DNA of 64,000 nt from Shimia sp. R9_2 (GTDB lineage: Bacteria > Pseudomonadota > Alphaproteobacteria > Rhodobacterales > Rhodobacteraceae). Both the position numbers and the translations under genes were made by a program. Shown piece after piece: positions 1 to 64,000 of this stretch (positions are counted from its first letter, which is position 1; the number at the start of each line of letters is the position of its first letter). Below the pieces are notes generated by a model, which was given only the letters and a program-made list of their open reading frames with translations, was not told the origin of the DNA and searched no databases. The stretch spans positions 310,001-374,000 of the forward strand of contig NZ_JAGHRO010000002.1 in the NCBI RefSeq assembly GCF_017743735.1, written 5' to 3'.

Positions 1-2
1 CG

Positions 3-242
3 GATGACGGGGATGTGCTCACCCAATGGGCGCTTGAAGGGGCCGGGATTGCCAACAAACCGCGCTTTGACGTCTCCGCCGATCTGGCCAGCGGCGCGCT
101 CGTTGAGGTGTTGCCTGACACCCCGCCGCTACCTGCATCTTTTGGTTGCCTCTATCCGCACCGCAAGCTGCAAGATCCGAAAGTGCGCCTGTTCGTCGAT
201 TACATCGCCACCGAAAGCCGCAACCGCATCGCCCAGCTATAG
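3..242 (+). CDS. LysR-family transcriptional regulator, C-terminal fragment
   Basis: Only the last 79 residues are inside the window; the gene begins upstream of base 1. The visible part resembles the end of a LysR effector-binding domain: an alternating segment (TQWALEGAGIA), a short strand ending in VEVLPD, then an aromatic-proline stretch and a final helix (VRLFVDYIA) followed by a short tail. This matches the usual LysR end, where the last helix packs on the substrate-binding core. The DNA-binding domain is not visible, so the target and effector cannot be inferred. No neighbour on the same strand lies within 6 kb downstream. Confidence 0.8.
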   Translation, partial: DDGDVLTQWALEGAGIANKPRFDVSADLASGALVEVLPDTPPLPASFGCLYPHRKLQDPKVRLFVDYIATESRNRIAQL

Positions 243-328
243 CACCTCTTTCAGCAAGAAAATGAGGGTGAACTCTTCCGCTTAACGCTTTGGCAACCTT
301 ATCTTTACGCACTCTAAAGCTGCGCACT

Positions 329-358
329 AAAAAGAAAAAGCCCCGCAACACGCAGGGC
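329..358 (-). terminator. Rho-independent terminator of the H-NOX/DGC operon
   Basis: Read on the minus strand, a 7-bp stem (GCCCTGC with GCGGGGC, one T-G wobble) with a 5-base loop is followed by a run of Ts (TTTTTCTTTTT). It lies about 40 bases past the stop of the diguanylate cyclase gene. Confidence 0.8.
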
Positions 359-396
359 CGTCATCTCGACATATCGGCGCTGCTCAGGCGCGCAGT

Positions 397-1413
397 TCAG
401 GACCCCACCGCCAGCGGGCCGTTTTCACGCAGCTCCGGCCGATAAAGCGTGAAGGTCGCGCGCCCATCGTGCTTGGAGGCATAAAGCGCCGTATCCGCAT
501 CATCCATCAGCTCTTCAACGCTGGTGTCCGCCGTGCCGGTGTAGATCGAAATCCCCACGCTCGCAGAGACCTCGCACACCGCGTCCTTATAAGGCACCGG
601 TGCCTCGACCTCTTTGATGATCCGCTCAGAAATCCGGCCCAGCACCTCCTCATCGGTGTTGCCCTTGATCACCAGCACAAATTCATCGCCGCCCACACGG
701 GCAACCACATCCGCATCCCGGCTGCTTTCCACAAGCACCCGCGCCACATGCTGCAGCACCACATCACCTGCCGCGTGGCCCTTGGTGTCATTGACCTCTT
801 TGAAGAAGTCCAGATCCACATGCAGCAGGCCAAAGGGCTTACGCGCCTCCACCAGACGCGGCAGGATCAGATCCAGCGCACGGCGGTTTTTCAGCCCGGT
901 CAGCGTATCGGTGTAGGCCTGCTCCTCAGCGGCAACCTTGGCGCCCTGCAGGCGCTGGTTGAGCTTGCGGCTGGCCTCCATGGCGGCGGATTTGGCCTCC
1001 ACCAGATAGAGCATCTCAATCGTCAGATCGGTGGCCGCAAAATCCGCCGCATTCAGATCATAGTCGCGCACCGCATCCAGGATCGAAATCCCAAAGCTCA
1101 GGTTCACAACCGCCCCCCCTTTGCCGTCGTGCATCAGCACGCCTTTTAATCCGGTGGGCGGATCAGAGCGTTTCTTGAGGTGCAGTTTCTTGCCCGCCGA
1201 CGCCATCAGGCGCGACATGGAGGTGATGGCATGTGGGCGGTTCAGTTCAAAAACGTCAAAGAAGCCCGCGCCGATCAGCGCCTGATCGGGGAAAATCTTG
1301 GTCAGCGTGGGGCCCGCATGGGTGATGCGCCCCTCTTTGTCGAGCTGCACATGCATCGGACACATCACGTCCAGCATTTGCGTCATCTCACAGATCTGGT
1401 CCAATTCGCTCAC
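397..1413 (-). CDS. H-NOX-associated diguanylate cyclase (HNOBA-like plus GGDEF)
   Basis: This 338-residue cytoplasmic protein should make cyclic di-GMP from two GTP. Residues about 10-145 resemble the heme-NO-binding-associated (HNOBA/PAS-like) domain (MHVQLDKEGRITHAGPTL, then GFFDVFELNRP), followed by a helical linker. The C-terminal catalytic domain has an intact GGDEF at residues 241-245 and an RDAD inhibitory site five residues before it (232-235), so product feedback is expected. The start is GTG and overlaps the stop of the H-NOX gene as GTGA, so the two are translationally coupled. Sensor and cyclase are separate polypeptides here, as is usual for bacterial H-NOX/DGC pairs. A terminator follows the stop. 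Confidence 0.9.
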   Translation of the reverse strand: MSELDQICEMTQMLDVMCPMHVQLDKEGRITHAGPTLTKIFPDQALIGAGFFDVFELNRPHAITSMSRLMASAGKKLHLKKRSDPPTGLKGVLMHDGKGGAVVNLSFGISILDAVRDYDLNAADFAATDLTIEMLYLVEAKSAAMEASRKLNQRLQGAKVAAEEQAYTDTLTGLKNRRALDLILPRLVEARKPFGLLHVDLDFFKEVNDTKGHAAGDVVLQHVARVLVESSRDADVVARVGGDEFVLVIKGNTDEEVLGRISERIIKEVEAPVPYKDAVCEVSASVGISIYTGTADTSVEELMDDADTALYASKHDGRATFTLYRPELRENGPLAVGS

Positions 1414-1997
1414 TGGGCACGCGCCCCCAACTCAAACTCACGCCCACTGGCAAAGGCATTCACAACCAGTGTGATATCAACCACCTCAGCATCCTGCTCC
1501 GCGCCCTTGTGCTCCAGAAACACCAGCGCGCCATAGTCATCCGCCATGGTGCGCAAAATGCCAATCATCACATGGCCAAACCCCAGCTGGGGGTGTCGAC
1601 AGGTCAGGCTATAGCATTCCGATGAATGCTCGCGAAGCTCCATACTCGGCAGAATAAGGTCATCCACCGCCAATCTCGCGCGTTCCGGCAAATCGTCCAG
1701 CGAGTGCAGGAAATCCACAAAATCCACGCCGCCAAAGCGTAACAATCGCCTGAGCGCTTCAACATTCGGATGTGTCACAAGATAGGTGCCAATGTCCTCA
1801 AGCACCGTTTCAAGCGGCGCACCAATAACCTCTGACGCGGCTTTGATCAGGTCTTCGGTCACGCTGTCTTCGTAGTGCAGCATGGCTTCGAAATCGGTGG
1901 TGTCCACATCGGCAAGTCGGCACACCTCAACCCACCGCGGCTGACCATAGCTGTCGCGGACAAAGCACTGTATCGCTCTGTTGATCAAGCCGTGCAT
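1410..1997 (-). CDS. H-NOX-family protein lacking the heme-ligand residues
   Basis: This 195-residue protein has the H-NOX fold signature: it opens MHGLINRAIQ, has W22, the ASEVIG helix and FLHSLDDLPERARL. Canonical H-NOX proteins bind heme through a His in the last motif (NLDNLH) and hold the propionates with YxSxR. Here the axial position is Pro104 and the YxSxR position reads Cys133-x-His135-x-Gln137, judged from the conserved flanks (LT before and GFGHVMIG after). The start at 1997 is chosen because the family begins MxGxIN and AAGGTGA sits six bases upstream; an ATG nine codons earlier lacks this. The pairing with a cyclase gene implies regulation of c-di-GMP, but not necessarily by NO through heme. 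Confidence 0.85.
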   Translation of the reverse strand: MHGLINRAIQCFVRDSYGQPRWVEVCRLADVDTTDFEAMLHYEDSVTEDLIKAASEVIGAPLETVLEDIGTYLVTHPNVEALRRLLRFGGVDFVDFLHSLDDLPERARLAVDDLILPSMELREHSSECYSLTCRHPQLGFGHVMIGILRTMADDYGALVFLEHKGAEQDAEVVDITLVVNAFASGREFELGARAQ

Positions 1998-2065
1998 GCA
2001 TTCACCTTTCTTACCAAGACCCATAAAATCAGAGCGGTGTTAAGATTTCCCCAACGCGCCCAAAA

Positions 2066-3817
2066 CTAAAACTCTGGTGTAAGCTCCATATCACCGATCC
2101 ACAGCGATTGACGACTGCTCGGAGCCACCTCAAACTTTCCGTCCATTATATCCCTCAGTTGTCTGAGGGTCACCCGATCACTTTCTGATCTGGCGATTTT
2201 TTCTCCCACAGCGAGCGACCTGCCGACCTCATACACGCTAAATACGTCAACTTTGCGTGCCGCCACTGGCAAAAATAGGATCCCCACACGCCCAGCGTGT
2301 GTAGGGTGAAAATCACCAAACAGCAAAACGCATCCGGGATCCGGCGCGCTTTCGCAAATATCCGCCCAATCTTCCAAACGATAGAGCGCAATATTGCTCA
2401 TATCTCGCGCCTCCACCACCGCTTCCGGCGGCAGCACCGTCAGATTGGCGGCAAATCTTTCTGCAGGTGCAACTCGCGCATTGCCATGAAAGCCCTGCGC
2501 ATATTCCCAAGGGCTCTCCGCCGATTGTGCCGCCTCAACCGCGGCCTGCCATTCGGGTTTTCCGGCGGCAAAATCGGCGCTCAAAGCGGCCAATCCGGCC
2601 TGCCCTGCATGACCCCATTCCGCCTGCATCTCCCAAAGCGCGGCATCCTGCGGCGTCACTTTCTCTGCAACGATACGCGCCAGCTGAGACTGGGTCGAAA
2701 TGCGCTCCACATTCAGCACCGGCGTCTGCCAGAGTGCCAGCAGCAACAGCATGCCCACCGCGATGGTGATATTGGCCTGGCGGATACGCGCCATCCACGC
2801 GCCGCGCAGCACCACCGCCACCGCATAGCTCACCGCATGCAGCCCCACCACCATCACCGTACAGGCCGCCGCCAGCCGCGCCGGTGTCCAGCCGTATTGC
2901 GCCACGCGCAACCACAGCGCGTAGCCCGCCAGCCCGGTCAAAACCGGCAACAACAATGCCAATGCCGAGGTCGCCGCGCGCATCAACGGGGTTTGCACCG
3001 CATCCACATCGCTGCGGTCGAGCGCCACGCTGATCAGCGTGATCATGGCCAGCGCCACCGCAAGCAAGGTCGTCGCGCGGCTCAAATTGCCAAACAGATC
3101 GCCCGGCGCCTGCATCAAGGCGGCGCCCACAAAAACAAGCACCACCACCAGCACCACCGGCACCAGAAGGCGCAGCAGACGCATCACCAGAAAGGGCGAG
3201 ATATAGTCGCGCAGCTCATGCACCACAGAGAGACCAACGCCCAGCGCCGCGCCGGAGATCACAAAGGCCGCGCCCTCAATGTCCAGGAGATCCTCAATGA
3301 TGGTGAGACCCACAATCTCCAACAGCGCATTGCTCAAGAAGATCACCGCCCAGATCAGCGCTACAAACAGCCAGGCCGCAGAGTAGCGCACAAGGATGCC
3401 CCAGCTCACATCAAACAGATGGCCATAATCCCGCAGGCTATGACGATCCCGCAGCGTCGCTGCGGCAAAGGGCGTGCCAATCAGCAGAAACAGCGCCCAG
3501 GCAATGATCGGATGCTGCGCTGCGCCAAAAGCGTCCAGCGTGTCAAAGCGCAGCCCCGACCATGTCAGCAGGGCCGCCGCCAGCGCAGACAGACCAAGCG
3601 CAGGCAAAGCTGCACGGACAATGCGATGCGGGCCGCTCAGCCCCATCAGAACAGCAAAAAAGCCGGAAACAAATCCCGTTAGGGTAAGATAAGCCAGTGG
3701 ATGGCTGACAATCTCATGCGCTTTTTCAATCAGCGCCCAGATGGCCAATCCAGCCAAACCGCCCACACCAGCCATTTCCGCACGCCCTGCGGCCGCGTAG
3801 CCTTCCCGCTTGTGCAT
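2066..3817 (-). CDS. DUF4153-type multi-pass membrane protein
   Basis: The 583-residue product is an integral inner-membrane protein with about ten to eleven hydrophobic segments over residues 15-390 and a soluble C-terminal region of about 190 residues. Gene length and the order of membrane segments fit the DUF4153 family. The start is well supported by GGAGGTAGGCC just before ATG. The family has no established function, and the C-terminal part has no motif I recognise. The gene stands alone, 69 bases downstream of the H-NOX start in the same direction, so it is probably a separate transcription unit. Confidence 0.75.
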   Translation of the reverse strand: MHKREGYAAAGRAEMAGVGGLAGLAIWALIEKAHEIVSHPLAYLTLTGFVSGFFAVLMGLSGPHRIVRAALPALGLSALAAALLTWSGLRFDTLDAFGAAQHPIIAWALFLLIGTPFAAATLRDRHSLRDYGHLFDVSWGILVRYSAAWLFVALIWAVIFLSNALLEIVGLTIIEDLLDIEGAAFVISGAALGVGLSVVHELRDYISPFLVMRLLRLLVPVVLVVVLVFVGAALMQAPGDLFGNLSRATTLLAVALAMITLISVALDRSDVDAVQTPLMRAATSALALLLPVLTGLAGYALWLRVAQYGWTPARLAAACTVMVVGLHAVSYAVAVVLRGAWMARIRQANITIAVGMLLLLALWQTPVLNVERISTQSQLARIVAEKVTPQDAALWEMQAEWGHAGQAGLAALSADFAAGKPEWQAAVEAAQSAESPWEYAQGFHGNARVAPAERFAANLTVLPPEAVVEARDMSNIALYRLEDWADICESAPDPGCVLLFGDFHPTHAGRVGILFLPVAARKVDVFSVYEVGRSLAVGEKIARSESDRVTLRQLRDIMDGKFEVAPSSRQSLWIGDMELTPEF

Positions 3818-3946
3818 GGCCTACCTCCAACCAAACTTGCGGACTCTCTATATCGGGTTGACGATAAAAAACAACGTCTTGATAAGCCTACCTTGAAGTG
3901 AGGCGGCCTGCCGCCGCCCCGCCGCAACCCTACTGTGTGCCACGCC

Positions 3947-5509
3947 TCAGAAATCTGTGGGCGCGCCGCCTTCGGCTTTGCGCCGTTCTACAAGTTCGGC
4001 CAATTCCTCGCGGATCGCGGCGTCCATGGGGGGCTCTTCATATTGGCTCAGCACGTCCTTGAAGATGTGATGCGCGCGCTCCGCGGTCCATGTGCCGCCC
4101 GCCGCCTGAAAGGCTTCAAAGTTGCGCCAGTCCGAGGCAAAGGGCTGATAAAACGCGGTGGTGTAGCGCTCCTGCGTGTGATCGATCCCGAAGAAATGCC
4201 CGTCAGAGCCCACCTCGCGGATCGCCTCCAGCGCAACCTCCGCCTCTCCCGTGGCCCAGATATCCGGCTCCAGATAGCGCTGGATCATCTGCACCACTTC
4301 GCAATCCATGATGAACTTCTCAGGGCTGGCGATCAGCCCGCCCTCCAGCCATCCGGCGGCGTGATAGACCATATTGGTGCCCGACTGCACAGCACTCCAC
4401 AGGCTGTTGGAGGTCTCCCACATGGCCTGCCCGTCCGGCACATTGGCCGCGCAGACGCCGCTGGCGCGCATCGGCAGACCATAAAACCGCGCCATCTGAC
4501 CGGTCATCTGGGTGGCGCGCATATATTCTGGCGTGCCAAAGGCGGGCGCACCGGATTTCATGTCCACATTTGAGGTAAAGGTGCCAATCGCGCAGGCCAC
4601 ACCGGGGCGGATATACTGCGCCAGTGCCACCGCGCTCAACGCCTCCGCCAGCGATTGCGCGACCGCGCCCGCCATGGTGACCGGCGCCATCGCACCCGCC
4701 AGCGTGAACGGTGTGACCACCAGCGCCTGATTGCGCCGCGCCAGCCGCATCCAGCCATCCATCATCGGCTCATCATGTTTCAGCGGCGAGGTGGAATTGA
4801 TGTTGGTGAAGATATGGGGCCGCGCTTCAAAGGCCTCATGGCTCAATCCGGCGGCAATCCGCACCATCTCCATGGCATCTTCCACCCGCTCAGCCCCCAG
4901 CGAATAAGTGTGCACCGCCTTATCGGTCAGGGTCAGCGTGTCAAACAGCACATCCAGATGGCGCACCGAAGCATGAATGTCCTGCGGCTCTACCGGATAG
5001 CCGCCGGAGAAATGGATACAGTTGAAAAACTGCGTCAGCCGCAGCAGGTCCGCGCATTGCGCCCGCGTGCCCGGCACTTTGCGGCCCAGCTCCAGATCCC
5101 AGTAGTTTGGCGGGCTCGACACATTGCCAAACAGGATGTGCCCTTCCCCCATCACCAATTGCCGGTCCGGATTGCGCGGGGTCAGGGTCCAGCTGCTCGG
5201 CGCTTTGGCCACCATCTCCATGACAAAGCTGCGCTCCATGAACACGCGGTCCTCCACCACGCGACAGCCTGCAGCTTTCAGGATCTGGAGCGCTTCGCCG
5301 TTGAAGAACTGAATGCCGATTTCCTCAAGGATCCGCATCGCCCCGTCATGAAGGCGCGCCACCCCGTCCTCTGACAAAGGCTCCGTTGGCCGATCCGTGT
5401 TGACCGGCAAGCGCCATGGCATCTGCTCAAGGCCAACCGAACGCCCACGCCGCGCGGCCCGTCCGCCGCTGCGTTTGCCTCTGCGGGATGTCTCTTCTGC
5501 TTCAGACAT
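3947..5509 (-). CDS. Trimethylamine methyltransferase family protein (non-pyrrolysine MttB-like)
   Basis: The product (520 residues) belongs to the MttB superfamily, corrinoid-dependent methyltransferases acting on quaternary or tertiary amines. Supporting segments are LHDGAMRILEEIGIQF near the N-terminus, the glycine-rich barrel strands (TLAGAMAPVTMAGAVAQ) and the C-terminal HHIFKDVL region. There is no in-frame amber codon, so it is of the non-pyrrolysine class, some of which demethylate glycine betaine. The N-terminal 30 residues are basic and low complexity (RRGKRSGGRAARRGR). The start at 5509 is preferred because AAGGAGA lies seven bases upstream. No corrinoid protein gene is adjacent. 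The substrate is unknown; betaine would fit the carnitine genes at 15-20 kb. Confidence 0.85.
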   Translation of the reverse strand: MSEAEETSRRGKRSGGRAARRGRSVGLEQMPWRLPVNTDRPTEPLSEDGVARLHDGAMRILEEIGIQFFNGEALQILKAAGCRVVEDRVFMERSFVMEMVAKAPSSWTLTPRNPDRQLVMGEGHILFGNVSSPPNYWDLELGRKVPGTRAQCADLLRLTQFFNCIHFSGGYPVEPQDIHASVRHLDVLFDTLTLTDKAVHTYSLGAERVEDAMEMVRIAAGLSHEAFEARPHIFTNINSTSPLKHDEPMMDGWMRLARRNQALVVTPFTLAGAMAPVTMAGAVAQSLAEALSAVALAQYIRPGVACAIGTFTSNVDMKSGAPAFGTPEYMRATQMTGQMARFYGLPMRASGVCAANVPDGQAMWETSNSLWSAVQSGTNMVYHAAGWLEGGLIASPEKFIMDCEVVQMIQRYLEPDIWATGEAEVALEAIREVGSDGHFFGIDHTQERYTTAFYQPFASDWRNFEAFQAAGGTWTAERAHHIFKDVLSQYEEPPMDAAIREELAELVERRKAEGGAPTDF

Positions 5510-5638
5510 GGCGCTCTCCTTCTCCGCGTCCTTTTCAGGAAACGCTGACGCGCCCGAGATTCCTGCGCTTTTTCGACAAAACCTGTCGCTTTTGAACTCC
5601 GCTTGCGCCTTGGGGACCGAGCGCAGCGCAAAAGAAAA

Positions 5639-5668
5639 CCCCGCCACCTCTTGGTGCGGGGTCTTTTT
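5639..5668 (-). terminator. Bidirectional terminator after the HAD gene
   Basis: A CCCCG...CACC stem with TCTT loop and GGTG...CGGGG lies 40 bases past the HAD stop. T-rich tracts occur on both sides (TTTTCTTTTG on the minus strand, TCTTTTTA on the plus strand), so it can work in both directions. It separates the HAD gene from the MttB-like gene. Confidence 0.8.
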
Positions 5669-5700
5669 ACTTTCTCAAATGGTGCTATCTGCCGGTCAGA

Positions 5701-6390
5701 TCAGGCGCTCAGCCACTCCGGCAAATGGCCAATGTTGGGCAGCACCACATCCGCCAGCGGGGCCAGCTCCGCCTCTTCTGCCACGCCGGTCAGCACGGCC
5801 ACGGTCTGCATGCCTGCCCGCCGGCCTGCCAACAGATCATGGCTGCTGTCGCCAACCATCGCCACCCGCGCCGGATCAAGCGCCACATGCCGGGCAAAGG
5901 CCAGCAGCGGGTCCGGATCAGGTTTCGCGCCAAAGCCGCTGTCAAACCCGGCGATGAAGTTGAAACGATCCACAACCCCGGCTTCCTGCAGATGCGCCCG
6001 CGCAGCAAATTCCGTGTCATTGGTCATCACGCCAAGCTTGAGACCCTGCGCGATAAACCCGTCCATCAACGGCCCAAGCGGCACCGCCGGTGCAAGCGAA
6101 GCCTCTGCCGCCTCAAGCATCAACGTGTGCTCAATCGCGTCCACATCGCCGCCCGGCACCACGCTGGCCACCGCCTCAGCCGCCTCGCGGTTGGTGCCCG
6201 CAATCACAAAGCTCTCCGGCAGAAAGGCCTCCGCGCTCAGGTCAAACTGCAACGCGCCCGCAATCTGCGCCGCCAGCGCCGTATCCCCATCAGCAAAGCG
6301 CGTGATCATCCGCGCCGCCCATCCGTTCCACGTCGCCCCAAAATCAAAAAGCGTGCCGTCTTTATCAAACAGAAGCCCGTCTACCCGCAT
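5701..6390 (-). CDS. HAD-superfamily hydrolase (phosphoglycolate-phosphatase-like)
   Basis: This 229-residue protein has all four haloacid dehalogenase motifs: DKDGTLF at residues 9-15 (nucleophile Asp9, acid Asp11), TNDT for motif II, the lysine of KPDPDPL for motif III and GDSSHD for motif IV. A helical cap is inserted after motif I, as in the Gph/PGP subfamily, so the likely reaction is hydrolysis of a small phosphomonoester in the cytoplasm. The exact substrate cannot be read from sequence. A terminator 40 bases after the stop shows the gene is not cotranscribed with the methyltransferase. Confidence 0.88.
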   Translation of the reverse strand: MRVDGLLFDKDGTLFDFGATWNGWAARMITRFADGDTALAAQIAGALQFDLSAEAFLPESFVIAGTNREAAEAVASVVPGGDVDAIEHTLMLEAAEASLAPAVPLGPLMDGFIAQGLKLGVMTNDTEFAARAHLQEAGVVDRFNFIAGFDSGFGAKPDPDPLLAFARHVALDPARVAMVGDSSHDLLAGRRAGMQTVAVLTGVAEEAELAPLADVVLPNIGHLPEWLSA

Positions 6391-6481
6391 CCTATCGCCT
6401 TTATTCCTTAGCCCCGCGCCAAGCGCCTCACCCGCGCACCCTGCACCGGTGCGGCCCCCGCGCGCAAGAGGCGTCCTTTAT

Positions 6482-6766
6482 TTAGGTCCAGTGGGCCCGC
6501 GACTCACCCAAAAGAAGATTCGCTGCCATCAGCGGCACGTCATAGGGGAGATCATTGGCATCACAAAATGAGACCACCCAGGCGTCGTCCATCGTTAAGA
6601 ACTCCAGCACAGACCCCAGGAAATCAGAATCACCTGCCCGCTCGCGCAGGTCGTTAACCGAGGCACCAGTAGCCCCCATGAAGACTCCGACCACTTCATC
6701 TTGGGTCACCAACCAGCCTAAAGCCTTAATAGCAACGGTTTCCGCCACTTCTTGAGAAACTCTCAT
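6482..6766 (-). CDS. DUF3572-family protein
   Basis: The 94-residue product fits DUF3572, small alphaproteobacterial proteins of unknown function: an N-terminal AETVAIKALGWL helix, a DLRERAGDSDFLGSVLEFL core and a DDAWVVSFC segment. An ATG 11 codons upstream is possible, but the start at 6766 is preceded by GGGAG at normal distance. The gene is divergent from the PleD-like cyclase with 84 bases between starts. That spacer contains TTAACCAA, close to the CtrA half-site TTAACCAT. Confidence 0.8.
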   Translation of the reverse strand: MRVSQEVAETVAIKALGWLVTQDEVVGVFMGATGASVNDLRERAGDSDFLGSVLEFLTMDDAWVVSFCDANDLPYDVPLMAANLLLGESRAHWT

Positions 6767-6850
6767 TTGCTCCCACTTTCGAAAGAGTTTGTTAACCAAT
6801 GATAAGCCAAAATGAACAGGTCCCGTTTTTCACAGTTTTCAGGTTTTCTT

Positions 6851-8284
6851 ATGGCAGCTCATGTCTTGATCGTCGACAGTATCTCGGCGAACCGCATCTT
6901 GTTGAAAGTCAAACTGACTGGTGTTTTTGCTCGTGTTGAGCAGGCCGCCAGCGCAGGGGAAGCTTTGGATCTGCTCCACGCAGAAACACCGGACCTGCTG
7001 GTTCTGGGCGGTGACCTTGTGGACATGAGCGCACTGAAACTTTGCAAACTCGTTAAAGAGAACCCGGCTTTTGCCCATCTGCCTGTGTTGATCGCCAACA
7101 CCGAAGGCACCCGCACGGATCGGATCGACGCCCTGCGCGCCGGCGCCGACGACGCTTTTGACATGTCTGTCAGCACCGATGCGCTTCTGGCGCGCATCCG
7201 CAGCATCATCCGCGCCCGCAGTTCCTATGAAGAGTTGCGCCTGCGCGAACAAGCTGGCCAGATCCCTGGCCTCGCGGAGCAGATGTCAGGCTTTGAAGGT
7301 CCGGCACAAGTGCTGATCGCCTCCTGGAACGCCGCCGAAGGGCTGCTGTGGAATGCGCAACTGCAAGCCTGCGTGCCCTACGGCCTGCGTCAGCAACAGA
7401 TCTCCCAGATCGCGCAGGACATGTCACAGTTTGCCGCGCCGGACGCCATCGTGATCTCCCTGCGCACCGCAACGCCTGATGAGTCCCTGCGCCTTCTGGC
7501 AGAGGTGCGCGCCCGCGCCACCACCCGTCAGGCCGCTGTGCTTGTGGTGCTGGATGCCGAGGACGACACCGCCCGCATCAACGCGCTTGATCTGGGCGCC
7601 AACGATGTGCTGATCGACGGTTTTGATGCCGAAGAGGCCGCCCTGCGGCTCGATGCGATGATTGCCCGCAAGCGCCTGACCGACCGGCTGCGCAAACGCG
7701 TTGAGGATGGCCTCACCGCTGCGGTCACCGATCCGCTCACCGGTCTGTTCAACCGCCGCTATGCGATGCCGCATCTCACCAAACTGGCGCAGCGTGCCCA
7801 CAGCCAGCGCGGCGATTTTGCCGTGATGCTGGCCGATCTGGACCACTTCAAAGAGGTCAACGACCGTTATGGCCACGCCGCTGGCGACATTGTTCTGGCC
7901 GAGATCGCCCGCCGGATGCGCCGCTGCCTGTCTCAGGCGGATCTGATTGCCCGCATGGGGGGCGAAGAGTTCATGATTGTGGTGCCGGTTGAGGATGTGA
8001 CCGCCGCCGAGCAGGTCGCCCAGCGCCTCTGCGATGTGGTGCGCAGCGAGCCTGTCTACCTGCGCGGCCGCGACATTCAGATCCCCGTGACCGTCAGCAT
8101 TGGCGTGGCCATGGGCAGCGACCTGATCAAGGCCAAGTCTCCTGACTGCAAATCCACACAGCACCTGCGCCTTGCCGCCCATGACGGCATTGCCTCTGCC
8201 CTGCTGGACCGCGCAGATCAGGCACTTTACGGCGCGAAAGCCGAAGGTCGGGATAAGGTCACCCTGTCCTGCTCCGCAGCCTGA
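6851..8284 (+). CDS. PleD-like diguanylate cyclase with degenerate receiver domains
   Basis: The 477-residue protein aligns along its length with Caulobacter PleD: two receiver domains and a GGDEF domain. The catalytic motif is intact as GGEEF (370-374), with DHFKEVND before it. The first receiver has lost the phosphorylation apparatus: the acidic pair is Asp9-Ser10, the acceptor Asp position is Gly53 and the conserved Lys is Met105. The second receiver also lacks an acceptor Asp. The inhibitory RxxD site is SQAD (361-364), so feedback inhibition through the I-site is unlikely. About 25 extra residues sit near the end of the GGDEF domain. The start is set at MAAHVLIVD; an upstream ATG would add 13 residues not seen in PleD. 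Confidence 0.88.
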   Translation: MAAHVLIVDSISANRILLKVKLTGVFARVEQAASAGEALDLLHAETPDLLVLGGDLVDMSALKLCKLVKENPAFAHLPVLIANTEGTRTDRIDALRAGADDAFDMSVSTDALLARIRSIIRARSSYEELRLREQAGQIPGLAEQMSGFEGPAQVLIASWNAAEGLLWNAQLQACVPYGLRQQQISQIAQDMSQFAAPDAIVISLRTATPDESLRLLAEVRARATTRQAAVLVVLDAEDDTARINALDLGANDVLIDGFDAEEAALRLDAMIARKRLTDRLRKRVEDGLTAAVTDPLTGLFNRRYAMPHLTKLAQRAHSQRGDFAVMLADLDHFKEVNDRYGHAAGDIVLAEIARRMRRCLSQADLIARMGGEEFMIVVPVEDVTAAEQVAQRLCDVVRSEPVYLRGRDIQIPVTVSIGVAMGSDLIKAKSPDCKSTQHLRLAAHDGIASALLDRADQALYGAKAEGRDKVTLSCSAA

Positions 8285-8301
8285 CACAGCCGCCTACGCC
8301 A

Positions 8302-8329
8302 ACAAAAAGCGCTTCAAAAACAAAGCGCC
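8302..8329 (-). terminator. Rho-independent terminator of the ECF-sigma operon
   Basis: On the minus strand GCGCTT pairs with AAGCGC around an 8-base loop and is followed by TTTTTG, about 75 bases past the stop of the last gene of the operon. Confidence 0.75.
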
Positions 8330-8403
8330 TCTCTGCCCTCAGGCATCCCCCTAAAGTCAGGCCAGCTCGCCTCTCTCAGACCTGAGCCGCCTGCCCCACA
8401 AGG

Positions 8404-8952
8404 TCAGTTTTTATGCTTGCCGTCCTTGTGGCCATCGCCGTGTTTGCCTTTGCGACCATGTTTCAGCTCTTCTTCCAGACGATCGGCATACGCGGCGCGC
8501 TCCGCATCACTCATTTCGCTGATCCGCTTCAGAAAGCTCTCCCGCGCGAGCGTCCGCCGGTTCACCCCCGCTTCATCCAGCGCCACCACGGTTGCCTTAA
8601 GCGCTTCGCCATCAAACGGGCTCTGACGCAGCAAGCTCAGCGCCTCAAGATAGCGCGCCTGATCAGCGTGCCGATCCACAGAGGCAGACCGGTAGCTGCG
8701 GCGGATCTCCCGACCAACGGCGCGTTTGTCCTCAAAGCTCATCGCCCGCACAAAGGGCGCGGTGAACCGGTCCCCGGCCACTGGGGGGCCGTCGTGACGC
8801 TTGAAACTGAAGATCGCGCCACCGACCAACCCGATGATCAGCACATTTAGGGTCACGGACCCGATCAACAGCACTCGCAACGCGCGGCGCTTTTTGCCCT
8901 TTGGCGGCGGCCCATCGGTTGCGCCGTTTGCACCAGTGTCTTGTGTCATCAT
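8404..8952 (-). CDS. Periplasmic heavy-metal-sensor-like membrane-anchored protein
   Basis: The 182-residue product has a basic N-terminus (GKKRRALR), one membrane segment (about residues 27-48) and a periplasmic helical domain with paired Arg-rich helices, as in the CnrR/CpxP/Spy-like periplasmic heavy-metal sensor family. The tail is rich in His, Lys and Gly (KHGRKGKHGDGHKDGKHKN) and could bind metal. The start overlaps the stop of the upstream anti-sigma-like gene as ATGA, so it is part of the ECF operon. By analogy with CnrYXH it may sense a periplasmic signal for the sigma factor; this is inference from context. Confidence 0.7.
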   Translation of the reverse strand: MMTQDTGANGATDGPPPKGKKRRALRVLLIGSVTLNVLIIGLVGGAIFSFKRHDGPPVAGDRFTAPFVRAMSFEDKRAVGREIRRSYRSASVDRHADQARYLEALSLLRQSPFDGEALKATVVALDEAGVNRRTLARESFLKRISEMSDAERAAYADRLEEELKHGRKGKHGDGHKDGKHKN

Positions 8953-9368
8953 TCTTCCTCCACGCCCAGGTTCAGGGCGTAGCTCACATCCAGATCAGAA
9001 AGGTAAGTTTGCGCAACTTCCCCATAGAGATCGAGGCCCAAAGTGTTCTGCATCAGAGCCGTGCCTGACGAAACACCAATCCACACCCCGGCCAGCCCCG
9101 CAACGGCCACCCCGCTGAGCGAGGGCCATCCGCCCAGCGCCTGCAAGAGCGCCCGCCACCAGCCGCCCTCTTCGCGTAGCGGGCTTTGCGAGGCGCCCTG
9201 TGTGGCTTGCTGTGCCGCCTGCTGGTCTGCCTGAACGGCCTGGGCACTCTCCAGCACCCGCGCCATCAGGTCAGGCGACGGCTCTGCCCGCGCATCGCTC
9301 TTGGCGGAGGCAAACAGATCCTCAAGCATGTCGTCGTCAAACATCTTGTCATCAAACTTATCAGCCAT
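8949..9368 (-). CDS. Membrane-anchored anti-sigma-like protein
   Basis: The 139-residue protein has an acidic N-terminus (DDKMFDDDMLEDLFASA), a Gln/Ala-rich linker, one membrane segment near residues 88-106 and a short periplasmic end. It overlaps the sigma factor gene by 8 bases and the metal-sensor-like gene by 4 bases. Sigma factor followed by a single-pass small protein is the usual arrangement for an anti-sigma factor, and its acidic N-terminal helix could bind the sigma factor. There is no zinc-binding HxxxCxxC motif, so it is not a classical ZAS anti-sigma factor. The role is inferred mainly from position. Confidence 0.6.
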   Translation of the reverse strand: MADKFDDKMFDDDMLEDLFASAKSDARAEPSPDLMARVLESAQAVQADQQAAQQATQGASQSPLREEGGWWRALLQALGGWPSLSGVAVAGLAGVWIGVSSGTALMQNTLGLDLYGEVAQTYLSDLDVSYALNLGVEEE

Positions 9369-9945
9369 CTGTATACCCCAGTGCTTCGCGCTGACCGGCC
9401 AGTGCCTGTGCCAGCGCCCGTTTTCCGCGCGAGGTCAGGCTTTCCACCGCCTCTACGCTGATCTCCATGATCTCGGCAATCTCAGGATTGCCCAACCCTT
9501 CTATGTGACGCAACACCACCGCCAGTCGCTGCCGCTCCGGCAGGCCGTTGAGCGCGGCTTGCAAAGCGTCATTGCGCGCCTGATCCTGCATCTGCTGCGC
9601 CGCCGATTTGGCGTCATCTTCCGGCTCCGGCACAGCGTCCAGCGCCACGCCCCGCGTCTTGCGCAGCCGGTCGGTGCAGAGATTGGCCACCACACGATAC
9701 AGCCATGTGGTCACCTTGGCCTCGCCTTGGCGCCAATCCGGCGCTTGTTTGAAAAGGCGGATCATCGCCTCCTGCGCCACATCTTCGGCCTCGGCCCGAT
9801 CCCCCAGCATGCGAAACGCCTGCGCAAACGCCCGCGGCGTCAACCGCAGCGTCAGACTGCGCGCCGCAGGGCTGTCTCCGTTGGCATATAACACCAACAA
9901 AGCGTCATCCGGCATCTCGTCCTGTTGATCGTAAGGCATCGTCAT
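9361..9945 (-). CDS. ECF-type RNA polymerase sigma factor
   Basis: This 194-residue protein has sigma-70 region 2 (FRMLGDRAEAEDVAQEAMIRLF, then a WLYRVVANLCTDRLRK segment at residues about 82-98) and region 4 (LNGLPERQRLAVVLRH followed by a helix-turn-helix with SVEAVESLTSRGKRAL). These are diagnostic of extracytoplasmic-function sigma factors. An in-frame ATG two codons in is equally possible. It is the first clear gene of a tight operon with an anti-sigma-like and a metal-sensor-like protein, so it probably responds to an envelope or metal signal. The EF-hand gene 135 bases upstream may belong to the same regulon. Confidence 0.92.
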   Translation of the reverse strand: MTMPYDQQDEMPDDALLVLYANGDSPAARSLTLRLTPRAFAQAFRMLGDRAEAEDVAQEAMIRLFKQAPDWRQGEAKVTTWLYRVVANLCTDRLRKTRGVALDAVPEPEDDAKSAAQQMQDQARNDALQAALNGLPERQRLAVVLRHIEGLGNPEIAEIMEISVEAVESLTSRGKRALAQALAGQREALGYTDG

Positions 9946-9949
9946 CGTC

Positions 9950-10057
9950 TCAAGGGCTACCCGCTGCGCCGATGCTGCGCAATCGCTCCGGTGGTAAAGC
10001 CGGATAAGCGATGCGCAGCAGGCTCAGGCCGGGACGGTCGGAGGGGACATCTCCCAC
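9950..10057 (-). CDS. Possible small ORF or frameshifted tail upstream of the sigma gene
   Basis: Between the EF-hand stop and the sigma factor start, one minus-strand frame has a coding-like composition and ends at 9950, only four bases before the sigma ATG. A GTG at 10057 would give a 35-residue peptide (GDVPSDRPGLSLLRIAYPA in its middle). The open frame runs further back over the end of the EF-hand gene in a different frame, so it could also be the old end of a longer protein after a frameshift. There is no good ribosome binding site. I cannot choose between these options. Confidence 0.25.
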   Translation of the reverse strand: MGDVPSDRPGLSLLRIAYPALPPERLRSIGAAGSP

Positions 10058-10079
10058 CGCCCCGATCAGCTCGGCCGGA

Positions 10080-10679
10080 TCAGTTGTCCTGCGTCGCTGC
10101 CTCACCCCGTTTGACTGTGCCACGCGCTTCCTTGGCCGCGTCCCACTCTTCCTGACTGATGCTGCCGTCACCGTCGGTATCAAGCGCCTTGAACATCTTA
10201 GCCTTACGCTCTGCACGCTTGCCGGCGTGCTTTTCCTTCATGGCGTCATATTCCGCCTTGCTGATCTGACCATCCGCGTCGCTGTCCAACCGCTCCAGCA
10301 TCTTGCCGATCCGGTCGCCCTTGGGTTTCATTTCCTCGGCGGAGAGCTGACCGTCCTCATTGGCATCCAGCCGGTCAAACATCCGGTCCACACCTTTGGC
10401 CATGCGCGCATTGCCCGACGCCTCCGCATGGGCCCGCATCTCATCGCGGGAGATCAGATCATCATCATTGGCATCCACCCCGTCAAAACGCGCCTGCGCC
10501 TGTGCCTCAAGCTCCGCGCGGGTCACCACACCGTCGCCATTGGTGTCCAGCATTTCAAAAGCGGGCATGTGATGGCCGCGATGATGGCGCTCCTTGCCTC
10601 CTTCTTTGGCAGAAGCCCCAACCGCCGTCACCCCCAATGCTGCGATCACAACCGCGCCGATCATCAGTTTGCTTTGCAT
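10080..10679 (-). CDS. Secreted five-EF-hand calcium-binding protein
   Basis: The 199-residue product starts with a typical signal peptide (MQSKLMIGAVVIAALG..., cleavage near ASA-KE) and so should be periplasmic or exported. Five 12-residue EF-hand loops follow in order: DTNGDGVVTRAE, DANDDDLISRDE, DANEDGQLSAEE, DSDADGQISKAE and DTDGDGSISQEE. All keep acidic residues at positions 1 and 12, so calcium binding is likely for most. The second loop lacks Gly6. No enzymatic domain is present. It lies upstream of the ECF operon in the same direction and might be a target or part of the signal; that is inference. Confidence 0.88.
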   Translation of the reverse strand: MQSKLMIGAVVIAALGVTAVGASAKEGGKERHHRGHHMPAFEMLDTNGDGVVTRAELEAQAQARFDGVDANDDDLISRDEMRAHAEASGNARMAKGVDRMFDRLDANEDGQLSAEEMKPKGDRIGKMLERLDSDADGQISKAEYDAMKEKHAGKRAERKAKMFKALDTDGDGSISQEEWDAAKEARGTVKRGEAATQDN

Positions 10680-10931
10680 CTCGATCTCTCCTCTTTAGGC
10701 ATCGTCCAATGTGGCTCATTGCCTGTTTGGTGCAGATAGAACGCGCCGCCCCCGCCATTCCGTCGCAACTTTTTTCGATTTTTTTGCGCGTGCCTTTCTT
10801 TGGCCTTCCACAGCTCCGGCAAGTGCCCCCGCAAGCCCTTCCTTTGCGACATCCCGCCGCAAGGCATTTTGACCTCTTTAATCTGTGCGCCCGCTACATC
10901 ATTTTGACCGGATCGAACGCGAGGACATGTG

Positions 10932-11309
10932 ATGAGCGAGACAACGGCAGCATTGGAAGACAGACCCTTAAAACCTGCCCTGATGCGCGGCTGGCGCCGC
11001 AAATGCCCAAATTGTGGCAATGGCCCTATGCTGAAGGGCTATCTGAAGGTGCGCGACCATTGCCCGGTCTGCAAACAAGAGCTGCATCACCACCGCGCAG
11101 ATGATGGCCCCGCCTATCTGACCATTCTGATCGTCGGCCACCTCATGGCCCCGCTCCTGCACGTGGCCTTTGTGCACTGGCGACCAGAACCTCTTATCCT
11201 CTTTACAATTTTTGCGGTTGGCTGCGTCGCGCTCTCGCTCTACCTTCTTCCTCGACTGAAGGGGGGCGTGGTCGCGTTTCAATGGGCGCGCCGCATGCAC
11301 GGGTTTTAG
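10932..11309 (+). CDS. DUF983-family membrane protein
   Basis: The 125-residue protein has an N-terminal zinc-ribbon-like segment with two Cys pairs (CPNCGNG and CPVCKQE), then two membrane helices separated by a short loop (YLTILIVGHLMAPLLHVAF and ILFTIFAVGCVALSLYLL) and a C-terminal MHGF. That order is typical of DUF983. Its function is not established. The ATG at 10932 has GAGG seven bases upstream. It lies 43 bases before the NUDIX gene in the same direction and probably shares its transcript. Confidence 0.85.
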   Translation: MSETTAALEDRPLKPALMRGWRRKCPNCGNGPMLKGYLKVRDHCPVCKQELHHHRADDGPAYLTILIVGHLMAPLLHVAFVHWRPEPLILFTIFAVGCVALSLYLLPRLKGGVVAFQWARRMHGF

Positions 11310-11352
11310 TGATCCGTCCCAAGACCCCTCAAGCTGAGGGGAGCATACGGGC

Positions 11353-12048
11353 ATGACGATCGACAAAACCGCCATTCGAGACGCCGCAACGGTCATCGTT
11401 CTGCGGGATCGGGACACCGATCCCCGCATTCTGATGGGACAGCGCGGCGCCAAAGCGGCCTTCATGCCCAACAAGGTGGTCTTTCCCGGCGGTGCGGTGG
11501 ACGCGGGTGATGCGGACATCGCCCTTGCAACGCAGATACCTGATTTCTGCGCCGACCGTCTGCGCGAAGACAGCGCGCACGATCTGTCTCATGCGCTCTG
11601 CGTGGCCGCCATTCGCGAGCTGTGGGAAGAAACCGGGCTGATCCTCGGGCAGAAAGGCAGCTGGTCAGAGCCGCCAGCGCCGGATTGGGAAAGCTTTGCC
11701 GCAACCGGTCATGTCCCCACCGCCGAAGCGCTGCAATTTGTCTTCCGCGCCATCACGCCTCCGGGTCGCCCGCGCCGCTTTGATGCGCGCTTCTTTCTTC
11801 TGGACGCCGATGAAATCGCCACCGATCTGGATGATTTCTCAGCCGCTTGCGAAGAGCTGTCCCACCTTCAGTGGATCCCGCTGAAAGACGTGCGCGCCTT
11901 TGACCTGCCCTTCATCACCGAGGTTGTGCTCGCCGAAATCGAGGCCCGCGTGACCGACCGCAACCCACCTGCCGCCGTGCCCTTCTTCAAAAACAACGAC
12001 GAATCCAGCCTCTTTCTCAGGCTCTACGGCCACGAACAAGATCGCTGA
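11353..12048 (+). CDS. NUDIX-domain hydrolase
   Basis: The 231-residue protein carries the core of a NUDIX box (AAIRELWEETGLILG), which binds Mg2+ and hydrolyses nucleoside diphosphates linked to another group; it is preceded by FMPNKVVFPGGAVD. The glycine of the box is displaced by an insertion between FPGGAVDAGD and the REL helix, as in coenzyme-A-type or larger NUDIX proteins of Rhodobacteraceae. Substrate is unknown. It follows DUF983 and ends two bases from the stop of the convergent EamA gene. Confidence 0.85.
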   Translation: MTIDKTAIRDAATVIVLRDRDTDPRILMGQRGAKAAFMPNKVVFPGGAVDAGDADIALATQIPDFCADRLREDSAHDLSHALCVAAIRELWEETGLILGQKGSWSEPPAPDWESFAATGHVPTAEALQFVFRAITPPGRPRRFDARFFLLDADEIATDLDDFSAACEELSHLQWIPLKDVRAFDLPFITEVVLAEIEARVTDRNPPAAVPFFKNNDESSLFLRLYGHEQDR

Positions 12049-12050
12049 GC

Positions 12051-12953
12051 CTAGGCCAGCAGGATCAGCCCCACAATCGACGCCGCCAAAAGTGCCATGC
12101 CAAGGTATTCCCGCCGGCTGATCGTCTCACGGAAGATCAGCACCGTGCCCAGAATGCCAAACACCAGCTCGATCTGTCCCACGGTTTTCACATAAGCCGC
12201 GTTTTGCAGCGTGAAGGCCGTGAACCAGCAGAAGGTTCCGCCCATGCTGGTCAGCCCGATGAAGCCCGCACTGCGCCAGGCGCCCAGCACCTTGGCCACC
12301 TCGCCGGGCTCGCGCAGCTTCAGCCAGCCCCACATGCCTGCCATCTGCATCGCCGTCACCGCCGCCAAAGTCACCAGCGCCCGCTGCATCGGCGCATCCA
12401 GCGCCACCTGCAAAGAGGCTCCGCGGTAACAGACCGCCGACACGCCAAAGAGCGCTCCGGCCAAAAGGCCCAGCGCCGCCGAGGGGCTAAGAAACCGCCG
12501 CCAGCCCTGTTGGTTGGCCTCAATCGGCCCCGACAGCACCAAAACCCCGGCCAAACCGATGAAGATCGCCGCCATCCCAAGAGCAGAGACCGCCTCGCCC
12601 AGCACCAGAATGCCAATCAGCACCGTCAGCAGCACCTCGGTTTTAATGAAAGCCATGCCCACCGCAAAATTGCGCCGCCCAAACAACATCACCGTACACA
12701 CGGTCGCGGTGATCTGCGCCGCGCCGCCCACAATGCCATATCCCCAGAAGGCCCAGGACAACGCAGGCAGCTTCACCTGCCCCAAGGCGACAAGCGTCAG
12801 CAGAATGGTCGCGGCAATCGGCGCGGAATACACAAACCGCGCAAATGTGGCCCCAGCGGCAGAGAGCTTCACCTGCGCGAGGTGTTTTTGCAGCATAAAG
12901 CGCACGGTCTGAAAGGCGGCTGCGGCGACGGAGGCAATGATCCAAAGTTCCAT
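12051..12953 (-). CDS. EamA/DMT-family transporter
   Basis: The 300-residue product has ten predicted membrane segments arranged as two five-helix repeats, the mark of the drug/metabolite transporter (EamA) superfamily. The second repeat contains the usual QIELVFGILGTVLIF and a basic REYLG before the last helix. Most relatives export amino acids, metabolites or drugs; the substrate cannot be named. ATG at 12953 is preferred over a GTG six codons upstream because the first hydrophobic segment then starts at once. It is convergent with the NUDIX gene. Confidence 0.85.
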   Translation of the reverse strand: MELWIIASVAAAAFQTVRFMLQKHLAQVKLSAAGATFARFVYSAPIAATILLTLVALGQVKLPALSWAFWGYGIVGGAAQITATVCTVMLFGRRNFAVGMAFIKTEVLLTVLIGILVLGEAVSALGMAAIFIGLAGVLVLSGPIEANQQGWRRFLSPSAALGLLAGALFGVSAVCYRGASLQVALDAPMQRALVTLAAVTAMQMAGMWGWLKLREPGEVAKVLGAWRSAGFIGLTSMGGTFCWFTAFTLQNAAYVKTVGQIELVFGILGTVLIFRETISRREYLGMALLAASIVGLILLA

Positions 12954-13015
12954 GACGCTCTTGATGCACACCTAAGACGCTGTTGTCACTGTGGAATAGC
13001 CACCCGCGGCAGGTC

Positions 13016-13933
13016 TCACCCGCCTTTGCGCCACAGCGGATGCGCCACCGGGTCTTTGCTCTGCCAGAAATAGCGCCGGAACACCTCGCTGTAGGAGGCA
13101 AAATAATAACCCTCGTTGCGCGACAGATAACGCGCCCGATGGCTGCGAAACAGTTTGGGCAGCTGATACCAGGCCACTTTGGGATGCATATGATGCACCA
13201 CATGCAGATTGTTGTTGAGAAAGACCCAGGACAAAGGCCCGCGATCCTCAATGATCACCGTGCGGCCCCGCGCGCGCTCATGCGCCTGATGCTCCAGAAA
13301 GGTGCGGATCTTCAAAATCGCCATTGCCCCATAGGCACAGCACCCAAACGCCCACCCCTGCATCTGCCCAACAGCCGCCAACCACCAGAGCACAACTGCC
13401 ACCGCAGGCCCATGCCACAGCCAGCCGCGCAACACCGCCATGTCCCCTGCGCGCACCGCTCGCCAATCTGCAGCCATGAAACAGATCTGCCCCACCAGCG
13501 GTCCAACCAACAGCCTCCCGGCGAGCGTATTATTCCAATTCAGCACCCGCTGACGCCATTTGGGCAGCGCCGCCCAGTCCTCTTGATAGAGGTAATTGCT
13601 CTCCGGATCGTCATATGGATCGGTCAGACGGCTGTCCAAATGATGCGCCAGATGGGTGTCGCGAAACCGCAGATAAGGCACAAACAGCCCCAGCGCCGGA
13701 AACACGAAAGCGGCATTCAACACTTTGTTTTCAAACGGATGTCCATGCAAGGCCTCATGGCTCAGCGAGCTGTGCAGCGCCATGGCCACAACCGTCAGCC
13801 CCATGCCCAAAGGCAACCACAACGCCGCGCCCCAGACAGTGCCCAGCGCAAACAGCGCATAACACAAAAGAAGCAACCCAAGGGTGGGCCATTCCACCCG
13901 CACCTTCTTGGGCTGCACCCTATCCACGCACAC
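13016..13933 (-). CDS. Membrane fatty-acid-desaturase-family protein
   Basis: The 305-residue membrane protein has the three histidine clusters of diiron desaturases and hydroxylases: HEALHGH near residue 60, HLAHH near residue 94 and HVVHHMHP near residue 245, plus four to six hydrophobic segments. These bind two irons and use O2 to desaturate or hydroxylate an acyl or related lipid chain. The exact lipid substrate is unknown. Only GTG codons are available as starts; the first one, used here, overlaps the DUF2061 gene by 14 bases, and another GTG five codons in is possible. The overlap implies translational coupling. Confidence 0.82.
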   Translation of the reverse strand: MCVDRVQPKKVRVEWPTLGLLLLCYALFALGTVWGAALWLPLGMGLTVVAMALHSSLSHEALHGHPFENKVLNAAFVFPALGLFVPYLRFRDTHLAHHLDSRLTDPYDDPESNYLYQEDWAALPKWRQRVLNWNNTLAGRLLVGPLVGQICFMAADWRAVRAGDMAVLRGWLWHGPAVAVVLWWLAAVGQMQGWAFGCCAYGAMAILKIRTFLEHQAHERARGRTVIIEDRGPLSWVFLNNNLHVVHHMHPKVAWYQLPKLFRSHRARYLSRNEGYYFASYSEVFRRYFWQSKDPVAHPLWRKGG

Positions 13934-14126
13934 GCCCCCAGGACACCCGCGCCCAGACCCGCTCGTAGATCACATAGCAGCTCAAACCGATGGCTGTGTT
14001 GATCGCCGCCATCTTGCCGCCCATCGCCAAAGAGCCCGTCGCCCAAAGCCCCACCAATGCCATGGACATCAGCCCAATCACATTCCAGATCACCGCTTTC
14101 ACAATCGAGCGTTTGGGAGTTTCCAT
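13920..14126 (-). CDS. DUF2061-family small membrane protein
   Basis: This 68-residue protein fits DUF2061: an N-terminal RSIVKAVIWNVIGL helix, a second helix with GGKMAAINTAIGLSCYVIYERVW. It has two membrane segments. Family members often sit next to lipid or sulfur genes, and their role is unknown. It overlaps the desaturase gene, so the two are probably made together; it could help that enzyme in the membrane, but there is no direct evidence. Confidence 0.8.
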   Translation of the reverse strand: METPKRSIVKAVIWNVIGLMSMALVGLWATGSLAMGGKMAAINTAIGLSCYVIYERVWARVSWGRVRG

Positions 14127-14238
14127 CGCCGTGCCTTTTCTTCGTCTTAGTCAGGCTCACGGTTTTGTGAGCACAACCAGAGCTATCGCGCCGCGGTGCG
14201 TTTCAGAATTCCGAATATGATTAACAAAAATCGTCATA

Positions 14239-14254
14239 GGTGATATTAATCACC
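14239..14254. promoter_or_regulatory. Palindromic operator candidate at the XRE regulator start
   Basis: GGTGAT-ATTA-ATCACC is a perfect dyad (6-bp arms, 4-base centre) ending two bases before the ATG of the XRE gene. No other usable ribosome binding site is seen in this spot. A dyad here is well placed for autorepression by the dimeric product. Confidence 0.5.
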
Positions 14255-14256
14255 AC

Positions 14257-15114
14257 ATGATCGAAAATATCGACAAACGGCTCCGCGCCGACCGCTTCCG
14301 CCAGCGCCTTGCCACCGCCATGCAGACCAGCGCCATGTCTCAGGCCGCGCTCGCGCGCACCATCGGCGTAGACCGCTCCACCATTAGCCAACTCCTCAAA
14401 GACGAGGGCGCGCGGCTCCCCAATGCGCAGGTTGTCGGTGAATGCGCGGCGGCGCTTGGGGTCTCTGCCGACTGGCTGCTCTCGCTCACCGACCGCCCTG
14501 AAAACACCGCCGATATTCTCGCCAATGCGCTCACCGTCACCAAGGCCCCCCGCGCGCTGGTGGATGAACAGATCTTCGCCTGGCACCAAGAGGCCGCAGG
14601 CTACAAGATCCGTCACGTCCCCGCAGCGCTGCCGGACATGCTCAAAACCGATGAGATGCTGAACTGGGAATATTCGCCGCATCTGGGCCGCACTGCTGAG
14701 CAGGCCATCAACGCCTCCCGCGACCGGCTGGATCTGATGCGCGCCTCACAATCGGATTATGAAATCGCCCTGCCGCGCCACGATATGGAATCCTTTGCCA
14801 ATGGCGAGGGCTACCATCGCGGCCTGCCCGCCGACATCCGCGCCCGGCAACTCGCCCATTTCGCAACCCTTACAGAACAGCTCTACCCGCGCCTGCGCCT
14901 CTACCTCTTTGACGCCCGCCGCCTCTACTCCAGCCCGATCACCGTCTTCGGCCCCCTGCTCGCCGTGCTCTATCTGGGCCGCAACTACCTCGCCTTTCGC
15001 GACACAGAGCGCGTGACTTCCTTCACCGAGCACTTTGACAATCTGGTACGTCAGGCCGACATCAGCGCCCGCGACATCCCCGCCCATCTGGAAAGCCTCA
15101 AGGCCACGCTATAA
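14257..15114 (+). CDS. XRE-family helix-turn-helix transcriptional regulator
   Basis: The 285-residue protein has an N-terminal Cro/C1-type DNA-binding domain (MSQAALARTIGVDRSTISQLL, residues about 28-48, with the following ALGVSADWLLSLT helix). The remaining 200 residues form a separate domain with no motif I recognise, ending with a segment (YLFDARRLYSSPITVFG) that may bind a ligand. It stands alone between the DUF2061/desaturase genes and the carnitine genes. The dyad just upstream suggests autoregulation. Target genes are unknown; the divergent DUF2061-desaturase pair is one candidate. Confidence 0.85.
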   Translation: MIENIDKRLRADRFRQRLATAMQTSAMSQAALARTIGVDRSTISQLLKDEGARLPNAQVVGECAAALGVSADWLLSLTDRPENTADILANALTVTKAPRALVDEQIFAWHQEAAGYKIRHVPAALPDMLKTDEMLNWEYSPHLGRTAEQAINASRDRLDLMRASQSDYEIALPRHDMESFANGEGYHRGLPADIRARQLAHFATLTEQLYPRLRLYLFDARRLYSSPITVFGPLLAVLYLGRNYLAFRDTERVTSFTEHFDNLVRQADISARDIPAHLESLKATL

Positions 15115-15182
15115 GCCGCCCTAGCTTCTCATTCTCCCAATATCCTGGGGTGGCCGCCGCTTGCGGTGGCAGGGCAAAGCCC

Positions 15183-15944
15183 CTAAGCCTTCGGATCCGG
15201 ATTCACCGTAAACCCGTCCACGGCAATCACCTGCCCGCTGACCATCCGGGCTTTCTCTGAACAGAGAAACACCGCCATATCCGCCACATCACGCGCCTCC
15301 ACAAAGGCCCCCAGCGCCGTGCCACTGGCATAGCCCTCATAGACGTCATCGCGGCTCATTCCCTTGGCGGCCGCCTCCCGCGCCAGCACCCCCTCCATCC
15401 GCGGCCCTTCCACCGCGCCGGGGCAGATTACATTGGCCCGCACGCCATAGCCCCCGAGCTCCATCGCCAGAGTTTTGGTCAGCCCAATCACCGCCCATTT
15501 GGCGGCCGCGTAAGGCGCACGGTAAGGGTAACCATATTGCCCCGCTGTGGAGCTGGTCACCACAATCGCCCCCTGCCCGGCAGCCTTCATCATCGGCGCG
15601 GCGTATTTCGCCGCCAGAAACGCGCCTTCCAGATTGACCGCCACGCAGGCCTGCCAGTCTTGCAGTTTTATATCCTCCACAGCCGCAGTCGGCCCGGCAA
15701 CTCCGGCATTTGCGCAAAGCGCATCGAGCCCGCCCCACGCAGCCTGCACCTCCGAAAACAGCGCAGCCACGCCTGCCTCATCGGTCACATCAAGCTGCGT
15801 GCTGCGCCAGCTCTCAGGCGCATCCGCCAAAGCCGCGCCATCCAGATCCGCCACCCAGACCTGCCAGCCCTCGCGCGCAAAAGCCTCCGCCATCGCGCGA
15901 CCAATGCCAGAGCCGCCCGCCGTGATCAGAACCCGCCTGCTCAT
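15183..15944 (-). CDS. Short-chain dehydrogenase/reductase in the carnitine operon
   Basis: The 253-residue protein is a classical SDR: a TAGGSGIG nucleotide-binding turn (residues 8-15), CANAGV, the catalytic STAGQYGYPYRAPYAAAK segment with Ser, Tyr and Lys, and a C-terminal VIAVDGG-like end (VIAVDGFTVNP). An acidic residue after the second strand (DLDG) suggests NAD rather than NADP. The start overlaps the stop of the carnitine dehydrogenase gene as ATGA. It could act on a hydroxy acid made during carnitine use, for example reduction of acetoacetate, but the substrate is inferred only from context. Confidence 0.85.
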   Translation of the reverse strand: MSRRVLITAGGSGIGRAMAEAFAREGWQVWVADLDGAALADAPESWRSTQLDVTDEAGVAALFSEVQAAWGGLDALCANAGVAGPTAAVEDIKLQDWQACVAVNLEGAFLAAKYAAPMMKAAGQGAIVVTSSTAGQYGYPYRAPYAAAKWAVIGLTKTLAMELGGYGVRANVICPGAVEGPRMEGVLAREAAAKGMSRDDVYEGYASGTALGAFVEARDVADMAVFLCSEKARMVSGQVIAVDGFTVNPDPKA

Positions 15945-17416
15945 CGCGGCTGCCCCACATAGCGCCCGGCGCCTTCTGGAGCAGGCAGATCCGCCTGCGC
16001 GTCACAGATCATCTTCAGATTGGCGGCAATCTCTTCACTAAACGGCGCAGGCCGGCGGGTCTCAAGGCTCACATGGATCAGGATATGCTCCCCCGTCGCC
16101 AACAGTTTCTCACCCGCATACATCTCATGCCAAACATGCATCTTCTTGCCTTCGCCCATCAACACGCGGGTACGCACTTCGATCACGCTGCCCAAATGGG
16201 TCTCGTCAATATGCCGGATATGGGTCTCCGCAGTGAAGAAGCTCCCGCCTGTGGCGATATAGGCCTGATCACAACCAATGATCTCCATCAGCCGGTCAGT
16301 CGCATCGGCAAAGGCATGCAGATAGCGGCTCTCGGTCATATGCCCGTTGTAATCCAGCCAGTCGATCGGCACCGCCCGGCGCACCGTCACAATCGGCTGG
16401 CTTGGGTCTACAATCTCGCGGGCTGTGCGCACCATGCCCGCCTCGGCAGAGAGCTTGGCGTCATGTTTGTTCAGCACCGCACCGGAGGCAAAATCCTGCG
16501 CCTTCAAGGCCCGCATCATCGACACAAGATTGTTGTCGCGAATGCGCTCCATCTCACGAATGCTCATATGGCCGGATTGTGCGTCAGACTGCCCCGCAAT
16601 CAGATCCACCAGCTCCTCAGTGAACTCCGGCACATCCATCAGCTTGGTCCAGGGCCATTCCAGCGCAGGGCCAAACTGCGCCATAAAATGCTTCATCCCG
16701 GCCTCACCGCCCGCCACACGATAGGTGTCAAACAGCCCCATCTGCGCCCAGCGAATGCCAAAGCCCATGCGGATCGCCTCATCAATTTCCTCGGTGGTGG
16801 CCACCCCGTCTTTCACCAGCCAAAGCGCCTCACGCCACACCGCCTCTAGAAAGCGGTCCGCAATATGGGCATCAATCTCCTTGCGCACATGCAGCGGGAA
16901 CATCCCCACCCCGGTCAGGATCTCTTTGACCCGCGCCACCATCTCCGGTGGGTTCTTCTCGGTGGGCACCACCTCGACCAGCGGCATCAGGTAAACCGGA
17001 TTAAACGGATGGGTCACCACAATCTGCGCAGGCCGCGTCGCGCAACCCTGCAATTCGCTCGGTTTAAAGCCACTGGTGGAGCTGCCAATGATGGCATCCT
17101 CGGCGCAATGCTCCTGCAGCGTCTGATAGACCTTCCGCTTCAGCTCCAGCCGCTCCGGCACGCTCTCCTGAATCCAAGCCGCGCCGTCCACAGCTTCAGA
17201 CATGGTCTCATGAAAACTCAGCGCCCCCTCGGCAGGCAAAGCCGTGTCACTCAGCCCCGGCAAGCTCACCCGCGCATTGGCAATCACCTCGCCAATCTTG
17301 CGCTCCGCTTCCGGATCCGGATCAAACACCCGCACATCCCAGCCATTGAGCAGAAACCGCGCCGCCCATCCGCCGCCAATCACCCCGCCGCCAATAATCG
17401 CTGCTGTCTTTGTCAT
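15941..17416 (-). CDS. lcdH: L-carnitine dehydrogenase fused to a thioesterase
   Basis: The 491-residue protein has two parts. Residues 1 to about 320 form a 3-hydroxyacyl-CoA-dehydrogenase-like NAD enzyme (IIGGGVIGGGWAARFL dinucleotide fold, SSTSG, HPFNPVYLMPLVEVV). This is the form seen in L-carnitine 3-dehydrogenase, which oxidises carnitine to 3-dehydrocarnitine. Residues about 345-480 form a hot-dog thioesterase (VPIDWLDYNGHMTESRYLHAF), as expected for betainyl-CoA thioesterase. Fusion of both steps is known in alphaproteobacteria. The start is chosen at MTKTAAIIGGG with AAGGAC upstream. It is followed with overlap by an SDR, with the cleavage enzyme (BKACE) nearby. Confidence 0.88.
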   Translation of the reverse strand: MTKTAAIIGGGVIGGGWAARFLLNGWDVRVFDPDPEAERKIGEVIANARVSLPGLSDTALPAEGALSFHETMSEAVDGAAWIQESVPERLELKRKVYQTLQEHCAEDAIIGSSTSGFKPSELQGCATRPAQIVVTHPFNPVYLMPLVEVVPTEKNPPEMVARVKEILTGVGMFPLHVRKEIDAHIADRFLEAVWREALWLVKDGVATTEEIDEAIRMGFGIRWAQMGLFDTYRVAGGEAGMKHFMAQFGPALEWPWTKLMDVPEFTEELVDLIAGQSDAQSGHMSIREMERIRDNNLVSMMRALKAQDFASGAVLNKHDAKLSAEAGMVRTAREIVDPSQPIVTVRRAVPIDWLDYNGHMTESRYLHAFADATDRLMEIIGCDQAYIATGGSFFTAETHIRHIDETHLGSVIEVRTRVLMGEGKKMHVWHEMYAGEKLLATGEHILIHVSLETRRPAPFSEEIAANLKMICDAQADLPAPEGAGRYVGQPR

Positions 17417-17493
17417 CCCGTGTCCTTTCCGCATGATACGGGTCGCTGCACCTCTGAGCGCGCCCTAGTCTCCCTCAAAAAAGGAGACCGCCT

Positions 17494-17958
17494 ATGTCTG
17501 TTCATTTTCATCCGCTGCCCGCCGCCGAGGTGGCCGCAATCCGCGCGAGCGGCATCGACGCCTATGGCAACCCCGTGGAACGTGCGATTTGCGAAGGCCC
17601 CGGTCATCCCTGCCGTGCCTGCCTGACAGAAACCGCCGCCGGGCAGCCGTTCTTCACGCTGGCGCACCGCCCCTTTGAAGGCCAAAACCCCTTCACCGAA
17701 ACCGGCCCGATCTATCTTTGTGAAAGTTGCGCAGGCACCCCGCCAAGCGCCGACCTTCCGGCGATCCTCAGCGCGCCGCGCCATATTGTGCGCGGCTACA
17801 GTTCTGACGAGCGCATTGTCTACGGCACCGGCCAGGTCACCCCAACGGCAGAGATCAGCACCTATGCCGCCAGCCTGCTGGCGCGGGACGACATCGCTTT
17901 TGTCGATGTGCGCAGCGCGTCTAACAACTGCTTCCTGTGCCGGATCAAACCCGCCTGA
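17494..17958 (+). CDS. DUF1203-family protein
   Basis: The 154-residue protein matches DUF1203: an FHPLPAAEVAAIRASGIDAYGN opening, a Cys-rich centre (GPGHPCRACL) and the late FVDVRSASNNCFLC motif. It has no membrane segments. The conserved Cys residues suggest metal binding or redox chemistry, but no function is established. It is divergent from the carnitine dehydrogenase gene with 77 bases between starts, and a clear terminator follows. Confidence 0.85.
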   Translation: MSVHFHPLPAAEVAAIRASGIDAYGNPVERAICEGPGHPCRACLTETAAGQPFFTLAHRPFEGQNPFTETGPIYLCESCAGTPPSADLPAILSAPRHIVRGYSSDERIVYGTGQVTPTAEISTYAASLLARDDIAFVDVRSASNNCFLCRIKPA

Positions 17959-17983
17959 AACCCGTCGCTCTGCCGCGCGCACA

Positions 17984-18007
17984 AAAGGCCGCGCAACGGC
18001 CTTTCTT
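17984..18007 (+). terminator. Terminator after the DUF1203 gene
   Basis: AAAGGCCG pairs perfectly with CGGCCTTT around a CGCAA loop, followed by CTTAACC on the plus strand. It begins 26 bases after the DUF1203 stop. The minus strand also ends in TTTTG, so weak bidirectional activity is possible. Confidence 0.7.
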
Positions 18008-18178
18008 AACCATTGCACCGCCGACTCAAAGGCCGTTTTTGGCACCGACGCAATACCGTAGGGATACCGACGCGATACCGACATGTTGTGTTTTTGGCCA
18101 AACAGCGCGCGGTGGGCACAAAAGCCTGCAAAGCTTACCCCGCCGCGCGCAGCTGTTGCGCCGCCCTCCCGCAAGGCC

Positions 18179-19090
18179 TCAGTCCTTCGGCGCGCGTTTC
18201 ACCAAGCCAAGCTTTTCGCGCACTTCTCCCGGGCCAATCACCCGCGCACCCATGTTCTCAATGATCGTGCCCGCGCGCTCCACAAGCTGCCAGTTTTCCG
18301 CCAGCACACCTTTGTCGAGCCACAGGTTGTCCTCCAGCCCCACACGTACATTGCCCCCGACCAGCACCGCTGCAGCCACATAGGCCATCTGATTGCGGCC
18401 CAGAGAAAACGCGCTGAACGTCCACTCATCGGGCACATTGTTGACCATCGCCATAAAGGTGTTGAGGTCATCCGGCGCGCCCCACGGCACGCCCATACAG
18501 AGCTGAACAAGCGCATTGGGCTCCAGCACGCCATCTTTCACAAGCTGTTTGGCATACCACAGATGCCCGGTGTCAAAGGCTTCGATCTCGGGCTTAACCC
18601 CCAGATCTGTCATCATTTTCCCCATCGCCGTCAGCATGCCCGGCGTGTTGGTCATCACATAATCGGCTTCGGCAAAGTTCATCGTGCCGCAATCCAATGT
18701 GCAAATCTCCGGCAGGCATTCCGCCACATGCGCCACCCGCTCCGTGGCCCCCACCATATCGGTGCCCGCCACAGTCGGCAGCGGGGTCTCCACGCCGCCA
18801 AACACCATATCGCCGCCCATGCCAGCGGTCAGGTTTAGCACCATGTCGACCTCACTGTCGCGAATGCGGTCGGTCACCTCGCGATAAAGCCCCAGATCAC
18901 GGCTCGGCGCGCCGGTTTCTGGGTCACGCACATGGCAATGCACCACCGCCGCGCCCGCCTTGGCCGCCGCAATCGCGCTGTCGGCAATCTGCTTCGGGCT
19001 GCGCGGCACATGCGGGCTGCGATCCTGCGTCCCACCCGATCCGGTCACGGCACAGGTGATGAAAACCTCACGATTCATTTGCAGCGGCAT
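18179..19090 (-). CDS. cdhC: BKACE (DUF849) beta-keto acid cleavage enzyme, probable 3-dehydrocarnitine cleavage
   Basis: The 303-residue protein belongs to the beta-keto acid cleavage family: FITCAVTGSGG at the start, PKQIADSAIAAAKAGAAVVHCHVRDPETG with the metal-binding His pair, and the C-terminal VGGNVRVGLEDNLWL. These zinc enzymes condense a beta-keto acid with acetyl-CoA; with 3-dehydrocarnitine the products are acetoacetate and betainyl-CoA. The assignment to carnitine comes from adjacent carnitine dehydrogenase-thioesterase and CdhR-like genes. The start is set at MPLQMNREVF. It is divergent from the regulator gene with a 74-base spacer that should hold the operator. Confidence 0.82.
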   Translation of the reverse strand: MPLQMNREVFITCAVTGSGGTQDRSPHVPRSPKQIADSAIAAAKAGAAVVHCHVRDPETGAPSRDLGLYREVTDRIRDSEVDMVLNLTAGMGGDMVFGGVETPLPTVAGTDMVGATERVAHVAECLPEICTLDCGTMNFAEADYVMTNTPGMLTAMGKMMTDLGVKPEIEAFDTGHLWYAKQLVKDGVLEPNALVQLCMGVPWGAPDDLNTFMAMVNNVPDEWTFSAFSLGRNQMAYVAAAVLVGGNVRVGLEDNLWLDKGVLAENWQLVERAGTIIENMGARVIGPGEVREKLGLVKRAPKD

Positions 19091-19164
19091 GGCGATTCCT
19101 TTCTTGCTCCTTGCCCAACCGTACTGCTCTTGCAGCGCAACACTTTTCATTTTACGAAAATTAT

Positions 19165-20142
19165 ATGACTGAATCCGCAGAAATCAGCGTTTTTCGCCCT
19201 AACCCCGCCCCGCTCAACACCGCCATTCTGGTGCTGGATGAGTGCAACACGCTGAGCTTTGCCGCCACCGTCGATCCCATGCGCGCCGCCAACCGCCGCG
19301 CCGGAAAAACGCTCTTCAAATGGCAGTTTTTCACCGCAGAGGGCACGCCTGCTGCCCTCACCAGTGGCCTTGAAATCACCGGCCCTGCGCTGTCTGAGCT
19401 GGACAGATGTGATCTATTGTTTGTGGTGGCGGGCTTTCGTCTGGAGGAACAATCCACCCCGCGTCTGAGCGCCTCGCTGCGTCGTATAAACAGCACCGGC
19501 GCCTCGCTCGCCGCCATCGACGGCGGCCCGTGGCTACTCGCGCGCGCGGGGCTTCTGGATGGTCATGAGGCCACCACCCACTGGGAAGACCTCGAAAAAT
19601 TCTCCCAACAATTCCCGCAGGTTAAAACGCTTCAGGACCGGTTTTGTCTGTCAGGGCGCATTGCCACCTCGGGCGGGGCCAGCCCCTGCATCGATATGAT
19701 GCTGCACCTGATTGCCACCCGCTTCAGCCCCGATCTCGCGCGCCGCGTCGGCAGTGCTTTTCTCTATGATCCCATGCCTTCTCAGGCACAAAGTCCCACC
19801 TCAACCCCGCGCCAGATGCGCCAGCACCCGCAGGTTGGCCGCGCGCTGGATGTCATGGCCCGCGCGCTTGACACGCCGCTCTCCATCCCAGCCATTGCCT
19901 CCATCATCGGCACCTCCACCCGCACGCTGGAAATGCGCTTTGCCGCGCATCTGAACAGCTCGCCACAGGCCACATATCTGCATCTGCGCCTCGAAGAAGC
20001 CCTGCGCCTCGCCACAGACACCCGCCTGACGGTGCGCGACATCGCCCTTGCAACAGGCTTCAACAGCCCCACCAGCTTCGCCCGCGCCTTCAAAAACGCC
20101 CACGGCAAATCCGTCCGCGACCTGCGCCGCAGCCGGAGCTAA
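19165..20142 (+). CDS. cdhR: GlxA/CdhR-type AraC-family regulator of carnitine catabolism
   Basis: The 325-residue protein has an N-terminal DJ-1/PfpI-like ligand-binding domain (NTAILVLDECNTLSFAAT...) and a C-terminal AraC-type DNA-binding domain (residues about 225-322) with two helix-turn-helix segments, including DIALATGFNSPTSFARAFKN. That architecture is shared with CdhR, which activates carnitine dehydrogenase genes in Pseudomonas. Its divergent place next to the BKACE gene supports control of this cluster. Specific effector recognition is inferred. Confidence 0.82.
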   Translation: MTESAEISVFRPNPAPLNTAILVLDECNTLSFAATVDPMRAANRRAGKTLFKWQFFTAEGTPAALTSGLEITGPALSELDRCDLLFVVAGFRLEEQSTPRLSASLRRINSTGASLAAIDGGPWLLARAGLLDGHEATTHWEDLEKFSQQFPQVKTLQDRFCLSGRIATSGGASPCIDMMLHLIATRFSPDLARRVGSAFLYDPMPSQAQSPTSTPRQMRQHPQVGRALDVMARALDTPLSIPAIASIIGTSTRTLEMRFAAHLNSSPQATYLHLRLEEALRLATDTRLTVRDIALATGFNSPTSFARAFKNAHGKSVRDLRRSRS

Positions 20143-20187
20143 GCCCTTCATTCTGCTAAAAATACTCCCGCCGGAGGCATCGAAGTT

Positions 20188-21636
20188 TTAGCGCGCAGCT
20201 GCCAAGATGCCATCCACATCCAGATGTGTTTCCACATGATCTGCCAGACGATCCAGCACAGCCTGTACGGTGGCGTCATAGCCCGCGTTGCCCACCTGCG
20301 CACCCAGCGCCGTCAGCCAGGCCCGGCGGAACCCGTCATCGCGGAACATACCGTGCAGATAGCTCCCTGACACCTGCCCCCCAGCTGAAACAGCCCCCTC
20401 ATCGCGCCCGGCCACCTGTGCAAAAGGCCGCGCCCGATCTGGCCCATCCGTGCGCCCGATGTGGATTTCATAGCCCCGGAAGGCCTCACCGGAAGCCACG
20501 TGCACCGCTTCGGTTTCCGTCAGACGTTTGTCCGGTGTCATCTCGGTTTCCACATCCAAAAGCCCAAGCCCTTCGGTCTCTCCAGCAGGCCCTTCGATGC
20601 CCTCAGGATCTTTCACAACCGCACCAAGCATCTGATATCCGCCACAAATCCCAAGCACATGGCCACCACGCCGCACATGAGCCGCCAGATCCACATCCCA
20701 GCCCTGCTCCCGCAGAAACGCCAGATCACCGCGAGTCGACTTGCTGCCCGGAAGGATCACCACATCCGCATCACCGGGGATCGGCTCCCCCGCCCGCAAC
20801 ATGGTCAGCGACACGCCCGGCTCCTGCGCCAGCGGGTCCAGATCGTCAAAATTCGCAATCCGCGACAGCCCCAGACAGACCACGTTCAAGCCGCCCTCAC
20901 GCTCGGCATTCTTGATCTCCAGCGCGTCCTCGGCAGGCAATTTCCACGCTTCGCCGAAATAGGGCAACACCCCAAAGCCGTCCCAACCGGTCGTTGCTTT
21001 AATCAGATCATACCCATCATCAAATAAGCTCGGATCACCGCGAAACTTGTTAATCAAGAAGCCCACTACCAGCGCCGCGTCCTCTTCCGATATCACCGCC
21101 TGCGTCCCGACAACCTGCGCAATCACGCCGCCCCGATCGATGTCTCCGGCCAACACCACAGGCACATCTGCGGCCTGCGCAAAGCCCATATTGGCGATGT
21201 CTCCGGCCCTCAGATTGACCTCCGCCGGGCTGCCCGCGCCCTCAACGATCACCAGATCACTATTCGATTTCAAACGGTTAAAGCTCTCAAGCACCGCCTC
21301 AAGCAGCTGCGGCTTGAGTTTGGCATATTCCCGCGCCTTCACCGTGGTCAGCCGCTTGCCCTGCACCACCACCTGCGAGCCCACATCAGTCTCCGGTTTC
21401 AACAGCACCGGGTTCATATCCACGGTCAGCGCCTTGCCGCAGGCCAGTGCCTGCAACGCCTGCGCCCGCCCGATCTCGCCCCCGTCAGAGGTCACCGCCG
21501 CGTTGTTGGACATGTTCTGCGGCTTAAACGGTGCCACAGACAGCCCCCGTCGCGCCGCCGCCCGGCACAACCCCGCCACCAGCATCGACTTGCCGACGTT
21601 GGAGCCGGTGCCTTGTATCATAATCGCCTTGCCCAT
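20188..21636 (-). CDS. cobQ: Cobyric acid synthase
   Basis: The 482-residue enzyme amidates four side chains of adenosylcobyrinic acid a,c-diamide using glutamine and ATP. The N-terminal synthetase part has the P-loop variant [11 protein letters not shown] and [12 protein letters not shown]; the C-terminal class I glutaminase-like part has the Cys nucleophile in [10 protein letters not shown] and a late His (SYLHGMF). Length is normal for CobQ. It is the last gene of the leftward operon cobO-DUF457-Lin0512-Lin0512-cobQ, beginning three bases after the preceding stop. Confidence 0.95.
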
Positions 21637-21639
21637 GAC

Positions 21640-21984
21640 TCAGCCCTGTTTTGGGAGGAAGGCCTCCACCGCCGCTGAGGCGATGACCAGCACGTTTCCG
21701 TCATCAGGATTGGTCACATTCATCCCGCCAAAGACCGCTTTCACTTCGGCACGTCCTCGCGGCAAACGTTCTGCCAAAGCGTCACAATCGACCTTCTCGG
21801 GCTCCTGCACCCCCACGGTTACTTGCACCCGCATCTCTTTGGGATCTTTACCTAAAGCGGCAAACATCGGGATGGCAGAATGCCGGATCGCGTCTTCAAT
21901 CGCACGGGCAGCGGCCTTGGTATAGTCCTGCCCGTATTGATCGTTGCCCATGCCCATTTCGATGATGAATCGCTGCTCGCTCAT
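21640..21984 (-). CDS. Lin0512-family protein, copy B
   Basis: The 114-residue protein belongs to the Lin0512 family: a conserved FIIEMGMGNDQYGQDYTKAA opening with an alternating strand and a helix starting AIEDAIRHS, then VQVTVGVQEPEKVD. There is no signal peptide or membrane segment. Its start overlaps the end of the sister gene (ATGA) and cobQ begins three bases after it. The two copies differ substantially, suggesting a heteromeric complex rather than a recent duplication. Function is unknown; location in a B12 operon suggests a role connected with corrinoids or their use. Confidence 0.75.
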   Translation of the reverse strand: MSEQRFIIEMGMGNDQYGQDYTKAAARAIEDAIRHSAIPMFAALGKDPKEMRVQVTVGVQEPEKVDCDALAERLPRGRAEVKAVFGGMNVTNPDDGNVLVIASAAVEAFLPKQG

Positions 21985-22328
21985 GCCGCGACCTCCACAT
22001 CCAAAGCCACCGAAATCGCCACATTGGCCATCACTGTCGGGTTGCCGCCATCATTGCGCGGCACGTCCAGCCCGCCTTTGATCGGCACAACCGTGACCTG
22101 CCCATACGGGAAGATCGCCGCGATCACTGCTGTGTCAATCTTGTCTGGCTGCTGCACTGCCACCTCAACGGTGATGATCATCTCTGATTTGTCTTTGCCA
22201 AAAAGCTCCGCGAGATTGATCGAATTGTGCCACAGCGCGTCTTTCACAGCCCGGCTTGCCGCCTCGGTGTAATCCTGGCGTCTGAGCGAAGAGCCCATGC
22301 CAAATTCGGTGAGCAGACGTTTGATCAT
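21981..22328 (-). CDS. Lin0512-family protein, copy A
   Basis: The 115-residue protein is the sister of the next gene: it starts RLLTEFGMGSSLRRQDYTEAA and carries the same AVKDALWHNSINLAELFGKD helix and a VEVAVQQPDKID strand. Its GGLDVPRNDGGNPTVMANVAI end parallels GGMNVTNPDDGNVLVIASAAV in copy B, so the fold is shared over the whole length. It overlaps both neighbours by four bases (ATGA). No function is known for the family. Confidence 0.75.
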   Translation of the reverse strand: MIKRLLTEFGMGSSLRRQDYTEAASRAVKDALWHNSINLAELFGKDKSEMIITVEVAVQQPDKIDTAVIAAIFPYGQVTVVPIKGGLDVPRNDGGNPTVMANVAISVALDVEVAA

Positions 22329-22795
22329 TCAGATCTTCCTTTGAAATTTGAACGGACAAAGACGATCAAGGCTACGGCAACCAAAACAAGCTCTACCTTG
22401 AAAGTCCAATGGGACAAGAACGATTTTATCCAGTGATCATGGGTTGCTTGCACAGTCACAAGCGTCATCGAAACCTCAGAAAAGGGCCAGCCCCAGGTCA
22501 CCTTCCCAGCGATGCTGTCGAGCGCGAGATGCAAAAGCCCGCCGGCTGCAAGTCCGATCAGAAACCCCGCCTTAAAAAGCGCCCCGATAAGAAGTACAGC
22601 GGCCCATAAAATCGGGCGATGTGTCAGATAGTCGTGATGATGTGTACTGCCCTGATCGACGAAGTAGAACCACAACATATCCAAATCGGGCACCACACTC
22701 CCAAGCAAAACACCCCAGAAAACCGTGCGCGACGCACGCGCAAACACAGGCGACTTCGCGAGGAGATATCCAGCAGGAAGGTGCCCGATGAACAT
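22325..22795 (-). CDS. DUF457-type (YdjM-like) membrane protein in the B12 operon
   Basis: The 156-residue protein resembles the DUF457 family of predicted membrane-bound metal-dependent hydrolases: an N-terminal HLPAGYLL, the acidic VPDLDMLWFY, HHHDYLTHRP with several His, and a later HLALDS. Such His/Asp placement could bind a metal at the membrane face. Four hydrophobic segments are visible. It overlaps the Lin0512 copy A gene by four bases and starts three bases after the cobO stop, so it is part of this operon. Function is unknown. Confidence 0.7.
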   Translation of the reverse strand: MFIGHLPAGYLLAKSPVFARASRTVFWGVLLGSVVPDLDMLWFYFVDQGSTHHHDYLTHRPILWAAVLLIGALFKAGFLIGLAAGGLLHLALDSIAGKVTWGWPFSEVSMTLVTVQATHDHWIKSFLSHWTFKVELVLVAVALIVFVRSNFKGRSE

Positions 22796-22798
22796 GCT

Positions 22799-23416
22799 TT
22801 AAAATTCCACCCCCGCCTGCGCCTTGATGCCATCGCGGAACGGATGTTTCAGCAGAGTCATCTCTGTCACCAGATCAGCGGCCTCGATCAGCTCCGGCTT
22901 GGCATTGCGGCCAGTCAAAAGAACGTGAGTCATCTCCGGCTTTTCGCTCAGCAGAAAATCGACCACGTCGTCGATGTTGAGATAGTCATTGCGCAGCGCG
23001 ATGTTGATTTCATCCAGCATCACAAAGCGGTTCTCAGGGTTGCGGATCAGCTCCTTGGCCAGTTCCCAGCCTGCTTCTGCTTTGGCAATGTCACGCTCTC
23101 GGTCCTGCGTCTCCCAGGTAAACCCTTCCCCTGACACATGAAATTGCACTTCTTCTGGGAAATGCTCTTCCAGAAAGGCCCGCTCCCCCGTGGCCATCGC
23201 GCCTTTGATGAACTGCACCACAGCCACCGGCATGCCATGTGCAATGCAGCGCATAATCATGCCAAATCCGGAGGAGCTTTTGCCTTTGCCCGGCCCGGTG
23301 TGCACGATGATCAGACCTTTTTCTTCGGTCTTTGTGGCCATCATCCTGTCTCGCGCCGCTTTGATTTTGGCCATCTTGGCCTTGTGGCGTTCGTTCTGAT
23401 CCGTGTTTTCAGACAT
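22799..23416 (-). CDS. cobO: Cob(I)yrinic acid a,c-diamide adenosyltransferase
   Basis: This 205-residue protein is CobO/BtuR, transferring the adenosyl group of ATP to the cobalt of the corrinoid. It has the P-loop GPGKGKSSSGFG (residues about 41-52), VVQFIKGAMATGERAF, VMLDEINIAL and VLLTGRNA, all typical. The start is taken at MSENTDQNERHK with GGAGGGG about six bases upstream; a longer form would extend into the intergenic region. It is the first gene of the leftward operon and is divergent from the riboswitch-led operon. Confidence 0.95.
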   Translation of the reverse strand: MSENTDQNERHKAKMAKIKAARDRMMATKTEEKGLIIVHTGPGKGKSSSGFGMIMRCIAHGMPVAVVQFIKGAMATGERAFLEEHFPEEVQFHVSGEGFTWETQDRERDIAKAEAGWELAKELIRNPENRFVMLDEINIALRNDYLNIDDVVDFLLSEKPEMTHVLLTGRNAKPELIEAADLVTEMTLLKHPFRDGIKAQAGVEF

Positions 23417-23471
23417 TCCTGCCCCTCCGTTCGCGCTTGACTTAGCCGCAATCATTGCCCATTCGGGTTGT

Positions 23472-23661
23472 CGCTGGTTTCTGCTCGATTTGAGCAGGTG
23501 AAAAGGGAATGTGAAACGGGTCCAACGTCAAGGCCCAAAGCGCAGCCGCCCCCGCGACCGTGACCGGAGAGGTCCGCCACAGCCACTGGAGAGATCCGGG
23601 AAGGCAGGAGGACCACCAGAGCCAAAGCTCTGAGATCCGCAAGCCGGGAGACCTGCCAGCG
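23472..23661 (+). promoter_or_regulatory. Cobalamin riboswitch
   Basis: The leader contains the conserved elements of the AdoCbl aptamer in order: GGTGAAAAGGGAA, GCCGCCCCCGCGACCGTGA, GCCACTG, GGGAAGGC and the B12 box AAGCCGGGAGACCTGCCA (23641-23658). A closing stem CGCTGG (23472-23477) with CCAGCG (23656-23661) frames it. It is followed by an expression platform and the DUF1636-cobW-cobN operon, so high cobalamin should repress the pathway. Confidence 0.92.
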
Positions 23662-23676
23662 CAAATGACATAAACC

Positions 23677-23731
23677 GGACGGGGTGTTTCGGTGTCGGGC
23701 TCTCCACAGATGTCCCGTGTTTGCCCCGTCC
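23677..23731 (+). promoter_or_regulatory. Expression-platform hairpin of the cobalamin riboswitch
   Basis: GGACGGGG (23677-23684) is perfectly complementary to CCCCGTCC (23724-23731), enclosing a 39-base loop just upstream of the AAAAGGGACC ribosome binding site of DUF1636. No U-run follows it, which favours translational rather than transcriptional control. Confidence 0.55.
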
Positions 23732-23751
23732 CTGAAAAGGGACCAGATCTG

Positions 23752-24135
23752 ATGGCTGATGCAAATGCTCCAGTCGAATTGCTTGTCTGCACCACTTGCC
23801 GTGCCGGCCAGCCAACCGACGTCGAAGGGCCGCGCCCCGGCACGCAATTGTTTGATGCGCTCACCGCCTCAGACCTGCCGGAAAACGTGACCGTGAAAGG
23901 TGTTGAGTGCTTTTCCAACTGCGATTTTGGCTGCTCGATCACCGTGCGTGGCGGCGATGAGCGCTGGACCTATGTCTATGGCAATTTCACCGGTGCAGAA
24001 GACGCGGAACTGGTTGCGGACGGCGTGAGCAAATATGCCGCCACCGCTGACGGGCTGGTTCCATGGCGCGAACGCTCCACCCATTTCCGCAAAAACTGCA
24101 TCGCCCGCATTCCCCCACTGGAGATCCCCGAATGA
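23752..24135 (+). CDS. DUF1636-family predicted metal-binding protein
   Basis: The 127-residue protein starts with VELLVCTTCRAG and carries CFSNCDFGCSITV, a four-Cys arrangement like that of thioredoxin-fold [2Fe-2S] ferredoxins. DUF1636 proteins are predicted to bind metal. It is the first gene after the cobalamin riboswitch and overlaps cobW by four bases, so it is presumably needed when cobalamin is short; a redox or cobalt-handling role is possible. The start follows the riboswitch hairpin; an upstream ATG would fall within the riboswitch structure. Confidence 0.78.
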   Translation: MADANAPVELLVCTTCRAGQPTDVEGPRPGTQLFDALTASDLPENVTVKGVECFSNCDFGCSITVRGGDERWTYVYGNFTGAEDAELVADGVSKYAATADGLVPWRERSTHFRKNCIARIPPLEIPE

Positions 24136-25169
24136 GCACTCTTGAAAAACTTCCCGTCACCGTGATCACCGGTTTTCTGGGATCAGGCAAAACGACACTG
24201 GTGCGCAACCTGATGACCAAACCACAGGGCAAACGCCTTGCGGTGATCGTCAATGAATTTGGCGATGTCGGTGTGGACGGCGAGATCCTGAAATCCTGCG
24301 CCATCCCGGATTGCCCGGCGGAAAACATCATGGAGCTGGCCAACGGCTGCATCTGCTGCACCGTGGCGGATGATTTTATCCCCACCATCGAAGCCCTTAT
24401 GCAGCTTGAGCCGCGCCCCGAGCACATTCTGATTGAAACCTCCGGCCTGGCCCTGCCAAAGCCGCTGCTGAAAGCCTTTGACTGGCCCGATATCCGTTCC
24501 AAAATCACCGTGGACGGCGTGATCGCGCTGGCCGATGCCGAAGCGGTTGCCGATGGCCGTTTTGCCCCTGATGTGGCCGCAGTGGATGCCCAGCGCGAGG
24601 CCGACGAAGGTCTGGATCACGAAACCCCGCTATCCGAGGTTTTCGAAGATCAGATCAGCTGCGCGGACATCGTTCTTCTGACCAAACCGGATCTTGCAGG
24701 CCCCGAAGGTGTGGCCAAAGCCAAAGAAATCGTGCTGGCCGAAGCGCCGCGTCCCCTGCCTGTGGTCGAAGTGGCCGAAGGCGAAGTGGATCCACGCGTG
24801 ATCCTCGGTCTGGAAGCCGCCGCCGAAGACGATCTGGAGGCTCGCCCCTCCCATCACGATGGGCACCACGACCACGAACATGACGATTTCGAAAGCGTTG
24901 TGATCGACGTGCCAGAGCAGAGCGATCCCGCAGCTTTTGCCGCCAAGATCGAGAAAATGGCAAAAGATCTCAACATCCTGCGCGTCAAAGGTTATGCCGC
25001 CGTTGAAGGCAAACCCATGCGTCTGCTGGTGCAGGCTGTGGGCGCACGCGTGCGCCATCAGTTTGACCGCCCATGGAAGCCTGAAGAAGGCCGTCAGGGC
25101 CGCATGGTCGTGATTGCGGAACATGATGACGTAAATGTGGATGCGATCCGCGCCGCTCTGGTAGACTAA
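24132..25169 (+). CDS. cobW: CobW-type GTPase, cobalt chaperone
   Basis: The 345-residue protein is a G3E GTPase with Walker A GFLGSGKTTL (residues 14-23), the VIVNEFG switch, the metal-binding CxCC motif in NGCICCTV and a His-rich loop (HHDGHHDHEHDD) near residue 240. CobW supplies cobalt to the aerobic cobaltochelatase CobNST, and cobN follows directly. The ATG overlaps the DUF1636 stop (ATGA). The C-terminal CobW_C domain is complete (RVKGYAAVEGKPMRLLVQAVG). Confidence 0.95.
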   Translation: MSTLEKLPVTVITGFLGSGKTTLVRNLMTKPQGKRLAVIVNEFGDVGVDGEILKSCAIPDCPAENIMELANGCICCTVADDFIPTIEALMQLEPRPEHILIETSGLALPKPLLKAFDWPDIRSKITVDGVIALADAEAVADGRFAPDVAAVDAQREADEGLDHETPLSEVFEDQISCADIVLLTKPDLAGPEGVAKAKEIVLAEAPRPLPVVEVAEGEVDPRVILGLEAAAEDDLEARPSHHDGHHDHEHDDFESVVIDVPEQSDPAAFAAKIEKMAKDLNILRVKGYAAVEGKPMRLLVQAVGARVRHQFDRPWKPEEGRQGRMVVIAEHDDVNVDAIRAALVD

Positions 25170-25175
25170 ACGCCC

Positions 25176-28100
25176 ATGCATGTAGTCTTTCGCGAAAGCC
25201 ACGGTCTTGATGAGGCCGAAACCCCAATGGATCTGGGTCAGTCACCGGCTGACCTTGTGGTGCTGTCGTTTTCCGACAGCGATCTGGGGGCTTTCGCGGC
25301 AGGCTGGCATCGCAGCAATGGCGATCTGCCCACGCTGCGCCTTGCCAATCTGACAGCCTTGAAACACCCGCTGTCGGTCGACACCTATATTGACCAAACA
25401 CTGTCTGGCGCCAAAGCCATCCTGATCCGCCTGATTGGCGGCATTTCCTATTGGCAATATGGAATCCAGCAGGTGCAGGCATTGGCTGCGGAAAAAGGCA
25501 TCGCCCTTGCCGTACTGCCCGCAGACGGGCGGCCCGATACACGGCTGGATGAAGTCTCCACCCTTCCGGTGTCCACCCTGCACCGCCTGACCCATCTCTG
25601 TGACACTGGTGGCGCGGTTGCCGCGCAGGCCGCACTGGCGCAGCTGGCATTGGCCGCAGGGCTCTATGCAAAGCCGGTCATGGGCTCCAAAGCGCTGCCC
25701 GATCACGGCGGTTGGACGCCTGAGACGGGCCTGTCTGACCCGCTCACCGGGCGTGATACTGCAAAGCCTCTGATTGCCCTGACGTTCTATCGCGCCTACG
25801 TTAGCGCCGCGGACACCGCCCCGATTGAGGCGCTGTTTGAAGAATTTCGCGGACGTGGCTTTGATGTTGTGGGGCTGTTTGCCCCCTCCCTCAAAGTGCA
25901 CGCCTCCGCCGCTTGGCTGGCCGACACCCTCCGCGATCTGAAACCCGCCGCGATTGTGAACGCCACCTCTTTCTCCGGCAAGGGCGCGGATGGCACCTCG
26001 CCTCTGGACGCCACCGAAGCACCGGTCTTTCAGGTGGCGCTGGCCACCTCCCGCACGAAAGCCTGGGCAGAGGCAGAGCGCGGCCTTGCCCCTTCCGATC
26101 TCGCCATGCACGTTGTGTTGCCAGAGGTCGACGGCCGTCTCTTTGCCGGCGTGAGCTCCTTCAAGGAACCCGGTAAAAAAGACGAAGCGCTGGAGTATTC
26201 CCGCTTTGCCCACCGCCCGTTGCCTGACCGCATCACCGCCATTGCGGATAAGGTCGAAGGCTGGGTGCGGCTGGCACAGAAATCCAATGCAGACAAACAC
26301 CTGGCCTGTGTGCTGTCGACCTATCCGGGCAAAGACTGGAACATGGCGCACGCCGTCGGGCTCGACCCGCTTGCCAGTGTTGAGGCGATCCTGTCTGATT
26401 TTGCCGATGACGGCTTTGACACCGGAAACGGCGAGGCAGCGCCTCTTGCAGACGCACTGCTCGGCGAAACGATCTCTTGGTCGCTGGCCGATTACAAAAC
26501 TGCACTGACCTCCCTGCCAGAAACGCTGCAGGCAGATCTCGCAGAGGCTTGGGGCGCACCGGAGGATGATCCAACCGTTGCGGATGGTGCGTTCACCTTC
26601 AAGGCTACAAAACGCGGCAATATCCTGATCGCGCTACAGCCGGAACGGGGCACCGATCTGATCCGCGAAGACGAATACCACGATCTCTCCCGCGTTCCGC
26701 GCCATTCCTACGTGGCCTTCTACCTCTGGCTCCGTCAAACTCAGGCCACCGATGCGCTGTTGCACATCGGCGCCCATGGCACACTGGAATGGCTGCCCGG
26801 CAAATCCGTGGCCCTCTCCGAGGCCTGCTGGCCCGAGGCGCTTATTGGCGACGTGCCGGTGATCTACCCGTTTATCGTGAACGACCCCGGCGAGGCGGCG
26901 CAGGCCAAGCGTCGCATCAACGCGCTCACCCTTGGCCACGTGCCGCCCCCGCTGAAAGCCAGCGCCACACCACAGCGGTTTGCGCGGCTTGAAACCCTGC
27001 TGGACGAGTTCTCCAACGCTGACGGCCTTGATCCCAAACGGCGCGACCGGCTGCAATCGGACATCAAAGACGAAGCCGAGGCGCTTGGTTTGCAATCAGA
27101 ACTTGGGCTGGATGACGCCACCTCTCTGGCAGAGGTGATCACCCGCATCGACACCTTTGTCTGCGACATCAAGGAAAGCCAATTTGGCGACGGCCTGCAT
27201 GTGTTTGGCCGCGCCCCCACCATCGCAGACGCGTTTGACGCCAGCGCCTCGGCTGATGCCGAACGCGCATCCCTGACCCGCGCGCTGGCTGGCAAACGCA
27301 TCGAGGCAGGCCCCTCCGGATCGCCGTATCGAGGGCGCAAAGACGTGCTGCCCACAGGCCGCAATCTTTTCACCACCGATCCGCGTTCCGTGCCCTCACG
27401 CTCCGCCTACGCCCAAGGCGTGAAACTGGCCGAAGAGCTGGTGCGCCGCCACCTTCAGGAAGAGGGCGACTATCCCAAAAAACTGATCGTCGATCTCTGG
27501 GGCAGCGCCACCATGCGCACCGCAGGCGAAGAATTTGCCATGGCGCTGCACCTTTTGGGCGCAAAACCTGTTTGGGACGAAGGCAGCGAGCGCGTCTCCG
27601 GCGTTGAAATCCTGCCCATCGCGCTGCTGGACCGCCCCCGCATTGACGTCACCCTGCGTGTCTCCGGCCTGTTCCGCGATGTCTTCCCAACGCTGAGCAC
27701 ACTCTTTGGTCAGGCGGTCAAAGCTCTGGCAGAACGCGACGAAGCCGCCGATTGGAATCCCTTCGCGGGCCGCATCACCGCGCCAAGGGTCTACGGCCCC
27801 GCGCCCGGCAGCTACGGCCTTGGCATGGGCCACGACATCGAAAACTACTCGGAAGAAGGCCGCAAAGCCGCAGGCGAGGCTTGGCTCAACGCGTCATCCT
27901 ATGCCTTTGACGGCGACAAGATCACCAAAGACGCGGATGGCATCCGCGCGCTGGTGGGCGCCGCTGACAGCTTTGTGCATTTGCAGGACATGCCCGAAAC
28001 CGACCTCCTGCTGGCGTCCGATTATGCCACCCACGAGGCGGGCTTTGCCGCCGCGCAAAAGATCACCGGCGGCAACGCGAACCTCTATCATGTGGACAAC

Positions 28101-28466
28101 ACCAACCCGGAAAATCCCCGCGCCCGCAGCCTCACCGAGGAAATCGCACGGGTGGTACATGCCCGCGCCACCAACCCGGATTGGCTAGCAGGCATGATGC
28201 GCCATGGTTTCCGGGGCGGTGCCGAAATCGCGGCCACGCTGGAGCATATGGCCGCTTTTGCCAATCTCGCAGGCGCGGTGCCGCCACAGCTGTTTGATGC
28301 CTATCACGACGCCACTTTGGGCGACGCAGAGGTGGTCACCTTCCTTGAAAAGGAAAACCCGCCGGCGCTGGCCGCCATGCGTGACCGCTTTGCCGCGCTG
28401 CATGAGGCCGGTATCTGGATCACCCGCCGCAATTCCATTCTCGCAGAGCTGGAACGTCTGGCATGA
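25176..28466 (+). CDS. cobN: Aerobic cobaltochelatase large subunit CobN
   Basis: The 1096-residue protein matches CobN, which together with CobS and CobT inserts Co2+ into hydrogenobyrinic acid a,c-diamide with ATP. Recognisable parts are RLIGGISYWQYG near the N-terminus, FKATKRGNILIALQPERG, LHIGAHGTLEWLPGK, VYGPAPGSYGLGMGHDIENY and YHVDNTNPENPRARSL. It is somewhat shorter than the roughly 1250-residue enzymes of other bacteria, but this size is common in Rhodobacterales. CobS and CobT are not in the window. It starts six bases after cobW and overlaps cobG by four bases. Confidence 0.95.
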   Translation: MHVVFRESHGLDEAETPMDLGQSPADLVVLSFSDSDLGAFAAGWHRSNGDLPTLRLANLTALKHPLSVDTYIDQTLSGAKAILIRLIGGISYWQYGIQQVQALAAEKGIALAVLPADGRPDTRLDEVSTLPVSTLHRLTHLCDTGGAVAAQAALAQLALAAGLYAKPVMGSKALPDHGGWTPETGLSDPLTGRDTAKPLIALTFYRAYVSAADTAPIEALFEEFRGRGFDVVGLFAPSLKVHASAAWLADTLRDLKPAAIVNATSFSGKGADGTSPLDATEAPVFQVALATSRTKAWAEAERGLAPSDLAMHVVLPEVDGRLFAGVSSFKEPGKKDEALEYSRFAHRPLPDRITAIADKVEGWVRLAQKSNADKHLACVLSTYPGKDWNMAHAVGLDPLASVEAILSDFADDGFDTGNGEAAPLADALLGETISWSLADYKTALTSLPETLQADLAEAWGAPEDDPTVADGAFTFKATKRGNILIALQPERGTDLIREDEYHDLSRVPRHSYVAFYLWLRQTQATDALLHIGAHGTLEWLPGKSVALSEACWPEALIGDVPVIYPFIVNDPGEAAQAKRRINALTLGHVPPPLKASATPQRFARLETLLDEFSNADGLDPKRRDRLQSDIKDEAEALGLQSELGLDDATSLAEVITRIDTFVCDIKESQFGDGLHVFGRAPTIADAFDASASADAERASLTRALAGKRIEAGPSGSPYRGRKDVLPTGRNLFTTDPRSVPSRSAYAQGVKLAEELVRRHLQEEGDYPKKLIVDLWGSATMRTAGEEFAMALHLLGAKPVWDEGSERVSGVEILPIALLDRPRIDVTLRVSGLFRDVFPTLSTLFGQAVKALAERDEAADWNPFAGRITAPRVYGPAPGSYGLGMGHDIENYSEEGRKAAGEAWLNASSYAFDGDKITKDADGIRALVGAADSFVHLQDMPETDLLLASDYATHEAGFAAAQKITGGNANLYHVDNTNPENPRARSLTEEIARVVHARATNPDWLAGMMRHGFRGGAEIAATLEHMAAFANLAGAVPPQLFDAYHDATLGDAEVVTFLEKENPPALAAMRDRFAALHEAGIWITRRNSILAELERLA

Positions 28467-29596
28467 CCCGCCCCAGCGCCAAAGGCTGGTGCCCCGGCGC
28501 CTATAAGCCGATGATGTCCGGAGACGGTCTGGTGGTGCGCGTGCGCCCGATGCTGGCGCGGCTCACACAGGCGCAGGTGCTGGGCCTCTGCGCCACCGCA
28601 CTTGAGTTTGGCTCCGGCCTGATTGACCTCACCAGCCGCGCCAACCTGCAAATCCGTGGCGTGGCGGAGGCCGATCACGAGGCGGTTCTGGCGCGTCTTG
28701 CAGATCTCGGCCTGCTGCCCGATGACCCCCTGCTGGAAAGCCGCCGCAACATCCTGATCCCGCCGCTCTGGCAAGCCGGAGACGAAACCGACCAGATCGC
28801 AAACGCGCTGGTGGCCCGTCTGGGCGACTTCCCCGAGCTGCCCGCCAAAATGGGCTTTGCCATCGACATCGACGGCGCACCGCAATTCATACAGAACTCC
28901 GCCGATTTCCGGCTGGAGCGCACCTCTGAGGGCGCGTTGATCCTGCGTGCAGACGGCGCGTCCCGTGGGCGTCCGGTCACCGCCGCCACCGCAGTGGATA
29001 CGCTGATTGACATGGCGCAGTGGTTTGTCAAAACCGATGGCCCAAGCCGCCGCCGCATGGCCGCCCATGTGGCCATGACGCCCCTGCCCGTCGACTGGCA
29101 AGCCGCTTTGCCCACCGCCCCCGCAGCGGCTCTGCGCCCCGGCGCAACCGCCCTTGGCACCGTTTTTGGCGCGGCCTTTGGCCAGATCGAAGCCACCGCG
29201 CTGGCCGCATTGGTGCAGACAACACAAGCCGATGCGATGCGCGTGACACCTTGGCGGCTTTTCCTGCTCGAAGGGGTGGAACCGGTTGAAACCGCCGATT
29301 TCATCACCGAATTCAGTGATCCTCTGCTGAGCATTGATGCCTGCCCCGGCGCGCCATTGTGCACCTCCTCCTCCGTTGAGACCCGCCCGCTTGCCCGCGC
29401 CTTGGCCGCCACCGCGCGCGGCGCACTGCATGTCTCCGGCTGCGCCAAAGGCTGCGCCCGCCCGCGCCCCTGCGCCACCACCCTTGTGGGCAACAACGGC
29501 GCATTTGATCTTGTCAAAAACGGCCGTCCATGGGATGCGCCCACAAAAACCGGCCTCACGCCGGACCAGCTGACCACCGCCTTGGGAGAATTTTGA
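28463..29596 (+). CDS. cobG: Precorrin-3B synthase
   Basis: The 377-residue protein resembles sulfite/nitrite reductases and matches CobG, the O2-dependent enzyme that makes precorrin-3B from precorrin-3A. The [4Fe-4S]-siroheme-type cysteines are present as CPGAPLC and CAKGCARP near residues 292-335. Its presence marks the pathway as the aerobic one. It overlaps cobN by four bases and its stop shares one base with the cobH ATG. Confidence 0.93.
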   Translation: MTRPSAKGWCPGAYKPMMSGDGLVVRVRPMLARLTQAQVLGLCATALEFGSGLIDLTSRANLQIRGVAEADHEAVLARLADLGLLPDDPLLESRRNILIPPLWQAGDETDQIANALVARLGDFPELPAKMGFAIDIDGAPQFIQNSADFRLERTSEGALILRADGASRGRPVTAATAVDTLIDMAQWFVKTDGPSRRRMAAHVAMTPLPVDWQAALPTAPAAALRPGATALGTVFGAAFGQIEATALAALVQTTQADAMRVTPWRLFLLEGVEPVETADFITEFSDPLLSIDACPGAPLCTSSSVETRPLARALAATARGALHVSGCAKGCARPRPCATTLVGNNGAFDLVKNGRPWDAPTKTGLTPDQLTTALGEF

Positions 29597-30225
29597 TGCC
29601 TTACGAATATGAGAAGAATGGTCAGGCGATCTATGATGAAAGCTTTGCCACCATTCGCCGCGAGGCAGCACTAGACGGCTTTGACGCAGACGAAGAACAG
29701 GTTGTTGTGCGCATGATCCACGCCGCCGGCATGGTTGGTCTGGAGCAGCATGTGAAATTCACCCCCGGGATGGTGGCTGCCGCCCGCAAAGCCATGGAGG
29801 ACGGCGCGCCGATCTTCTGTGATGCGCGTATGGTCAGCGAAGGCGTGACCCGCCCGCGCCTGCCTGCGGACAATGATGTGATCTGCACCCTGCACGCCGA
29901 AGGCATCCACGATCTTGCCAAAGAGATGGGCAACACCCGCTCTGCGGCCGCGCTGGAACATTGGCGTGACCGTCTGGGCGGAGCTATTGTGGCCATCGGC
30001 AACGCGCCAACCGCGCTGTTTCACCTCCTGAACATGCTCGAAGATCCCGAGTGTCCCCGCCCCGCCGCCATCATCGGCTGCCCCGTGGGCTTTGTCGGCG
30101 CGATGGAAAGCAAAGACGCGCTTTGGGCGGACCAGCCCGTGCCCTGCATGATTGTCGAAGGCCGCCTTGGTGGCTCCGCCATGACAGTGGCAGCGATCAA
30201 CGCCATCGCGAGCCGCAAAGAATGA
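29596..30225 (+). CDS. cobH: Precorrin-8X methylmutase
   Basis: This 209-residue protein moves the methyl group from C11 to C12 to give hydrogenobyrinic acid. VRMIHAAGMVGLEQHVKF holds the catalytic His near residue 42, and FCDARMVSEGV and GCPVGFVGAMESKDAL are typical of the family. The start shares a base with the cobG stop, and the gene overlaps cobI as ATGA. Confidence 0.95.
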   Translation: MPYEYEKNGQAIYDESFATIRREAALDGFDADEEQVVVRMIHAAGMVGLEQHVKFTPGMVAAARKAMEDGAPIFCDARMVSEGVTRPRLPADNDVICTLHAEGIHDLAKEMGNTRSAAALEHWRDRLGGAIVAIGNAPTALFHLLNMLEDPECPRPAAIIGCPVGFVGAMESKDALWADQPVPCMIVEGRLGGSAMTVAAINAIASRKE

Positions 30226-30953
30226 GCGCGCCCGGCACAATCCACGGCGTTGGCCTCGGCCCCGGCGATCCCGACCTCATGAGCGTGCGCGCGCACCGTC
30301 TTTTGACCGGTGCCAAACATGTGGCCTTCTTCCGCAAGGCAGGCCGCAAAGGCCAAGCCCGCCAGATCGTCGAAGGGCTTCTGCCCGAGGGTGTGATCGA
30401 ATTTCCGATGGAGTATCCGGTCACCACCGAAATCCCGCTGTCTGATCCGCGCTACAATGAAATCCTGTCAGAGTTTTACGAGGATGTGACACAGCATCTG
30501 ATCCGCCTCGCGCAGGCTGGTGATGATGTTGTTGTGCTTTGTGAGGGCGACCCGTTCTTTTACGGATCCTTCATGCACATCTATGAGCGCGTGCGCAAAG
30601 TCGTGCCCGTAAAAGTCGTCCCCGCCATCACCGGTATGTCCGGCGCGTGGACCGCCACAGGCGCCCCGATCACCTGGGGTGACGACGTGCTCACCGTGCT
30701 CACCGGCACCCTGCCGCAAGACACGCTGAGCGACTACATCGCGCGCACCGACTCGCTGGTGGTGATGAAAATCGGCACCAACTTTGAGAAGGCCATCGCC
30801 GCCCTCAAATCCGCAGGCCGCTACGAGGATGCCTGGATCGTGCAATACGCCACCATGCCCAAGCAGACGGTGACAAAACTTTCGGAAATGACAGACGACG
30901 TGACCCCCTATTTTTCCATCATCGTTGTACACGGTCAGGGGCGCCGCCCATGA
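30222..30953 (+). CDS. cobI: Precorrin-2 C20-methyltransferase
   Basis: The 243-residue protein has the tetrapyrrole methylase fold: GVGLGPGDPDLMSVRA at the start, ALCEGDPFFYGSF-like VVLCEGDPFFYGSFMHIY in the middle, and PAITGMSGAWTATG for SAM binding. CobI transfers a methyl group to C20 of precorrin-2. The ATG lies in the cobH stop overlap (ATGA), so the true reading frame begins there and not further upstream. Confidence 0.93.
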   Translation: MSAPGTIHGVGLGPGDPDLMSVRAHRLLTGAKHVAFFRKAGRKGQARQIVEGLLPEGVIEFPMEYPVTTEIPLSDPRYNEILSEFYEDVTQHLIRLAQAGDDVVVLCEGDPFFYGSFMHIYERVRKVVPVKVVPAITGMSGAWTATGAPITWGDDVLTVLTGTLPQDTLSDYIARTDSLVVMKIGTNFEKAIAALKSAGRYEDAWIVQYATMPKQTVTKLSEMTDDVTPYFSIIVVHGQGRRP

Positions 30954-31714
30954 GTACGTCAGAACAAGGCTGGGTCCAGATCGTGGGCATTGGCCCCGGT
31001 GATGAAGCGCTGGTGACCCCACAGGTACAGGCCGCGCTGGCCGAAGCCACTGACGCAGTGGGTTATATCCCCTATATGGAACGTGTGGCAGCCAACCCGA
31101 ACCTGACCCTGCACTCGTCAGACAACCGTGTTGAAATCGACCGCTCCCGCCATGCGCTGGAAATGGCCTCTGAGGGCAAACGTGTGGTTGTGGTCTCCTC
31201 CGGCGATCCGGGCGTGTTTGCCATGGCTGCTGCGGTGTTTGAAGCGGTGGAACATGGCGAGGCCGCATGGCGCGATCTCGACATCCGCGTGCTGCCCGGC
31301 ATCACAGCAATGCTGGCGGCCTCTGCGGCATGTGGCGCGCCGCTTGGCCATGATTTCTGCGCCATCAATCTCAGCGACAATCTTAAACCTTGGGAGCTGA
31401 TCGACAAACGCCTGCGTCTGGCCGCTGAGGCAGATTTCGCCATGGCTTTCTACAACCCGCGCTCCAAGTCCCGCCCAGAAGGCTTTGAAAAGGCACTTAA
31501 AACCCTAAAAGACACCTGTAGTGACAACCGCCCGATGATCTTTGCCCGCAATGTGTCCCGCCCGGACCAGACGATCAAGATCGTGCCACTTCAAGACACC
31601 ACGCCAGATATGGCAGACATGCGCACCGTGGTGCTGCTTGGCTCCAGCCAGACCCGCATCATCACGCGCGACGGCGCGCCGATTGTCTACACGCCTCGGT
31701 CGGTGGCTGGCTAA
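30950..31714 (+). CDS. cobJ: Precorrin-3B C17-methyltransferase
   Basis: The 254-residue methyltransferase causes ring contraction by methylating C17 of precorrin-3B. It has GIGPGDEALVTPQVQAAL, VVVVSSGDPGVFAMAAAVFE, PGITAMLAASAACGAPLGHDFCAINLSD and AMAFYNPRSKSR; the latter two are characteristic for CobJ/CbiH. It overlaps cobI by four bases and is the last gene before the inverted cobK. Confidence 0.95.
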   Translation: MSTSEQGWVQIVGIGPGDEALVTPQVQAALAEATDAVGYIPYMERVAANPNLTLHSSDNRVEIDRSRHALEMASEGKRVVVVSSGDPGVFAMAAAVFEAVEHGEAAWRDLDIRVLPGITAMLAASAACGAPLGHDFCAINLSDNLKPWELIDKRLRLAAEADFAMAFYNPRSKSRPEGFEKALKTLKDTCSDNRPMIFARNVSRPDQTIKIVPLQDTTPDMADMRTVVLLGSSQTRIITRDGAPIVYTPRSVAG

Positions 31715-31822
31715 ATGTCAGTCATGGCCCCTCGCCAAAAGGGCCGCGACCGATCCTGGGAGGAAGCAAAGTGCCCTCCCGTGGGGAGGGTCGGGCGCGG
31801 CCCGTCTACGCCGGGCCAAACT

Positions 31823-32557
31823 TCAGTTTTTAGCCCAAGCCAGAATCTCTTCCGAAGTGGCAACCGCCGCCCTCGGCGGCAGCTTAGGGCGATCGATCAT
31901 AATCACCGGAATGTTCAACGCCCGCGCCGCGTGCAGCTTGGCCTCCGCCCCGATGCCCCCCGCGTTTTTGCAAACCACCGCCTCGACGCCGTGCTGCTCC
32001 ATCAAGGCCCGGTCCCCAGCCACATCAAACGGTCCCCGTGCCACAACCACGGTGTGATGCGGCACGGCGGGCGGGGTCTCCGGCTGATCCACAAGGCGCA
32101 GGATATAGTGATGCTGCGGTTGCGCCGCAAAGGCAGGCAGATTGAGCTTGCCCAGCGCCAGCAGCACGCGCTTTTCGGCCCCATCCAGTGCTGCCACAGC
32201 TCCCTCAATATCCGCCACATGGCGCCAGTCATCCCCCACCTGCGCCTGCCAGACGGGACGGGTCAAAGCGATCAGCTCAACGCCCTCCTGCGCACAGGCG
32301 TGATAGGCGTTCCAGCTCATCTGCGCGGCAAAAGGATGTGTCGCATCAACCACATGGGTGATGCTATTGTCCCGCAAATAGGTGGCCAGCCCATCAACAC
32401 CGCCAAATCCGCCCACCCGCGTGGGCAAGGGCTGCTCTTTGGGCTTGGCGACACGCCCCGCATAAGAGAAAACCGCGTCAAAACCCGCGCGCGCCACAGC
32501 TTGAGCCAAAGCACTGGCCTCGGTTGTGCCGCCAAGAATAAGGAGTTTGGTTGTCAT
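31823..32557 (-). CDS. cobK: Precorrin-6A reductase
   Basis: The 244-residue NADPH-dependent enzyme reduces precorrin-6A. It has LLILGGTTEASALAQAV at the start, VDATHPFAAQMS, RPVWQ and VVCKNAGGIGAEAKLHAA near the end, all CobK traits. It is the only gene in this block on the minus strand. Its start codon overlaps the cobL start codon head-to-head (CATG), so each gene has its ribosome binding site inside the other (AAGGA for cobK). The open frame extends far upstream, but only this start gives a CobK-length protein. Confidence 0.93.
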   Translation of the reverse strand: MTTKLLILGGTTEASALAQAVARAGFDAVFSYAGRVAKPKEQPLPTRVGGFGGVDGLATYLRDNSITHVVDATHPFAAQMSWNAYHACAQEGVELIALTRPVWQAQVGDDWRHVADIEGAVAALDGAEKRVLLALGKLNLPAFAAQPQHHYILRLVDQPETPPAVPHHTVVVARGPFDVAGDRALMEQHGVEAVVCKNAGGIGAEAKLHAARALNIPVIMIDRPKLPPRAAVATSEEILAWAKN

Positions 32558-33752
32558 GTCAGTTGATCCTTGGCTCACCATCGTCGGGCTCGGCGAAGAT
32601 GGCCCAGATGGCCTTCCCCCTGCAAGCCGCAAAGCGCTTGAAGACGCCGAAGTTGTCATGGGCGCGGCGCGCCACCTGTCTCTGTTGCCACAGATCACCG
32701 CTGAGACTGTGACATGGCCCATCCCCTTCGCTGACGGCCTTACGCTTTTGCTGGAAAACCGTGGCCGCCAAACCGTTGTGCTCGCCTCCGGCGACCCGTT
32801 CTGGCACGGCGCGGGCGGCAGCCTCACCAAACATCTGGAGCTGGGTGAATGGCGCAGCTTGCCCGCCCCCTCCACCATGTCACTGGCCGCTGCCACGCTT
32901 GGCTGGCCGCTGGAAAGCACTATCACCATGGGCTTGCATGCCGCACCTTTTGCACGCCTGCGCCCGCATCTCGCCAACGGCACACGCGCCATCGTGACCC
33001 TGCGCGACGGTGACGCTGTATCTGATTTTGCCGCTTGGCTCACAGGCATCGGTTTTGGCGAAAGCACTTTGCATGTGCTTGAGGCTATCGGCGGCCCCCG
33101 CCAACGCATCCGCCAATCCGCCGCCCAAGAACTGGCCTTCAGTGACATCACACATCCCGTATCCGTCGCGATTGAGGCACAGGGCGGCCCCGCCCTCACC
33201 ACCGCCTCAGGCCGCGCGGATGCGTTTTTTGACAACGACGGTCAGATCACCAAACGCCCAGTGCGCGCCCTGACACTCTCGGCTCTGGCCCCTTTGCCCG
33301 GCGAGCACCTCTGGGACATCGGCGGCGGCTCCGGCTCCATCGCCATTGAGTGGCTGCTCGCCCACCCGCGCACCCGCGCCACCAGTGTGGAGATCAACGC
33401 GGACCGCGCCGCGCGCATCAAGGCCAATGCCACATCCCTCGGAGCCGATCGCTTGAAGGTCGTGACCGGCGCCGCACCGGAGGCCCTCGCCGGTCTGGAT
33501 GCTCCGGATGCCGTTTTCATTGGCGGTGGCATCAGCGAAGAGATGCTACAAACGGTCTGGCAGCAAATGCCCGAAGGCGCGCGTCTGGTGGCCAACGCCG
33601 TAACCCTGGAGGCCGAGGTGCTTTTGGCCAATTGGCAGTCACAAAACGGCGGCGACCTCTTGCGCATCGAGCTTGCGCATGCCAACCCCTTGGGCCGAAA
33701 ACGCGGCTGGAAATCCGCTTATCCCATTGTGCAATGGAGCGTCACAAAATGA
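32556..33752 (+). CDS. cobL: Precorrin-6Y C5,15-methyltransferase (decarboxylating)
   Basis: The 398-residue bifunctional protein joins a CbiE-like N-terminal methylase (TIVGLGEDGPDGL, LASGDPFWHGAG) to a CbiT-like C-terminal methylase (LWDIGGGSGSIAIEWL, then VFIGGGIS). Together they methylate C5 and C15 and remove the acetate carboxylate. AGGAG ten bases upstream supports the start, which overlaps that of cobK on the other strand. It overlaps cobE by four bases. Confidence 0.95.
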   Translation: MSVDPWLTIVGLGEDGPDGLPPASRKALEDAEVVMGAARHLSLLPQITAETVTWPIPFADGLTLLLENRGRQTVVLASGDPFWHGAGGSLTKHLELGEWRSLPAPSTMSLAAATLGWPLESTITMGLHAAPFARLRPHLANGTRAIVTLRDGDAVSDFAAWLTGIGFGESTLHVLEAIGGPRQRIRQSAAQELAFSDITHPVSVAIEAQGGPALTTASGRADAFFDNDGQITKRPVRALTLSALAPLPGEHLWDIGGGSGSIAIEWLLAHPRTRATSVEINADRAARIKANATSLGADRLKVVTGAAPEALAGLDAPDAVFIGGGISEEMLQTVWQQMPEGARLVANAVTLEAEVLLANWQSQNGGDLLRIELAHANPLGRKRGWKSAYPIVQWSVTK

Positions 33753-34114
33753 GAGTTGCCGGTTTTGGCTTCCGACAATCCGCCACGCTGGAAAGCCTGC
33801 AAGCCGCTTGGCAGGCCGCGCAGCCCGTGGATGTGTCAGCGCTTGCCGCACCGGAAGACAAAGCACAGGCGCAGGCATTTGCAACCTTTGCCGATGCACT
33901 CTCTCTACCTGTGATCCCCGTGTCACCACAGGATATGCACGCAGCCTCCACAGTGACCAACTCCACGAAAGTACGCGAAAAGCGCGGCACCGGCTCGGTG
34001 GCAGAAGCCTGCGCGTTGGTGGCCGCTGGCGCATCCGCCACATTGCTGCAACCCCGCGTCATCTCAGAAGACCGTATGGCCACCTGCGCCATTGCTGAAG
34101 GAAGTACCACATGA
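33749..34114 (+). CDS. cobE: CobE-like cobalamin biosynthesis protein
   Basis: The 121-residue protein matches the CobE/CbiG C-terminal family: [19 protein letters not shown] at the N-terminus, a Pro/Val-rich core and the late [19 protein letters not shown] segment. CobE is found in aerobic cob operons; its exact role is not settled. It overlaps cobL and cobM by four bases each. Confidence 0.88.
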
Positions 34115-34905
34115 CCGTCCACTTTATCGGTGCAGGCCCCGGTGCGGCCGATCTCTTGACCTTACGGGGTCGCGATCTGATCGCCTCTTGCCCGGTTTGC
34201 CTCTATGCGGGCTCTCTTGTGCCGGATGAAATCCTGTCCCACTGCCCCCAAGACGCGCGCATCATAAACACCGCGCCGCTGGATCTGGATGCCATCGTGG
34301 CCGAATGCAAAGCGGCCCATGAGAAGGGTCAGGATGTGGCGCGTCTGCACTCCGGTGACCTGTCGGTGTGGTCCGCCATGGGGGAACAGCTGCGCCGCCT
34401 GCGCGCTGAGGGCATCCCGGTTTCTGTCACCCCCGGCGTGCCAAGCTTTGCCGCCGCTGCTGCGGCGCTGGAAACCGAGCTCACCCTGCCGGGCCTTGCA
34501 CAATCTGTTGTTCTGACCCGCACCCCCGGGCGCGCCTCCTCCATGCCAGAAGGCGAAACGCTCAATAACTTCGCCGCCACAGGTGCGACCCTTGCGATCC
34601 ATCTGTCCATCGGCAACCTCGATCACGTGATCGCTGATCTGACCCCCGCCTATGGCGCAGGTTGCCCGGTGGCCGTGGTCTACCGCGCCAGCTGGCCTGA
34701 CCAGCAGATCATCCGCACCACGCTCGCCACTCTGAAGGCCGATGTGACCGAAAACATCACCCGCACAGCGTTGATCCTCGTTGGTCCCGCGCTTGCAGGC
34801 GAAGGCTTTGACGAAAGCTGCCTTTACGCCACCGAATATGACCGCCGTTATCGCCCGCAGACCGCAGACAGCCCGTGGTCAAGCTGGCAGCATGGAGACG
34901 ACTGA
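34111..34905 (+). CDS. cobM: Precorrin-4 C11-methyltransferase
   Basis: The 264-residue methyltransferase has [36 protein letters not shown] and [20 protein letters not shown], followed by [11 protein letters not shown]. These fit CobM/CbiF, which methylates C11 of precorrin-4 to precorrin-5. It overlaps cobE by four bases and ends one base before the cobB ATG. Confidence 0.94.
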
Positions 34906-34906
34906 C

Positions 34907-36223
34907 ATGACCACCACCATGCCCCCCGGCATCCTGATTTCCGCCCCCTCCTCCGGCACTGGCAAGACCACCGTGATGCTGGGCCTGCTGCGTGCGCTGG
35001 CCGAAGATGGCCTGAACGTGCAGCCCTTCAAATCCGGCCCGGACTACATCGACCCGGCATTCCACCACGCAGCCGCGCGCCGTCCAGCGTTCAATCTGGA
35101 CACATGGGCCATGCCACCGGCCCTTGCTGGCGGGATATCAGAACAGGCGCAAGGCGCGGACATCATTGTTGCCGAAGGCTCCATGGGGCTGTTTGACGGC
35201 GTTGCGACACGTGGCGAAAACGGCTTTGGCAGCTCTGCGGAAACCGCGCTGATGATGGGCTGGCCTGTGGTTCTGGTGATCGACGTGGGTGGTCAGGCCC
35301 AATCTGCCGCCGCCACCGCGCTTGGCTTCAAAACCTACAACCCCGATCTGCCCTTTGCCGGGGTGATCCTCAACCGCTGCGCCTCCCCGCGCCATGAGCG
35401 CCTCGCGCGGCTGGGCATGGATCAGGCCGGCATCAATGTGCTTGGCGTACTCCCCCGTCGCGGCGATCTTGCCCTGCCAGAGCGCCACCTTGGCCTCATT
35501 CAGGCAATTGAACATCCCGATCTCGAAGAAGCCATCACCGGCTATGCAGCCTTCCTGCGCGAGCACGTGGATTTGGAAGCCATCAAAGCAGCAGCCAAAG
35601 CAGGCCCCGCGCGCACAGGACAGCTGCCCAAGCCCCCGGCCCAGCGTATCGCTCTGGCACGGGATGCGGCCTTTAACTTCACCTATCCGCACCTTCTGAC
35701 CGGTTGGCGCAACGCGGGTGCAGAGATCCTTCCCTTCTCTCCGCTTGCCGATGAAGCCCCTGATGCCAGCGCCGATCTGGTTTGGCTGCCCGGCGGCTAT
35801 CCAGAGCTGCACGCAGGCACGCTTGCCGCCAATCAGACCTATCTTTCGGGTTTGCGCAAACACGCTGAAACCAAACCGGTGCACGGCGAATGCGGCGGCT
35901 ACATGGCACTGGGCCAAGCCCTGATCGACAAAGAGGGCAACCGCCACGAAATGGCCGGCCTTCTGGGGCTTGTGACCTCTTATGAGAAACGCAAGTTCCA
36001 CCTCGGCTACCGCCAAGCGACGTTGCAGGCCCCAATGCTGGGCTTTGACACCGGCGCACGCCTGCGCGGCCACGAATTCCACTATTCCACCATTCTGGAA
36101 GAACCAGATGCCCCGCTCGCCCAAGTTGGCGATGCAGACGGCAACCCGGTGCCGGAAACCGGCTCCATCAAAGGCAACACCACCGGCACCTTCTTTCACC
36201 TGATTGCAGAGGCCTCCGCATGA
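34907..36223 (+). CDS. cobB: Hydrogenobyrinic/cobyrinic acid a,c-diamide synthase
   Basis: The 438-residue protein has a synthetase domain with P-loop SAPSSGTGKTTVML and FKSGPDYIDPAFHH, and a glutaminase domain with the nucleophile in VHGECGGYMALGQ. CobB amidates the a and c side chains with glutamine and ATP before cobalt insertion. The start at 34907 has GGAG nine bases upstream. An in-frame ATG five codons earlier lies inside cobM and lacks such a site. Confidence 0.93.
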   Translation: MTTTMPPGILISAPSSGTGKTTVMLGLLRALAEDGLNVQPFKSGPDYIDPAFHHAAARRPAFNLDTWAMPPALAGGISEQAQGADIIVAEGSMGLFDGVATRGENGFGSSAETALMMGWPVVLVIDVGGQAQSAAATALGFKTYNPDLPFAGVILNRCASPRHERLARLGMDQAGINVLGVLPRRGDLALPERHLGLIQAIEHPDLEEAITGYAAFLREHVDLEAIKAAAKAGPARTGQLPKPPAQRIALARDAAFNFTYPHLLTGWRNAGAEILPFSPLADEAPDASADLVWLPGGYPELHAGTLAANQTYLSGLRKHAETKPVHGECGGYMALGQALIDKEGNRHEMAGLLGLVTSYEKRKFHLGYRQATLQAPMLGFDTGARLRGHEFHYSTILEEPDAPLAQVGDADGNPVPETGSIKGNTTGTFFHLIAEASA

Positions 36224-36942
36224 CCGGCTTTGTCAGTTTCGTAAGCTCCGGCCCGGGTGATCCCGAATTGCTCACCCTGAAGGCGGTGGACCGCCTGCAA
36301 AAGGCGGAGGCCGTGCTGTTTGACGACCTCTCCGCAGGCCCCATTCTGGAGCACGCCAACAAAGAGGCAGATCTTGTTGGGGTGGGCAAACGCGCAGGCC
36401 GCCCGTCGCCCAAGCAACACCACGTCAGCCAGCTTTTGGTGGATTACGCCCAATCCGGCGCCCATGTGGTGCGCCTGAAATCCGGTGACAGCGGTATTTT
36501 TGGCCGTTTGGAAGAAGAGATCACCGCGCTCAAAGAGGCTGGCATTGATTTTGAAATCATCCCCGGTGTGACGTCGGCCAGCGCCGCCGCCGCTGCTGCT
36601 GGCATCCCACTGACCCGTCGTTTGGTCGCCCGTCGCGTGCAATTTGTCACCGGTCACGATGTGGCGGGCGCCCTGCCCGGCGATCTCAACCTTCAGGCGC
36701 TCGCAGACCCCGGTGCCACCACCGTGCTGTTCATGCCCAAGCGCACTTTCCCGGAACTGGCCGAAAAGCTCTTTGCCACGGGCCTGCGCCGCGACTGCCC
36801 TGCGCTCTTGGCTGAAAGCGTGTCCCACCCGGAACAGACGCTCACCCGTACCACGATGGACGAGCTCGCCAAACAGTTGGCCGAAGAGATTTCCTCAGCA
36901 CCGGGCATCATCCTCTTTGGCGAACTGGCAGATCCCAAATGA
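36220..36942 (+). CDS. cobA: Uroporphyrinogen-III C-methyltransferase
   Basis: The 240-residue protein makes precorrin-2 by methylating C2 and C7 of uroporphyrinogen III, the branch to cobalamin and siroheme. Motifs are SSGPGDPELLTLKAVDRL, KRAGRPSPKQ, VRLKSGDSGIFGR and PGVTSASAAAAAAGIPLTRR. It lacks CysG oxidase/ferrochelatase parts. It overlaps both cobB and cobF by four bases. Confidence 0.95.
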   Translation: MTGFVSFVSSGPGDPELLTLKAVDRLQKAEAVLFDDLSAGPILEHANKEADLVGVGKRAGRPSPKQHHVSQLLVDYAQSGAHVVRLKSGDSGIFGRLEEEITALKEAGIDFEIIPGVTSASAAAAAAGIPLTRRLVARRVQFVTGHDVAGALPGDLNLQALADPGATTVLFMPKRTFPELAEKLFATGLRRDCPALLAESVSHPEQTLTRTTMDELAKQLAEEISSAPGIILFGELADPK

Positions 36943-37694
36943 CCACGCTTTCCCTCGTTGGCATTGGCTCAGGCAACCCGGACCACCTCACCCGACAGGC
37001 GCTCAAAACGCTGGAGGCGGCAGATGTCATCCTGCTGCCCCGCAAGGGCGATGAGAAAACCGAACTCGCTGACCTGCGCCGCATGATCGCCGCAGAGCTC
37101 CTCACCACCGAGCCCAAAATCGTCGAATTTGACTATCCGGTGCGCGACGCGGACACGCCGAAATATCTCGACGGGGTGAACACTTGGCACGATGCACTTG
37201 CCGCGATCTGGCAAGATCTCATCGCCACGCATGCTCCCTCTGACGGCCATGTGGCGCTGATGGTCTGGGGCGACCCGTCGCTCTATGACAGCACCTTGCG
37301 CATCGCAGATCGCCTGATTGCACGCGGCATCCCGCTCTCTGTGAATGTGGTGCCCGGCATCACCTCTCTGCAGATGCTCACCGCCGCCCACGCCATACCG
37401 CTCAACACTTTGGGCGATCCGGTCCAGATCACCACGGGGCGCAAGCTGCGCGAAGACGGCTGGCCCGAAGGTGTTTCAACCCTGGCCGTGATGCTGGATG
37501 GCAGCTGCTCTTTCCAGCATCTCGATCCTGAAGATCTGCACATCTGGTGGGGCGGCTATGTGGGCATGGATCAGCAAATCCTGATCGAAGGCCCGCTGGC
37601 AGAAACCTCCGCCAAAATAATCAAGGCCCGCGCAGATGCACGGGCCCAGATTGGTTGGATTATGGATATCTATCTGCTGCGCAAAGCGGCTTAG
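36939..37694 (+). CDS. cobF: Precorrin-6A synthase (deacetylating)
   Basis: This 251-residue methylase adds a methyl group at C1 and removes the C1 acetyl group, a step found only in the aerobic pathway. It begins VGIGSGNPDHLTRQALKTL, has ILLPRKGDEK, LMVWGDPSLYDSTLRIA and PGITSLQMLTAAHAIPLNTLG, typical for CobF. Its stop overlaps the convergent alcohol dehydrogenase stop by four bases, with no terminator in between. Confidence 0.94.
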   Translation: MTTLSLVGIGSGNPDHLTRQALKTLEAADVILLPRKGDEKTELADLRRMIAAELLTTEPKIVEFDYPVRDADTPKYLDGVNTWHDALAAIWQDLIATHAPSDGHVALMVWGDPSLYDSTLRIADRLIARGIPLSVNVVPGITSLQMLTAAHAIPLNTLGDPVQITTGRKLREDGWPEGVSTLAVMLDGSCSFQHLDPEDLHIWWGGYVGMDQQILIEGPLAETSAKIIKARADARAQIGWIMDIYLLRKAA

Positions 37695-38836
37695 ACCGTC
37701 GCCTCAAACAGCGCTGTGAGGTTCGCCTCAGTCAGTTCCACCGGGTTGCCACCGCAGCTCGGATCAATCAGCGCGCCTTTGACCAGCTCAGGGATGGCAT
37801 CTGCTTTCACGCCAAGGTCAGACAGCTTGCGCGGAATGGCAAAGCTGTCGTTGAAGCCCTGCACAAAGGCGCGGAACCCATCAAAGCCGCCTTCAACACC
37901 AAGATAACCAGCAGCGCGATCAAACCGCTCCGCAATTTCAGGCGCATTCAGCTCCAGAACCGCCGGCATACAGACCGCATTGGTGGTGCCGTGGTGCGTG
38001 TTAAACATCGCGCCCACCGGATGGCTCATGGCATGGATGGCGCCAAGACCTTTTTGGAATGCCGTCGCGCCCATCATCGCCGCACTCATCATATGCGCAC
38101 GGGCTTCCAGATCTTTGCCATCGGCATAGGCGCGCGGCAGGTTCTCGATCACAAGCTTCATGCCTTCCAGAGCGATGCCCTGGCTCATCGGATGATAATG
38201 CGGGCTGGAATAGGCCTCCACACAATGGGCAAAGGCATCAAGCCCGGTGCCTGCGGTGATGAACTGCGGCATGCCCACGGTGAGCTCCGGATCACAGATC
38301 ACAATGGCTGGCAGCACCTTGGGGTGGAAGATGATTTTCTTCTCATGGCTCACGGAATTGGTGATGACGCTGGCGCGCCCCACCTCAGAGCCCGTGCCAG
38401 CTGTGGTTGGAACAGCAATGATCGGCGCAATCCCGTCAGGATCGGCGCGGGTCCACCAATCGCCAATGTCCTCAAAATCCCAAACCGGACGGGTCTGGCC
38501 AGACATAAAGGCCACCATCTTGCCCAGATCAAGGCCTGAGCCGCCACCAAAGGCGATCACCCCGTCGTGCCCACCAGCGCGGTAGACCTCAAGACCCGCC
38601 TCAAGGTTCTTCTCATTGGGGTTCGGATCAACTTCGGAGAACATCGCGCGCCCAAGCCCGGCAGCTTCCAGAAGATCCAGTGTCGCCGTGGTGATCGGCA
38701 GATCCGCGAGACCTTTGTCCGTCACCAGAAGCGGCTTCTTCATGCCGGTAGCCGCACAGGCATCTGCCAGCTCCTTGATACGGCCAACGCCAAATTTCAC
38801 TGCAGTCGGGTAAGACCAGTTGCCAACAAGTGTCAT
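37691..38836 (-). CDS. Iron-containing alcohol dehydrogenase
   Basis: The 381-residue enzyme belongs to group III Fe-dependent alcohol dehydrogenases, with GGGSGLDLGK for cofactor binding, TTAGTGSEV, and metal ligands in DAFAHCVEAYSSP and HAMSHPVGAMFNTHHG. It oxidises a primary alcohol with NAD(P). It overlaps the aldehyde dehydrogenase stop as ATGA. It is last in the leftward operon, so it likely oxidises a hydroxyl group of the imported compound, or of its glutamylated form, to the aldehyde. Confidence 0.9.
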   Translation of the reverse strand: MTLVGNWSYPTAVKFGVGRIKELADACAATGMKKPLLVTDKGLADLPITTATLDLLEAAGLGRAMFSEVDPNPNEKNLEAGLEVYRAGGHDGVIAFGGGSGLDLGKMVAFMSGQTRPVWDFEDIGDWWTRADPDGIAPIIAVPTTAGTGSEVGRASVITNSVSHEKKIIFHPKVLPAIVICDPELTVGMPQFITAGTGLDAFAHCVEAYSSPHYHPMSQGIALEGMKLVIENLPRAYADGKDLEARAHMMSAAMMGATAFQKGLGAIHAMSHPVGAMFNTHHGTTNAVCMPAVLELNAPEIAERFDRAAGYLGVEGGFDGFRAFVQGFNDSFAIPRKLSDLGVKADAIPELVKGALIDPSCGGNPVELTEANLTALFEATV

Positions 38837-40215
38837 GATGTCACCTTTTTCAGATGGTAGGATTTTGGACGTGTGAGGTTCTGGAAGCCAATCACCGAGA
38901 GCCCTCCGCCACGCCCTGTGTTTTTGCAGCCGGTCCAGCACAGGCCCGGATCGAGGTAATCCGCCCGGTTCATGAACACTGTACCGGTCTCGATCTCATT
39001 GCCCACACGCTCTGCGCGCGCGACGTCTTTGGTCCAGAGGCTTGCGGTCAGACCAAACTCGCTATCGTTCATCAAGGCAATCGCCTCTTCGTCAGAGGAG
39101 ACCTTCATGATGCCGACAACAGGGCCAAAGCTCTCATCACGCATCACGCGCATGTCATGGGTCACATCGGTCAGGATCTGCGGTGTGAGGTAAGCCCCGC
39201 CATCATCCTCGGCAAAAGTCTCAATATGCGCCGTCGCCCCGGCTTCCAGGGCTTCCGCAATCTGCGCGCGCACCTCATCAGCAAAACGCACGTTGGCCAT
39301 CGGGCCAATTGTGGTTTCTTCATCCAGCGGGTTGCCTAGCTTGTAGCCGTTCACAACTGCCACAGCCTTTTCCACAAAAGCGTCATAGAGGCTTTCATGC
39401 ACATAGATCCGCTCGATACCACAGCAGCACTGACCGGAATTGAACATCGCCCCGTCAATCAGCGTATCCACGGCCGCATCCAGATCCGCGTCTTCCATGA
39501 CATAGCCCGGGTCTTTGCCGCCAAGCTCTGTGCCAACGCCCGTAAATGTGCCCGCCGCCGCGCGCTCCATCGCCTGACCGCCGACGACAGAGCCAGTGAA
39601 GTTCACAAAATCAAACGCATTGCCCGCAATCAGATCATTGGTCACGTCATGGCTCAGGAAGACATTCTGGAACACATCTTCCGGCACACCCGCGCTGTGG
39701 AAGGCCTGCGCCATGCGCTCACCCACAAGAAGCGTTTGCGTCGCGTGTTTCAGCATAACGGTGTTGCCCGCAATCAGCGCAGGTGCCACCGTGTTGATCG
39801 CGGTCATGTAAGGGTAGTTCCAGGGTGCCACCACAAAGACCACGCCATGCGGCAGACGCTTGATGTAGCGCTTAAACGTCCCGTCTTCGCCCACCTGAAT
39901 ATCCGCCAGAGACTCCGCAGCGATGTCCGCCATATAGCTTGCGCGCTCATTAAAGCCGCCAAACTCCCCGCCATAGCGCACGGGCCGGCCCATCATCTTG
40001 GCAATCTCTGGCACGATCTCATCGTTCATCGCGCCCACAGCGGCCACACCCGCCATCACCAGATCAATCCGCTCCTGCAAAGGCCGCGCGGCCCAGGCTT
40101 TCTGCGCGTCCTTTGCACGTTTGGCCGCAGCAAAGGCCTCATCAGCACTCAGTACAGGCCTTTCTGCAAAAACCGACCCATCGATCGGAGAGATACATGT
40201 CAACATGCCGCTCAT
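38833..40215 (-). CDS. NAD(P)-dependent aldehyde dehydrogenase
   Basis: The 460-residue protein is an ALDH: APWNYPYMTAINTVAPALIAG, FTGSVVGGQAM, the catalytic Glu in ELGGKDPGYVMEDAD and the catalytic Cys in NSGQCCCGIERIYV, then DESFGPVVGIM. It is close to succinate-semialdehyde-type dehydrogenases. The start at 40215 is supported by GGAG eight bases upstream; the frame runs 17 codons further back. It acts in the cytoplasm, probably on the aldehyde made by the Fe-ADH. Confidence 0.9.
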   Translation of the reverse strand: MSGMLTCISPIDGSVFAERPVLSADEAFAAAKRAKDAQKAWAARPLQERIDLVMAGVAAVGAMNDEIVPEIAKMMGRPVRYGGEFGGFNERASYMADIAAESLADIQVGEDGTFKRYIKRLPHGVVFVVAPWNYPYMTAINTVAPALIAGNTVMLKHATQTLLVGERMAQAFHSAGVPEDVFQNVFLSHDVTNDLIAGNAFDFVNFTGSVVGGQAMERAAAGTFTGVGTELGGKDPGYVMEDADLDAAVDTLIDGAMFNSGQCCCGIERIYVHESLYDAFVEKAVAVVNGYKLGNPLDEETTIGPMANVRFADEVRAQIAEALEAGATAHIETFAEDDGGAYLTPQILTDVTHDMRVMRDESFGPVVGIMKVSSDEEAIALMNDSEFGLTASLWTKDVARAERVGNEIETGTVFMNRADYLDPGLCWTGCKNTGRGGGLSVIGFQNLTRPKSYHLKKVTS

Positions 40216-40279
40216 GGCAACACTCCATCCATAAGGGGCACAACGCCCCGCTTTCTCATTCGTCAAATATCCCGGGGAG

Positions 40280-40299
40280 TGTGAGGGGCTGGCCCCTCA
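40280..40299. repeat. Perfect inverted repeat between the GS-like and ALDH genes
   Basis: GTGAGGGG-CTGG-CCCCTCAC is a perfect 8-bp stem with a 4-base loop, preceded by AATATCCCGGGGAGT. It has no T-run, so it is more likely an RNA stability element or dispersed intergenic repeat than a terminator. Confidence 0.45.
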
Positions 40300-40310
40300 C
40301 CTCTTCCGGC

Positions 40311-41675
40311 TTACGCCCGTTCAAACCCGCGCGCAATTTCCCAATCGGTTACCACCGCGTCAAAGGCTTCCTGCTCCCATTCGGCCATCCGCACATAATG
40401 GTCAACCACTTCGCTGCCCATCGCCTCGCGCAACATGTCAGAGCCGCGCAGCGCCTCGGTTGCATCACGCAGGTTTGTCGGGATCACATTGTCGCCTGCC
40501 TCATAAGCATCGCCTGTCAAAGGCGTGCCCGGATCGAGTTTCTCTTCGATGCCCTTGATGCCTGCTGCCAGCATCGCCGCGATGGCCAGATAGGGGTTCA
40601 TATCCGCCCCCGGCACTCGACATTCCACGCGCACAGCCTTGCTGCCATCACCGCACAAACGGAACGCGGCCGTGCGGTTGTCAACCGACCAGACCTTGGC
40701 GGTCGGCGCAAAGCTGCCCTTCTGGAAGCGCTTGTAGCTGTTCACATAAGGCGCAAGGAACACGGTGATGTCATCTGCGTATTTCAGCAAGCCGCCCAGA
40801 TAGTTGCGCGCCAAGTCAGACATGCCCAGATCCTTGTCCGCATCATAAAACGCAGGCACGCCGTCTTTGATCCAAAGCGACTGGTGCACATGGCTGGCGC
40901 TGCCCACTTTGTCATGGTGCCACTTTGGCAGGAAGGACACCGCATGGCCCTGCTGCCAGCCAATCTCCTTGGCCGCATGTTTGGAAATCGTATGGTTTTC
41001 GGCTGCGTCCATGGCGCTGCCATAGCGGATGTTGAGCTCTTCCTGCCCGGTTTCTGCCTCCCCTTTAGACCCTTCCACAGGAATGCCTGAGGCATAAAGC
41101 CCATTGCGCAACGCGCGCATCACACCTTCTTCCTTGGTGGTCTGAAGGATGTGATAATCCTCATTGTAAGCGCTGATCGGGGTCAGGTCGCGATAGCCCG
41201 TCTTGCCCAGCTCTTCAAAGCTCTGCTCAAAAATGAAGAACTCAAGTTCGGTTGCCGACACCGCTTCAAAACCCATCTCCGCAAGCCGTGCGATCTGTTT
41301 CTTCAGCATCGCGCGTGGGGAATGCGCAATGTCGTGGTGACCGTGGTGATCCATCACGTCACAGATCACCAGCGCAGTGCCTTCCAGCCACGCCGCCCGG
41401 CGCAAAGTGCTCAGGTCCGGCTTCATCAAATAGTCGCCATAGCCTGCCGCCCAGCTAGTTGCGGCATAGCCTTCCACCGTGTGCATCTCCAGATCGGTCG
41501 CCAACAGGTAGTTGCAGCAATGGGTTTCCTCCCACGCGCTGTCCACAAAGTGCTGCGCCACAAACCGCTTGCCCATCAAGCGACCCTGCATATCCACGAT
41601 ACAGGCCAGAACAGTGTCAATTTCGCCGCTCGCGCTCAGGCCACGCAGCTCATCAAGGGTCAGATTGCCAGACAT
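40311..41675 (-). CDS. Glutamine-synthetase-family protein, gamma-glutamyl-amine ligase type
   Basis: The 454-residue protein has the GS catalytic core: ATELEFFIFEQSFEE, GSASHVHQSLW, NSYKRFQKGSFAP and RVPGADMNPYLAIAAMLAAG. The last motifs match PuuA/GlnT-like gamma-glutamylpolyamine or gamma-glutamylamine synthetases more than true glutamine synthetase, which carries GSGMHxHxS. It should use ATP to link glutamate to an amine. It sits in one operon with a TRAP transporter, ADH and ALDH, which suggests glutamylation of an imported amine. Start chosen at MSGNLTLDELRG. Confidence 0.88.
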   Translation of the reverse strand: MSGNLTLDELRGLSASGEIDTVLACIVDMQGRLMGKRFVAQHFVDSAWEETHCCNYLLATDLEMHTVEGYAATSWAAGYGDYLMKPDLSTLRRAAWLEGTALVICDVMDHHGHHDIAHSPRAMLKKQIARLAEMGFEAVSATELEFFIFEQSFEELGKTGYRDLTPISAYNEDYHILQTTKEEGVMRALRNGLYASGIPVEGSKGEAETGQEELNIRYGSAMDAAENHTISKHAAKEIGWQQGHAVSFLPKWHHDKVGSASHVHQSLWIKDGVPAFYDADKDLGMSDLARNYLGGLLKYADDITVFLAPYVNSYKRFQKGSFAPTAKVWSVDNRTAAFRLCGDGSKAVRVECRVPGADMNPYLAIAAMLAAGIKGIEEKLDPGTPLTGDAYEAGDNVIPTNLRDATEALRGSDMLREAMGSEVVDHYVRMAEWEQEAFDAVVTDWEIARGFERA

Positions 41676-41700
41676 CAAATGCGCCTTCTTTGTTGAGTGC

Positions 41701-41728
41701 CGAAGCCCCATCGACGGACGGGGCTTCG
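41701..41728. repeat. Hairpin between dctP and the GS-like gene
   Basis: CGAAGCCCC (41701-41709) and GGGGCTTCG (41720-41728) form a perfect 9-bp stem with a 10-base loop, 22 bases past the dctP stop. No T-run follows on the minus strand, so it may stabilise the upstream dctP message or partially terminate. Confidence 0.5.
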
Positions 41729-41750
41729 AAAGATGTTATTGCCGAAAGAC

Positions 41751-42785
41751 TTAGCCGTAACGGTACGGGCGACCCGCCGCCTGCATGTCTGCGTTGTACT
41801 TGCGGAAGATCTCCACAACTTTTGCCTTGGTTGGGCTTTCCGCTGCGATCTCATCCCAGAATTTCACAGCTGCGGTTTCCACCTGTGCCCATTCTTCATC
41901 CGGAATAGAGGTCAGCTGCATCTTGGTGCCGTTCACACGCAGGTTGGCCTCGCCGCCCCAATACCACCACTGACGATAGTAGTGAGACTGGTCACAGCAA
42001 ACGCGGAACAGGGTCTGCAGATCTTCTGGCAGCTCATTCCACCGGTCTTGGTTGGCAAAGAAGCTGCCCGCCCATGCGCCGGAAATGTTGTTGGTCAGGA
42101 AATAGTTGGTCACATCGGCCCAACCCACGGTGTAGTCCTCCGTGATGCCCGACCATGCGATGCCGTCAAGCTCGCCGGTCTGCACAGCCACTTCGATGTC
42201 TTCCCAAGGCAGGGTCACAGGCACCACGCCGAATTGGCTGAGGAAGCGGCCTGCGGTTGGGAAGGTGAAGATGCGCTTGCCTTTCAGATCAGCCAGGGAG
42301 TTGATCGGATCTTTGGTGGCAAAGTGGCAAGGATCCCATGCACCGGCGCTGATGTGCTTCACACCCACTTTGGAATACTCTTCGTCCCAGATCTCGTTCA
42401 GGCCGTACTGATTGAACAGCACAGGCACATCGAGGCTGTAGCGGGAGGCAAACGGGAAGTAGCCGCCAAACACGGTCACCTCAGTCGGCGACGCCATGGA
42501 GTCATCGTCAGACTGCACCGCATCAATGGTGCCGCGCTGCATGGCACGGAACAGCTCACCTGTCGGCACAAGTTGGTCAGCGTAGAAGAGTTCAATCTGC
42601 ATACGGTCGCCCGCAATCTTGTTGAACATCTCAATCGCCGGATCGATCACATGTGCTGCCAGCGCGGGGCCGGCATAGGTCTGCATGCGCCATTTGATGG
42701 TGCTTTGCGCAATCGCCGGTGTCGCCAACGGTGCCGCAACTGCGCCAGCGCCAGCGGCTTGAAGAAACTTACGTCTTGTCGTCAT
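41751..42785 (-). CDS. dctP: TRAP transporter solute-binding protein (DctP family)
   Basis: The 344-residue protein has a twin-arginine signal (TTRRKFLQAAGAGAVAAPLA, cleavage near AIA-QS), so it should be exported folded to the periplasm. The mature domain fits DctP: IKWRMQTYAGPA, GELFRAMQRGTIDAVQ, GKRIFTFPTAGRFLSQFG and the C-terminal helical part. It binds the substrate for the DctQM permease; the ligand cannot be predicted from sequence. It is the last of the three transporter genes, with a hairpin downstream. Confidence 0.92.
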   Translation of the reverse strand: MTTRRKFLQAAGAGAVAAPLATPAIAQSTIKWRMQTYAGPALAAHVIDPAIEMFNKIAGDRMQIELFYADQLVPTGELFRAMQRGTIDAVQSDDDSMASPTEVTVFGGYFPFASRYSLDVPVLFNQYGLNEIWDEEYSKVGVKHISAGAWDPCHFATKDPINSLADLKGKRIFTFPTAGRFLSQFGVVPVTLPWEDIEVAVQTGELDGIAWSGITEDYTVGWADVTNYFLTNNISGAWAGSFFANQDRWNELPEDLQTLFRVCCDQSHYYRQWWYWGGEANLRVNGTKMQLTSIPDEEWAQVETAAVKFWDEIAAESPTKAKVVEIFRKYNADMQAAGRPYRYG

Positions 42786-42837
42786 CTCTTACTCTCCTTG
42801 TTGAATCTGGCCCCGTTTTCGGCGCTCTGTAGATTTT

Positions 42838-44160
42838 TTATTTTCCGTAGACATATTCCGGCAGCCACAGCGCGATCTGTGGGAAGATCATCACAAGTGT
42901 GAGTGCCAGAACCATGACAAACACGAAGGGCACGATGCTGCGATAGATGTCGCGCAGAGTGACTTCGCTTGGTGCCATGGCCCGCATGAGGAACAAGTTA
43001 TAGCCGAATGGCGGTGTCATATAGGCGATCTGTGTGGTGATCGTATAAAGCACGCCGTACCAGATCAGATCAAAGCCAAGCGCCTTCACCAGTGGCACAT
43101 AAAGCGGCGCCACGATGACCAGCATCGCTGTGTCGTCCAGAAATGTGCCCATCAGGATGAAGCTCAGCTGCATCAGGATCAGGATCATCCAGGGATCAAG
43201 CCCCAGCTGCTCGGTGAACAGATTGTCGATGGCTTTCACCGCGCCCAGCCCGTCAAACACCGCACCAAAACCCAGAGCGGCCAGAATGATCCACATGAAC
43301 ATGCAGGAAATGCCAAGCGTGCTGCGCACAGAGGTTTCAAACACCTCCCGTGTCATACGTCCCTTCAGAACGGCAGCCACAAAGGCCGTGATCGCACCAA
43401 TCGCCGAGCTTTCCACCAGCGAGGTCCAGCCGTTCACAAAAGGCACCATCATGGTGGCAAAGATCACGATCGGCAGCAGACCAGCCCGCAGCAGGCGCAG
43501 CTTTTCTGCGCGCGAAATATCGCGATCCGCTTCTGGCAAGGCCGGGCCCAGCTCCGGCTGAATGCGGCAGCGGATCACCACATAGAGGATGAACATCGCC
43601 GCCATCATCAGGCCCGGGAACACACCGGCCAACCACAGCTGCCCCACCGGCTGGCGCGCAATCATGGCGTAAAGTACGAGCACCACAGAAGGCGGCACCA
43701 GAATACCAAGGCTCGATCCGGCCTGGATAACCCCGGTCACCATGCGCTTGTCATAGCCGCGTTTGAGCAGCTCCGGCAGCGCAATGGTCGCCCCGATGGC
43801 CATGCCCGCAACGCTGAGGCCGTTCATCGCCGAGATCAGCACCATCAACAGGATGGTGCCAATCGCCAGACCGCCCCGCACCGGCCCCATCCAGACATGG
43901 AACATCTTGTAGAGATCGTCGGCGATCTTGGATTCACTCAGCACATAGCCCATGAAAATGAACATCGGCAACGTCAGCAGCGGATACCATTTCATCAGCT
44001 TCATCGCGGCGGAGAAACCAATATCACTGCCCCCCGTGCCCCACAGCAGCACCGCTGCCAGAACACCCACAAAGCCAATGGCCCCAAAGACCCTCTGCCC
44101 CGTCATGAGCATCAGCATCATGGTCGAGAACATCAGAATGGCGATCATTTCATAAGACAT
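42838..44160 (-). CDS. dctM: TRAP transporter large permease (DctM family)
   Basis: The 440-residue membrane protein has about twelve helices with the DctM features GQRVFGAIGF, VLSESKIADDLYKMFHVWMGPVRGGLAIGTILLMVL in two halves, and VIQAGSSLGILVPPSVVLVLYAM. It uses the sodium gradient to bring in the substrate. It begins one base inside the dctQ stop (TGATG). Together with DctQ and DctP it forms a complete importer. Confidence 0.93.
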   Translation of the reverse strand: MSYEMIAILMFSTMMLMLMTGQRVFGAIGFVGVLAAVLLWGTGGSDIGFSAAMKLMKWYPLLTLPMFIFMGYVLSESKIADDLYKMFHVWMGPVRGGLAIGTILLMVLISAMNGLSVAGMAIGATIALPELLKRGYDKRMVTGVIQAGSSLGILVPPSVVLVLYAMIARQPVGQLWLAGVFPGLMMAAMFILYVVIRCRIQPELGPALPEADRDISRAEKLRLLRAGLLPIVIFATMMVPFVNGWTSLVESSAIGAITAFVAAVLKGRMTREVFETSVRSTLGISCMFMWIILAALGFGAVFDGLGAVKAIDNLFTEQLGLDPWMILILMQLSFILMGTFLDDTAMLVIVAPLYVPLVKALGFDLIWYGVLYTITTQIAYMTPPFGYNLFLMRAMAPSEVTLRDIYRSIVPFVFVMVLALTLVMIFPQIALWLPEYVYGK

Positions 44161-44756
44161 CAGTAGTCAACTCCACGCATCCGCGCGATGTCTTTGAACA
44201 GTTCAGAGACCGCCTGTAAGAACATCAGAATAAAGCCAAAAAGCATGATCAGCTTGATTGGCCAGAGAACCGGCCGCCACGCAGTCGGGCTGCGCTCGAT
44301 ATAGCCGATGATTTCACTGGCCGCCTCTTTGCCACCGGTGACATAGGCCCAGACCAGATCGCGATAGAACGCATAAGGCTCGACGCCAAAGTGCCCCAGA
44401 GAATAGGCGCTGGATCCCACCGCCCCATGAATGAGGATCGCGATATAAAACATCAGGAAGAACACGGTCATCGCGTCCACCGTGGCGCGCTGGCGCAACG
44501 TCCATTCCCCGTAAAACAGGTCCATCCGCACGTTCGATCCAAGCTGCATCGAATATGGTCCGCCAAGGATGTAGTAGGTCACCATGGCAAACTGCGCCAT
44601 CTCCAGCGTCCAGAGCGAAGGCGTCGCAAAGGTTTTTGAGAAGGAGGACCACAGCAAAATCGCCATCATGACGAAAATCCCATACATGATGAACCGCCCG
44701 ATCCGGCGGTTAAATCCGTCGATGCCGCGAATGTAGAGCCGCACAAGCTTTGGCAT
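44160..44756 (-). CDS. dctQ: TRAP transporter small permease (DctQ family)
   Basis: The 198-residue protein has four membrane helices in the DctQ layout (first near residues 20-38, last near 168-186) and MQLGSNVRMDLFYGEW between helices two and three, a typical DctQ motif. It pairs with DctM. It directly follows the hydrolase stop with no spacing (TAA-ATG) and shares one base with the dctM start. Members of this group with about 200 residues are longer than minimal DctQ proteins. Confidence 0.9.
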   Translation of the reverse strand: MPKLVRLYIRGIDGFNRRIGRFIMYGIFVMMAILLWSSFSKTFATPSLWTLEMAQFAMVTYYILGGPYSMQLGSNVRMDLFYGEWTLRQRATVDAMTVFFLMFYIAILIHGAVGSSAYSLGHFGVEPYAFYRDLVWAYVTGGKEAASEIIGYIERSPTAWRPVLWPIKLIMLFGFILMFLQAVSELFKDIARMRGVDY

Positions 44757-45521
44757 TTACAGCCCCTCTTCCGTCGTAGAGTTGTCAGCGAGTGTGTGAA
44801 GGCCAGCACGCAGCGCGCCTTCGATCACATCGGCCATATGCGCAATCTGCGCCTCAGTGCGCAGAAGATCATTGCGCACCTCAAGCATCACATTTGCCAC
44901 CTTATTTTTCAGGCCATAAAGCTGCAGAGAGTGGGTCACGCCATCTTCCGGCCCATAAGGCGCATTGCGCTGCACATCATGCTCAGAGTCCGAAAGCGCC
45001 TCCAGCATTCCATCCGCGAGTCGTGTGTCCCGGTCGTGCAACACGCCAATCTCCACCGCGCGCGGTGCGCCGTGATAAACTGGCGTAAACGAATGCACGG
45101 TGACCAACGCCTTGGGTTCCATCAAAACCAGGACCTGCTCCACCCCAGCCCGAAATGGTACATAGATCTGCTGCACACGCGCGTCCCGCGCATCCGCTGA
45201 CAGATCAACATTGCCGGGAATGTCAAAAACCTCACTGCGCTGGGGGATCGCGCTCTCCGCTTCGGGCGGGCGATTGCAGTCGTACAACAGGCGCGACACG
45301 CCACCGGCCACCAAGGTGCTGCCAAAGCGCTGCGCCAGCAGCCGTGTCAGCGCTAGCGCCCCCGGATCCCAAGCCACATGGCTCTCGCGCACGTCATCGC
45401 TCAGCCCAAGTGTGCCAAAGCAATCGGGGAAATGGTTGGAAGCGTGCTCACAGACAAACAGCACATCACCGGGCGTGACCGGCCCTTCAACATGTACCAC
45501 TTCGTCATCTTCTAAAGTCAT
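44757..45521 (-). CDS. N-formylglutamate amidohydrolase-family hydrolase
   Basis: The 254-residue protein fits the N-formylglutamate amidohydrolase (HutG/DUF) family: LFVCEHASNHFPDCFG at the start, AWDPGALALTRLLAQRF, SRLLYDCNRPP, TVHSFTPVYHGAPR and VMLEVRNDLL. The metal-binding residues include the His in CEHASNH and later Glu/Asp. There are no histidine utilisation genes here. In this operon it may cleave a glutamyl amide after oxidation of the amine moiety; that is inference. AAGGGGG six bases upstream fixes the start. It is first in the operon and divergent from the RpiR gene. Confidence 0.85.
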   Translation of the reverse strand: MTLEDDEVVHVEGPVTPGDVLFVCEHASNHFPDCFGTLGLSDDVRESHVAWDPGALALTRLLAQRFGSTLVAGGVSRLLYDCNRPPEAESAIPQRSEVFDIPGNVDLSADARDARVQQIYVPFRAGVEQVLVLMEPKALVTVHSFTPVYHGAPRAVEIGVLHDRDTRLADGMLEALSDSEHDVQRNAPYGPEDGVTHSLQLYGLKNKVANVMLEVRNDLLRTEAQIAHMADVIEGALRAGLHTLADNSTTEEGL

Positions 45522-45615
45522 TGGTGCCCCCTTTGTGAACAAACTTCTTCAGGAGCTTGTCTTCTGTCAATAATTATTCTGAAAATTCTTCTTCTTTAGA
45601 AAAAACTCTGAAACT

Positions 45616-46515
45616 ATGCTTACAGAAACAGCAGAGAGATGGGGCACCCCCTTGGCAGACACCGCGCAGGAAAAGATTAACAAGGTTTATGAAAGCCTTA
45701 CGCGCGCAGAGCGGCAGCTCGCAGGCGTGATTCTGGAAAACTATCCTATGTCCGGCATGGGCTCGATCACGCGACTTGCCGAGAAAGCTTCGGTTTCCAC
45801 CCCAACAGTCGCGCGTATGGTGCAAAAACTCGGCTATTCCGGGTTTCCCGAATTTCAGGACACTTTGCGGCAGGAAGTGGAAGCGCGCTTTTCCAACCCC
45901 ATTGCCAAACATGAAAGCTGGGCGCAAAGCGCACCCGAAGAGCACCTCCTCAACCGTTTCACCGAGGCTGTAATCGGCAATATCCGCCAAACTCTGGCAA
46001 GCGTTGATCCCGCACAATTTGACGCGCTGGCCGCGCTGCTCGCTGATGAAAGCAATGCGCTTTACATCACCGGTGGTCGCATCACCCACGCGCTCAGCGA
46101 GTATCTACACCTTCATATGCAGGTCATTCGCGCACGCGTGCGCCACATCCGATCCACCTCAAACGCATGGCCGCATGACTTGCTGGATATTTCAGAAGGC
46201 GATATTGTGTTGATCTATGACATCCGGCGGTATGAGAACTCCACTTTGCGGCTTGCCGAAATCGCAAAGGCGCAGGGCGCGCGCGTGGTTCTTATCACCG
46301 ACCAATGGCAAAGCCCGATCAGCCAATACGCGGAGATTTCGCTGAATTGCCGGATCGAAGCTCCTTCGGCCTGGGACTCCACCATTGCCATGATGCTCTT
46401 GTCCGAAACCTTGATCGCCGCCGTACAGGAAGCCTCTTGGGGCCGGACCGAACAACGCATGCGCACGCTGGAAGACATGTTCGACCAGACAAAGATCTTC
46501 CGGAAATTTGTCTGA
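45616..46515 (+). CDS. MurR/RpiR-family transcriptional regulator
   Basis: The 299-residue protein has an N-terminal RpiR HTH domain (AQEKINKVYESLTRAERQLA..., SITRLAEKASVSTPTVARMV) and a C-terminal SIS sugar-phosphate-type domain (LYITGGRITHALSEYL, IVLIYDIRRYENST). SIS domains sense phosphosugars or other ligands. It faces the hydrolase-TRAP operon across a 94-base AT-rich spacer and is its probable regulator. No clear SD precedes the ATG. Confidence 0.88.
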   Translation: MLTETAERWGTPLADTAQEKINKVYESLTRAERQLAGVILENYPMSGMGSITRLAEKASVSTPTVARMVQKLGYSGFPEFQDTLRQEVEARFSNPIAKHESWAQSAPEEHLLNRFTEAVIGNIRQTLASVDPAQFDALAALLADESNALYITGGRITHALSEYLHLHMQVIRARVRHIRSTSNAWPHDLLDISEGDIVLIYDIRRYENSTLRLAEIAKAQGARVVLITDQWQSPISQYAEISLNCRIEAPSAWDSTIAMMLLSETLIAAVQEASWGRTEQRMRTLEDMFDQTKIFRKFV

Positions 46516-46783
46516 GCGAGCACCTGCTGTCAATTTCACCCCAGGGTGGAAGTTATGGCAATGGAGCACCTCAAACACCCGTAGCCCCCCTAAGCTTATG
46601 ATTTTGCACGGATAGACTTCCTAACAAATCCTTAATTTTTTCGAATCAAGTCAATCTTTCGCCCCTTTCTGGACGCATTCGCTTTGCACTGTCTGACCAA
46701 GGCCGGTGGGCAGAAGCCGCGTCGGCACTGTTGGTTTGCGTTTCACGCTTTATCAGACAGGCAGCCACAGAAAGGGCTGAGAC

Positions 46784-47863
46784 ATGAAGATATTGGCCGT
46801 CGATGACGACGAGAGCATTTGCGCGCTTCTGGCGGAGGCCGTAGCGACCAAAACCGATCACACCATCGTCACGGTGCCTTCGGGCCCCGAAGCTATCCGC
46901 GCGATTGCCAAAGCCAAAGTGCCTTTTGACTGCTTCCTGCTCGACATCCAGATGCCCGTGATTGATGGCATCACGCTGGCAGGCAAAATCCGCAAGACCA
47001 AAGGCTATGCCCGCACGCCCATCATCATGCTGACCGCGATGTCTCAGAAGAAATACATCGATGCAGCCTTCGCTGCAGGTGCCACGGATTTTGTCACCAA
47101 ACCTTTTGATTTTCTAGAGCTTTTCAGCCGCATCTCTCTGGCGCACCGCATTATCTCCGAACAACACCGCATTACAGAGACCGCCAGCGAAATGGCGGCC
47201 TTGAAGCGGGATCTCCTGGAAACAACCACCCACAGCCTCAAAGAGCCCATTGAGCTCACCGGCGTGACGCAGATGGTTGGATATGTTGCTTTTGAAAACC
47301 ACCTGATGGGCCTGCCTCGCTCCACCCTGCTGCGCAGCATGGCCTTCGCGGTTAAGGTCGACACCATTCAAAGCGCCTATACCGCGCTCTCGCCTGTCGC
47401 CTTTCGGCGCATGCTTACGGATGTCTCCAGCGAGCTGATGTCGGTGGTGGCAGACAATGACGCAATCGCGACCTATCGCGGCAATGGCGTTTTCCTTTGC
47501 GTTGCCCCGCGCAGCCGATCCTTTGAAAACACGCGCGTCGAAGCCGCGCTCAACGAGCGTCTAAGCTACGTTCCGTCAACGCAGATTGATGGTTTGATGA
47601 GCAAAACAACGGTCGGAGAGCCGCAAACCCTGCGCACCCTGACCCGGGCAGGCGCGGTTCTGGCTTTGCAGCGTGCTGTCGCCAATGCGGAAATACGGGC
47701 CACCAGCCAGCGCAGCAGCTTTGCATATTTGCGCAAGACAATGCGCCATCATCCTGGCAGCGGGTTCCAGACCGAAATGGAACGCCGCGCTTATGAGCAT
47801 CTGCTCCAAGACGCTTTGCGTGAAGACATCGACACGCGCCCCGCAGCAGCCGCTTTCAGCTAA
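46784..47863 (+). CDS. Receiver-domain protein with degenerate GGDEF domain
   Basis: The 359-residue protein has an intact receiver: acidic pair in VDDDE (7-9), acceptor Asp54 (LLDIQMP), Thr84 and Lys106. The C-terminal half follows the GGDEF fold: a GLPRSTLL start and the signature position reads GNGVF (233-237) with NDAIATYR in front instead of a GGDEF motif. It should therefore not make c-di-GMP and may act as a phosphorylation-controlled binding or output protein. It lies four bases from the convergent luxI gene end. Confidence 0.85.
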   Translation: MKILAVDDDESICALLAEAVATKTDHTIVTVPSGPEAIRAIAKAKVPFDCFLLDIQMPVIDGITLAGKIRKTKGYARTPIIMLTAMSQKKYIDAAFAAGATDFVTKPFDFLELFSRISLAHRIISEQHRITETASEMAALKRDLLETTTHSLKEPIELTGVTQMVGYVAFENHLMGLPRSTLLRSMAFAVKVDTIQSAYTALSPVAFRRMLTDVSSELMSVVADNDAIATYRGNGVFLCVAPRSRSFENTRVEAALNERLSYVPSTQIDGLMSKTTVGEPQTLRTLTRAGAVLALQRAVANAEIRATSQRSSFAYLRKTMRHHPGSGFQTEMERRAYEHLLQDALREDIDTRPAAAAFS

Positions 47864-47867
47864 CGCC

Positions 47868-48464
47868 TCAGTGGCGGTGGGTGTTTGACAGATCCATACG
47901 CGCGACCTGCACCGGAAGCCCGTCCACCAGCATAATCGGCCCTGCCGCTTCTGCTACCAGACCAAGACGTCTGATCCAACGCGGCCAAACTGCGGGCACC
48001 AGACCAAGAACATGCTTGGCGTCCATGGACCGCGCTGTGGTGATCAGCTTTTGCATCAGCTGCGTCTGCACTTCCATGCGCTGCTCAGCTGGCACATCCC
48101 GCGCCACAAAAACCCGGCTGGCGTCAAATACTCTCGGATCAATGGGCGCTTCGTCAAACAGCAGGTTGCTGGGGATTGACTCCAACATGCCCTTCTGCGC
48201 GTCCCGCACCATATAAGAGTACATGCCACATCTTGCGGTGGTCGGTGTCAAACGCACCCCGGCAAGCACGCGCTCGCCTTCATGAACCGCAATCCAGCTG
48301 CTTGCTGGCGTGTCGTACTGATCGTATTCCATACCCGCCACTTCTGGCAGGTCCCATTTATTCTGTACAATGAAGGACTGTTTGCGAGCCCTTAGTAGGT
48401 TGACCATCAGTTCGCCATGCTTGTGCATGTTCTCGAACGAGAGGGTCGTCGTCAGCATATCCAT
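47868..48464 (-). CDS. LuxI-family acyl-homoserine-lactone synthase
   Basis: The 198-residue protein carries the conserved LuxI residues: Arg25 and Phe31 in RARKQSFIVQ, Trp37, Asp48 and Asp51 in YDQYD, Arg71 in AGVRLTPT and the FDASRVFV motif with Arg117. The usual Glu of ExxR is Asp114. It should make an N-acyl-homoserine lactone from S-adenosylmethionine and an acyl carrier. There is no luxR next to it. The start at 48464 is preceded by GGAGAGA. A long AT-rich region lies upstream. Confidence 0.85.
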   Translation of the reverse strand: MDMLTTTLSFENMHKHGELMVNLLRARKQSFIVQNKWDLPEVAGMEYDQYDTPASSWIAVHEGERVLAGVRLTPTTARCGMYSYMVRDAQKGMLESIPSNLLFDEAPIDPRVFDASRVFVARDVPAEQRMEVQTQLMQKLITTARSMDAKHVLGLVPAVWPRWIRRLGLVAEAAGPIMLVDGLPVQVARMDLSNTHRH

Positions 48465-48953
48465 TCTCTCTCCGGATACCTCTTTGCCCCTTCCCAACCG
48501 TGTACACTGACAAATCCTAAAAAATTGTATTCACTCACAACAACGCCGATTTTCGGATGCAAAACACACGCAACCGACCAATCATCGCATCACCCATAGG
48601 TAGAAAGTTCACGCTTAGACAAAGAGTACGGCAGACAAAAGTTCGGAACAGAAAAACGAACTATATCCATACAAAATAGTGACTTAACTCATAACCCACC
48701 AGAGTTTACCACCTAAAAAAAGCGCTCCCCCAAACACCCATAGCACGATTGAGGCACAAATTTAGTTAAACATCTAGTGAAAAAGTTCACTAGGTGAAGT
48801 TTGTTGAGTGTTTCTGTAATGTGAACACAGTTTTTCTAATTTTAGTGCAATTTTATGTATTAAATTTACCATTCGTAAAGCTTTTGGTCCGATTTACAGG
48901 ATAGGTGGGGACCAGAAATGACTTCGTAAATTCTCCCCGGCAAGACCATCAAA
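48465..48953. promoter_or_regulatory. AT-rich intergenic region with GTGAA/TTCAC dyads
   Basis: These 489 bases carry no protein-coding frame with convincing composition and are much richer in A and T than neighbours. The segment 48774-48793 is a dyad with arms CTAGTGAA and TTCACTAG around AAAG; TTCAC-TAG-GTGAA overlaps it at 48786-48798. Further GTTCAC or GTGAAC words occur at 48608 and 48821 and TTCAC near 48531. This pattern suggests cooperative binding by a dimeric regulator controlling luxI, the downstream gene, or both. No terminator-like hairpin is present. Confidence 0.5.
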
Positions 48954-49400
48954 ATGCCGTTTTCCAAAGTGAGATTCGGCAAACACCCCATCCAAGGGGT
49001 CGTCAGTTCGGAGGATGCCATGCAGACCTATTTTTTGAATTTTCACATCAAAGGTGAAATCGCGCATACGCTGCTGCTCTCTGAGCCGGAGCCAAAGCTT
49101 ATGGTCGACATCTCCGCACAAACAGCCACCGAGTCCGACGCCCCCGGATTTCGCTACCCGCGCCGCGTGAGCTTCACAGTACGCGACAAGGCACTTATCG
49201 AGCGGTTCCGCAACACTGTCTCCCCCGGAGACGTGATCGAAGCCACCGGCACGTTTGATCAGTCCGGCTATGTGCCCCATCACAAAGGGCATATCGACAC
49301 GACCTTTGAATTGCTCGATTTTGAGATCTCCCGCCCGGAGATGGAGCTTCAGCACAACGGTCGCGTCTTCAAAACCGATCACAGCGCCCCTGCGCATTAA
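48954..49400 (+). CDS. Conserved hypothetical protein with OB-fold-like sequence
   Basis: The 148-residue product has strongly alternating beta-strand character (GEIAHTLLLSEPEPKLMVD, GDVIEATGTFDQSGYVPHHKG) that suggests a small beta-barrel such as an OB fold, but I recognise no family. The first ATG is used; a second ATG at 49020 has a very good GGAGG five bases upstream and would give 126 residues. It precedes the histidine kinase gene by 113 bases on the same strand. No membrane segment is seen. Confidence 0.55.
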   Translation: MPFSKVRFGKHPIQGVVSSEDAMQTYFLNFHIKGEIAHTLLLSEPEPKLMVDISAQTATESDAPGFRYPRRVSFTVRDKALIERFRNTVSPGDVIEATGTFDQSGYVPHHKGHIDTTFELLDFEISRPEMELQHNGRVFKTDHSAPAH

Positions 49401-49513
49401 ACCCGCGTGGCCGCTGGCCTCCCCCCAAGATTGCGCATCCTACAGATGCTTGGGTCATCGCGCCAAACAGATTGAACGCACCGCGTCGGTCACTCTCACT
49501 TGGATGTTGCAGA

Positions 49514-50989
49514 ATGCACATTGAACAACCTGAAAAGACGGCGCGATCCACACGAATGACCCGCCTGTTTGGCAAACCTTTGCGCGGTTTGTTTCCTATT
49601 GCGGCCCATCCGGTTGAGGATACCCGCCGCCTGCATCAGGAAATTCACGATTTTGCGCTTGGCGGCATAACCCTCTTTTGGCAGCGCCAAGGCATCTACG
49701 TCGGTGCTGGTTTTCTCTGTGGCTTCTATTTCTCCTGGAGCCTTGCTGCGTTTTGCTACCTGTTCATTCAGGCCACCGATCTGTTTGACAACTCGATCTG
49801 CTACAAGGTGATCAACCGCACGGACCATTCTTTGCGCCACAGCCAGCGCCTGCTCCGTGGTTTATCCCTGTCAAACGCGCTTTCCGCCGCCTCAATCGCC
49901 ACCTTCATTCTGCTGCTGGCGCGCCTCGAAGGCCCCGGCCAGCACTTTATGTCGCTGTTCTTCCTGTTCGCCGCTGGCCTTTTTGCCGCCGTGAACAATC
50001 ACCAGCTGACGCAAATTCTGGGCCTTCGGTTGATCACTTACGGTGTGATATTTATCTACATCCCCGTGTCAGACATCCTGGCCCAAGGTGCGTCCTTTGA
50101 CTCCAAGCTCTGGCTCCACTTTGCGACCGCCCTGTTTGTGCTCTATTTCGTGCTTGAGTGCTCCACGATTTTTCTGCGCATGTATCAACGCACGCTGGAC
50201 CAGATGGATGAGCTGCGCGCCGAGCGGGACAAGGCACGCGAAGGCTATGAGCTCAAATCGCAATTTGTTTCGGTTGTCAGCCACGAGCTGCGCACCCCTC
50301 TGACCTCCATCACCGGCTCCCTCACTCTGTTGCGTGAAACCGATCTGGCCAAAAATCCAGACAGCGCCAGCCGCATGCTTGAAATCGCGCACAAGAACAG
50401 TAAGCGCCTCAGCAAGCTGATCAACGATCTGCTCGACATCCAGAAAATGGAAGCGCGCAAGATGGTCTACCACTTCGCCCCTGTAGATCTCGGCCAACTG
50501 ATACATGACGCAGCGCAATCCATCACGCCTTACGCAGATCAATTTGAGATCGTGGTGCGCACAGCGCCGCCGCCTCAACCTCTCACGGTGCGCGGCGACA
50601 ACGAGCGCCTGATGCAGGTGCTCGACAACCTGTTGTCTAACGCCGTGAAGTTCTCCCATTCCGGCGGCTATATTGAGCTTGGCGCTCGTCTGGAAGGCGG
50701 GTGCGCCATACTGGAGGTGCGCGACTACGGCATCGGGGTTCCGCCGGAAAGCAGCCACCTGATTTTTGACAAATTCCAACAGGTGGACACGTCTGACAGC
50801 CGCAAATTTGACGGCTCCGGGCTTGGTCTCTCCATCGCCCAGCAGATCATCGAAGACCATGGCGCCGCCATCGACTTTGAAAGCACATTGGGCGAAGGCA
50901 GCCGCTTCTTTGCGATCTTCCCGCTTTGCGACACAGAGCAGGACATCAGCATTGAACTCCCCCAATCCCCTGCACAGCAAGACGCCTGA
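49514..50989 (+). CDS. Membrane-bound sensor histidine kinase
   Basis: The 491-residue protein has a hydrophobic N-terminal region with about six membrane helices (residues 55-215), a coiled segment with DELRAERDKAREGYELKS, then the kinase core: VVSHELRTPLTSI with the phospho-acceptor His, N-box DNLLSNAVKFS, G1 DYGIGVP and G2 GSGLGLSI. There is no receiver or PAS domain. An Hpt protein is encoded ten bases downstream, so phosphate may pass from an external receiver to it. The start is uncertain between MHIEQPEK and MTRLFGKP. Confidence 0.88.
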   Translation: MHIEQPEKTARSTRMTRLFGKPLRGLFPIAAHPVEDTRRLHQEIHDFALGGITLFWQRQGIYVGAGFLCGFYFSWSLAAFCYLFIQATDLFDNSICYKVINRTDHSLRHSQRLLRGLSLSNALSAASIATFILLLARLEGPGQHFMSLFFLFAAGLFAAVNNHQLTQILGLRLITYGVIFIYIPVSDILAQGASFDSKLWLHFATALFVLYFVLECSTIFLRMYQRTLDQMDELRAERDKAREGYELKSQFVSVVSHELRTPLTSITGSLTLLRETDLAKNPDSASRMLEIAHKNSKRLSKLINDLLDIQKMEARKMVYHFAPVDLGQLIHDAAQSITPYADQFEIVVRTAPPPQPLTVRGDNERLMQVLDNLLSNAVKFSHSGGYIELGARLEGGCAILEVRDYGIGVPPESSHLIFDKFQQVDTSDSRKFDGSGLGLSIAQQIIEDHGAAIDFESTLGEGSRFFAIFPLCDTEQDISIELPQSPAQQDA

Positions 50990-50999
50990 GACCACAACC

Positions 51000-51338
51000 A
51001 TGTTTCCGTCCAAATATCAAAGGAAGTTTGCCGGATTGCGCCGCCGATTTCTCTCTGGCCTGCCCGCGCGGGAAGCGGAAATCGAAGATCTCACCGCCAC
51101 ACTGCTGGAACACGGCGCGTCCCCCAAAACACTTGAAGAGCTTTATCTCGCAACACACAAACTCGCCGGCATCAGCGGCACCTACGGCCTCAGAAAACTC
51201 GGCGATCTGGCGGAAGAGGTGGAACAATTGCTTGAGCCCGTGCGCCTCAGGCTCCCGACACCCCACGAACTCGAAAGCATTCTGGTCGCCACGGACATTC
51301 TCAGCGAGGAGCTGGGCGAGGTGATTGCAACCGCCTGA
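51000..51338 (+). CDS. Stand-alone Hpt-domain phosphotransfer protein
   Basis: The 112-residue protein matches Hpt modules: the motif LATHKLAGISGTYGL contains the phospho-accepting His followed by the usual L-x-G, and helices flank it (AEEVEQLLEPV and so on). An N-terminal basic stretch precedes the bundle. It begins ten bases after the histidine kinase stop, so the two are one unit. It would carry phosphate between response regulators. Confidence 0.85.
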   Translation: MFPSKYQRKFAGLRRRFLSGLPAREAEIEDLTATLLEHGASPKTLEELYLATHKLAGISGTYGLRKLGDLAEEVEQLLEPVRLRLPTPHELESILVATDILSEELGEVIATA

Positions 51339-51347
51339 GGAGGCTAC

Positions 51348-51737
51348 TCAGCGGATCTGTTGCGCTGCGATCAGCTGGCGCAGCTGATCTGGCAAGGCCA
51401 CCGGGTCAAACGGCTTTTGAATGGCACCAATCGCGCCCTCCCGGATCTCGTCTTCATCTTTGGAGGCGATGTCTTTTGATGTCATGAACACCGCTGGGGT
51501 CTGCGCAAGCTCCGGCAAAGCACGCATCGCAGCCAACGTTTCCACGCCGCTCAGGCCCGGCATCATCACATCAAGCACCATCAAGTCGGGCGCAAAAGCC
51601 ACCGCCTGTGCAAGCGCATCTTCGCCGCTGGCACATTGCAACACTTCAAACCCTCCGAGTTCCACCAACGCGAGAAGTGTAATCTCCCGAATATCGGGAT
51701 CATCCTCGACATGTAGAATTTTGCGAAGCTCCGTCAT
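51348..51737 (-). CDS. Single-domain response regulator
   Basis: The 129-residue protein is a receiver with acidic pair EDD (HVEDDPD), acceptor Asp in MVLDVMMPGLSG, Thr/Ser in FMTSKD and the conserved Lys in QKPFDP. It has no output domain. It is convergent with the Hpt gene, whose stop lies nine bases away, and could take phosphate from that protein. The start at MTELRKILHVED is chosen over one five codons earlier. Confidence 0.85.
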   Translation of the reverse strand: MTELRKILHVEDDPDIREITLLALVELGGFEVLQCASGEDALAQAVAFAPDLMVLDVMMPGLSGVETLAAMRALPELAQTPAVFMTSKDIASKDEDEIREGAIGAIQKPFDPVALPDQLRQLIAAQQIR

Positions 51738-51933
51738 CCGCAGCCACCCCAATACCCCATTACCATCACCACGCTGGCTACCCTATCCTCTGAAGCGCTT
51801 TGAGAAAAGCCTCCACAGTTTTACCCGATGACAGCAGCCAATTCATGACGCGGCGTAGCCAATGAGCACCCAACTTGAGCGATGCCCAATTTTACCGCAG
51901 CCTGAGAGCATTCGCGTCCGCATAGGAGATGTC

Positions 51934-52698
51934 ATGGCCACGCCCCCCCTTTTGAAAGAGCGCATCGGCAGCGCAATGGTGCTGACCCTCAATGACCCGG
52001 CCCGGCGAAACCCGATCGGGGCGCCTTTGCGCGCGGCTTTGTCGGAAGCTCTCGAAGAGATTGAGGCCGACACAAGCATCCGCGCGGTCATCCTCAAGGG
52101 GGCCGGTGGCCATTTTTGCTCGGGCGGCGATATCGCAGCGATGGACGCGCCGATGCGGCAGAAGCGGATCAACTTTGAACAGGTCAAACGCCTGGCCAAT
52201 CAAATCACCGGCGCGTCTGTTCCGGTGATCGCGGCCGTTGAAGGCTGGGCCGCTGGCGCTGGCCTTTCTCTGGCGATGATGTGTGACACGGTGATTGCGG
52301 CAAAATCGGCCCGTTTCCTCTCGGCCTTCCCAAAGATCGGTCTGATGCCGGATTACGGCCTGCTCGCATCCCTGCCCGCCCGCATCGGCCAGGCGCGCGC
52401 GCGTCAGGTGATGCTCTATGCCCGTCCTGTTGATGCTCCCACGGCGCTCAGTTGGGGCATGGCAGATGACATGGTGGAGGATGGAGACACCCTTAAGGCG
52501 GCGCTCAGCCTGGCACAGCATGTGGAAACACTTGGGCCGGAAGCTCTGCGCGCGATCAAAGCTTTCAGCTCCGGGCGACTGGACAGCGCGATCGATTATG
52601 AGCGCGATGTGCAGCCACGCCTGCTCGGCAGCGACAATGCCAAAGAAGGGCGCGCTGCTTTCTTTGAGAAGCGGCCTCCACGGTTCATCCCCGACTGA
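51934..52698 (+). CDS. Enoyl-CoA hydratase/isomerase-family protein
   Basis: The 254-residue crotonase-fold protein has the oxyanion-hole motifs HFCSGGDIAAMD and EGWAAGAGLSLAMMCD. The usual catalytic Glu position after the second motif reads FPKIGLMPDYGL, where Asp takes the place of one Glu, so dehydration activity may be altered. It probably acts in fatty acid or aromatic acid beta-oxidation. AGGAG six bases upstream supports the start at MATPPLLKERIG rather than a longer N-terminus. Confidence 0.85.
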   Translation: MATPPLLKERIGSAMVLTLNDPARRNPIGAPLRAALSEALEEIEADTSIRAVILKGAGGHFCSGGDIAAMDAPMRQKRINFEQVKRLANQITGASVPVIAAVEGWAAGAGLSLAMMCDTVIAAKSARFLSAFPKIGLMPDYGLLASLPARIGQARARQVMLYARPVDAPTALSWGMADDMVEDGDTLKAALSLAQHVETLGPEALRAIKAFSSGRLDSAIDYERDVQPRLLGSDNAKEGRAAFFEKRPPRFIPD

Positions 52699-52707
52699 CA
52701 AAAGAAA

Positions 52708-52738
52708 AACCCGCCGAGTATATCGGCGGGTTCTTACG
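52708..52738. terminator. Bidirectional terminator between the ECH and IorB genes
   Basis: AACCCGCCGA pairs with TCGGCGGGTT (10-bp perfect stem, 5-base loop). On the minus strand TTTTTCTTTTG follows; on the plus strand the T-run is short. It separates two convergent genes. Confidence 0.8.
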
Positions 52739-52754
52739 TTTCAGGTCGTTCCGA

Positions 52755-54998
52755 TCACACAAAATCAATGTGATGGTAGAGCGGCAGCTCCCGAATGCGT
52801 TGCCCCGTCGCAGCAAAGATCGCATTGGCCAAGGCAGGGGCTGCAGGCGGCACCGGAGGTTCACCGACGCCACGGATCTTCTCTCCGTTCTCAAGACCTT
52901 TCACAAAGATCTCCGGACATTGATACATCCGCATGCCTTCAGCATCCCAATAGTTGGCCTGCTCCACCATACCATCGTCGTAGGTGATTTCACTGTTGAT
53001 CGCGTGACCAAGCGCAAAGACTACACCACCCTGAACGAGGTTTTCAAAGTTCACCGGATCGAGCACACGGCCAACATCCGCAGCGACCCAGACCTTGTCG
53101 ATGGTGATCCCATCCTCAGTGTTTGTCACCTCAATCACCTCGGCGGTTGGCACCCCAAAGCTCTCCACAAAGGCGACGCCTCGACCTTTGCCCTCAGCCA
53201 GCGGGCTGCCCCAGTTGGACATCTCACCAACGGTTTCCAGAACCTTGCGCGCCACTGGGTTGTTGATCAAACGAATGCGCTCCTTCAGCGGATCAGCCCC
53301 CGCTTCATGGATCAACTCATCCAACATACAGTCGAAGAAGAAGCCGCCGGCAGAGGCCCCAACCGAGCGCCAGCTCGATGTGGGGGCCAACTCCGGCACG
53401 CGATAGGCCCGCATCCGGTAGTTGTCAAAGCTGTAGGGTGCATCCCAGGCCCCGGCGGCAATCTGCGTATCCGGCCCCGGAATGCTTATGCCCAACCGCC
53501 CCATCTGCGAGGCCACCACCGAAGGCATGGCGATCTGCAAATCTGCAGCCACGACTTGGCCGTTTTTCACCGCGCCAGAGGCCCGTGCCATCCCAATGTG
53601 GCGTGTAAAGTCATGGGCAAAGTCTTCTTCGCGGCTGTAGGTCAACTTGACCGGCGTGCCCCGCATTTTATTGGCGATCTCCGCAGCCATTTTGACATGT
53701 TCCAGCTCCAACCTGTGGCCAAAGCTGCCGCCCATGTAGCAGTTGGTCAAATCCACCTGAGCGGGCTCATGCCCGGTGATCGCAGCCACCTGCTGTTGCA
53801 ACATGATCTGCACTTGGTGCCCGGTCCAAACCGTCACTTTGTCATCTTCCACCAAAACCGTGGCGTTCAGCGGCTCCAACGGCTGATGCGCCACATAGGG
53901 CACGCGATATTCCACATCCAAAGCCTTGCCGTGCGCTTTCTTGGCCTCGTAGACGTCGCCTTCATCACGCCAAACCTTGTCGAGCCGGTCGCCGCTAAAG
54001 GACTCAGCGACCATATGCCAATGATCATCCTGCCGCGCTGGATAAGGCGCTTCATCCCAATCAAAATCAATGGCTTGCGCGGCCTGAATGGCGCGCCAGG
54101 TATTGTCGGCCACAACCGCGACACCACCGGTGACCTCGACAATCTTCTGAACGCCACGCATCTCTTTGGCGGCGCTTGCATCATAGCCCTTCAGGCCACC
54201 GCCCTTGCGCGGATTGCAAACAACAGTCGCGTGCACAGCGCCTTCGACCTCAACATCGATGCCATATTCCAAAGTGCCGGTCGACTTCGCCAGAATGTCC
54301 AGCCGCTGCATAGGTTTGCCCAGCAGACGCCATTCGCTTGGATCACGCAGCGTGATGTCCATCACCGGCGCGAGCTTTGCTGCCTCAGCGGCCAGCTCGG
54401 TGTATTTCAGCGCGCTTCCGTCCGGCAGCTGCACCGCACCATTGGCCGTCTTCAGCTGCGCAACCGGCACCCCGCTGACGTTGGACGCTGCCAGCTTGAG
54501 CGTTTCGCGCGCAACAGCCCCCGCTTCGCGCAGCTTCACATAGCTATCGGGCACCCCGCTGGAGCCGCCCGTGATCTGCAAGCCCAACAGCTTGGCAAAC
54601 CCTGACATCATGGTCCGCGCGCTTTCTGCGACAAAACTTGTGTCACCCGATTGAAACGGCACGCCATCAGCCGAAAGCGCCCGGTTCCAGTAGGCCTTGT
54701 CAGGCTTGCCGAAGCTGGTCTCGACCTGATCCAACTCGATATCCAGCTCTTCGGCAATCAACGCCGCTTGCACATGGGCAATCCCCTGCCCCTTGTCCCC
54801 GTGCGGCCCGATCAGCGTGACTTTCTCGCTGTCGATGATCACCCACGGATTGAAGGTCGCGGCCCCATCGGCCAGCCCTTCTTTCAACGGGTTTTCATAA
54901 GGTGTCTTCACACGATAAACGCCAAAGGCCACCCCGCCCACAACAGCGGCAGCGCCAAGCAAAAACGAACGGCGGGCGATCTTTCCAACAGTTCCCAT
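52755..54998 (-). CDS. iorB: Isoquinoline 1-oxidoreductase-like molybdenum hydroxylase large subunit
   Basis: The 747-residue protein has a twin-arginine signal ([15 protein letters not shown]) and the molybdopterin-binding subunit layout of the xanthine oxidase family, IorB type: [49 protein letters not shown] and [18 protein letters not shown] near the end. It would hydroxylate an N-heterocycle or oxidise an aldehyde in the periplasm with a Mo cofactor. Its Fe-S partner starts three bases downstream of its upstream gene end. The real substrate is not known. Confidence 0.88.
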
Positions 54999-55001
54999 GG
55001 C

Positions 55002-55460
55002 TTACACCTCCTGCAACTTGGAGGCTGCGGTTTTCACCGCTGCACGGATACGCGGATAGGTGCCACAGCGGCACAGATTGCCGCTCATGGCGTCATCAAT
55101 GTCTTCATCCGTTGGGTTCGGGATATCAGACAATAGAGAGGCCGCCTGCATGATCTGCCCCGACTGGCAGTAGCCACATTGCGCCACCTGATGCTCCACC
55201 CAGGCTTCTTGCACCGCATGCAAGGCACCGGGCTGCCCCAGACCGTTGATCGTGGTCACTTCGCCATCCACATCCGCCACAGGCGTTTGGCAGGAGCGCA
55301 CCGCAACCCCATCAATATGCACAGTGCAGGCGCCACATGCGGCAACGCCGCAGCCGTATTTCACACCTTTGATGTTCAGCTCATCTCTGAGCACCCACAG
55401 AAGCGGCATGTCGTCTTCGACATCCACCTCATGTTTTTTTCCATCCACGATCAATTGCAT
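55002..55460 (-). CDS. iorA: Isoquinoline 1-oxidoreductase-like [2Fe-2S] subunit
   Basis: The 152-residue protein has a plant-type [2Fe-2S] cluster ([17 protein letters not shown] and a later C in VRSCQ) and a second cluster domain with [10 protein letters not shown] and [12 protein letters not shown]. This is the small-subunit layout of CoxS/IorA. It is first in the operon and passes electrons from the Mo site; it has no signal peptide, so it would be carried across with IorB. Neither a cytochrome nor an XdhC-like maturation gene is next to it. Confidence 0.92.
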
Positions 55461-55710
55461 AAGCTGTCTCCCGTTCGTTGGAACCGTTCGCGTTAGCCTC
55501 CAGATAACGCAGCTTCATAAAAAATCACTCGCAGATCGTGCCAAATCTCAAAGACGCTGGGTCAATCGCTTGTGATACCCTCATCCGACCGACTTCCCGC
55601 AGGTGCCCAACGGACCTGCGTGCGCCCGCTGCAACTCGCTGATTCGGCACAATCGGAGAATTGCGCCAGCCCCCACCTTGTTAACCAACTCTTTACGAAC
55701 AGCCTGAGAA

Positions 55711-55724
55711 TGTTAGCGATACCG
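55711..55724 (+). promoter_or_regulatory. LacI-type operator candidate 1 upstream of gap
   Basis: TGTTAGCGATACCG matches the left part of the TGTTAGCG-CTAACA type palindrome bound by the carbon regulator CceR in Rhodobacterales. It is 55 bases centre-to-centre from the second site, a spacing of about five helical turns. Confidence 0.45.
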
Positions 55725-55765
55725 TGAGCGGCACCGATACCGCAACCGATAGCGGCATCGGTGCA

Positions 55766-55779
55766 GTTTATCGCTAACA
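55766..55779 (-). promoter_or_regulatory. LacI-type operator candidate 2 upstream of gap
   Basis: On the minus strand this reads TGTTAGCGATAAAC, closer to the CceR-type palindrome than site 1 and in inverted orientation to it. It lies 98 bases before the gap ATG. Confidence 0.5.
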
Positions 55780-55876
55780 CACTCATAATTCACGGTATTT
55801 CACCTTCCGCAAAGACAACGCGGCGACTATAGCAATACCCAATCCCTATTTATCCGCGCAGCTACAGGAGCGCCTC

Positions 55877-56875
55877 ATGACTGTTACCGTCGGCATCAAT
55901 GGTTTTGGCCGTATTGGACGTTGCACTTTGATGCACATCGCAGAGGAAGCCCGCGAAGATGTGCGCGTTGTCAAAGTGAACGCCACCGGCCCGCTGGACA
56001 CCGCAGCTCACCTGATCCGTTATGACTCCGTACACGGCCGCTTCCGCAACGAAGTTGTGGCTGGCAACGGCACCATGGATGTGGGCATGGGCCCGATGCG
56101 CATGTACTCCACCTACGACATGGACGAGCTGGACTGGGACGGTGTGGACATCGTTCTGGAATGCACCGGCAACTTCAACGACGGTGAGAAAGCCAAAAAG
56201 CACCTAGAGCGCGGCGCGAAGAAAGTGCTGATCTCTGCTCCTGCGAAAAACGTGCAGAAGACCATCGTCTTCGGTGTGAACGATCATCAGCTCGAAGCCA
56301 ACGACAACATGATCTCCAACGGCTCCTGCACCACCAACTGTCTGGCGCCTGTGGCCAAAGTCCTGAACAACGCTTTCGGCATTGAAAGCGGCATCATGAC
56401 CACGATCCACGCCTACACCGGCGACCAGCCAACCCTGGACCGCCGCCACAACGATCTCTACCGCGCCCGTGCCGCTGGTATGTCCATGATCCCGACCTCC
56501 ACCGGTGCCGCCAAGGCGCTGGGTGAAGTGCTGCCTGAACTCAAAGGCAAGCTCGATGGGTCCGCAATCCGCGTGCCAACCCCAAATGTCTCTGCCGTGG
56601 ATCTGACCTTCACCGCATCCAAAGACGTCACCGCCGAAGATGTGAACGCCGTGATGGCCGAAGCAGCTGCCGGTGAGATGAAAGGCGTTCTGGGCTACTC
56701 AGAATTGCCGCTGGTTTCGGTTGATTTCAACCACACCACTGAAAGCGCCACCTTCGCAGCAGAGCAAACCAAAGTGCTCGGCGGCCGTCTTGTGCGTGTG
56801 CTGGCATGGTATGACAACGAATGGGGCTTCTCCGCGCGTATGGCGGATGTTGCAGCCAAAATGGGCCGCATCTAA
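55877..56875 (+). CDS. gap: Glyceraldehyde-3-phosphate dehydrogenase
   Basis: The 332-residue enzyme has GFGRIGR at the start and the active site ISNGSCTTNCLAP with Cys150, plus the His region YTGDQPT and WYDNEWGFS near the end. The residue after the nucleotide-binding Asn35 is Ala36 where NAD-specific enzymes carry Asp, and RRHNDLYRARAAG resembles NADP-tolerant GapB enzymes. It may therefore work with NADP, perhaps in gluconeogenesis. It stands alone, preceded by paired operator-like words and followed by a long hairpin and a tiny gene. Confidence 0.95.
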   Translation: MTVTVGINGFGRIGRCTLMHIAEEAREDVRVVKVNATGPLDTAAHLIRYDSVHGRFRNEVVAGNGTMDVGMGPMRMYSTYDMDELDWDGVDIVLECTGNFNDGEKAKKHLERGAKKVLISAPAKNVQKTIVFGVNDHQLEANDNMISNGSCTTNCLAPVAKVLNNAFGIESGIMTTIHAYTGDQPTLDRRHNDLYRARAAGMSMIPTSTGAAKALGEVLPELKGKLDGSAIRVPTPNVSAVDLTFTASKDVTAEDVNAVMAEAAAGEMKGVLGYSELPLVSVDFNHTTESATFAAEQTKVLGGRLVRVLAWYDNEWGFSARMADVAAKMGRI

Positions 56876-56895
56876 CCCAAACCCATACTAAATCT

Positions 56896-56952
56896 TGCGC
56901 CCTCGGATGGGGTCAGGCATATCTGCTCTGACCAATATCATCCGGGGGCGCA
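56896..56952 (+). promoter_or_regulatory. Long two-stem hairpin between gap and a small membrane-peptide gene
   Basis: TGCGCCCTCGGATG (56896-56909) pairs with CATCCGGGGGCGCA (56939-56952) over 14 bp with a single T-G wobble; inside it GGTCAG (56911-56916) pairs with CTGACC (56928-56933). No T-run follows, and the GGGGG of the 3' arm lies about 12 bases before the next ATG. Confidence 0.65.
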
Positions 56953-56959
56953 GTGCTTC

Positions 56960-57103
56960 ATGACCAATCCCATCGCTGTTTTTCTCGTCTTACTCTTTCT
57001 GACGGGTTTGGGTTTGGACATGCTGTTTAACGACAGCGCCGCCTCACTGCTTTTGGCCAAAAAGTTCTTTGAACTGATCGAATGGGTCGCCTTCTGGCGC
57101 TAG
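56960..57103 (+). CDS. Small single-pass membrane peptide downstream of gap
   Basis: This frame encodes 47 residues: a hydrophobic helix at residues about 5-21 (IAVFLVLLFLTGLGLDML), then SAASLLLAKKFFELIEW and an aromatic end. It is too short for most gene finders, but it begins with ATG, ends with a clean stop and has a classic small-membrane-protein pattern. The only ribosome binding site is the GGGGG inside the upstream hairpin, so translation may be structure-controlled. The function is unknown. Confidence 0.7.
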   Translation: MTNPIAVFLVLLFLTGLGLDMLFNDSAASLLLAKKFFELIEWVAFWR

Positions 57104-57118
57104 CCGGAACTGTCTAGC

Positions 57119-57154
57119 GGAAAAAAGGGCTGCTCTCGTTTCCGAAAACAGCCC
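57119..57154 (-). terminator. Rho-independent terminator after the ABC permease gene
   Basis: On the minus strand GGGCTG pairs with CAGCCC around a 16-base loop and is followed by TTTTTTCC. It lies about 30 bases past the permease stop and may also limit transcription coming from gap. Confidence 0.75.
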
Positions 57155-57182
57155 CCAAGCAATCTCGATCATTTGACGTCGG

Positions 57183-57995
57183 TCAGCTCTTGAGCCGATA
57201 GCCGGTTTTCAGCATCCACCACGCAATGGTGCAGAGCGCTGCGGTGACCGTTGCCACAACCACCAGCCCCAGCACCGGCGCGCCGTCAGATACCCCGATC
57301 ACGCCGTAACGTGTGCCATCAATCAGATAGAAGATCGGGTTCACGCGGGTGAAGCTCTGAAGCACAGGCGGCAAGGCCTCAACAGAATAGAATGTGCCGG
57401 AAAGAAAGGCCAAAGGGGTCACGATGAAGTTTGTGATCGCCGCCATCTGATCGAACTTCTGCGCAAAAATGCCAGCCACGATGCCAACCGCACCCATCAT
57501 CGCGCCACCAAGGGCAACAAACAGCAGCGCCCAGAGCGGGTGTGCAACCCCCTGCCCCAAAACCAGCCCCACAACGAGGCTCATGGCCACCGCCACAAAC
57601 AGCCCCCGTGCCACCGCGCCAGCAAGATAGCCAAGCACCATTTCCAGCGGAGCGAGCGGCGGCATCAGCGTGTCGACAATATTGCCCTGCACTTTGGAGA
57701 TCACGATTGAGGAGGAGGTATTGGCAAATGCGTTCTGGATCACCGTCATCATCATGATACCGGGGATCAGAAATGTCAGAAACGGCACGCCCATCACATC
57801 GCTGCGGCTTGGCCCGATCGCGATGGAAAAAATCAGCAGGAACAAACCCGCGGTCACCAGAGGCGCCAGAAGGGTCTGCGTCCAGACGGACATAAACCGC
57901 AGAATCTCCCGCTGCGCGAGGGTCTGCAGCCCCAGCCAATTTACGCGCCCAAAGCGGCGCACACCCATTTGCAACGGTTGATCGCTCTTTGCCAT
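57183..57995 (-). CDS. ABC-2-type transporter permease
   Basis: The 270-residue protein has six membrane helices and the ABC-2 signature VNPIFYLIDGTRYGVIG near the C-terminus, with an N-terminal cytosolic helix (TLAQREILRFMSVW). It fits the family of exporters such as NodJ or the YadH-like permeases. No ATPase gene is next to it, so its partner must lie elsewhere. GAGGGCAGAGAGAC precedes the ATG. Confidence 0.85.
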   Translation of the reverse strand: MAKSDQPLQMGVRRFGRVNWLGLQTLAQREILRFMSVWTQTLLAPLVTAGLFLLIFSIAIGPSRSDVMGVPFLTFLIPGIMMMTVIQNAFANTSSSIVISKVQGNIVDTLMPPLAPLEMVLGYLAGAVARGLFVAVAMSLVVGLVLGQGVAHPLWALLFVALGGAMMGAVGIVAGIFAQKFDQMAAITNFIVTPLAFLSGTFYSVEALPPVLQSFTRVNPIFYLIDGTRYGVIGVSDGAPVLGLVVVATVTAALCTIAWWMLKTGYRLKS

Positions 57996-58164
57996 GTCTC
58001 TCTGCCCTCACTGAGTTGTGCCTGCTGCGCCATTGTCCGCGATTGTCCGGGCGCGAAGTGATTCTTCGCCTTGTAACTCGGGCTGGGGTGGCTAGAATAG
58101 GCCCCTGACCAAGAAATGCAGAGGCGGCCTTAGGCGGGCCGCTTTTTAGCTGAGGAAGTGACGA

Positions 58165-58761
58165 ATGTCCTGGACCGACGAGCGCGTAGAGCTGTTGAAA
58201 AAAATGTGGGGCGAAGGCCAATCGGCCAGCCAGATTGCCAAGGAGCTCGGCGGCGTGACCCGCAATGCCGTGATTGGCAAAGTCCATCGTCTGGGCCTGT
58301 CCAACCGCACCACCGGCAGCACCGCGAAAGCCGAGAGCAAACCAAAGGCAGAGGCCAAGCCAAAGGCAGCGCCCAAACCCAAGGCTGCGCCAAAGCCAAA
58401 GGCAGAGCCTAAAGCGGAAGAGGCAAAGCCGGAACCCAAGACCGAACCTGCGGTTGCCGCGCGTCCGCCACAGCCGCTGCGCAAGGCCATCATCCCCGCA
58501 GGTCAGCCGCTACCGCCGCAGCCATCCGCCAATGAAATCAGCCCAGAGGCGCTGGCCAAGGTCAATGAGGTGGAGAAAACCGCCAAGAAGCTCTCTCTGA
58601 TGGAGCTGACCGAGCGCACCTGTAAGTGGCCTGTCGGCGATCCGGCAACCGAGGATTTCTGGTTCTGCGGCCTGCCTGTGCAAGCTGGCAAACCTTACTG
58701 TGAGGCCCATGTCGGCGTCGCCTTCCAGCCGATGAGCTCGCGCCGCGACCGCAAACGCTAA
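58165..58761 (+). CDS. gcrA: GcrA cell-cycle regulator
   Basis: The 198-residue protein starts SWTDERVELLKKMWGEGQ and has the GcrA helix-turn-helix (SQIAKELGGVTRNAVIGKVHRLGLSNR). A low-complexity linker with KPKAE-type repeats (residues about 55-100) joins this to a C-terminal domain with ERTCKWPVGDP and FCGLPVQAGKPYCEAHV, which contacts RNA polymerase sigma-70. GcrA works with the methyltransferase CcrM in alphaproteobacterial cell-cycle control. A strong terminator follows. Confidence 0.93.
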   Translation: MSWTDERVELLKKMWGEGQSASQIAKELGGVTRNAVIGKVHRLGLSNRTTGSTAKAESKPKAEAKPKAAPKPKAAPKPKAEPKAEEAKPEPKTEPAVAARPPQPLRKAIIPAGQPLPPQPSANEISPEALAKVNEVEKTAKKLSLMELTERTCKWPVGDPATEDFWFCGLPVQAGKPYCEAHVGVAFQPMSSRRDRKR

Positions 58762-58787
58762 GGCGTCTCACAATCAAACAAGTAACA

Positions 58788-58823
58788 GCCCCGTCGATCC
58801 CTATCGCCGGGGCTTTTCTTTTT
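58788..58823 (+). terminator. Rho-independent terminator of gcrA
   Basis: GCCCCG (58788-58793) pairs with CGGGGC (58808-58813) around a 14-base loop, followed by TTTTCTTTTT. It is 27 bases past the gcrA stop. Confidence 0.85.
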
Positions 58824-58951
58824 GAGCGCTCCCTAGCGTTGAAGCCGCAAGGCCTCCGGGCCTATGCCTCAAAACGCATCCAAAGAAATTCAAACTCTGG
58901 ATGCGCGGGCCTTTCTCTTCAGGGTTTGCGCATGATCGCTGTTGTTGCGGT

Positions 58952-59773
58952 CTACGCAGCAGGTGACACGCTCTGTCCCTGAACAAGCAGGGTGGCCTGT
59001 TCAAATTGATCGCGCAGCACTTCGGCCTTTTGGAAGAACGCCGCGCGCACCTCTTTGGCATAAGGATTGGCCACCTCAATCGCGTGCAAAACCGTGGGCG
59101 GATCGTCCTGCACCATGCCCACAGCCTCCCGCAGCAAATCAAAGCTCGCCGTGGTCAGGCGCTCTGGCAGCGGCCCGAGATCCGTCATCACCTTGCCGAT
59201 CAGGTGCGTCAGCCCCTGCACCATCGCCAACTCGCGGTCATGATCCTCTGCTGTGGTCACAATCACATTCAAACCCCGTTGGCGCAGAAAAGCGGCAATC
59301 CGACGCCAGCGGGTGCCACGTACCGGACACAGCGCGATCTTCCGTCCTTTCACGCTTTCCTTCGCACTTTGCGGTCCAAACAGCGGATGAGTTCCTAAAA
59401 TCTCCACATGCGGCGGCAGATGCGCCTGCATATCCGCCATGGGAGCCACTTTGACGGAGCCCACATCCATCACCACCGTGCCCGGTTTCAGATGCGGGGC
59501 CAGCGCCCGGCATACATGCGCCATGCGCGCCACCGGCACCGCTAGGATCACCACGTCACACTGAGCCACCTCCGCCAGCCCCTGCAGTGCCAGCCGCCGC
59601 CCATCCGGCAGCACGGCGCGGCTGTACGCCGGATCACAGATCGTCAGCGCACACTGCCCTGCCAACTCACGCGCCACCAACCGGCCAAAGCCGCCAAAGC
59701 CCACCAGCCCCACGCGGAGCTGCGCCTGCGCGCCCAGATTGGCGCCATTCAAAAGTTTGAGTTCATGTCCCAT
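58952..59773 (-). CDS. tyrA: Prephenate/arogenate dehydrogenase-family protein
   Basis: The 273-residue protein has an N-terminal Rossmann fold (VGLVGFGGFGRLVARELA), VILAVPVARM, VVMDVGSVKVAPM and THPLFGPQSAKESVKG, which are TyrA traits; the later MVQGLTHLIGKVM is the conserved His helix. It oxidises prephenate or arogenate toward tyrosine. AAGGGG eight bases before the ATG supports the start. The protein is near the minimal length for the family, so no ACT regulatory domain is present. Confidence 0.85.
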   Translation of the reverse strand: MGHELKLLNGANLGAQAQLRVGLVGFGGFGRLVARELAGQCALTICDPAYSRAVLPDGRRLALQGLAEVAQCDVVILAVPVARMAHVCRALAPHLKPGTVVMDVGSVKVAPMADMQAHLPPHVEILGTHPLFGPQSAKESVKGRKIALCPVRGTRWRRIAAFLRQRGLNVIVTTAEDHDRELAMVQGLTHLIGKVMTDLGPLPERLTTASFDLLREAVGMVQDDPPTVLHAIEVANPYAKEVRAAFFQKAEVLRDQFEQATLLVQGQSVSPAA

Positions 59774-59967
59774 GACCGAACCCCTTGTCTATCGGGCCAC
59801 GCCTGTCCGGGATCTCATGTGTTGGAAGGTTTTTTGGCTTCATCCCCGGCAAACGCGGCGGATGAAAATGCTAAATACCCCGCCACTATGTGGTCAGGGG
59901 ATAATAGATGCCAAAAAAAATGCCTTCAGTGTTCATGTCTGCTTCGTGCCACAGGGAAATTGCCCGG

Positions 59968-61185
59968 TCAAGCCGCTTCTGAGGTCTCCTCAAGCGGCTC
60001 TTTGATATCAAGCCAACGCACGTAAATCGCACATAGAAGCGAAATCGCCACACAGCCGATCATCAGCCCATAGAGCAACAAAACGCCATTCTGCGGTGTC
60101 AGCACAGCGCCTGTCACGCTGGTCATGACCGCGCCAATCGCCACGCTCATCGCGCCAGACAACCCAGAAGCGCTGCCCGCCAGTTTCGGGCGCACCGACA
60201 TCGCACCGCTGTTGGTCGATGGCAGGGTTAAGCCGTTGCCAATGCCCACAAATATCACCGCGCTGGTGAAGGTTACCGGATGCACAAATCCGGCCAGAAC
60301 AATCGCTAGCCCCAGCAGCAGACCAAACAGGCCAACCACCCGACCGGAGAGAATGAGGATCCACAATGGCAAACGCTGCGCCAGTTTTCCTGACAGGTAT
60401 GAGCCAAAGGAAAACCCGATCGCAATCGCGCCAACCGACATTCCAACAGAAGAAGGACTAAGACCAAACACCTCGGCCCCGACCAAAACGGAGCCGGTGA
60501 TATGCACGTAAAACGCTCCCACAGAAAAGCCGCTGCAGAGGGCATAGCCCCAGAAGCGCCGGGATTTCAGCAGCGCGGGATAGGTGGCAAACTGCTCGCC
60601 CATGGTGGCAGCGCGGTCGGTGTTGGTCTCGCCCAGATCACGCCAGCACAACGCGAGCAATCCAAATCCCATGACCAGATAAACCACGAAGCTCGCGCGC
60701 CAACCAAAACTCTCATGCAGCAGTCCGCCGACCGTTGGCCCCAACATCGGCGCAATGGCCATGACCATAGAGATATAGCCCAACTTGCTGGCGGCCTCCT
60801 GCGGCCCGTGCATATCGCGCACCACCGCCCGGCTCAGCGCGATGCCGACCACCCCCGCGGTCTGCAACATCCGCCAGAAGAGGAACCCTTCGATGCTTGC
60901 CGCCCAAAGACACCCCGCCGATCCGAAGGTAAAAATCGCCAGCCCCCACAGCATCACCGGTCGGCGCCCGTAGCGATCTGACAGCGGCCCGATCACCACC
61001 TGCAAAATCACTGTTATGGCCAGAAAGCCCCCCAGCGAGAGGTTGGCAACCGCGTAGTCCACGTCAAACTCCGCGGCGATGGCCGCCATAGAGGGCAGGA
61101 ACATATTGAGCGACAGCACCGACATGGCCGTCAACAGCACCAATGTGTTCAGATGTGGCGGGCTACGTCCCAGATCATCCGTCAC
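59968..61185 (-). CDS. MFS transporter of the Bcr/CflA drug-efflux type
   Basis: The 405-residue protein has twelve membrane segments with the MFS loop motif GPLSDRYGRRPVML between helices two and three. The N-terminal FLPSMAAIAAEFDVDYA is typical of Bcr/CflA exporters, which use the proton gradient to expel drugs or metabolites. It starts with GTG. It lies five bases after the AsmA stop and on the same strand, so they may be cotranscribed. Confidence 0.88.
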   Translation of the reverse strand: MTDDLGRSPPHLNTLVLLTAMSVLSLNMFLPSMAAIAAEFDVDYAVANLSLGGFLAITVILQVVIGPLSDRYGRRPVMLWGLAIFTFGSAGCLWAASIEGFLFWRMLQTAGVVGIALSRAVVRDMHGPQEAASKLGYISMVMAIAPMLGPTVGGLLHESFGWRASFVVYLVMGFGLLALCWRDLGETNTDRAATMGEQFATYPALLKSRRFWGYALCSGFSVGAFYVHITGSVLVGAEVFGLSPSSVGMSVGAIAIGFSFGSYLSGKLAQRLPLWILILSGRVVGLFGLLLGLAIVLAGFVHPVTFTSAVIFVGIGNGLTLPSTNSGAMSVRPKLAGSASGLSGAMSVAIGAVMTSVTGAVLTPQNGVLLLYGLMIGCVAISLLCAIYVRWLDIKEPLEETSEAA

Positions 61186-61190
61186 GCCAG

Positions 61191-63125
61191 TCAGTTCCCA
61201 CCCAGAAGGTTCAGCAGCCCTTTCTTGGCCTCATTCTCCAGCTTGTCTTTAATCGTATCTTCAGTGGATTGGCCCTCTTCGGCCTGCAGCCCAAGCTCAC
61301 CTTGCACAGCCTCTTTCACACTGTCCTCAATGGCATCCAAATCCGCCTGAAACCCGCTTTTGATGGCGGCTTCGAGATCCGGCACAATGCTCGGATTGCG
61401 CCAACTGCCATGGATTTTCACCGGCACCATCAACGCAGGCCCATCTTGGCCGCGCACCTGTGGGGTGAACAGATAATCAATCGTCTGCAGCCCAAGCCCA
61501 ACCGTGCCTGCCCCTGTCGCCGCCAATCGCGGCAGCCCCATGACCAAGTCCTGATTGCTGAGCACGCCTTCTGAAATCGTCCAGCTCGCCGCCATATTGT
61601 CAAACACCGTGGTGCCGCCGGTCACATCCCCGCGCAGCAGACGGTCCAGATCAATCCCGTCGATGGTGCCGCGCCCGACAGAGAGGTTGCCCTCCCCGCT
61701 CATGGCATTCATCAGCGCGTCCAGAGTGTTGCCAGAGCTCAAAAACGTGCCCCGCGCATCTGCTGATCCGGTGAACCTGTCAATATCCGCAGTGGCGGAC
61801 AGGAATGGCTTCAGCCCGATATGGGCCGCAGTCAGATCACCGCGCACCGAAAGACCATTGCGGTTGTTGGCCACAAAGGTGCCCTGCACCGTGCCACCAA
61901 AAGCGGCCATTTCACTGATCGTTGCCACCGCACGCGCGTTTTCGATCTCCACCGTCGCACGGGTCTTGCCAAACACGATCCCGCCAAGGTCCATCTCTTC
62001 CGCCGCAAAGCTGATTGTGCCATCCACAAAGTTCAACGCACTTGCATCAATCGGATCCTTTGACCACCCGCCGGTCTCAGTTCCGCCTCCAGCAGAGGAT
62101 GTCTCTGCCGGTTGCGCGCTGCTGGCCAGTTGCAGCCGCCTTGTGGCCACCTGCGCCGCCACTTTGGGGCGCACGCCGTTCAGGTCCACATCCGCTTGCA
62201 GCGTCAGCGCATTGCCCAGCGCCTCAAGGCTCCCCCCGCGCAGCGAAAACAGCCGCTCCCGGGTCAGCGTCACATCACCTGAGGCCGCCAACGGCCCTTC
62301 AATGCCCCCCGCTCCCAGAGCCGCCAGAAAGGCAGCCCCGTCGCTTGCCTCAACCTCCAGCCGCCCGCTGGCTTCCGGTGCCAGCCCAAACTGGCCTTCA
62401 AATCCCGCGCGCCCTCCAGCCGCGTCCAATGCGAGTGAAACACGGGTGTTCGCTCCCTGAAAAAGCCGCAGCGGGTCGTTCACCGTCGCTTCAGCAGCAA
62501 TCTCCTCTCCGAAAGGTGCCGCGCTTACAGAAAGCTGTGCAGGTGCAGTCACCTCAGGCCAGCGCAACTCCAGGGCCAGCCCGGCAATATCCTGAACCAA
62601 GGCGCCATTTTCCACATAGCGCACGCGCGCCTCACTCAGAGCCAGACGTTCCAGCGTGATCCGGGTGAGCGCGCTAGAGGTCTCAGAAGACGATGCTTCC
62701 GCCGCTGGCTCCGTTGGCTCAGCGCTCGCAGCGCCCCTACCCGCGTCCAATTCCCAGTTCGCGCGCCCGTCTTGCGCCACTTCCAAAATCACATCTGGGG
62801 CCACGAGCTCCACGGTCTTGATGCGAATGTCCCCGCCAATTGCGGCCATCACATCCACGCCGATCACAGCGCTCTCGGCTTGAAACATCGGCCCTTGCTC
62901 AGACCAATCGGCATTGGCGAATGTCACGGCCTCCGTGCGCACGCCAAGCACTGGAAACCAGCTGATGCCAACCTCGCCCTCAAATGCCAGCTCCCGTCCG
63001 GTCTGCGCTTTCACCTGATCTGCCGCCAATTTGGCGATCTTCTCGCCCGGTAGCGCCACCACCAGCACCACTGCAGCAACCGCCAACAGGACCACCGCCG
63101 CCAAAATCCCTCGGATCACCTTCAT
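61191..63125 (-). CDS. AsmA-family protein
   Basis: The 644-residue protein has an N-terminal membrane anchor ([20 protein letters not shown]) and a long periplasmic part with the AsmA features [22 protein letters not shown] and repeated beta-strand units, plus the C-terminal [23 protein letters not shown]. AsmA-like proteins help lipid or outer-membrane assembly and form long hydrophobic grooves. The linker near residue 130-150 is rich in Ala, Glu and Ser. Confidence 0.9.
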
Positions 63126-63362
63126 CAGAAGACCTCTCCCTACTGCTCTACAACCAGCCTAGAGCGCTCAAAACAGGCAAGCAACGGCCCTTCCTGCGCC
63201 ACAAGCCCAAATTTCTTCAAACCAACGTGGGAAGAACGCGACACAGCCGCCAGGCGCGGAGCTTCCAAGTTCCCAATCCCCCAAGCACGCCTGAGCTTTC
63301 TGCCGCTGAGCTGCCCCCGATCTCCCTTTGCCAAACCCGCGGCGCTGCCCTATATGCACGCC

Positions 63363-64000
63363 ATGTCCAGCAATCCGCCCGATCTCCGCCCCGACCTCGC
63401 CCGCGCAACCCTCACCGGGGACGCACGTCCCGGCCAGCCCACCATCGGGATGGTGTCGCTTGGCTGCCCCAAAGCGCTGGTCGACAGCGAGCGCATCCTG
63501 ACGCGCCTGCGGGCCGAAGGGTACGGCATTTCGCCCGACTATTCCGGCGCTGACGCGGTGATCGTCAACACCTGCGGTTTTCTGGACAGCGCAAAGGCCG
63601 AGAGCCTTGAGGCGATTGGAGAGGCCATTCAGGAAAACGGCAAGGTCATCGTGACCGGCTGTCTTGGCGCTGAGCCGGAGTATATCACCGGCACGCACCC
63701 CAAAGTGCTCGCGGTGACCGGTCCCCACCAATATGAGCAGGTGCTTGATGCCGTGCATGGTGCCGTGCCACCCAGCCCCGATCCGTTCATCGACCTACTG
63801 CCTGCCAAGAACGTCTCCCTGACGCCGCGCCACTACAGTTACCTCAAGATTTCAGAGGGTTGTAACCACAAGTGCAAGTTCTGCATCATCCCGGACATGC
63901 GTGGAAAACTGGCCTCCCGTCCGGTGCACGCAGTGCTGCGCGAAGCGGAAAAGCTGGTCGAAAATGGCGTGAACGAGCTCTTGGTGATTTCTCAAGACAC
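63363..64000 (+). CDS. rimO: Ribosomal protein S12 methylthiotransferase, N-terminal part
   Basis: The first 212 residues are visible; the gene continues past the window. [28 protein letters not shown] and [11 protein letters not shown] form the three-Cys UPF0004 domain, and CNHKCKFC is the radical SAM cluster motif. RimO adds a methylthio group to Asp88 of ribosomal protein S12. It starts at ATG 63363 and is divergent from the AsmA gene. Confidence 0.93.

Follow-up and report, generated by a model that had tools for sequence, protein, structure and literature searches.

The 195-residue H-NOX-fold protein encoded in the window, a 64,000-nucleotide stretch of the Shimia sp. R9_2 genome, is best read as a subunit that regulates, without heme, the HNOBA-GGDEF cyclase encoded by the overlapping gene. 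We favor this reading with modest confidence, and the subunit most likely acts as an inhibitor of the cyclase. The reading draws together the absence of the axial His and the YxSxR motif, a predicted H-NOX fold, the retention of two glycines, strong purifying selection in close pairs, and a cyclase gene that adjoins in every relative that could be tested. The heme-ligand-free clade is already published as "Group 5" (PMC8738867, in the parts available to us), and the window protein, from a Shimia-like genome, fits that description; the rate analysis, the clade signature, and the scatter of the axial His over the tree are new relative to the portions of the Group 5 literature that we consulted. 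Coordinates are collected in Table 1.

Table 1. Sequence features of the hnox locus and its surroundings, in positions of the window
Feature	Position	Strand	Basis
H-NOX-fold protein without canonical heme ligand ("Group 5" type), 195 aa	1410..1997	(-)	PF07700, AlphaFold model
Pro104 codon CCG, axial-His column	1686..1688	(-)	phmmer alignment, column counts
CRHPQ (C133-R-H135-P-Q137), replacing YxSxR	1587..1601	(-)	multiple alignment
Gly70, hinge glycine by alignment position	1788..1790	(-)	317/317 clade, 30/30 canonical rows
Gly146, hinge glycine by alignment position	1560..1562	(-)	317/317 clade, 30/30 canonical rows
R83-R-L-L-R87, clade-specific, near-invariant	1737..1751	(-)	site rates, clade versus canonical comparison
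A152-D-D-Y-G156, clade-specific, near-invariant	1530..1544	(-)	site rates, clade versus canonical comparison
GTGA, hnox stop over cyclase start	1410..1413	(-)	sequence
HNOBA-GGDEF diguanylate cyclase, 338 aa, partner	397..1413	(-)	PF07701, PF00990
GGDEF motif of partner, residues 241-245	679..693	(-)	sequence
RDAD (RxxD I-site) of partner, residues 232-235	709..720	(-)	sequence
DUF4153 gene, 68 bases upstream of hnox	2066-3817	(-)	
MTTB-family methyltransferase, full-length, no internal stop	3947-5647	(-)	
PleD-like response regulator-GGDEF cyclase, few genes from hnox	6812-8284	(+)	

An H-NOX fold without the canonical heme anchors

The Pfam profile HNOB (PF07700) matches residues 2 to 157 of the protein at 88.7 bits (cut-off, 25.5), and solved H-NOX structures match it in phmmer searches, Nostoc Alr2278 with an E value of 3e-20. 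An AlphaFold model, computed from 79 aligned sequences (mean pLDDT, 88.9; pTM, 0.86), has Nostoc H-NOX structures (2o09 and 3tf8 type) as its top two PDB matches, with TM-scores of 0.81 by query and 0.86 to 0.87 by target and an rmsd of 2.3; the next matches are to chain B of human guanylyl cyclase entries. The profile and predicted fold of a canonical H-NOX are present; the axial His and YxSxR, the motif that anchors the heme propionates, are both missing. The Nostoc protein shares the fold and the hinge-position glycines with the window protein and differs from it in having both anchors.

The phmmer alignment sets Nostoc His105 opposite Pro104 within a gap-free stretch, and the same column of the multiple alignment is His in 30/30 canonical paralogues from family genomes. 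These 30 rows, which make up our canonical comparison set (the window's own copy is not counted), also carry the Tyr (30/30), Ser (30/30), and Arg (29/30) of YxSxR, at the place where the window protein has CRHPQ. All of this bears out the earlier note, which had assigned the axial heme position to Pro104, read YxSxR as CxHxQ at residues 133 to 137, and described the fold as otherwise intact. On its question of whether the substitutions are fixed in close relatives, Pro is found in both of the closest named relatives, the proteins of Shimia marina (L032; 88% identical) and Shimia sp. R10_1 (L033; 85% identical). A sequencing error at Pro104 is unlikely, given these two proteins and the 234/317 clade sequences that have Pro. 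His98, raised in the earlier note as an axial ligand displaced by one turn, is a poor candidate: it sits on the predicted helix of Pro104 (residues 93 to 110) but six residues off, stands opposite a Glu of the Nostoc protein, and is His in 187/317 clade sequences. An ordinary heme-based NO sensor, with its ligand misaligned or its Pro an artifact of sequencing, has a good overall HNOB score in its favor, but the gap-free alignment at the site, the recurrence of Pro, and the unconserved His98 make it extremely improbable; this reading is already contradicted at the sequence level.

Gly70 and Gly146, which we take from their alignment position to be the H-NOX hinges, are retained. At 28 positions that we took as lining the heme pocket, residues are mostly still hydrophobic and on average smaller than those of the Nostoc protein; their summed side-chain volume is 198 Å3 below that of Nostoc, and 1.3% of random position sets are equally low. 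The pocket, on these positions, looks unplugged by larger residues, so some ligand could still fit.

Loss of the heme ligand across the clade

We assembled 317 distinct clade sequences from the Rhodobacteraceae, combining 80 relatives from named records with regions from 251 family genomes, the window's own genome included. Excluded were 25 family genomes matched by the D. shibae-type query, 15 duplicate rows, partial or split copies (G036, G061, G344, G220, G287, and G271, the last being L114), genomes whose sequences are canonical (G004, G294, and G360), a weak match (G030), a copy of the window (L002), and a copy of L115 (L112); the partial row L234 (G176, one stop) was counted through its best stop-to-stop piece. 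The axial column is Pro in 234 sequences, followed by His (20), Arg (15), Gln (12), Ala (8), Asn (7), Asp (5), Ser (5), Lys (3), Glu (3), Gly (3), Thr (1), and Tyr (1). Counted by genome, Pro occurs in 184/251 and His in 19/251. A complete YxSxR is found in 0/317 clade sequences, and Tyr at its first position (column 133) in one, L228. With Pro so prevalent and YxSxR never complete, ligand loss is the rule of the clade and no oddity of the Shimia genome.

HNOB matches of canonical or clade type occur in 296/394 family genomes, and the D. shibae-type query finds matches in 287/394. In a class-wide sample of 385 genomes, the clade profile finds matches in 10. Five of these are from the Rhodobacteraceae, namely four clade members and G294, and the other five, from outside the family, look canonical.

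As for substitute ligands, His is most frequent in the clade at position 2 (288/317) and Cys at column 133 (180/317); neither residue reaches 95% of the 317 sequences in any column, and none of the four Cys of the window protein is conserved in the clade. These counts bear on the unlikely possibility that the protein is still a gas sensor, in which His2 or some other residue, or no protein ligand at all, would hold heme or another tetrapyrrole. The frequency of His2 and the mostly hydrophobic character of the pocket positions are consistent with it. So is the NO response reported for the D. shibae H-NOX (PMC7232146, in the parts available). It is opposed by the lack of any complete YxSxR, with Tyr in a single row, by the shortfall of every His and Cys column below 95%, and by position 2 itself, which is Lys or Tyr in 29/30 canonical paralogues, so that His2 is no inherited ligand.

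Canonical counterparts were found in the same family. The window's own genome encodes a second H-NOX with an axial His and YDSER (L001, G000:C1:56748-60227; ORF 1438-2034, minus strand), whose gene overlaps by four bases an ORF (62-1441, minus strand) that by eye encodes a hybrid histidine kinase. This second, canonical protein probably does the NO sensing in the organism. Having both a canonical H-NOX and one without the heme ligand, a Shimia-type genome provides its own internal control. In the family genome G294 (L003/L369), a canonical H-NOX (His, YYSER) lies beside an HNOBA protein with GGDEF; judged by their motifs, the two appear to be a heme-competent, un-degenerated version of the same H-NOX/cyclase pair.

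Linkage to the partner cyclase

The partner retains its HNOBA domain, its GGDEF motif, and its I-site. Leaving the window out, 316 clade members remain, three of which lie too near a contig or stretch end; in all 313 that could be tested, a cyclase adjoins hnox. A same-strand GGDEF or GGEEF cyclase is next door in 312/316, and one further cyclase is cut before the motif; an RxxD I-site stands at the same place in 306 of the 312 clade cyclases whose motif can be read, and the exact 4-base overlap recurs in 218/313. The earlier note had described the GTGA overlap and the intact GGDEF and I-site correctly. Its broader suggestion, that H-NOX feeds into c-di-GMP without heme or through an alternate ligand, agrees with what we observe, and the partnership with the cyclase is conserved. 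The trait is, however, no peculiarity of one protein, being the rule of a clade known as Group 5, and an alternate His or Cys ligand finds weak support in the counts for His2 (288/317) and Cys133 (180/317).

Mean-field DCA between H-NOX and cyclase gave three inter-protein pairs that exceed the highest values obtained with two permuted pairings, a weak signal in that there were two permutations only and permuting also removes shared ancestry. The second strongest pair joins G89 of H-NOX (1731-1733), in the loop after RRLLR, to Y136 of the cyclase (1006-1008), in its linker region, and may be a weak lead to the interface between the two proteins. This coupling also enters into a rather unlikely alternative, drawn by analogy, in which the HNOBA domain of the cyclase would be the real sensor and H-NOX a structural subunit. 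The alpha subunit of animal guanylyl cyclase has such an H-NOX domain without heme, a heme-less fold placed, as here, by HNOBA/PAS and cyclase domains. Retention of HNOBA in the partner and the position of G89 beside RRLLR would suit a sensor of this kind. The coupling is weak for the reasons given, however, and chain A of the guanylyl cyclase structure, which we take to be the alpha subunit, matches the AlphaFold model poorly (query TM-score, 0.46). Apart from this weak structural match, the window H-NOX differs from the alpha subunit in being a separate polypeptide with a GGDEF cyclase.

Upstream of hnox and in the same direction lie DUF4153, MTTB, HAD, and DUF3572 genes; a single-sequence search located DUF4153 in the flanks retrieved for 29/80 named loci. 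The GGDEF, MTTB, HAD, and DUF genes that adjoin hnox in the window belong to families named in an H-NOX figure legend of PMC8738867, where the text available to us does not state the group or assign them to Group 5. Three fusion-like open frames of 351 to 696 residues gave no match to DUF4153 or the cyclase and were taken as chance upstream extensions. The hnox neighborhood holds two c-di-GMP synthase genes, for the HNOBA-GGDEF protein and the PleD-like one.

Site rates and selection

Site rates were computed on the tree of H-NOX plus cyclase and ranked from 1, the slowest, to 195. The axial column ranks 113 and the YxSxR columns 96, 150, and 181, so that all change near or above the median rate. 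The slowest H-NOX sites are R83, R84, L85, R87, A152, D153, F188, G70, F96, G146, L190, W22, E67, and P117; R83, R84, R87, D153, Y155, G70, G146, P117, F188, and L190 all fall within the slowest 16. A C-terminal FxL forms, beside RRLLR and ADDYG, the third member of a near-invariant, clade-specific set, and R83, R84, R87, E67, D68, and D153 hardly vary within the clade, the canonical rows showing no corresponding consensus. Fast heme-anchor columns together with slow clade-specific sites indicate that constraint on the heme site is gone.

In ten close pairs dN/dS ranges from 0.008 to 0.105, with synonymous sites near saturation in several, and within these pairs the H-NOX gene is under strong purifying selection. 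Low dN/dS combined with near-invariant sites argues that the gene is functional and that the heme site is not the feature being kept. A decaying gene, retained only through its overlap with the cyclase, would account for the loss of the heme site and for the few genomes whose copies are split or interrupted by a stop (G271, G036, and G176). The dN/dS values, the near-invariant clade-specific residues, the presence of an HNOB match of either type in 296/394 family genomes, and the phenotype of the Paracoccus denitrificans hnoX mutant (PMC5588039, in the parts available) all speak against decay, which we consider very improbable.

Proposed mode of action and published relatives

In the heme-independent reading that we favor, H-NOX would bind the cyclase through its clade-specific conserved surfaces, would retain its hinge movement, and would hold the cyclase down. 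The trigger would be something other than NO on heme: some other ligand, the HNOBA (PAS-like) domain of the partner, or none, in which case H-NOX would be a standing inhibitor.

The 2022 description of Group 5 H-NOX proteins (PMC8738867), as far as it was available to us, gives fewer than 10% with a proximal His, most having Pro, with no conserved Cys and with the Gly hinges kept, and it asks how these proteins sense any signal. The window clade agrees in its mostly Pro axial column, its lack of a conserved Cys (best column 133, 180/317), and its invariant Gly70 and Gly146; no difference was seen, the placement being by published description. A relative from a Paracoccus MAG (L104) is 56% identical to the window H-NOX. 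According to the available parts of Kumar and Spiro (2017; PMC5588039), the H-NOX proteins of P. denitrificans and R. sphaeroides are without the His, and the P. denitrificans gene overlaps a GGDEF gene; the hnoX mutant forms less biofilm and a mutant without both cyclases more. Those authors infer that NO acts via H-NOX on DgcA, alongside an H-NOX-independent path. We infer instead that proteins of this type would inhibit or otherwise regulate their cyclase independently of NO, with hinge and fold retained.

Bedrunka reportedly found in 2018 that the D. shibae H-NOX inhibits its cyclase when NO-bound. In the family genome that we take to be D. shibae (L112), the order DUF4153, hnox, HNOBA-GGDEF is that of the window and YxSxR is likewise lacking; its H-NOX, 43% identical to the window's, differs in having an axial His in place of Pro. 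In the accessible text of PMC7232146 and PMC6473078, the D. shibae H-NOX (Dshi_2815) is described as detecting NO and then inhibiting Dgc1 (Dshi_2814), and it is the sole clade member that we found reported as NO-responsive. Its axial His and reported response suggest that one lineage or more may rely on heme. Our literature search, which mostly did not reach subscription papers, found no biochemical study of a Pro-type member. The heme-free redox H-NOX of V. cholerae (PMC7108781, seen in part) likewise acts without heme and does so through a Cys-zinc site; the conserved Cys site of this V. cholerae and Caulobacter redox type is absent from the window clade, in which the four Cys of the window protein are unconserved.

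NO sensing is the textbook role of bacterial H-NOX, and it is the role that these genes are given in the published work on P. denitrificans, D. shibae, and R. capsulatus, in the parts available to us. If most members of the clade lack heme, the model in which NO acts through c-di-GMP on P. denitrificans biofilm would need another input, as would models of the c-di-GMP and CtrA network in D. shibae and R. capsulatus.

Scatter of the axial His

Over the tree, His and non-His states require at least 15 changes, versus 17 to 20 in 100 shuffles; His is slightly clustered and close to randomly scattered. Likelihood hardly distinguishes a His from a non-His state at the root of the clade (lnL, -58.44 versus -58.27; second tree, -60.21 and -60.14), and a history that starts with His and permits losses only does worse than models that allow regain (lnL, -71.63; second tree, -70.62), results that are weak because the trees are FastTree trees and the outgroup is not monophyletic. 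We tentatively propose, at somewhat short of even confidence, that a Rhodobacteraceae H-NOX lineage dropped heme and became an NO-independent cyclase regulator with the RRLLR/ADDYG surface as its working part, that the scattered His residues, that of D. shibae included, were partly regained, and that the NO response of D. shibae is not representative. Heme independence is opposed by Kumar and Spiro's inference of NO action via H-NOX (in the parts available), by the possible room for a ligand in the pocket, and by the slight clustering of His.

The rare His showed no link to NnrS (12/19 His genomes versus 113/232 others; P = 0.24) or to a canonical second H-NOX (0/19 versus 27/232; P = 0.24), comparisons to which 19 genomes lend little power. 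Among residues covarying with His the best was Trp135 (9/20 versus 23/297), whose P value of 2.7e-5 over 2677 tests is not significant once corrected; on tree-independent pairs none of the four best His associations was significant, most draws offering too few differing pairs. A clade H-NOX with an axial His was also seen at L114 (G271:C24:239600-242700), where a stop divides it into two open frames and a cyclase match adjoins.
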